Notes under the pieces: generated by a model
Told to the model about the DNA's origin: nothing
Seen by the model: the letters and a program-made list of their open reading frames with translations, nothing else
Databases searched by the model: none
Position numbers and translations under genes: made by a program
Shown: positions 1 to 28,403 of the stretch, piece by piece
Position numbering within the stretch: position 1 is the first letter of the stretch
How the letters are laid out: every line of letters starts with the position of its first letter
Assembly: GCA_949751835.1 (NCBI GenBank)
Contig: CATKHK010000179.1
Span: 1-28,403, forward strand
DNA: 28,403 bases
Origin: Blepharisma japonicum
Lineage: Eukaryota > Ciliophora > Heterotrichea > Heterotrichida > Blepharismidae
Direction of reading: 5' to 3'

Positions 1-7
1 AAATAAT

Positions 8-901
8 ATGAGAATCTTTCTTACAGGTGCCACAGGTATTGCTGGTAGCTCAATCCTTGATAATTTACTAGCTCATGGTCATGATGTCACTTGCACAGTT
101 AGAACTGAGCAAAAAGCACAAGAAATTGCTAGTAAAGGCCCTTCTGCTCATTCAATTCTTTTCGACTTAAACCCTTCAACTGCTTCACAATTATCCCAAA
201 TATGTGTAGGATATGATGCTATAATTCACACTGCATTTAACGCGACTGAAGACGGGACCATTACAGAAGAAATTGCTACTGATGCCTTTATTTCAGCTGC
301 AAGAAAAACAGCAGAAACAAAGCCTGTTTCACTCATAACTACTTCAGGAAGTATGGTAAATGGAAGTACCAACGGCCCTATGGATGAGGATCATGATGAT
401 ACATCTCATCCATTGCCTATGGTTGCAAAAAGGATAATTTTTGAGAAGAAAGTTATTAATGCAACAGCTGGGAATTTATATGGTGCAGTTTTAAGACCAG
501 TTTGTGTTTATGGAAATAGCTATGTCCATAATTATATTATCGGATGTAAAAATAGCAACAAGATTGTAGCGGTCAAAGCAAATAATACAAATTGTTTTGT
601 GCATAGAGAAGATCTTGCAGAAATGTTCAGAATTGTTATGGAAAATAGAGCATGTGGACTGTTTCTAGCTAGTGAGCCAGAGCCAGTGCATATTGATGAT
701 TTGGTAGAAAAGTTGTCACAAGTTCTCGGCATTCAAAATATTGAAAGAGTTGAGGATTGCTCTTCATATATAAATACTTATGGATTTTATCTTTTTGGGC
801 AAGCTTTTAATCAGATAATTGTTCCAAAGAGATTAAAAGACCTCTATGGGTATACAGCTAGACATAAATTCTTGGATTGGCTGGAAACTCAATCCTTCTA
901 A
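8..901 (+). CDS. Atypical short-chain dehydrogenase / NAD-dependent epimerase-like protein
   Basis: A 297-aa intron-free protein of the extended SDR fold. An N-terminal Rossmann beta strand is followed by the dinucleotide-binding glycine motif TGATGIAG (residues 7-14). The region DAIIHTAF (about 69-76) matches the fourth strand of SDR epimerases, and LRPVCVYG (about 162-169) is the conserved RP-x-x-YG block. The usual catalytic YxxxK is not complete: the Lys aligns in MVAKR (about 138-142), but the Tyr position is not Tyr. It is therefore better called an atypical SDR than a specific epimerase or reductase, and the substrate is unknown. No signal peptide is seen, so a cytosolic location is likely. 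It ends in TAA and uses only TGG for Trp. The first ATG, 7 bases from the window edge, fits the start of the Rossmann strand, but an upstream exon cannot be excluded. Confidence 0.85.
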   Translation: MRIFLTGATGIAGSSILDNLLAHGHDVTCTVRTEQKAQEIASKGPSAHSILFDLNPSTASQLSQICVGYDAIIHTAFNATEDGTITEEIATDAFISAARKTAETKPVSLITTSGSMVNGSTNGPMDEDHDDTSHPLPMVAKRIIFEKKVINATAGNLYGAVLRPVCVYGNSYVHNYIIGCKNSNKIVAVKANNTNCFVHREDLAEMFRIVMENRACGLFLASEPEPVHIDDLVEKLSQVLGIQNIERVEDCSSYINTYGFYLFGQAFNQIIVPKRLKDLYGYTARHKFLDWLETQSF

Positions 902-1121
902 ATAAAATTGCTTAGTCAATTATAAAATGTTTGAGTCTAAAGTCTCTTTTTTACTAACTTTTTATACAATTTTTTCAATTAATAACATGAATTTCACTGT
1001 TTATATTGAATAACTCTAATAAACTAAAGGACTTTAAACCCTCCTATATACTTCTATAAATTTCTAATTGCTTCAAATGCAATTATAAATAGTTAAAATA
1101 GAATAAAATTAGACAAATATA

Positions 1122-2052
1122 ATGTCGCAGGATAATTCTAAGGATATTGTAAAATGTGCAAGTATCATAATAGCAGAGTCTTTATTATATCCTGTGAGCT
1201 CAATATTAACTCGCATTCAATCAAATAACCTCAATATCTTGGCTTTAAAACAGCCTTTATCATCATTTTACGGAGTTGGTAGCGTAGTCACATCGCTTCC
1301 AGCATTTCTATTTAGGCTCAAAGTCTGCGATGTCGCTCATCCTATAGTCCAAAATCGCTGTAATTTCCTATTTAGTCGGCTTATCACAGTTTACTACATT
1401 TTTTTTGGTTTCTGGATTTGCAGATATCGTTTCTTGCATTATTCGCTGCCCAACTGAGCATTGAAGACAGCAATTCCAAACAGGCATGTATTCATCTGTA
1501 AAAGACTTATACAAAGACATATGAGGATATAAAGGATCACTTGGCGTTTGGAGTGGCTTTTCAGTATATTTAGGAAGAGAAGTAGCATTTAACACAATTC
1601 GGTTTGGAATTCTCTCATACCTACAAGAAAGAGAGAAAAGGAAACCAACTTTTACTAAAGAGCAAAAAAGAGCCAATTACCGAGAGTATTTTAATGATTC
1701 TGCCAGTTATGAAAGAAAGCAAAAGGCTCAAGCTTTTGCTCAGTTCAAAGCTTTTCAATGAATGAACACAATAGCGACTATAACAGCAGCTATTTTATCA
1801 ACACCTTTTGATATTCTGAAAACTAGAGTTATGACAGACAATCTTCATGATCATAAACCGCTAAGAGCTCACTTTAATCAGCTTATTAGTGAAGAAGGGG
1901 TTTTCGCTCTATTTAAAGGGGCTGGAATTAGAGCCTTTTATATGTGTGCACTCATATCTTCTTTTCTATCTTTAGATTTCTATTTAACTTCTCCAATCCA
2001 AGAAGCACAAAGAATAACACAAAAAGTAGTTGAAAACCAAAGAGATGATTAG
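1122..2052 (+). CDS. Mitochondrial carrier family (SLC25) protein, one 16-nt intron
   Basis: Exons 1122-1359 and 1376-2052 encode 304 aa, the normal size for this family of inner-membrane transporters with three two-helix repeats. Repeat 3 carries the canonical signature TPFDILKTR followed by LFKGAGIRAFY. Repeat 2 has a divergent form, CPTEHWRQQFQ, and repeat 1 has PVSSILTRIQ without the acidic residue. Without removal of the intron at 1360-1375 the frame is lost after NRC. With it removed, reading continues NRFGLSQFTTFF and stays open to TAG at 2050-2052. Three in-frame TGA codons (1462, 1522, 1759) are read as Trp. The substrate cannot be told from sequence; the degenerate first repeat suggests a divergent member. 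The 3' end is partly duplicated 116 bp downstream. Confidence 0.9.
1360..1375 (+). other. 16-nt spliceosomal intron in the SLC25 gene
   Basis: The sequence is gtaatttcctatttag. It splits codon 80 after its first base. Removing it restores a 304-aa carrier frame that carries the repeat-2 and repeat-3 signatures. It has GT-AG borders and the ATTTAG 3' end shared by most introns here. Confidence 0.88.
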
Positions 2053-2196
2053 AATTCTTAATTAATTTATTCTTTTGAATTGTTTTAATCATACTTAGCT
2101 TTATCTATACCTATTTCTAGATGCTCAAAATAGGACTTAAATATACTGAAAATCAAAGAGATGATTAATAAACCTAATTAATTTATTCTTTTGGAC
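2031..2196. repeat. Tandem duplication (116-bp offset) of a convergent gene junction
   Basis: Copy A at 2031-2080 and copy B at 2147-2196 share tgaaaa-c/t-caaagagatgatt, then, after a short divergent stretch, attaatttattctttt. Copy A contains the real end of the SLC25 gene. Copy B contains the real end of the minus-strand gene that stops at 2183-2185. Each copy also carries a relic of the other gene's end: copy B would read ENQRDD then stop on the plus strand, and copy A would read SKE then stop on the minus strand. Weaker similarity reaches about 35 bases further upstream. A local duplication spanning both 3' ends explains this. Confidence 0.75.
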
Positions 2197-2647
2197 TCTC
2201 TTTACTATCATTTTTCTTTGGAATCAAAATTTTACTAGATGCTTCTGCTATTCCTAAAGCTTTTTCTACTTCAAGCTTTGCTAAAGTTGCTGGAGTTGCC
2301 TCTTCAACATATTGTTTAACTATTGGCTCAACTTGTGAAAAGCTATAATGTCATGCGAATGATTTTGTGAGCATGAAAAAGAAGCCATACATCCCAATCC
2401 CTGCAATATAAATTGCTGCTTTTTTTTCTGGGGTAAATTTTGTTATTTTTTTATCCAAAAACAACATTGCGCCTACAACTATTGGAAATTGGATTAAATT
2501 TCCGAGTCATCAGCCTTGATTGTAAGCTTTTTTTAATTTTTGTTTTTCAATCATACTGAGAGCTGCTGTGTTTGGAAGGTCATACATGGCTGATCGATAC
2601 ATTTCTCCTTCAAATCTGTATTCTTCGAGCCTTTTATAGAGATCCAT
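2183..2647 (-). CDS. Small two-helix membrane protein, unknown function
   Basis: This gene appears only when TGA is read as Trp; the reading frame has three TGA codons, two of them adjacent (AYNQGWWLGN). It encodes 154 aa from ATG at 2645-2647 to TAA at 2183-2185. The N-terminal 45 residues are charged and helical (MDLYKRLEEYRFEGEMYRS). Two likely membrane helices follow: NLIQFPIVVGAMLFL, and after a short basic loop (DKKITKFTPEKK) AAIYIAGIGMYGFFFML. The C-terminal part is soluble, acidic and basic, and ends KKNDSKESPKE. There is no classical signal peptide. Size and layout resemble small mitochondrial inner-membrane or respiratory-complex accessory subunits, but I recognise no family, so this is only a guess. 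It lies convergent to the SLC25 gene; its last codons lie inside the duplicated junction. Confidence 0.75.
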
Positions 2648-2772
2648 AGCTTCTAATTATTCTAATCAATTTTCATTTATTTTTAACTTATTAGACTTTT
2701 GCAGCTGTCAAGGTCCCGGAATGTTAAGCATCTTCTTTAAATTAAGAGAAAATAGAGCTAATATTCTATACA

Positions 2773-3825
2773 TTAAATAAAATAAGTATTTTTTATATGT
2801 CGGAATAATAAAATATCTTCAACAAGACTTGTGTTAGCATTTGATTCTAAACCCAGTGCAATTTCAATAGATGTCAAATTTATTGATTCTTCACATAGAT
2901 GAACATTCAAGGGCTCCCAAAATTTATCAATGAACTGTTTTTCTATATACACGTCTTTTCCAATCAATTGAGCTTTCGATCTCCCAAAAGTTTCAATACA
3001 AAAATCTGTCAATTCTCTTAAGTAAGGCTTGAAGCTCTTTGAGTTTTGTTCTTGACAATATAAAACATCTCTAGCTTGCATTCATTTCTCTCCCAATTCT
3101 TTAAGTAAATATTTAAAATTTATTTTCAAGCTCACCACGCTTCCTAGAACATATCTATTTATCTCCTTGTCTGTCAAAATGCATTCAAATCTGATCATCT
3201 CTTGGTGAGTTGGTATCAATTTTATCCATATAAAAGGGTTCTCTATGAATTCTTCACTTTTCAAGCTTTCTAACCCTTCAATTTGTTTACCAACAGTGCC
3301 ATTTAATATATTTATTGCAATTCCTTCTCCTAAATCAAATCGCATGCTTCCACATTTTTCATAAGTAGCTACCCTAATTGATTTAACAATATTTAAAGTC
3401 TCTGGTTTTGCATATCCACAAATCCTGAGTAAAGCATAAATAAATAATCCTGTCCTATGTATTCCTGCAGCACAATGAATATATAAAAATTCACCTTTTT
3501 CTAGTCTTTTTCTAGCATCAAGTAGCCCAGATCTAATTGCAGTTGACGCTTTATTACCTTCTAATAATTTTTTATTAGCACCTTGCAGGCAAATTCATAC
3601 TCATTTAAGACCATGGTCTAAACAAGCTTTTTCAATTTCATGAGGATATTCTTGCTCAGATTGGAGGGTAAAAACTGTTGTGCATGGAGTTGATTGTGCA
3701 AGGATAGAAATACCTCGAATTGAAGGTCTGTGAAAGGCAGTTATACCACCTGATAAAAGAGGATAGAATGGAAGAGATGTATATTCTACGGATTCTGAGA
3801 CTCCTTTAGGTCGAGACATTTTCAT
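2773..3825 (-). CDS. Dual-specificity-type phosphatase fused to a degenerate oligoribonuclease-like domain
   Basis: A 350-aa protein in a single frame with three TGA codons as Trp (residues 75, 77, 248). Residues 1-175 form a cysteine-phosphatase domain with the intact active-site loop HCAAGIHRTG (Cys118, Arg124), followed by the helix LFIYALLRICGY. From about residue 196 the protein resembles DEDDh oligoribonucleases: FIWIKLIP for the WIDxExTG strand, IRFECILTDKEIN for RIIEIAxIVTDxDLN, QLIGKDVYIEKQFIDK for the GNSxxxDxxF block, and a C-terminal SLVEDILLFRHIKNTYF for ALDDIxESIxELxYYRxxIF. The nuclease catalytic residues appear lost: Asp to Lys202, Glu to Ile204, Asp to Glu295, His to Thr; only the last Asp seems kept. 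The phosphatase is predicted active and the nuclease domain inactive, perhaps still binding nucleotides or RNA. The phosphatase call is firm; the oligoribonuclease assignment is from remembered family patterns. Confidence 0.88.
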
Positions 3826-3938
3826 TTTAAGTTATAGAATATTAGCAATTAAAAATCTTGAGATATAAATGTGGCGGACTTAGAAATTGTAAGATATAGA
3901 TTTTCTATAAAAGAAATAAAATTTAAAATCCTTAACAT

Positions 3939-6900
3939 TTAATTTGGTTTGTTTTTCTTCTTTGCCTTGACTACTCTTCTCACATCAGTTGTGGCCGCAG
4001 AGAACCCTGTTATTTTCACTCTCTTAAACTGTAAAATGTTTGACAGCTGAGCGACCTTTTCTTTTTCCAGCTTTGACGTCAAAAAGCTTAAAGCATTAGG
4101 ATTTGCAGTGCTTAATCTTTTAATGAAATTCCTAAATTGCTCATATTCATCAAGATCTTGTAACGGATCTATAAATGATGCTATAGCAAGAGTAGCTTCC
4201 ATTTCTTCAGTATCCGCGTTTTTCAGCATCTTTTTATATTCATCTGATTCTTCATTCTCTTCCTGCTGTGCGTTCATTGACCTAAGCATTTCATAGATCA
4301 TCATATCTTGCTTTTTAAGGATTATTGCATTTTTGGTAGTCGCAGGAATCAGAATTTCTATTAGCGCCTGAAATATTTCAGAAATTTTGTTTGATACAGT
4401 TTCAGGCATTACTTCTTGTGAAAGAATTGTTGCCAATGCTAAAGTGGTGACTTTTTTATCATGCTGGTGGGTGAATTGTTTTGCTTGAAGCACTGTTAAA
4501 TCGAGAACTAAGTCTAAATTGGTCCTTTCTTCTATTAATGGCATAGAGTTTAAGATTTGAAAAGTCAACTGGCAGTTATAAGCAAATGCTGCAAGAGCAA
4601 CACCTAGCAGCCTAATCCTAAAAAAGTCATGGTTTATTTGATCTGTAAGCCTGTTCATCGTCATTGATATAATTTCTCCTAGAAGAAAATCAATTTGTCC
4701 GACATAGGTATACAAGATTTGCTGAAGTATCAAGGCAGCTTCAGAATTTGTGCCTTCATTAGGTTTTCCTTTATAGTTTGAAAACAAGCACATCCTGCAC
4801 ATAGACACTACAGCTGTCAGCATGCTTGGATTTGCTGCAATTACTTCTCTCCCATAATGTAAATAACAATTCATCAAGGGAAATAGCTGTATAAAAGTAC
4901 CTTCGTATTTCTCTTGAATCAAATTTAAATAAGGAAAAAGTGCCCATCCAATAGTTGTGACCATGTTCAGCTTTTTCATCAATCCAATCTCAAAAATAAC
5001 AATTTCGTCATCAAAATCAATTTCTTTAGGATTTGTCATAAAGTTAAACAGCGGGGTTAATGTTTTTTCCAGGTCCAAAATCTGCTGAGTTTCTAGCTCT
5101 CTTGCTTCTAAAAGCATTCTTATAATATTCCAGCACTTCGATATGACCACACTTGACTTTTCTTTTGTGCCATCAGATTCTTCGTCATTTTCCTGCTTAA
5201 GTCTTATAACTTCGCTTTGGATTTTCTGCACGATAGCGCTTACAAACATTTCCAAATGAGGGTACACTAGATCAGTGTTGCCTGCGACGACTTCTTGGAT
5301 AGCTTCAAAAAACTCTTTATTGTTCTGAATAGGAATTAAATGGATAAAAGTAACAATTATGCTTGAGAGGAGCGAGTCAAGTCTTCTACAAACTGCGTCT
5401 TCTTGAAGCATATAGCCAAGGGTTTCACAAGCTTGAATATTCGTAGCCTTTGGAGTTGTGCTGGGGTTGCAGCAGTTAAGCAATATTTGGACTAAGCTTA
5501 TGAAGCTAGAAATATCATGAGTAAATATAGACACACAGAAATAGTGGACTATTAAACAAAGACGATGCAGAATAAGACCATCTGTGACAGCTGAAAAAGC
5601 TGATAAATGAGTCCCAATTATAGCGTCCAGCAAATTAGAAAGATCTGCACGCTTTTTGATAAAGTGGGAAAGTATGCAGAGAGCAGAAAGAGAAGTATCG
5701 ATTGCTAATGTTTCTGAAACATAAAGAATAGGAGCATTTTTGAACTGAGTTAAAAGACTAAAAGATTCTGGGTTTCCTTTTACAACTGTTTTATCAATAA
5801 GTTCAGATACAAAATTTACTGCAAAACTCAATGAGCCATCAATTTTTTCTGAAATTTTTTTTAATAGTAAAGCACTAGTGATTTTCAATATGTCAGATTG
5901 CTGCTGGTCACACATGTCTTTTGACATTAGTACAAATTCTTCTGGCATTAATTCAAATCTTTCTAAATCATTTTGGGAGGACTTTATTATTGGGAGGATT
6001 ATTTCAACGATAATTTGTTTGTAGCTGTTTAAAAAGAAGCTTAAAAATCTGTTATCGCAGCATGCTTTACATAAAATAAGCAAAATTTCATTCAGATAGT
6101 TTGAAATGTTTTCAGTCTGCAGCAGTTCTTCATAATCAGCTGATGAGATAACAGAATGAGCAGTTTGTGTAAGTGGGCTTATAAGTTCCATTGTTATATT
6201 TATAAATGGAGAATTCTGTATACCATCTGAAATTTCTACGTTTTTTTCATTGGAATTATCCTCTGTCACCTTCATATTTAATTCTGAAAGATATTCCAGA
6301 ATACTCACAATGCAGGTAAGAATTTGGGTTTTGGCTTCGTTTAGTTTAAGATGGTGCATTTTGGTTTCCAGACAAATTAATCCTTGATTGCTAGGTATTG
6401 ATAACTCTATAATTGATTTAAAAGTTTCAGCTAATTTTTGCATTGTGCTTATTTCAGCAAAACTAGGTTTTGAAATAAGCTCAAAATATTCAAAAATTGC
6501 GCCTAATGTAATAGCCCACTCATTAATTATGTCGCATCCGTCTAATAATAAATATTCATTGTTTTCATAAACCCCCTTTTGTATTGTATAAATTTCTTTA
6601 TGAGCCACCACCAGTAAAGAATCTAAAAGATGCTTAAAAACTGGGAATAAATTTTCATTATCAGAAAATACTCCATAAATAGATCTTATAGCTACAAAAG
6701 ATCCTAATATTTGGTGTTTTTCGCCACCAAGGTAATTTGCCACTAATGGTAAAGTCATTTGCATTAATTCTTGCTGGGGGTCTGCCAAGTCAACCATAAA
6801 CAGAGGGACTAGCGCCAATCCTAAAGAGTTTTGCAAAGATATAGTGCTTTCTGGAGCAACTAGTGCATTAAATATTGATTTCGCTATATGATCTTTGGCT

Positions 6901-7148
6901 ACTGAGTTCAAATTTTCTTCATTTAGTACTTTCATAAGGAAATTTTTCAGATTAACGCTTGCTGAGATTTTTATTTTCTCAGATATTGCAGCTTGGCTTG
7001 ATGTCAATATAGAAAGCAATGACTGTAAAAAATTTTCTTTATCTTGGCTCAGAGTTTCTAATTCTGCTTCTGCAGACCTCACTTGGTCAGTAGATGTAGC
7101 TTTAAAAGTGGATTCTAGAAGAGAAGCTATCTTTAAAGCTAGATCCAT
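3939..7148 (-). CDS. Importin-beta superfamily karyopherin (importin-7/8 or exportin-2 like)
   Basis: A 1069-aa alpha-helical, leucine-rich, HEAT-type protein without introns or in-frame TGA. The N-terminus has the arrangement of importin-beta N-terminal domains: MDLALKIASLLESTFKA, then VRSAEAELETLSQ, then the second helix pair ISEKIKISASVNLKNFL, the usual Ran-binding region. The length suits importin 7/8 and CSE1-type karyopherins (about 950-1050 aa). Acidic loops occur near DNSNEKNVE and QENDEESDGTKEK, as in importin 7/8. The C-terminus ends in a basic tail, VRRVVKAKKKNKPN. The role is nucleocytoplasmic transport of unknown cargo. The superfamily is fairly sure; the subfamily is uncertain. 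The start at 7146-7148 leaves 36 bp to the stop of the upstream S11 gene on the same strand. Confidence 0.85.
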   Translation of the reverse strand: MDLALKIASLLESTFKATSTDQVRSAEAELETLSQDKENFLQSLLSILTSSQAAISEKIKISASVNLKNFLMKVLNEENLNSVAKDHIAKSIFNALVAPESTISLQNSLGLALVPLFMVDLADPQQELMQMTLPLVANYLGGEKHQILGSFVAIRSIYGVFSDNENLFPVFKHLLDSLLVVAHKEIYTIQKGVYENNEYLLLDGCDIINEWAITLGAIFEYFELISKPSFAEISTMQKLAETFKSIIELSIPSNQGLICLETKMHHLKLNEAKTQILTCIVSILEYLSELNMKVTEDNSNEKNVEISDGIQNSPFINITMELISPLTQTAHSVISSADYEELLQTENISNYLNEILLILCKACCDNRFLSFFLNSYKQIIVEIILPIIKSSQNDLERFELMPEEFVLMSKDMCDQQQSDILKITSALLLKKISEKIDGSLSFAVNFVSELIDKTVVKGNPESFSLLTQFKNAPILYVSETLAIDTSLSALCILSHFIKKRADLSNLLDAIIGTHLSAFSAVTDGLILHRLCLIVHYFCVSIFTHDISSFISLVQILLNCCNPSTTPKATNIQACETLGYMLQEDAVCRRLDSLLSSIIVTFIHLIPIQNNKEFFEAIQEVVAGNTDLVYPHLEMFVSAIVQKIQSEVIRLKQENDEESDGTKEKSSVVISKCWNIIRMLLEARELETQQILDLEKTLTPLFNFMTNPKEIDFDDEIVIFEIGLMKKLNMVTTIGWALFPYLNLIQEKYEGTFIQLFPLMNCYLHYGREVIAANPSMLTAVVSMCRMCLFSNYKGKPNEGTNSEAALILQQILYTYVGQIDFLLGEIISMTMNRLTDQINHDFFRIRLLGVALAAFAYNCQLTFQILNSMPLIEERTNLDLVLDLTVLQAKQFTHQHDKKVTTLALATILSQEVMPETVSNKISEIFQALIEILIPATTKNAIILKKQDMMIYEMLRSMNAQQEENEESDEYKKMLKNADTEEMEATLAIASFIDPLQDLDEYEQFRNFIKRLSTANPNALSFLTSKLEKEKVAQLSNILQFKRVKITGFSAATTDVRRVVKAKKKNKPN

Positions 7149-7184
7149 ATTTCTTATTATTATCCAATTTTACTAAAATTTACT

Positions 7185-8207
7185 TTAAAAATATTTACTA
7201 GCCCATTTGAGCAGATTTGTGCTTTCACTCCATCTACTCCCGGGTGTTGCTGAATTAAGAAGCACAATGATTATTTTTCTTTTCCTTTTTTCAGCAATGC
7301 TACACAAGCAGGGTCCCGCATTCGGGGTGAATCCTGTTTTTACTCCTGAAAATCCTAGTTTCAACAGTTTGTTTGTGTTGTTCCATTCTATTTCCCTATT
7401 TCCTTTTGTGTTTCTCAATACACATCTGTAACTTTGTGTGTTCACAATACGCATGAATTGCTCGTTCATGCATACAATTGAGGCAAGTGTCGAAATATTT
7501 TTTGCTGTAGAAAGATTTATTGTGGTGGACATACCGTGAGGGTTCGTGAAGCATGTTGAAGTTAACTTATAGAGCTTACAAGTCTCGTTCATTTTGGTCA
7601 CAAATGCTCCGACTGGGTCTAAAGAGCTTGGGCTTAGAAGATTTCCAATGAATTCTGCAAGCGCAACAGCAGCATCGTTTCCAGAAGGAAGCATTAGTCC
7701 GTGAAGAAGATCGCGAATAGTTCCTTCGTCTCCAGCTTCAAGTAAAGCTGAGGTTCCTTGCATACTGGCAGCACTTTTCGACACTGTAATTTTTTCTTCT
7801 AAGTCTTTTTTATGGTTATTTAGTTCATTTAATACTACAAAGCAAGTCATGATTTTCGTGAGACTTGCAATTTCTCTAGGGTTATCTATATCCTTGCCGT
7901 CTAAGATTTTGCCCTTTTTTCCGCCCATTACTACCCATGACTGAGCAGTTATGCGGGGTCGATGCTGTATGCGTTCAGTGCGTAAATCATCCTGAGTTTG
8001 ATGGCTCTCTGCGATCATTGATAAGTTTTTAGATGGTCTGGGCTGCTTGGTTTTGTTTCTCCGGACTTTAATTGAGAATCTGGTTGAAAATGTTTTTCGC
8101 ATAGGCTGCTGCAAATTTAAGTCAGGAAGAATTGAAGACCTTTGCCTCGAATTTGGAGGAGAAGGTGAAATACTTCGAGGCAGAAGCCCAGAATCCTGTT
8201 CGTCCAT
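7185..8207 (-). CDS. Peptidase S11, D-alanyl-D-alanine carboxypeptidase-like (penicillin-binding-protein fold)
   Basis: A 340-aa intron-free protein. Residues about 85-340 are a complete serine transpeptidase/carboxypeptidase domain with all three active-site motifs in correct order: SLTK (Ser115, Lys118), SGN (Ser175-Asn177) and KTG (290-292). Typical S11 context surrounds them: ASLTKIMT, GLMLPSGNDAAVALAE, TNPHGM and GFSGVKTGFTPNAG. Bacterial enzymes trim the terminal D-Ala from peptidoglycan stem peptides. The membrane-anchoring C-terminal domain of DacA/PBP5 is absent. Residues 1-84 are a disordered, Ser/Pro/Arg-rich extension with no signal peptide, unlike bacterial members. Base composition and Trp codons do not stand out from the neighbours. 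Ancient acquisition from bacteria, with a role in digesting or sensing food-bacterium cell wall, is inference. Confidence 0.93.
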   Translation of the reverse strand: MDEQDSGLLPRSISPSPPNSRQRSSILPDLNLQQPMRKTFSTRFSIKVRRNKTKQPRPSKNLSMIAESHQTQDDLRTERIQHRPRITAQSWVVMGGKKGKILDGKDIDNPREIASLTKIMTCFVVLNELNNHKKDLEEKITVSKSAASMQGTSALLEAGDEGTIRDLLHGLMLPSGNDAAVALAEFIGNLLSPSSLDPVGAFVTKMNETCKLYKLTSTCFTNPHGMSTTINLSTAKNISTLASIVCMNEQFMRIVNTQSYRCVLRNTKGNREIEWNNTNKLLKLGFSGVKTGFTPNAGPCLCSIAEKRKRKIIIVLLNSATPGSRWSESTNLLKWASKYF

Positions 8208-8869
8208 TTTTGCAAGTAAATTCTAATACCAATCATGTTTATATAAGGATAATCACGTAAATTTCGCAAAAAATAATATTCAACTAGAATTCAAAAAATT
8301 AGTTTAATTTCTTTAAGATTGGAACAAATTTTTAATAGTTTTAAGGTATAAGCAGTTAAATTGGAGTTTGGTCACATCTGAAAATGGAGAGGTGAAGAAA
8401 TTGAAACCAATATTATAAAAAAGATCAAATATTTATGATCAAAATTATTAAAAGAAATTAGAGTCTGGCAGCTAACTAGCTTGTATTCAAATTAATGGTG
8501 ATTTTAATGCCTATTTTCCAATTAATTAAAAGTGAATTATGATAATAAATATTTTTATTGGTAAATTAATTGGATCAATTTTATTATTATCAAATGCTTC
8601 CAGAATGCTATAATTATATGGAATAATATAATAAAATTATTATCATATAATAATTTTTCTTACCAATATTAGCAATTGAATTTAACTAAATAAATAATTT
8701 TAAGATCTGTATGCATATAATAACGTATAAAATTAAAAATAATGTATGAATTCGTCCTTAATATGCAAATTATAAACTATTTCATTATGGACATATTATC
8801 CCTATTCTTTTTATTCAATACTATTATCAATTCCAATTAAATATCTCTATCAAAATTAAGCTTCCTCAA
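8208..8869. other. AT-rich 662-bp gap, no gene seen
   Basis: This stretch lies between the start of the S11 gene and the stop of the next minus-strand gene. Visually it is much more AT-rich than coding DNA and has stop codons in every frame at short intervals. It holds several A/T inverted repeats, such as GATCA-N8-TGATC near 8430 and the 10-bp repeat at 8518-8573. No tRNA box B, long ORF or exon with a plausible mini-intron was found. The part nearest 8207 presumably contains the S11 promoter and 5' UTR. Confidence 0.6.
8518..8573. repeat. 10-bp perfect inverted repeat in AT-rich spacer
   Basis: CCAATTAATT at 8518-8527 is the exact reverse complement of AATTAATTGG at 8564-8573, with a 36-nt spacer that itself contains the near-palindrome aataaatatttttatt. 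In DNA this AT-rich it could arise by chance. Confidence 0.35.
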
Positions 8870-9422
8870 CTATTGACACTTCGGCGCTGCTGATCTTGAC
8901 CTTATTTCTCTTGCCACTTCCTTATTTCTCGTCAGCAGCTTTTTCCTTGCCTCATGATTTCCATCCACAAGATGTTGCCTTAATTGAGACACAAACACTG
9001 TTTTAGCTCTAATATCAGTGCTTTGCCTGTTTAATCTCTCAATAGCGTTCAATTTCTTTGAATTTCTCGTCATCGTTGCAGCAAACTGACACTTTTTTTG
9101 GAACTTTTCTCTCCTGTTCAAAATAGATTCCTGCAAATTTCTCCTTCGGAATTTTATCTCATCGAACCATTTCTTCTTGAGAGTTTGGTAAAAAGTTGGT
9201 TGAAATCTTAAATTTTTTCATTTTCTATATAAAAATCACTTAAAACTCATTGATATTCTAACATTCAGCCAATTTTTAACGATTGAAATCATATATTGTC
9301 TTATGCGTAGACGATGGTTGAGTGAGTCTTGATATTTTTGGTTAAGTTTTTCTATTTCTCTTGTGGCATAAGATGTCGCCTAGGCTATATTGTACTGGAT
9401 GTATAAGCTCTAATTCAGACAT
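8870..9422 (-). CDS. Small, very basic protein of unknown function, one 16-nt intron
   Basis: Exon 1 is 9396-9422 (MSELELIHP) and exon 2 is 8870-9379; together they encode 178 aa ending in TAG. Only the last 88 codons are visible if TGA is a stop. Two TGA codons read as Trp (SFKWFLYRKWKN) and a 16-nt intron at 9380-9395 extend the frame to an ATG. That ATG lies 30 bp from the divergent start of the neighbour. The protein is rich in Arg and Lys throughout, with clusters such as KKKWFDEIKFRRR and EVAREIRSRSAAPK, aromatic residues in the middle, and likely long helices. I recognise no domain. Possible roles are a nucleic-acid-binding or cytoskeletal (basal-body type) protein, but nothing decides between them. 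The gene structure is better supported than the function. Confidence 0.72.
9380..9395 (-). other. 16-nt spliceosomal intron in the small basic protein gene
   Basis: Read on the minus strand: gtacaatatagcctag. It lies between codons 9 and 10, and its last three bases would be an in-frame TAG. Removing it joins the ATG exon MSELELIHP to the open frame ATSYATREIEK. Its 3' end is CCTAG rather than ATTTAG, so it is the least typical of the five. Confidence 0.7.
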
Positions 9423-9452
9423 TTATGGAAGAAACTGTCTATAATAAATATC
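9423..9452. promoter_or_regulatory. 30-bp divergent intergenic region (minimal bidirectional promoter)
   Basis: Only 30 bases separate the ATG of the minus-strand basic-protein gene (9420-9422) from the ATG of the plus-strand profilin-like gene (9453-9455). Both 5' UTRs and any core promoter must lie in this space or inside the opposing coding regions. No motif was identified. Confidence 0.55.
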
Positions 9453-9953
9453 ATGCAGTGGGACAAAGAGATTTATAACAATTTGATTATATGCTATACA
9501 CCAGCTAGAGGTTTAATTACCAATTGTGTTGAGCAAGCTGCAGCTATTATGTGCCAAAATTACAGAATTTTGGAAAGCACTCCAAATTTTCACTTAGAAA
9601 ATTATCAAGTTGATGTGCCAAAAGAAGACGGAGAATCAAAAGAAAGAGTAGCTGTAAATGAAACTCAAATTTTAGATGAGATTTTAAGTACTGGAAAAAC
9701 TGATTGCAAAGCTGGAATTATGATAAATAGAGAAAAATATAAAATAATCAGCTATGATGCCTATTTTAAAACCGCTTATTTATCGAAGCCAAATGGAGGA
9801 GCATGCGCTATTAAGACGAACCAAACTATAGTTTTTGCGAGCTGGAACAAAGATCTTGTTACAGGAGGGGTTCGATCTTTTCATCAAAATGCAAGTTTCT
9901 GCAATGAAAGATGTCGAAAATTTGCCCAGAGCTTGATAGCAGTTGGATTATAA
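9453..9953 (+). CDS. Profilin-like protein (probable)
   Basis: A 166-aa intron-free protein ending in TAA. The C-terminal half fits the profilin pattern: a strand with INREKYKIISYD for the GxKYMxIxxD strand, then SKPNGGACAIKTNQTIVFASW for the GKKGxGGxxIKKTxQALIxGxY block, then a long final helix (NERCRKFAQSLIAVGL) like the terminal helix of profilins. The N-terminus (MQWDKEIYNNLI then ITNCVEQAAAIM) matches the first helix and strand with their Trp. Profilins bind G-actin, poly-proline and phosphoinositides and control actin assembly in the cytoplasm. It is longer than typical profilins (about 125-150 aa), with an insert in the middle (about residues 50-75). The match is by remembered pattern and divergent, so a structural search should decide. 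Confidence 0.65.
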   Translation: MQWDKEIYNNLIICYTPARGLITNCVEQAAAIMCQNYRILESTPNFHLENYQVDVPKEDGESKERVAVNETQILDEILSTGKTDCKAGIMINREKYKIISYDAYFKTAYLSKPNGGACAIKTNQTIVFASWNKDLVTGGVRSFHQNASFCNERCRKFAQSLIAVGL

Positions 9954-9971
9954 TTAATCAAATCAATTAAA

Positions 9972-11357
9972 TTAGACTATAATACACATTTCACAAGATG
10001 CATTTTTCGAGGTATTTTCAATAACAATTCCTTCTCTTTTTTCGATTATTTTTACTTCTTCTTGAAGCTTTGCCAAAATTCTATTCCTGTAGCCAGGTTT
10101 TGAAATTCCCACTTCTGTTTTTAGCATTTCATCATTTATTGGGTACCTTGAAAACATTTGTTTAATTAGCATTTCATAATCGTCAAATCCAGACTCAATA
10201 AAGTGATTATAAAGCTCTTCTAGCTTTAAATTCTTAAGCCAGTCTTTGAGATTTATATTTAGAGGAGGTCCCAGTGTAGCATTATTTGGAGTATTGCAGC
10301 ACCTCCAAAAACTTTCTGTGCCTATACTTCTGGATTTAAGAGAAAGTACTTTTGGACAAATACAAGCATCTTCTTCTAATTTCATAATAATCCTATACTG
10401 ATGCCCAGCGGCTAAAATCCCAATCCTTTCTAGCTCATCCCTTGTAATTGGGTATGCACTATTCATCTGAACTATCAAGCTTTCAATATCATCATACCCT
10501 GCATCACACAATATATCACACAATTCTTGCAATCCTATACTTTCCAATCAGCTATAAATTGGCTTTAATTTATTTGAATTTTGTTTTGGCATCACACTTA
10601 GCTCCGAATCAGGCTCAAAATTAAAATTTTGAGGAATTGGTGGTGTTGGCGCTTCGTAATTTTCAATTTCATGAGAATCATTCAGGCTTTTCCCTTTTCC
10701 AAATGTGTCTCCTAACTCTAACTTGTCCTCGTCGAAAAATATGATTTCACTTTCACTTTCTTTTTCCCCATTGTTAAGTGTATTCTGTAGCTCTTTTATT
10801 TGCGCTAAATCAATTGGTCGCTTTTCTTGCCGATCTGGGAGAAAAGGATTCCCACCATATTTCATTAGCAGTTTAACAGAGCTTATGTGCCCACAATCAA
10901 CTGCATAGTGCAAAGGGGATCTTCCAAACATAAAATTCTGAATGTTTGGGTCTCCTCGATATCGTAATAAAAGCTCGACCATTTTTTCGTCACCTCTAAA
11001 GGCTGCATGGTGAAGAGGGGTATCTCCGTCGTTTTGCTGTAAATTAGGATCTGCATGATATGTTAACAAAAGTTCAGCGATTTCATATTGAGAGTTGTCT
11101 GCAGTTTGATGCAAAGGAGTTTCGCCTAGGTTGTTAGGGAGATTGGGATCTGCTCCGTGTTTAAGAAGAAATTGAGTTGCTTTGATATGGTTACAAATGA
11201 CTGTGCGATATAGGGGAGTTCATCCAAGACTTTCGTCTTTTTTGTTTAGTTTTTCTGGATCTGCGCTATAAGCTTTTTTGATTTCTAAGAGAGAGCCTAA
11301 CCTGCAAGCTTTTTGAAGATCCATAACATCAACTTGATTATTGTACTGCAGTGTCAT
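9972..11357 (-). CDS. Ankyrin-repeat / double SAM-domain protein with C-terminal CaaX-like tail
   Basis: A 461-aa protein from ATG at 11355-11357 to TAA at 9972-9974, with at least two TGA codons as Trp (including residue 270). Residues about 10-185 hold four to five ankyrin repeats: GWTPLYRTVICNHIKAT, GETPLHQTADNSQ, GDTPLHHAAFRGDEKMVELLL and RSPLHYAVDCGHISSVKLLM. A disordered acidic linker follows (about 190-265). Two sterile-alpha-motif domains then occur at about 270-330 (WLESIGLQELCDIL, ending HQYRIIMKLEE) and 373-435 (WLKNLKLEELYNHF, ending GYRNRILAKLQEE). The last four residues, CIIV, have the form of a prenylation CaaX box, with a further Cys just upstream, suggesting membrane anchoring. 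This is a scaffold architecture; partners are unknown. It is convergent to the profilin-like gene with 18 bp between stops. Confidence 0.92.
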
Positions 11358-11394
11358 TTCTGAATATTTAAATAAGTATAATTTCAATATTGAT

Positions 11395-11432
11395 CTATAA
11401 GAAAATATTCCACTTTGTGTAATATTTTATAG
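11395..11432 (-). repeat. Inverted repeat upstream of the ankyrin/SAM gene
   Basis: CTATAA-gaa-AATATT at 11395-11409 pairs with AATATTTTATAG at 11421-11432 (12 bp with a 3-base bulge, 11-base loop). It lies 38 bp upstream of the ATG in the 293-bp divergent spacer shared with the LITAF-like gene. It could be a cruciform or regulatory palindrome, or chance in AT-rich DNA. Confidence 0.3.
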
Positions 11433-11650
11433 CAAGAATCAGTATCAGCTTATGTGAATGCTATTAATACCCAAGAATAAGCAATTTGAAACATTATTAA
11501 AGCTAAAACAGTCAATTATGACCTTATAAAATATTCTTATATATTATGAATTGAAAATTAGCTTTTCTCTTTCTTGATTTATTGAATTTATAAACACATA
11601 AGTAAAATTTGCGAAAAAACGGAATAAATGATTTATTTACAAACTCAAAA

Positions 11651-12052
11651 ATGTCAGATCCTGAGGAAAAACCTTTAATCTCTCAGTATCCTCCAGCATA
11701 TTCCTTAGCTCCAAATGTCGATAACTCACAACCACCAATCCAAAACCCGCCAAATGAAAATCTCCAGCAAAATCAAGATCAATCTCCTCCTCCATATCTT
11801 GAATTTTACGATCCCAATATGAGTTTAGGCATAACAAGTCAGAATATCTATTGTCCAACATGTGGTAAAAACACATGGACTCGAATTGAGAAAAAGAACG
11901 GATGATTTACATATCTAAGCTGTACATACTTATGCTTGATCGGATGCTTTTGTGGATGCTGCTTGATACCATTTTGTGTAAAAAGGTGCAAGGATTCGCA
12001 TCATTACTGTTGCAATTGCAATACTCGCCTCGCAGTTGTTGCGCCAATATAA
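11651..12052 (+). CDS. LITAF-domain protein with PPxY motifs
   Basis: A 133-aa protein. I chose ATG 11651 because the frame further upstream has no other ATG in its open stretch. Trp85 is encoded by TGA. The N-terminus is disordered and Pro/Gln/Asn-rich, with PPAY (14-17) and PPPY near residue 47, the form that binds WW domains of NEDD4-type ubiquitin ligases. The C-terminal half is a LITAF domain: CPTC (68-71), a Cys-rich hydrophobic stretch (LSCTYLCLIGCFCGCCLIPFC) that in this family inserts into the cytosolic face of endosomal or lysosomal membranes, then DSHHYCCNCN with the second zinc-binding HxCxxC knuckle. Family members act in endosome/lysosome sorting. This is a typical compact member, and the zinc ligands are complete. 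Confidence 0.93.
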
Positions 12053-12116
12053 TAATTAATGAGTATTTGATGTAGTTTAATAGAGTGTTTATTTTAGTAT
12101 AAAATATAGATACAGG

Positions 12117-13205
12117 CTATTTGTTTTTAGCTAATCTTGACAAGAGCTTGCCTGACTGCTGAAAAGGTGTGTCTGATTTTCCTAAATTAAATAATTGTCT
12201 CTGGGCCAATGAGACTAAGCTGGAATTTAGAGATTGGTCTGGCTTGGTAAGGACTTTTATTTTGTCTTGAGGAAAGAGCCCTTGCATTCCTTGCCATCTG
12301 CACTCAGCTAGTCCAAAATCAGTTAGAAATTGCAGGATTGTTACAAGATCTCCAGGGTGTAGTGCAAAGCCATCGCCTCCTTGAGAATATGTTGTCGCTA
12401 TAACTTCTCCATAGAGAGTAGCTGTATTTTGTTTTGGGGGGGAAGCAATATGCTCTGGTAAATCTTCAGGGATTATAAATCTTGCAGGTTTTGGCTTGAA
12501 ATCTGGATGCTCAATATTATTAGTGCCAATATTTTTTCTTGCCAACACTTTTGCAAGCTTTTCGGGGTCACTTTCTTCGAATTCAAATTCATATTCTTCT
12601 TTTATAACAGGAGGCTTTTTAATTATACCTTTACATTTTTTCATATAATCCTCTATATCATTTTTCGCAGATAAAACCTCTTGCACAATTTCTCCTCTTT
12701 TAGGCGTTTGAGCAATCTCAGAGCCCTGCCCAAACGAAGTTACGAATTCTTCATCACTTGCTTGTTCCATGAATTCTTGAGATATTTCTTTTTTACCTGA
12801 ATTTCTTGATGACTCAGGTCTTGATAATTCTTTTAATTGTTTGCTTGATCGGGTATTTACTTCCCACGAAATTTCTTTAAATTGAGAACTTCGTGAAGAT
12901 AGCTGTGAAGTATTTTGTTTTTCTAATGGAGATCTTCTAGAGATATTATGGAACTGGGATCCTTTTACAGAAGAACTTCGGGAAACCTCTTGAAAATCCA
13001 CTGGAGTGCTTCTAGAATTTTCTTGAAACTCTACAGGAGTAACTTCAACTGAGAAAGGAAAATGCCCAAGAAAGCTCGTACTTTCTTGTCTATTTGAGGC
13101 TACTGACATAAGATGAGAAAAAAGTGACCCTTGAAATGCAGTTAGAAGGGCTTGGACTTTTAATTTATGTGAATCTGGATCAGGGGTAAATGCTTTATTT
13201 CTCAT
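12117..13205 (-). CDS. SH3-domain protein with a disordered Ser-rich repeat region
   Basis: A 362-aa intron-free protein ending in TAG. A single SH3 domain lies at about 266-319: GEVIATTYSQ, GFALHPGDLVTIL (the LxxGDxIxIL core), CRWQGMQGLFPQDKIKVL (W-x-G, G-x-FP-x-x-I). The ALYDY motif is weak (GEVIATTY). Residues about 58-150 are a Ser/Arg-rich disordered region with a loose repeat of the form F-x-E/N-x-SRS/SR, e.g. VEFQENSRS, VDFQEVSRS, SQFHNISRR, SQFKEISWE, KQLKELSRP. An acidic EEYEFEFEESD patch precedes the SH3. SH3 proteins usually bind poly-proline ligands in endocytosis or actin control. The cytoskeletal role here is inference. The gene is convergent to the LITAF-like gene, with 64 bp between stops. 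Confidence 0.87.
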   Translation of the reverse strand: MRNKAFTPDPDSHKLKVQALLTAFQGSLFSHLMSVASNRQESTSFLGHFPFSVEVTPVEFQENSRSTPVDFQEVSRSSSVKGSQFHNISRRSPLEKQNTSQLSSRSSQFKEISWEVNTRSSKQLKELSRPESSRNSGKKEISQEFMEQASDEEFVTSFGQGSEIAQTPKRGEIVQEVLSAKNDIEDYMKKCKGIIKKPPVIKEEYEFEFEESDPEKLAKVLARKNIGTNNIEHPDFKPKPARFIIPEDLPEHIASPPKQNTATLYGEVIATTYSQGGDGFALHPGDLVTILQFLTDFGLAECRWQGMQGLFPQDKIKVLTKPDQSLNSSLVSLAQRQLFNLGKSDTPFQQSGKLLSRLAKNK

Positions 13206-13329
13206 TTCTAATTATGTGCCAATTTATATTTAATATAAGAAGAAAAAGATCTTTTTAAATTTCAAGTTTGTAACAAATTTAATGATATTTCTATTATTTA
13301 TCGTCATTTTACAATGATTTTCGGGAAAA

Positions 13330-14109
13330 TTATCTTATTGTGAGTTCAGAGTTTTTCGTAAAAGTCTCTGTTCTTCTCCTTTTTTCGTTTGCGCGGAACC
13401 ATTCTTCAGTTCCAACATTTGACGGCCCTAGTCCTCCAAAAAGTTTGTATTTTTGTGGCTTTATTTTTTTATAATCGCTTAAAGTATATGGCTGATACTG
13501 AAACCCTTCTCTATCTGAACCTCCTCCATAATCAGAAATTATTGGAGATCCTCTAATTGAATAGAGGTTTTGGTTTTTTAATGAAGGTGATTCGCTTGAA
13601 ATTGAATCAAAGAATCTAAATTCTAAATCATTTTTTATATTTGATAATTTGATAGGGTCTTCTAATGGTGGAAAATCAAGGTCTAGATTATAAGACTGGT
13701 TTAAATTTGTAAGACGTTTTTTGGGTTCAAAGTTGGAAGTTGGACTTGGCTGATTAATAACTTTTTTAAATTGATATTTGTCAGTAAGCGATATTAAATC
13801 AGGTGATATTTTTACGCTTTTTCTTTTAAAAGGACTTTCTTTAAAATTAGAAACTGGATATGGGGAAAAACTCCGGTTTTTTATTTTCGGTAATATATCG
13901 ACATCAATATTTGATGAGGCTTTAGTTGATTGCGGCTTTTTCGGGTGTGGAGTAGAGTTTTTCGATGGAGGAACCTGTGCACCTAAAGTTCCTGAATAAA
14001 GCTGAGTTGGCTTTAACACTTTATTTATAGGGACTGAAAAATCCAATAAATCTGGGGTATCCATTGATATGAAGCGGCCATGAAATCGTTTAAGAAATGT
14101 GTTTTCCAT
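13330..14109 (-). CDS. Disordered basic protein, unknown, with conserved-looking C-terminal block
   Basis: A 259-aa intron-free protein with no recognised domain. Most of it is low-complexity, rich in Ser, Pro, Lys and Asn, with many SP motifs (FSPYP, KISPD, NQPSPT, ESPSL, RGSPI) that could be sites for proline-directed kinases. The last 50 residues look structured: YTLSDYKKIKPQKYKLFGGLGPSNVG then EEWFRANEKRRRTETF. The order Y-T-L-x-x-Y-K followed by GGLGP and then a basic helix is a pattern I associate, weakly, with protist cytoskeletal or cilia-associated proteins. I cannot name a family. It lies between the SH3 and ANP32-type genes, all on the minus strand, with 124-211 bp spacers that allow each its own promoter. 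Confidence 0.82.
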   Translation of the reverse strand: MENTFLKRFHGRFISMDTPDLLDFSVPINKVLKPTQLYSGTLGAQVPPSKNSTPHPKKPQSTKASSNIDVDILPKIKNRSFSPYPVSNFKESPFKRKSVKISPDLISLTDKYQFKKVINQPSPTSNFEPKKRLTNLNQSYNLDLDFPPLEDPIKLSNIKNDLEFRFFDSISSESPSLKNQNLYSIRGSPIISDYGGGSDREGFQYQPYTLSDYKKIKPQKYKLFGGLGPSNVGTEEWFRANEKRRRTETFTKNSELTIR

Positions 14110-14320
14110 TTTATAACGTTTTTATAAGGTGCACTGTCATTAATCTTATTTTAGACATATTAAGACAATAAAAATCATAAGTTTGAGAACCACATATAAT
14201 ATAATGCTTAAAATAAATGAAGCCAAAATAAATTATGAATTCCTGTGTTGAGATACTAAAAAATCAAGTTAATTTATTTTACGATAATTTTTCACAAATA
14301 TTGATTTTAAGCAAAAATAT

Positions 14321-14974
14321 TTACTTGTGTTTTTTTGGCTTTTTAGAGCCAACCTCCTCATCACTCTCTTCGCTGTGATTTCTTTTTCCTTGTCTTTTCA
14401 TCGGTAATTCTTCTTCTTCTTCGCTTTCGTAATCTTCTTCTCCATTATATTCACCTTCGCTTTCATCATATTCGTCTTCATCGTAATCCTCCTCTTCATT
14501 TGTTAATATTGATATTTCGTTTCCATCTGCATCACAACCATCTAGTAGTTGTAATTCAGGCATCATATCAAAAATACTTTTATTATAGTCTTCGACTCTT
14601 GAAACTGGACAGCCCATAAGCTCTAATGATACGAGTTTAGAAAGTTTGGCGAGGGGCTTTAAATCTTCAATATTTGCAAATTCATTTCCTTCCAAGGAGA
14701 GATGAGTTAATTCTTTTAGGCTAGCTATATTTTCTAAGCCATTTCTGATGTTATTATTGGAGAGCTCTAGCTGTAGAAGGCCTGGAAGTAAAGGAAAATT
14801 GGCTAAAGAATTCAATCCGCATCCAGCTAAGCTCAGGAAACAAATATTTGGATATCCTTCAAGCATTTTTTTCTCTTCTGTTGATATTTCTGATCCATGC
14901 CATGAGTCTAAAATCAGCTCATCGATATCATCAATTTCTTTGCCCTTTATTTGACCATGAATTAGCTCTTCCAT
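14321..14974 (-). CDS. ANP32-family acidic leucine-rich nuclear phosphoprotein
   Basis: A 217-aa protein with the complete layout of the ANP32 family. An N-terminal cap (IDELILDSW) is followed by leucine-rich repeats (NICFLSLAGCGLNSLANF; LQLELSNNNIRNGLENI; LTHLSLEGNEFANIEDLKPL). The LRR cap has the family pattern SLELMGCPVSRVEDYNKSIF then LPELQLLDG (here MPELQLLDG). From about residue 155 the chain is an acidic tail of Glu/Asp runs, ending in a basic nuclear-localisation-like cluster (MKRQGKRNH and KKPKKHK). ANP32 proteins are nuclear histone chaperones and phosphatase inhibitors that affect chromatin and mRNA export. The tail is shorter than in vertebrates (about 250 aa total). No introns, stop TAA. 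Confidence 0.94.
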   Translation of the reverse strand: MEELIHGQIKGKEIDDIDELILDSWHGSEISTEEKKMLEGYPNICFLSLAGCGLNSLANFPLLPGLLQLELSNNNIRNGLENIASLKELTHLSLEGNEFANIEDLKPLAKLSKLVSLELMGCPVSRVEDYNKSIFDMMPELQLLDGCDADGNEISILTNEEEDYDEDEYDESEGEYNGEEDYESEEEEELPMKRQGKRNHSEESDEEVGSKKPKKHK

Positions 14975-15147
14975 TTATTATTGCGATGTTTTACCATAAA
15001 CAATTTCAAGTGGAACAAGTGAATTTTAGTCATTCACAACAAAATATTAAATAAAAAGTTAAAAATATAAGTTTTGCAATTTTTTATTATAACCACTCAA
15101 ATAATTCAATTATTTTTTAAAAAGCACATATTAGTCATATAAAAAGT

Positions 15148-15166
15148 ATGATCATTAAAAGATCAT
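15148..15166. repeat. 6-bp perfect hairpin ATGATC-N7-GATCAT
   Basis: Arms lie at 15148-15153 and 15161-15166 with loop attaaaa, in the 278-bp spacer between the SANBR-like stop and the ANP32-like start. Both genes are on the minus strand, so the hairpin would sit in the ANP32 upstream region or the SANBR-like 3' UTR. Short enough to be chance. Confidence 0.3.
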
Positions 15167-15252
15167 CTGTTAAACTTAAAAGTATTTCTAAATTAATTTC
15201 ACGCAAAAACAGTTTTATGATTAAATCTTTTATAATATTGAGTAAACAAAGT

Positions 15253-16785
15253 TTACTTCTTTTTCACAGGTGATTTTTGGTTGTTTTTTCTTCTCAATTT
15301 GCCGAGATTTGCAGTCAGTTCTTTCATATGCATAAAATCATTTAGGCGTAGTTGATCAAGTCTCCATACCCTTTGCTTTTTGGGACTCATATCTGATGAT
15401 TTTCCTTTCTTTTTATATCTTCTTTCTTCTTCTTTAACTTCTTCAGCTGTTTCTTCTGTTTCGATTCTCTCATCTTCATCTAAATCATCTTCTGATTCAT
15501 AATCTTGGCTATCTTGTTTACTCACGAATTGTTGAATAAGTTTATATAACGACGGCCTGTCGCTTTTGATTTCAAATGGTTCTTCTAATAAACTGAAGTT
15601 TTTCATCAAAATTTCGTATTCTTTAGAATGAATTTGATCTTGACGTGGCACATGATTTCTTCCACAACAGCCCTTTTTTTTAATTGATGTGTCAAAACGT
15701 ATTGCTTTTTGTTGGCAGCATTGATAAAACCCAATATTGCTGTTATTACTAAACCTCGGCACATCAGGATGAAAACTGCAATGTCCAAGTTCAGCCCCAA
15801 TAAATTTCAGCCCACAAACCATACAATTAAAAGATACAAGTCTAGCCCATATTTTTCAATAAATTTCTCTTCAGCTTAATCCTTGGTCTTTTAAATACAG
15901 CATAAATTTATTAAATTCTCAATTTCTGTCAGCTACGTGCTCAGCAATTACATTTCCATGAAAATCTATAAAAATTCTGGCTTTTTCACAAATCATTCAT
16001 TCATGCTGTTCATTTGTGAATAGTTTATTGCAATAGACACATCTATTGAAATTGTTATTTTCATCCTCCATTATTTCTTCGATTTTTTTCATAAAAAGTT
16101 TGCTTACAAGTTTATCTTTTCTATCTTTTATATCATCAAGCTGTTCAGGGCTTGCTAATTTAGCAAGCTGCTTCAACAAGCCTTGATTTAAACAGCTCAT
16201 ATCAATAGGAAGCTTTACAACTTCTTCTAAATTTCTACTCACAAATTCAAGACATTCGCTTACCAAAGTTTGCATTTGTAAGAACTCTGAAGAAATCAAA
16301 ATAGAAATCACTTTATTCATTTCCAGTTCTGGCTTTTCACGGTTGTTCATATATTGCATGAGCCACTCAAAGATATCGACATCACAATGGACACTGATTT
16401 CAAGGTCATCAACTGATTGGCAGTTTTGTAGGTGGCTTTCGAAATATTTCATTTTTGTAATTAGGACGGATTTAGGACATTTGAAATCTTTTTCAATTTT
16501 TTTCGCCTCGTCACAGACGTGGATTATAATATCTTCGTCAGTGCTTAGTATAGGCTGTTTTAGCACTGGAGTCCGTGATGGCTCTGGAGGATTTGACTGT
16601 TGAGGACGATTATAAACGGGTGCAGGCTGCCTTTGAGGAGCTGTTGTGTTAGGTTTTGGATCTGGCTGCTTTACTCCTCGAGATCGAGATAGAGAAGTGC
16701 CTGATACGACAGATGAAGGAATCTGGCGTATAGGTGGAGTTCTATTGTAAGCTGAAGGTGGCCTTCGATAGCTTGAAAGAAACAT
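15253..16785 (-). CDS. SANBR (KIAA1841) homologue: BTB plus SANT-like domain protein
   Basis: A 510-aa protein; four TGA codons (residue 263, then NW, SW and YW just after) are read as Trp. Residues 1-80 are disordered (Pro, Arg, Gln). The BTB domain at about 84-185 has IIIHVCDEAKKI, FKCPKSVLITKMKYF, DLEISVHCDVDIFEWLM and VISILISSEFLQMQ, very close to vertebrate SANBR as I remember it. Then come DRKDKLVSKLFMKKIE, a CxxC knuckle (CVYC, about 249-252), a RIFIDFHGNV block and SWREIYWKIWARL (the SANT-like part). A second zinc-type set (CMVCG, GHCSFHPD, FYQCC, GCCGRNH) and an acidic/basic tail ending WRLDQLRLNDF follow. In mammals SANBR acts in the nucleus to restrain class-switch recombination; the ciliate role is unknown. 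One long reading without introns. Confidence 0.88.
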
Positions 16786-16810
16786 GGAAAAAGGGTAATT
16801 TAATTTAAGT
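16786..16810. promoter_or_regulatory. 25-bp divergent intergenic region (minimal bidirectional promoter)
   Basis: The ATG of the SANBR-like gene (minus, 16783-16785) and the ATG of the FxP-repeat gene (plus, 16811-16813) are separated by 25 bases, ggaaaaagggtaatttaatt then taagt. Both starts are supported by reading frame; for the plus gene the N-terminal residues form a plausible domain. No recognisable TATA or initiator element was seen. Confidence 0.55.
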
Positions 16811-18565
16811 ATGGAAGACCAAACATTAAGCTATTTAGGATCAACAATTAATCAGGACCAGTCAGGAGATTTATTTGATTCCCCTTATGAAGATAAAGGT
16901 AACGAGCTTTTAATTATGACAATTGATATCGGTGATGGGAGAACAGATGAGCTAACGGTCTACGAAAATGATAAACCAGAATGAATAGCTGAGCAGTTTT
17001 GTTTAAGGCATAATATGAGCAGCGAAATTAAAGAGCTACTTATCCAGCAGATCAAGATGAATATTGAAATCATTTATCAAGAACAAGCTCAATCAATGAC
17101 ATTCAATAAAGAAAATGATTTTGTAAATGATGAGCACGGATTAATGCAGAATGATAGGAGCCTTACACCAATTGAAAAAAGCTACACCCCAGAGTCAAAT
17201 GAGTATTTTCGTAAATTTTCCGATGAAAATTCATTTGATAGGCCGAATTCCTCAAAAATGACGCAAAAACCTTTGGAATTTTCACAAATCATTACAAATC
17301 AGTCACAGCTGATAAACAATAATAATAGTGGAGAAAAACTTTACTATAAAGGCCTTCTACTCAAAGAACAAACTGAAAAAAAAATTCAGACGATAAAAAA
17401 ACAGAAAAATGAAGAAATGATGAAAGAATTGACATTTCACCCAAAAACCAATACCAAAAGCCCACAGAGAAGAATGCCTGAAATAGATCTGCTTAAGAAA
17501 GGATTAGAAAAAAACGAACATATTGAAAAGAAAAGAGGTGAACTTTTAGCTAAAGAAATGAGCAATTGCACGTTTTCTCCAAGTGTTGATAAAAGAAGCT
17601 CATCGCTGGTCAAAAATAAAAAAAGAAATGAATCCCCTGACAAATTTATTGCATTATATGAAAATGCAAAGATTATTGAAGATAAAAAAGCTATTTTGTA
17701 TCAGAAAATACAGCAACAAGATTGCCCTTTTAATCCAGACACAAGTCTCACTAATAAAATGAATAAGCAGCTCATTCGAAGTGTGCCAGAAAGATTGGCA
17801 TATTCAAGAAGAACTATTGAAGAATATATTATGAAAACCAAGTATGTTGATATCAAAGATTTCAATACAGGCCAACAATTATTTCACCCTAAAACAGGTC
17901 GATCTCCTGCAAAAAGGGATGCCAACCCTTCAAATATTGGCGAGCATTTATATGCAATTTCAAAAAAATCGCCAACCAAAGAGCGTATACAATCTCAATC
18001 CCCAACACGCCATACAAATCAAACTTCTTATAAAATTATTGAAAGAATAAAATTTCAAAGGTATAAAGAACTGTTTGATATGCTAAACCCGCAGGATGGA
18101 AAAATCAGTAAAGAAACAATAGATAGTGCATATATCCCGAGAAATATTAAAGACATTATTGATCCTCTTATAAATGAGCTCGGGGATTTAAATGAAACAT
18201 TGACGTATGAGGAATTTTTTGAAGCGATGGAATTATTGATGAAAGAATTAAATCCAACTGAAAAAAGTGTCCTTTTAAATACAAAAAAGTCAAGTCATCA
18301 AGAAGAGTCAAAATATACGTTTAGACCTTCAATCAATAATTCATTTTCCAAAGAGTCTTCAAAAGAATTATCTAGAGAATCAATTTATGAAAGAAACATA
18401 AAGCGAATGATGGAAATCCAAGAAAAGGTAAAAACAGTAAGAACACACCGAGAAATAGCTGAAATGGACGAATGTACATTTAAGCCAAATTTAAATAAAG
18501 GTAGTATCACCAAAGACAGTTTGAATTTCAGCAATACAGACTTAGTTTTGAAAGACATAATTTAA
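16811..18565 (+). CDS. FxP-repeat protein with a degenerate EF-hand pair (probable cytoskeletal protein)
   Basis: A 584-aa protein; Trp58 is encoded by TGA at 16982-16984. The N-terminal block (LLIMTIDIGDGRTDELTVYEN, WIAEQFCLRHNM) looks like a small beta-alpha domain I have seen in protist proteins. Six copies of a short motif with the form [TPL]-F-x-P-x-[TVILS] follow: TFHPKTN (209), TFSPSVD (254), PFNPDTS (306), LFHPKTG (357), TFRPSIN (503) and TFKPNLN (556). Each lies next to Lys-rich coiled-coil-like helices. Between copies 4 and 5, at about 417-475, is a degenerate EF-hand pair (YKELFDMLNPQDGKIS; LGDLNETLTYEEFFEAM) with incomplete calcium ligands. The architecture fits proteins of ciliary or cortical fibres, but that is inference. 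Its stop lies 13 bp from the stop of the convergent exonuclease gene. Confidence 0.85.
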
Positions 18566-18578
18566 TTTGTCAACTTTA

Positions 18579-19325
18579 CTAAACAATATTAATATCGCTA
18601 TCATCTATAACCTCCACCACATCGCATTTTTGCTTTTTCACTGGATTTTCTCACGGGAGCACTCTTTCAGTATTTTTTACTGCTTTTTTTCCTTTGATTT
18701 TTCTTGATGCAATTCCTGCCGTATCAGAAAAGAATTTTCAATCCCTCATGCAAAAGTACAACTTCATCGTTAATTCAGCGTCTATCACAGCTCCATGTTT
18801 TTTTCTATTTTTCAAATCTTTTATTTCAAATATTTTACAAGCTTGATCTAAGCTCGAGTCTCTTCTAAACGCAATTTTCATTAGCTCCAGTGTGCAAATA
18901 GTTTTTCTGGGAATTTGTAAATTTACTTTATTAATTCGGTTATATACTTTTAAAGCTGCTTCAAGAAAGCTGATATCGAATTTTATGTTATGGCCAATGA
19001 TATAAGCTTCATTTGTATCTCCAATTCATTCGATAAATCGTCCAACTATTGTGAGAGAGTCTTGCTCTCCTTCAAGAGATTCTAAAGTTAAACCATGAAC
19101 GTCTGAAACTGACTTAGAGATTGGCTTGGCTGGGCAGGCATATTCATGAAATCTGCGTGATTCTTCATTTTCAATTATTTCAATTGCTCCAATTTCAATA
19201 ATTTCGTGATATCTTGCATCTAGCCCAGTTGTTTCAACGTCGAAAATTATGAGTCGGGAAGTCAAAGGAGGAAAAAGCTGCTGAAATTGATCCATAGGAA
19301 GGCAGCTTCTTGGAATCGCTTTCAT
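18579..19325 (-). CDS. DEDDh 3'-5' exonuclease (DnaQ/DNA polymerase III epsilon type)
   Basis: A 248-aa protein ending in TAG; three TGA codons are read as Trp (one at residue 100). All five DEDDh metal/catalytic residues are present: FDVETTG (Asp29, Glu31), GHNIKFD (Asp117) and HGAVIDAE (His177, Asp182). The region DVHGLTLESL matches the conserved HGI block of epsilon-type exonucleases. The family removes nucleotides from 3' ends of DNA or RNA, as proofreading subunits or stand-alone enzymes. After the domain comes a basic tail (SRKIKGKKAVK) and a final stretch VVEVIDDSD, which has the form of a SUMO-interacting motif (inference). No polymerase partner is nearby. A stand-alone nuclear exonuclease in repair or RNA maturation is plausible. 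No introns found. Confidence 0.92.
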
Positions 19326-19466
19326 TTTTACAGGCCCCTTTTAATACTCTGAAATAAAATGAGCGTATGCAATTAATTGCTAATTGCAACCTAATTTATT
19401 TACCATATATTTGGCAACTAGAAAATTTTATAACGATTCTAATTATGTTTTATTTAGACAAATAAT

Positions 19467-21041
19467 ATGAAATCGCTAAAAAGCAGTTCATATATTGAGC
19501 CAGCTGAAGCAGCAATCCCAATTTCTGAGCGAAAAGAGCTTCCTCTTTTAACATCTAACACCAATACAAATTTTCAGAGAGTTAGACTTCCAAGGCTTCA
19601 TAAAGCAACAAAAAGGTCTAAGACTTCAAATGCGAAGCATAAGGGCAATGTAAAAGAATTAAATAAACAAAATAAGTATGATAGCTTTGTTGATCAGGTA
19701 CTTGACTTGAAAACCTGCGTCAAAAAAACAAATATTGAATGTTTTGGGCGAATGAAAAAGCCATTCAGATGTCTTAGTAGACAGAAAAGCTTGAAAATTA
19801 ATGAAAATGTTAGAAGAGACCCAGAGCCACCTTCAACTGCAAGTTCTGAGAATAATGACATTGTAGCAAAACCTGCAACGAAACAATTTTACAAAATGAC
19901 AAAAAGAGTGCAGTTTAAAAGAAGACTTGAAATGGCCCAAAAATGCTTAGTAATATTAGGCTTCGAAGGTGTTTTAGGAGATGTTTTCAAACTAAGTATA
20001 TGAGATAAAGGACCAATGAAATTATATTTAAGAAGAGAGGCAGTAAAAGGCGTTAAAAAATTAACTGAAGGTTATCAAGTAGTTTTATTTGTTCAATCTT
20101 CAAGAGCAAGAACTTCAAAATTAATTGAATTTTTTGCAAGTAAAGGCGTGCATTTTGATGGGGTATATAGAGCAAAAAATAGCCAAGATTTTGAAAAAGA
20201 CCTTGATCTTAAAAAATATCAAAAAGTCAAAAAAAGGAATTTAAAATATTCAGAGTTTATTCACGACTACTCACAAATTGCTCTGGATTTTGGTTTGCAA
20301 CACGAAACACTTGAAAAAATCTTGATTGTTTCAAGCTTAAGCTTGGATTTCGATGAAATCGAAAACACAACAGGAAAAGATTTATTATTTAGAAAATATT
20401 CTCACAATTTATGTCATTTTCTTTGCAAAGCAGCTCCAAATCATAAAAATTCATCAGTCCCTTTACCGATATCTCTCTTAGTTCCTGATCCTCGAGCAAA
20501 TAATAATTTTTCAGGATGTTCTTTTATGGAAATTGTTAATTCATTGAATTTTCTTTCCTCGTTTTCTGATCGAGGGGAGGATAATGAATGCTCATGGTTT
20601 GATGGGTTTATGCAGTTAAAAATAAATCCTCAGCCAGGATTTCAAATTGTTGAAACTAGCTTTTTACAATTTTCATTAGCAAAAGAGAAAATTGAGGTAA
20701 ACAAAGAAAAAATGATGGAATATATAGATAGACAAATAATGAGTAAAAGTAGCAATGATCTTAATTTATTAGAAAATATGAGCCCATATGCAAGTCCTCA
20801 AAATAAAAATAGATGCAGATGCCCCAATGATATGAAGGAGGATTGCATTATAAAAGTATGTGCATCATGCAGCAGTGAAAGAGCCTTACGAAATTATTCA
20901 ATAAATGGCCAAGAAATTCCAAATTCATTCCTAAAAAACAAATTTATCGTTTTTAATTGTTCTACTGCTTATCCATATCGATGCATTCATGATTATAAAG
21001 GCATAACAAAAAGTAATTTAGTAAATATAACGATAATGTAA
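19467..21041 (+). CDS. NIF/FCP1-like HAD-fold protein lacking catalytic aspartates (pseudophosphatase, probable)
   Basis: A 524-aa protein; TGA at 20001-20003 is Trp179. Residues 1-155 are basic and disordered. From about 158 a HAD-type fold starts: CLVILGFEGVLGDVF sits where NIF/FCP1 phosphatases have LDLDETL, so the nucleophile Asp is Gly and the second Asp is Glu. YLRREAVKGVKKLTEGYQVVLFVQSS matches the RPgxxxFLxxlxxxyexxvxTaS block, with the motif-II Thr replaced. VHFDGVYRAKNS and a later strand KILIVSSLSLDFDEIENT (for ixixDnspxxxxxqxxN) complete the pattern. The C-terminal third has a cysteine cluster, CRC-N9-C-N4-CASC (about 450-468), which may bind zinc. Catalytic loss suggests a scaffold or regulatory role. 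The fold assignment is from pattern memory. Confidence 0.8.
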
Positions 21042-21857
21042 CAATTTAAAAGCAGATCAATAATAAAATATTTAACAAAATTATTATAGCTAATAAAATT
21101 AAACAATAAATTTTGATTAAGTAAGAATTTTAAATATGCATAAAATTAGATCTATTATTTTTAAGATTTTATTGCTATATCCAATCAATTGAAATCTTAA
21201 TAAGGATTCATTTAAGATATTTCGGTTTTATCAATTTTATCGTTGATTAGTTTCAAGCCAAATTGCTTGCATACAATAAATTTTTATATTTTTAGAGTGG
21301 ATCAACACTAATATCTCGCTATTATCTGGTGTCTATCCCGATGATTGGAGGGTTAGTTTGAGCAGCATTTAGATTGATAATCTTTAATAATGGGCGGATT
21401 TACCAATTTAATGGTTGCTTCATAAACCACCCCAATCCTCTCGAGTGATATTGGAATGATAGTGATCCATTAGAATGGATAGTCTATACAAGTTTATGAA
21501 AATCTTGATTGCATGCCATTATTTCATTAATATTATTTCATAAAATTTATTTAGATTGATTTCGCAATTTTTCACGTTTCCCTATCTTTTATTAAACTAA
21601 TACTAAATATTTTCTTCTAAAAGCTTATAAAATTTATTTGCTTGCTTAAACTTCGGCTTAATCTAAAGGCTAGGCTATTAAATTTTTAATGCGCCAAAAT
21701 TTATAAGGTAGCAATAAAAATTATTATAATAGACTTACATAAAGAATTATAAGTTCTCAGTAAATTTTATAAGAAATTGTTTACTCAGAGCAAATCATAA
21801 CTGCTGTCTCGGCCCGGTTGAGATATTAAAAATTTCTATTAAATGCAATAAATTAAA
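21042..21857. other. 816-bp gene-free gap with a candidate RNA and one GC-rich spot
   Basis: The gap lies between the stop of the HAD-like gene and the start of the P5B ATPase, both on the plus strand. It contains the structured segment described separately (about 21296-21471). The rest is AT-rich with no coding frame. The frame of the ATPase has TAA at 21849-21851, so the protein does not extend upstream without a further intron. A GC-rich spot at about 21802-21823 (tctcggcccggttgaga) can form a weak hairpin and lies some 35 bp before the ATPase start. Confidence 0.6.
21296..21471 (+). ncRNA. Candidate structured non-coding RNA (rod-like, about 176 nt), unassigned
   Basis: Seven helices nest in order, as in one folded RNA. 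AGTGGATC 21296-21303 pairs with GATCCATT 21464-21471. ACT 21307-21309 pairs with AGT 21461-21463. AATATC 21310-21315 plus TCG 21316-21318 pair with CGA 21442-21444 plus GATATT 21447-21452. GATTGG 21343-21348 pairs with CCAATC 21432-21437. GGTT 21351-21354 pairs with AACC 21425-21428. GAGCAGCATT 21360-21369 pairs with AATGGTTGCTT 21410-21420 (one bulge). AGATT 21371-21375 pairs with AATCT 21379-21383. Three G-U pairs on this strand would be A-C mismatches on the other, favouring plus. It lacks the diagnostic sequences I know for U1, U2, U4, U5, U6, SRP or RNase P RNA. No transcription evidence is available. Confidence 0.42.
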
Positions 21858-24800
21858 ATGGAAATAAGCGATGGAAAGGAGTTTACTGTGAAATCGCCTC
21901 TTATTCCCTACTCAGATTCAACTTTCCCATGCATAATGCATATCTACGCCAATGAGGAATCTTTTATCCAAAAAATTGAATCTTTTAAACTTACTTTTAT
22001 AGGGACTTTATTCCATTGATTTTTAGTGATAGTCACCCTTGGTATTTATTTTTTATTCGACAAATGATTTATTACACTTCATCTTAGAGTTCGTTACAAG
22101 CGTTCCCCACCTAATTTATCCACTCATTTTTTAATAACAACCAAAGATTTCACCGATTTGGTTGAAGTGACTTTAAAGCATTCTAAAATATTAGGCGATA
22201 TAATTACATTTACCCACCATGATTTATCTTATTATTTTGATGGGAAATGTTTTCAACCTCTTTATTTTAATGCAGCTATATCATACTCTTCAATTATTGA
22301 CAGATATAGTAAAGGTTATAACGATAGCGAATCAATTCAAGAAATGCGGTCTCTTTTTGGTTTATGCCAAATCGAAATACCAGTGAAGTCATTTTTACGG
22401 TTGGTTTATGAAGAAGGGATGAGTCCATTTTATATTTTCCAGATATTCAGTATAACCATATGAATGGCTGATGAATATGTCTTATATTCCTGCTGTATAA
22501 TACTATTAGCTTGCATTTCATTATTTTCTTCAGCAGCTCAAACTAGAAAAAGCATGCTTGAGCTCCATGAAATTGCGTTAAAAATCATAAAAGTTAAGGT
22601 ACTTCGGAAAGGAACTTGGACAGTTTTGGATAGTGCTAACTTAGTTCCTGGGGATGTAATTGAGATTCCTCAACAGCAAGAAATGCCATGTGACTCTGTT
22701 TTAATATCAGGAAGTTGCATAATAGATGAAGCCTCTTTAACAGGTGAGTCCATTCCAGTTATAAAAGATAATCTTCCCTATTTATCTGAGCATATTTATA
22801 GTATTGAAGGCGATAGACATTACTCCTTGTATGAAGGAACTAAAATAATCCAAACAAGAAATTATGGCCAAGGAGAAGTTGTAGGAATAGTTACTAGAAT
22901 TGGCTTTGCAACAATGAAAGGAAAAATGATCCGCTCAATTTTATACCCAAAGCCAAGTAAATTTAAATTCTATGAAGATGCAATAAAATTCATAGGCGTT
23001 CTTGCAATAATTTCTTTTCTTGGATTCATCATATGCATGCCTATCATGATTTATCGAGGAGTCCCTATCGCTCAGCTGCTTCTTCATTGCTTAGATTTAT
23101 TCACTGAAGCAATTCCTCCAGCATTACCTGCATGTTTGACTATTTCTACAGCAATTTCTATATCAAGATTAAGGAAACAAGGAATTTTTTGCACTGCTCC
23201 TCAGCGTGTCAACGTTGCGGGGAAAATTGATACTTTTTGTTTTGACAAAACAGGAACATTGACAGAAGATGGAATGGATTTGTTAGGGGTTCATCCTAAT
23301 ATAGATCGATTGATTAATTTAATATATAATGACCCATCTAATATACCAAGTAGCTCAAAACACTTGATTCAGTGTATGGCTGCTTGTCATTCTTTGATTA
23401 TTGTAGATGGAAAATTGCTTGGAGATTCTCAGGATGTGCAAATTTTTAATTTTACTAGATGAAGCATTGATCTTCCTTTAGCAGAAAATCAAAATTCTGA
23501 TATGAAATTTATTGTAAAACCAGAGAGATCTGAGGATGGGCTTGGAATATTAAGAACTTTTCATTTTACCTCAAAACTCAAAAGGATGGGAGCTATTGCA
23601 AAAAGTTTGGCTGATGAGCAGTTCATTTTTTATATGAAAGGAGCACCTGAGGTATTGCTAGAAAAATGTAAACCTGAGAGTATTCCTACAAATTTAGCAA
23701 AAATTTTATCAGGCTATACGTGTTCGGGATATAGAGTATTAGCTTGTGCTTATAAGTGTATTGAGCCTATTGATAACTCTGATTTAAATTCAAGGCATAT
23801 TACAGACTTTGAATCAGATTTAGAGTTTCTAGGGTTGATAATTCTTCAAAACAAGCTAAAATCTCAGACAATCCCTACAATCCAGGTGCTGCATGAGGCT
23901 GGAATCAGAACAATAATGGCTACTGGTGATGCTATATTAACAGGAATTTCTGTTGCAAGAGAGTGCTCACTGATAGACTCTAGTATCTCAGTATATCTTG
24001 GCGAGCTTAGAGATGGAAAAATCCTATGAGAGCTGTTTGGAGCTGAAAAACCATTAGAATCCCATAGTATTATAGAGCAACCTTGAAAATCTCAAAATGA
24101 TTCTTATAATTTAGCTATGACAGGTGCAGCATTAGCTCATCTTATTCATCTTTCAGAATCTGGAGAACAAGACTCATCTTTTAGCATCAAAAATATCATA
24201 GAAAAATGTAAAGTTTTTGCAAGAATGTCGCCAGACCATAAAAGCTTGCTGATAGAAAAATATCAGCAATTTGGAAAAACCATCGGAATGTGTGGGGATG
24301 GGGCGAATGATTGTGGAGCTTTAAAAACTGCTGATATAGGAATATCGCTAAGTGAAGCTGAGAGTTCTATTGCAGCACCTTTTACGAGTAAAATTCCTGA
24401 TATTTCTTGTGTAATTAATGTATTAAGAGAAGGAAGATGCGCATTAGTATCATCTGTACAGTGTTTTAAATATATGACTTTATATGCTATGATTACATTT
24501 ATTTCTCTTTGCATAATGTATTGCGTAGGAACTGGAACTCATAATAATCAGTTCCTAGTATATGATTTGATTACTGTAATGCCACTAGCGGTTGCTATGA
24601 CTTATACAAAGGCTTGCAATAGATTAAGCAAAAAACAGCCTATAAGTGCTTTAATTTCAGTTTCTGTATTAAGTTCAGTAATAGGTCAAATTTTGCTTGA
24701 AGCTGCGACTCAAGCAGCAGTCTATTTAATCGCAAGCGCAATGCCATTTTTTGAGCAATCTGATTATGAGAGCGGGAAAGATTTGAACGAATTTTATTAC

Positions 24801-25178
24801 AGTTACCCCAATACTGTAATATTTTTGACATGTTGGATGCAAATGGAAATGATCGCTTTAGTGTTTAATGTTGGAGGTCTTTGAAAGAAGCCATTTTACA
24901 CGAATTTTTTGTTTACAGGAATTTTTATTGCTCTTGTCGCTGCAACGATTTATTCTGTTGTTTATCCAGCAGATTGGGTTAGAGATGTGCTTAGCGTAAG
25001 ATTTATTTAGCTGAAAGATATTCCTGAATATTTCAGATTAGTTCTTTTAGGGATTTGTGCAATATATGCAATTTTGGCATATATTTTAGAGCTAGTTCTG
25101 GTTCCTTGGATAGAAATAATGTGGTTTAGCTATCAATTGAATCGGAAAAAAATATCAAGCTCTAATAATATTAATTAA
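21858..25178 (+). CDS. P5B-type P-ATPase (ATP13A2-like), one 15-nt intron
   Basis: Exons 21858-24995 and 25011-25178 encode 1101 aa; seven in-frame TGA codons are read as Trp. All P-type motifs are present: TGES (295-298), PPALP in M4 (420-424, the P5B form), the phosphorylated DKTGTLT (Asp463), KGAPE, MATGD and CGDGAND (813-818). N-terminal helices FKLTFIGTLFHWFLVIVTLGIYFLF match the Ma-Mb entry segment of P5B pumps, and six hydrophobic helices lie near the C-terminus. P5B pumps such as ATP13A2 export polyamines from late endosomes and lysosomes into the cytosol; the same role here is inferred. Without splicing, the frame would stop at TAG in the intron, just before the last 55 residues, which include a final membrane helix. 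ATG 21858 is the first Met after an in-frame TAA. Confidence 0.95.
24996..25010 (+). other. 15-nt spliceosomal intron in the P5B ATPase gene
   Basis: The sequence is gtaagatttatttag, lying between codons 1046 and 1047 (phase 0). It ends in an in-frame TAG, so retention would truncate the pump before its last membrane helix. After removal, reading continues LKDIPEYFRLVLLGICAIYAIL, a clear membrane helix. Confidence 0.92.
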
Positions 25179-25278
25179 AATCTAATAATTTAAAGTTTGT
25201 AAATGACCTTGCTTTTTACTTCAGTAATTTTAATAGAGAATCATTAAAAAGATATTTAAAGCATCATTATTAAATAAA

Positions 25279-27246
25279 TTAATCTCCAAATGATTCTTCA
25301 TTTTCAAGTTCAAGTTCTTCTCTCATGGTATTTAAGTAATCATATATCTGCTGTTCATATTCAATGAATTCAGGATGAGCTTTTAATCTTTCAATATCAA
25401 TTTGTGAAAGAGCATATAACAATCCTTCATTTTTCCACAAAGCAAGGATATCCTCATCAATGTCTCCTTCTTCGTTAACAAACATGTCTCTTATATTCAT
25501 CAGCATAGCATTAACGTTACTTGGAGTGCTTACTCCAAGCAAAACACTTATCATTCTTCCAGTAAAATCAAGACCAGATTTTACAACTCTTTGTATTGCT
25601 AATGGACGATTAAAATAGTAGCCTCTAAGCATGTCAATTGAAGTGACTCTCATACCTTCTTTATTGTCTTCCATAAAGGTATATATTAGTGCTAAGCCTT
25701 CATCAGACATAAATTCATCACATAGATCTGGGTACTCTGGCTGAATCATATGTGAGAGACAGATAAGAGATGATTCTCTTTTGTCTCTTTGTCTGCTTTT
25801 CAAATTTTCTCTTAATTTTCCAACTGCATTTGTCCTAATTACTAGAGAAGTCACTTCAGGATTATCAAGTATTTTATCTGCAAATAGTTCTGCCATCCTA
25901 GCAGCTGAAAGGGATCCGACAGTTGTAGGTGCTTCTGCCCAAGTATCATTTAGCAAAATAGCTTTTATTCTTCTTGGGGTGTTAAGCTCTGCGATAAGTT
26001 CTTCTAATGTATATTTCGAAATATTCGAAGCAAAAACAGTACTAAATAATTTTTACTCAGTTTCTGATGAATATGAAGAAAGCCTTGGGCTTCCCAAGCT
26101 TTTCCTTTCTACTAGATCTAGCTTTGCATCATTTTTTAAATCTTCAATTAATTTCAATATTTTTTGACTATATAAATCCCAATCTTTATTTTTAGACATT
26201 TCATTGAATTTCTAAATAAAAATTACCAGCTGGGTTTGTGTTAATAAGTGGATCATGTTATTGAAAAAAAGCAATTCTTGATTACTGAAAATAATATTAT
26301 GGTCTGCATCATATAAAAAATGATTTAAAGTGTGAAGGTTGCTTTTTAAGTATTTTGGCTGTGTGAAGCCTGGATTTGCTTGGATAATTGAGTTAATTAT
26401 AGCACCTTTTTGATAGTTTTTGATCATTTCCATTTCATATATCTTATCTTTTAGCATTGCCCTCACAAGTTTAGAAGCTAAATATCTTAAAAGTTCAACA
26501 GGGTCTTGAAGAAGGGCGTTTATTGCATTTAAAGCATCATCTTCATATAGAGTTTCAGCATCTTTAGATTGAATTGGAATTTTAAATAATCCTAATAAGT
26601 CCTGAAGTGCGAGCTCAATAATTGTAGGATCATTGCTTTTTAGTGATTCTACTAACTGTTGAATTAATTCAGGTGTAATTTTTTCTTTGCCTTCTTGGTC
26701 TTTATAATAGTCTCCTTTAATATTTTCCAAAATTTCTTTTAGCTCTTTTTCATTAAGAGGTTCAGCATTTTTCTCTGGCGGCAATTGAGGGCTATAGTCG
26801 CTTTGGATAAGTTTAGAAGAATCATAGTCAAAATTTATTACTATTTCGTTTTGGCCTATATTTTCTGTTTCCACTTCTATTTCTTCAGCCTTCTTTACAA
26901 ATTCCACTTCTTCAATATCTTTATTATCGGCAGCTTTTCCATTATCCAAGTTCTTTTCTTCATCACTGGCTTTTAGTTCTTTGCTGTTTTCTTTATCTAT
27001 TTTTCACTCTGCTTTGCTTGGGATCTTTTCTTTGTTATTTTGGCCAGTATTGTTTTCCCCTTTTTCATCTAGAGGCTTTGCAGGGACATTTCCATGATTA
27101 TTTTCAGGTTCCGATACATCTGAGTGTAAATCTACTTTTTTGGCTTCCTCAGGGACTTTTTTCATGGGTTTAGCCTCTTGGACAGCTTGCATCTTATTAG
27201 AATCATCTGAATATTTCATACCTCCTCTGCCTTCGCAGCATCCCAT
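25279..27246 (-). CDS. N-myristoylated/palmitoylated armadillo-like protein (probable), two 15-nt introns
   Basis: Exons 26227-27246, 26057-26211 and 25279-26041 encode 645 aa. Reading TGA as a stop and ignoring the mini-introns splits this into three apparent genes. TGA at 27004-27006 is Trp, and introns at 26212-26226 and 26042-26056 rejoin the frames (TQTQL-KFNEMSKNKDW; SSETD-TVFASNISKY). The N-terminus MGCCEG has Gly2 for myristoylation and Cys3/Cys4 for palmitoylation, so membrane attachment is likely. Residues about 10-150 are acidic/basic and disordered. From about 180 on the chain is helical in short repeats (LVESLKSNDPTIIELALQDLL; LNAINALLQDPVELLRYLASKLV; RESSLICLSHMI), typical of ARM/HEAT folds. 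The acidic end is ELELENEESFGD. Specific function is unknown; a scaffold is likely. Confidence 0.85.
26042..26056 (-). other. 15-nt spliceosomal intron (second) in the armadillo-like gene
   Basis: On the minus strand: gtaaaaattatttag. It interrupts a codon after two bases (GA|T, Asp). If retained, the frame meets TAA at once. Removal joins SSYSSETD to TVFASNISKYTLEEL. Confidence 0.92.
26212..26226 (-). other. 15-nt spliceosomal intron (first) in the armadillo-like gene
   Basis: On the minus strand: gtaatttttatttag, phase 0 after a CTG codon and ending in an in-frame TAG. Removal joins LLTQTQL to KFNEMSKNKDWDLY. Without it the region looks like two genes with a false start at 26199. Confidence 0.88.
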
Positions 27247-27273
27247 AATTTATTATAAAAACGGTTAATCTTA

Positions 27274-28403
27274 TTATTCTTTAAGCTCATCAAGCTGTTT
27301 GGCAAAGATAGGAGACTCATTCCATGATATTCTTGGAACATTTGGCTGTTTAGTGTAGCTCCCAAGGGTTAATGATAATTCATTTTCAGGAGAATTTGCC
27401 ATGAATTCAGATAATAGTTTACAAATTACTCTTAAATCTTGAGAATCCGAATTAATTTCATTTGAATATGATTTGCAGCATTTTTGAAGAATATTTAATG
27501 CCCTTTCCAGTTTTGGACCTCGATAATGAGATGAGTCTAAGTTTTGAAGCAAATCAACAGCTTTATCTGAAATTTGATTAAGATTTTCAGCTTTTTTGGC
27601 AAGCGATGATTCTAATTCTTGCAATCTTAATGATGATTTAGCTAAAGAATCAACTTGGCTTCTAGAAATCATCAAATTATTTGAAGCATCAGGCTGCCTA
27701 GTAAATATTTTTTTTGGAGAAGGTAGATTTCTAAGCACCAAAACAAGCTTTTGAGAATTTTTTTCTAAATCTGGAGACTTTGAATTAAGTTCTGATAGAA
27801 TTTCTCTAAGCTCTGTTGCATCTGCTAAAGATATTTCTAAACAAATTTTGCAGATATCAGTGTATGTGTTTACTTCTCTCATTTTTTGTAACAAAGAATT
27901 TTGTGCATAGGATTCAAGCTTATACACAAGGCCTTTTAGCCATAAATCAAGTGTGATATTTTTCTGTGTAATTTCATTTAAATAATGACCCATTTTCTCT
28001 AAGCTTGCAGTTTGTGGAGCATTACTAATGATTTGCACGATTTTTTCTTCTAAATATCTCAAAATCAGTTCAAATTCTTTCAATCTTTTATCGAAATTTT
28101 TTTGGTTTGCATCTTTTTTTTGCTTGATTTTTTCAAGTTCCAAAGCCAAACCTGCATCTTTTGAGGTCTTATTTAGAACTGTAATCTGGTTTTCTAGATT
28201 TGCAATAATTTCATTTTTTTCGCACAAAGCTTTCTCTAAATGGTCTGAGTAAGCATCTCTGCTTCCTATTGAATCTTCAAATCTAGAATCAGCTTCTCTT
28301 CTATTTATCATAGTTTTCGAAGTATCAGGCCTATAAGTAATTCTATTTATCTCGCTTTTTAGGTCAATGTTTTCTCTAGATAAGTAATTTAATTGCTCTT
28401 TTA
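27274..28403 (-). CDS. Coiled-coil protein, 5' end outside the window (partial)
   Basis: The frame is open from TAA at 27274-27276 to the right edge at 28403, so at least 376 codons are present. An ATG at 28309-28311 could be a start, but the open frame continues upstream through 30 more codons (KEQLNYLSRENIDLKSEINR) with clear heptad character, so I treat the gene as truncated by the window. Coiled-coil segments occur at LEKALCEKNEIIANLENQ and in the next 40 residues, and again at SSLRLQELESSLAKKAENL. The rest is helical with scattered Ser-Pro sites (NLPSPKK). No enzyme domain is seen. It may be a structural or cytoskeletal protein; no family recognised. Its stop lies 27 bp before the start of the armadillo-like gene on the same strand. 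Confidence 0.82.
   Translation of the reverse strand, partial: KEQLNYLSRENIDLKSEINRITYRPDTSKTMINRREADSRFEDSIGSRDAYSDHLEKALCEKNEIIANLENQITVLNKTSKDAGLALELEKIKQKKDANQKNFDKRLKEFELILRYLEEKIVQIISNAPQTASLEKMGHYLNEITQKNITLDLWLKGLVYKLESYAQNSLLQKMREVNTYTDICKICLEISLADATELREILSELNSKSPDLEKNSQKLVLVLRNLPSPKKIFTRQPDASNNLMISRSQVDSLAKSSLRLQELESSLAKKAENLNQISDKAVDLLQNLDSSHYRGPKLERALNILQKCCKSYSNEINSDSQDLRVICKLLSEFMANSPENELSLTLGSYTKQPNVPRISWNESPIFAKQLDELKE

Follow-up and report, generated by a model that had tools for sequence, protein, structure and literature searches.

Nine bacterial-type S11 serine peptidase genes in the genome of the ciliate Blepharisma japonicum

Chemistry on D-Ala-D-Ala is considered a bacterial trait, which is why penicillins spare eukaryotes. 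The DD-transpeptidase of Streptomyces K15 is an exported bacterial enzyme. It belongs to family S11 and is a single-domain penicillin-binding protein (PBP) of low molecular mass (PDB 1skf, 1es2-1es5 and 1esi). As far as the titles of its mutants go, K15 has Cys98 where the ciliate proteins described below have the Asn of SxN, and it is without an N-terminal tail of the ciliate type. PBP5 of E. coli (dacA) carries a signal peptide and a membrane anchor, and Pfam also finds a PBP5_C domain in it.

Public databases contain automatic S11 annotations for ciliates. LACTB-type serine beta-lactamase-like proteins are eukaryotic and have the penicillin-recognising serine fold. They are members of S12, whereas the ciliate family is S11, and a six-frame search of the Blepharisma genome with PF00144 (S12) gave no match at E 0.001. 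Insects likewise retain bacterial peptidoglycan enzymes: according to PMC9116674, the aphid genes amiD and ldcA are horizontally acquired and linked to symbiont wall metabolism, and mealybugs are described with wall-synthesis genes. However, the insect enzymes belong to other families (amidase, LD-carboxypeptidase) and their hosts have an obligate bacterial symbiont; the term 'DD-carboxypeptidase' is absent from the main text of PMC9116674. Among the matches listed for the open-licence literature, no paper on a ciliate S11 protein was found by title or abstract. The word 'carboxypeptidase' does not occur in the main text of the Blepharisma genome paper (PMC9942806), nor do any of six related words in the Euplotes gene-transfer paper (PMC13071891).

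The S11 gene of the window

The window analysed here is a whole contig of B. japonicum (C179, 28,403 nucleotides). At 7185..8207 its minus strand carries an S11 gene (ATG at 8207, stop TAA at 7185) encoding a serine DD-peptidase/PBP-like protein of 340 aa. Pfam Peptidase_S11 (PF00768) matched residues 80-320 at 1.4e-50, covering profile positions 4-238 of 239 with 172 bits compared to a cut-off of 27.6. The catalytic domain, residues 85-340 (7188..7955, minus strand), was placed by this match and by a structure model with ten-residue means of 91-99, and the predicted model has the fold of the penicillin-recognising serine enzymes. No PBP5_C was found by Pfam in the window protein, whose chain stops directly behind the S11 domain.

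The three catalytic motifs, all on the minus strand, are S115-L-T-K118 (SxxK; 7854..7865, counted from the ATG at 8207), S175-G-N177 (SxN; 7677..7685) and K290-T-G292 (KTG; 7332..7340). The first-pass annotation had described a complete S11 enzyme with intact SLTK, SGN and KTG; its coordinates were exact, and the motifs and the Pfam match bear it out. Following established S11 enzymology, Ser115 is presumably the nucleophile and Lys118 the general base, and we take Ser175/Asn177 and Lys290-Thr-Gly to have their usual roles. Alignments identified R325 (7233..7235, minus strand) as the counterpart of Arg248 in K15 and E. coli PBP5. According to PMC4979060, Arg248 of PBP5 holds carboxylates by a bidentate contact, both that of a cyclic boronate and those at C-3 of penicillins. 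Since R325 is aligned with this carboxylate contact, the active site looks suited to ligands bearing a free carboxylate, for example a D-Ala-D-Ala end. With some uncertainty, the alignment suggests that R271 corresponds to Arg198 of PBP5.

Upstream of RITAQSW the window protein has a hydrophilic N-terminal extension, residues 1-84 (7956..8207, minus strand), with 50% S/P/R/K/T and a net charge of +8. In the predicted model, pLDDT was low from residue 1 to about 60, and a helix at 62-81 was confident from about 71. The 84-residue disordered extension reported earlier thus has the right length, the low-confidence part being its first 60 or so residues. The absence of a signal peptide was also confirmed: over residues 1-40, hydropathy in 11-residue stretches reached no more than 0.07. 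Without a signal peptide and without PBP5_C, the window protein appears to be an S11 member that is not an exported PBP of the PBP5 type, and its sequence supports the reading of a ciliate nuclear gene for a complete S11 enzyme that is plausibly catalytic.

A family of nine genes and its bacterial relatives

When the genome (45.2 Mb, 224 contigs) was searched with Pfam, nine S11 loci were found on nine contigs of 28 to 975 kb. The same nine were recovered with the window protein as query, and the tenth match, at E 1.42, was noise. Under TGA=Trp each of the nine genes reads open from its ATG to a TAA/TAG and encodes 310-351 aa; six of them contain an in-frame TGA. As eight more intact paralogs lie elsewhere in the genome, chance occurrence of the window gene is excluded. 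PF00768 matched all nine proteins; in contrast to E. coli PBP5, none has PBP5_C in a Pfam scan. Neither PG_binding_1 nor a separate beta-lactamase domain was present in any of the nine, the weak PF13354 matches overlying the S11 domain. All ten motif and carboxylate-site residues were invariant across the nine paralogs. Three cysteines, C122, C300 and C302, are invariant in the nine as well; C122 and C302 are not shared with the aligned planctomycete rows.

Domain identity of the paralogs to the window protein was 43 to 62%, and 41-50% between subgroups. In the three closest paralog pairs the domain dN/dS (Nei-Gojobori) was 0.053, 0.058 and 0.194, ratios that are rough because dS was 1.5-2.4. 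For the two pairs including the window gene, dS was saturated and no ratio was obtained by this method (dN 0.31-0.32), so that the purifying selection was measured on other paralogs only. The N-terminal extensions evolve faster than the domain in the same pairs (dN 0.32-0.50 vs 0.11-0.29). All paralogs have such tails, of 56-91 residues with 38-62% S/P/R/K/T and a net charge of 0 to +12, and these vary between paralogs. Two pairs of loci, L010/L015 (C152/C43) and L012/L014 (C23/C92), are segmental duplicates in which flanking genes were copied too. The ankyrin-kinase gene beside the C152/C43 pair is 94% identical between the copies, and the kinase/EF-hand gene beside the C23/C92 pair 69%.

A scan of prokaryote genomes gave at least 591 stretches and retained the best 80 of at least 556 relatives, so that closer bacterial ones may lie outside this set; 16 of the 80 were from Planctomycetota (including L026) or Prosthecobacter and the other 64 from Bacillota. 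L026 was assigned to Planctomycetota because its genome draws the same phylum sample as that of Pirellula. The top 13 of these best 80 by E-value were all of the Planctomycetota/Prosthecobacter type, at 32-41% identity. These bacterial proteins start like those of the ciliate, mostly with P-x-V/I-S/T-A/C-x-x-W, and likewise end just past the R-W/Y...L..W helix, with no PBP5_C in the members scanned. However, 12 of 15 planctomycete-type proteins have hydrophobic, signal-like N-termini (1.7 or more), which the ciliate proteins lack; the remaining three are L036 and L037, which are cut off by the contig start, and L027, whose assumed start lies ahead of a hydrophobic stretch. In addition, all nine long planctomycete members scanned combine, in this order, a class A beta-lactamase-like domain, PG_binding_1 and S11, whereas the ciliate proteins are without the first two. 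The three-domain chains are L025 (1292-3289), L027-L033 and L035.

For the first tree, 126 profile matches were reduced to 64 rows, with 16 chosen rows for Bacillota and with duplicates (L108-L115, L107), near-copies (L138, L139) and L106 omitted. The long branches L105, L128 and L141 were removed and nine rows added for the second tree. In this 70-row tree the nine ciliate proteins were monophyletic (100/98), and 22 Planctomycetota/Prosthecobacter rows (L025-L037, L042, L046, L070 and L120-L125) formed their sister group (union 98/90). The 64-row tree agreed (ciliates 99/97, union 100/94), its sister clade having 23 rows including the long-branched IMG/VR contig L105. Grouping the ciliates with Bacillota was rejected by the AU test (p 0.004). 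Grouping them with three actinobacterial rows was 9.1 log units worse and was not rejected (p-AU 0.156), and an actinobacterial match from Nonomuraea had 40% identity over 88% of the domain, compared to 38-41% for the best planctomycetes. Since that placement has a p-AU of 0.156 and Nonomuraea is equally similar, the donor group is not certain. A phylogeny against bacterial S11 proteins had been suggested by the first-pass annotation; it gave a single ciliate clade with a Planctomycetota/Prosthecobacter sister group, with the actinobacterial alternative as above.

The S11 subfamily is rare in Planctomycetota, where 6 of 199 genomes had a match at 1e-40 or better, the centre genome counted. Of the Verrucomicrobiota genomes, 15/145 had such a match, and all Verrucomicrobiota rows of the 70-row tree except two Prosthecobacter loci fell outside the sister clade. 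Matches were also found in 271 plasmid records and in 71 phage records, all below 60% identity. IMG/VR contained three distant relatives (27-43% identity), and none when the paralog on C152 was the query; with these values and the phage identities, a viral origin was rejected. Judged from the trees, a single gain followed by duplication would be the simplest account of the nine genes, and the most likely source would be the S11 subfamily that some present-day Planctomycetota and Prosthecobacter carry. The gene was probably taken from bacteria long ago and is probably now used inside the ciliate's own cell, which has no such wall.

Place of action and possible substrates

No signal peptide was found in any of the nine ciliate S11 proteins, unlike PBP5, by 11-residue hydropathy over the first 40 residues, used in place of a trained predictor (maxima 0.07-1.33). 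The GH25 lysozymes of the same genome (PF01183, eight matches) had signal-like N-termini in five of five examined, with values of 2.56-3.55 in the first 45 residues. Because the lysozymes have signal peptides in 5/5 and the S11 proteins in 0/9, a secreted or phagosomal role via the usual route is disfavoured. At least five of the GH25 matches lie in a tandem cluster at C99:87873-94067.

The first-pass annotation had raised the possibility that a signal peptide is encoded by an overlooked exon further upstream. Within the limits of the scans this received no support. GT..AG introns 15-18 nt long, in the 250 nt ahead of the gene or the first 60 nt of its coding sequence, led to an in-frame upstream start in 0/9 genes, and a GTA-N9-TAG intron occurred in the coding sequence or the preceding 400 nt in 0/9. 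The second scan is able to see short introns of this class, since over 93 kb GTA..TAG introns numbered 10 at length 15 compared to 1, 0, 3 and 1 at 14, 16, 17 and 18. Plain GT..AG showed no excess over the same 93 kb, and a control in the window alone gave 3 GT-AG vs decoys of 4, 4 and 7, again no excess; the upstream-exon scans are weak for introns of at least 16 nt with another consensus. Of the earlier interpretation, the complete and plausible S11 enzyme in a ciliate genome, lacking a signal peptide and carrying a disordered extension, was upheld and the missed signal exon was not. The nine-gene expansion, the bacterial sister clade and TGA=Trp go beyond it.

Ciliates, to our knowledge, contain no peptidoglycan. 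D-Ala-D-Ala ligase was not found in the genome, where PF07478 had three matches, the two that were scanned being biotin carboxylases, and PF01510 (Amidase_2) had no match at E 0.001. Together with PF00144, these searches revealed no wider muropeptide pathway. As the ligase was not found, D-Ala-D-Ala peptides would come from food or resident bacteria.

The best explanation overall, to which we give slightly less than an even chance, is a bacterial-derived S11 family acting as cytosolic DD-carboxypeptidases on muropeptides. In all likelihood one bacterial S11 gene was acquired and gave rise to nine nuclear genes, with loss of the signal peptide, gain of a variable disordered N-terminal tail and, as in the bacterial kin, no C-terminal domain of the PBP5 type. 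The catalytic domain retains the complete acyl-serine site, namely SxxK, SxN, KTG and the carboxylate-holding Arg325. Because a signal peptide is missing, the place of action would be the cytosol, where stem pentapeptides may arrive from digested or cytosolic bacteria. Ser115 would then attack the D-Ala-D-Ala bond, releasing D-Ala and forming an acyl-enzyme that is hydrolysed. The benefit, the weakest step, could be D-Ala salvage or a blunting of muropeptide signals (detoxification). We are highly confident of the evolutionary and anatomical part, less so of the donor group; muropeptide trimming in the cytosol is a tentative assignment, held a shade less firmly than the explanation as a whole. 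Nine copies also seem many for simple salvage, which speaks against it.

A place of action outside the cytosol, such as a food vacuole, a symbiont vacuole or an extrusome, reached by a non-classical route with the N-terminal tail as address, is unlikely but deserves the most weight among the alternatives. The tails are present in every paralog and vary between them, which is common for tails with a targeting or docking function, and peptidoglycan should peak in food vacuoles, the presumed destination of the GH25 lysozymes. Yet the lysozymes examined in this genome use ordinary signal peptides, while neither a signal peptide nor a candidate upstream exon was seen in any of the nine S11 genes.

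We consider it somewhat less probable again that the active site is used on a non-peptidoglycan D-peptide, ester or amide that the ciliate makes or encounters, the family then being one of eukaryotic serine hydrolases built on a fold borrowed from S11. The fact that ciliates are not known to have peptidoglycan, the failure to find a D-Ala-D-Ala ligase, PF01510 or PF00144, and the divergence of the nine copies at 41-50% between subgroups, which suits substrate diversification, are in line with it. Set against this are the ten invariant motif and carboxylate-site residues, including R325, which would read a carboxylate.

Cytosolic defence or symbiont control, in which the enzymes would trim or sense the wall of intracellular bacteria, is improbable: aphid amiD and ldcA offer a precedent (PMC9116674), and the cytosolic placement and growth in copy number would fit, but the catalytic domains of the measured pairs are under purifying selection, with no sign of an arms race.

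Returning to cytosolic DD-carboxypeptidases, a bolder form is a diversified cytosolic penicillin-binding family of processors or sensors of peptidoglycan fragments, whose tails dock the paralogs at different sites; this we regard as rather unlikely. If true, a eukaryote would have genuine cytosolic targets of beta-lactam antibiotics. A nine-member S11 family with intact sites and no export signal in a wall-less eukaryote makes cytosolic stem-peptide processing and beta-lactam targeting in a bacterivorous protist directly testable. It would also be a well-supported example of a protist in which a peptidoglycan enzyme family came from bacteria and expanded.

Genomic surroundings of the S11 genes

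The first-pass annotation placed the gene among eukaryotic genes, and this is correct: nearby in the window are profilin (9453-9953), an ankyrin+SAM protein (9975-11426), BTB, CHORD and LRR proteins and a P-type ATPase of 1052 aa (21852-25010, plus strand). The ATPase is a single frame only with TGA as Trp and falls into several pieces under table 11, which is good internal evidence on the genetic code. Three telomeric repeats CCCTAACA in a row had 168 matches in the genome, compared to 0 for the reversed control. For Blepharisma stoltei, PMC9942806 reports a genome of 41 Mb with UGA=Trp, in which the telomeres are CCCTAACA and introns are 15/16 bp long, and on such features the genome studied here is taken as that of a Blepharisma.

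Eukaryotic-type genes also flank the S11 copies on the scanned contigs (C179, C20, C152, C8, C23 and C92). A conserved gene neighbourhood was considered and rejected, the apparent shared neighbours being protein kinases and ankyrin proteins from large families; clear common flanks were found only for C152/C43 and C23/C92. Since the common neighbours belong to large families or to segmental duplicates, they give no functional context.

Bacterial contamination or a chimeric contig, the latter named by the first-pass annotation as the finding that would overturn its reading, can be rejected with near certainty, for although the sequence is bacterial-type, its closest relatives found are bacteria and G+C along the contig, in 1-kb bins, peaks over the gene (0.382 at 7001-8000), there are nine copies on nine contigs, six of nine use TGA as Trp, the scanned flanks are eukaryotic-type, and identity reaches at most 41% to bacteria among the best 80 of at least 556 relatives and at most 40% to plasmids among the 40 rows listed.

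At the start of the window, an NAD-dependent epimerase/SDR-like ORF (8-901, plus strand) had NCBIfam matches, including bacterial and cyanobacterial models, all far below the cut-offs; judged by these, it is possibly another bacterial-type gene. The ORF next to the S11 gene (3939-7148, minus strand, 1069 aa) had no Pfam match at 1e-3. No more than 36 bases (7149-7184) lie between its ATG and the S11 stop.
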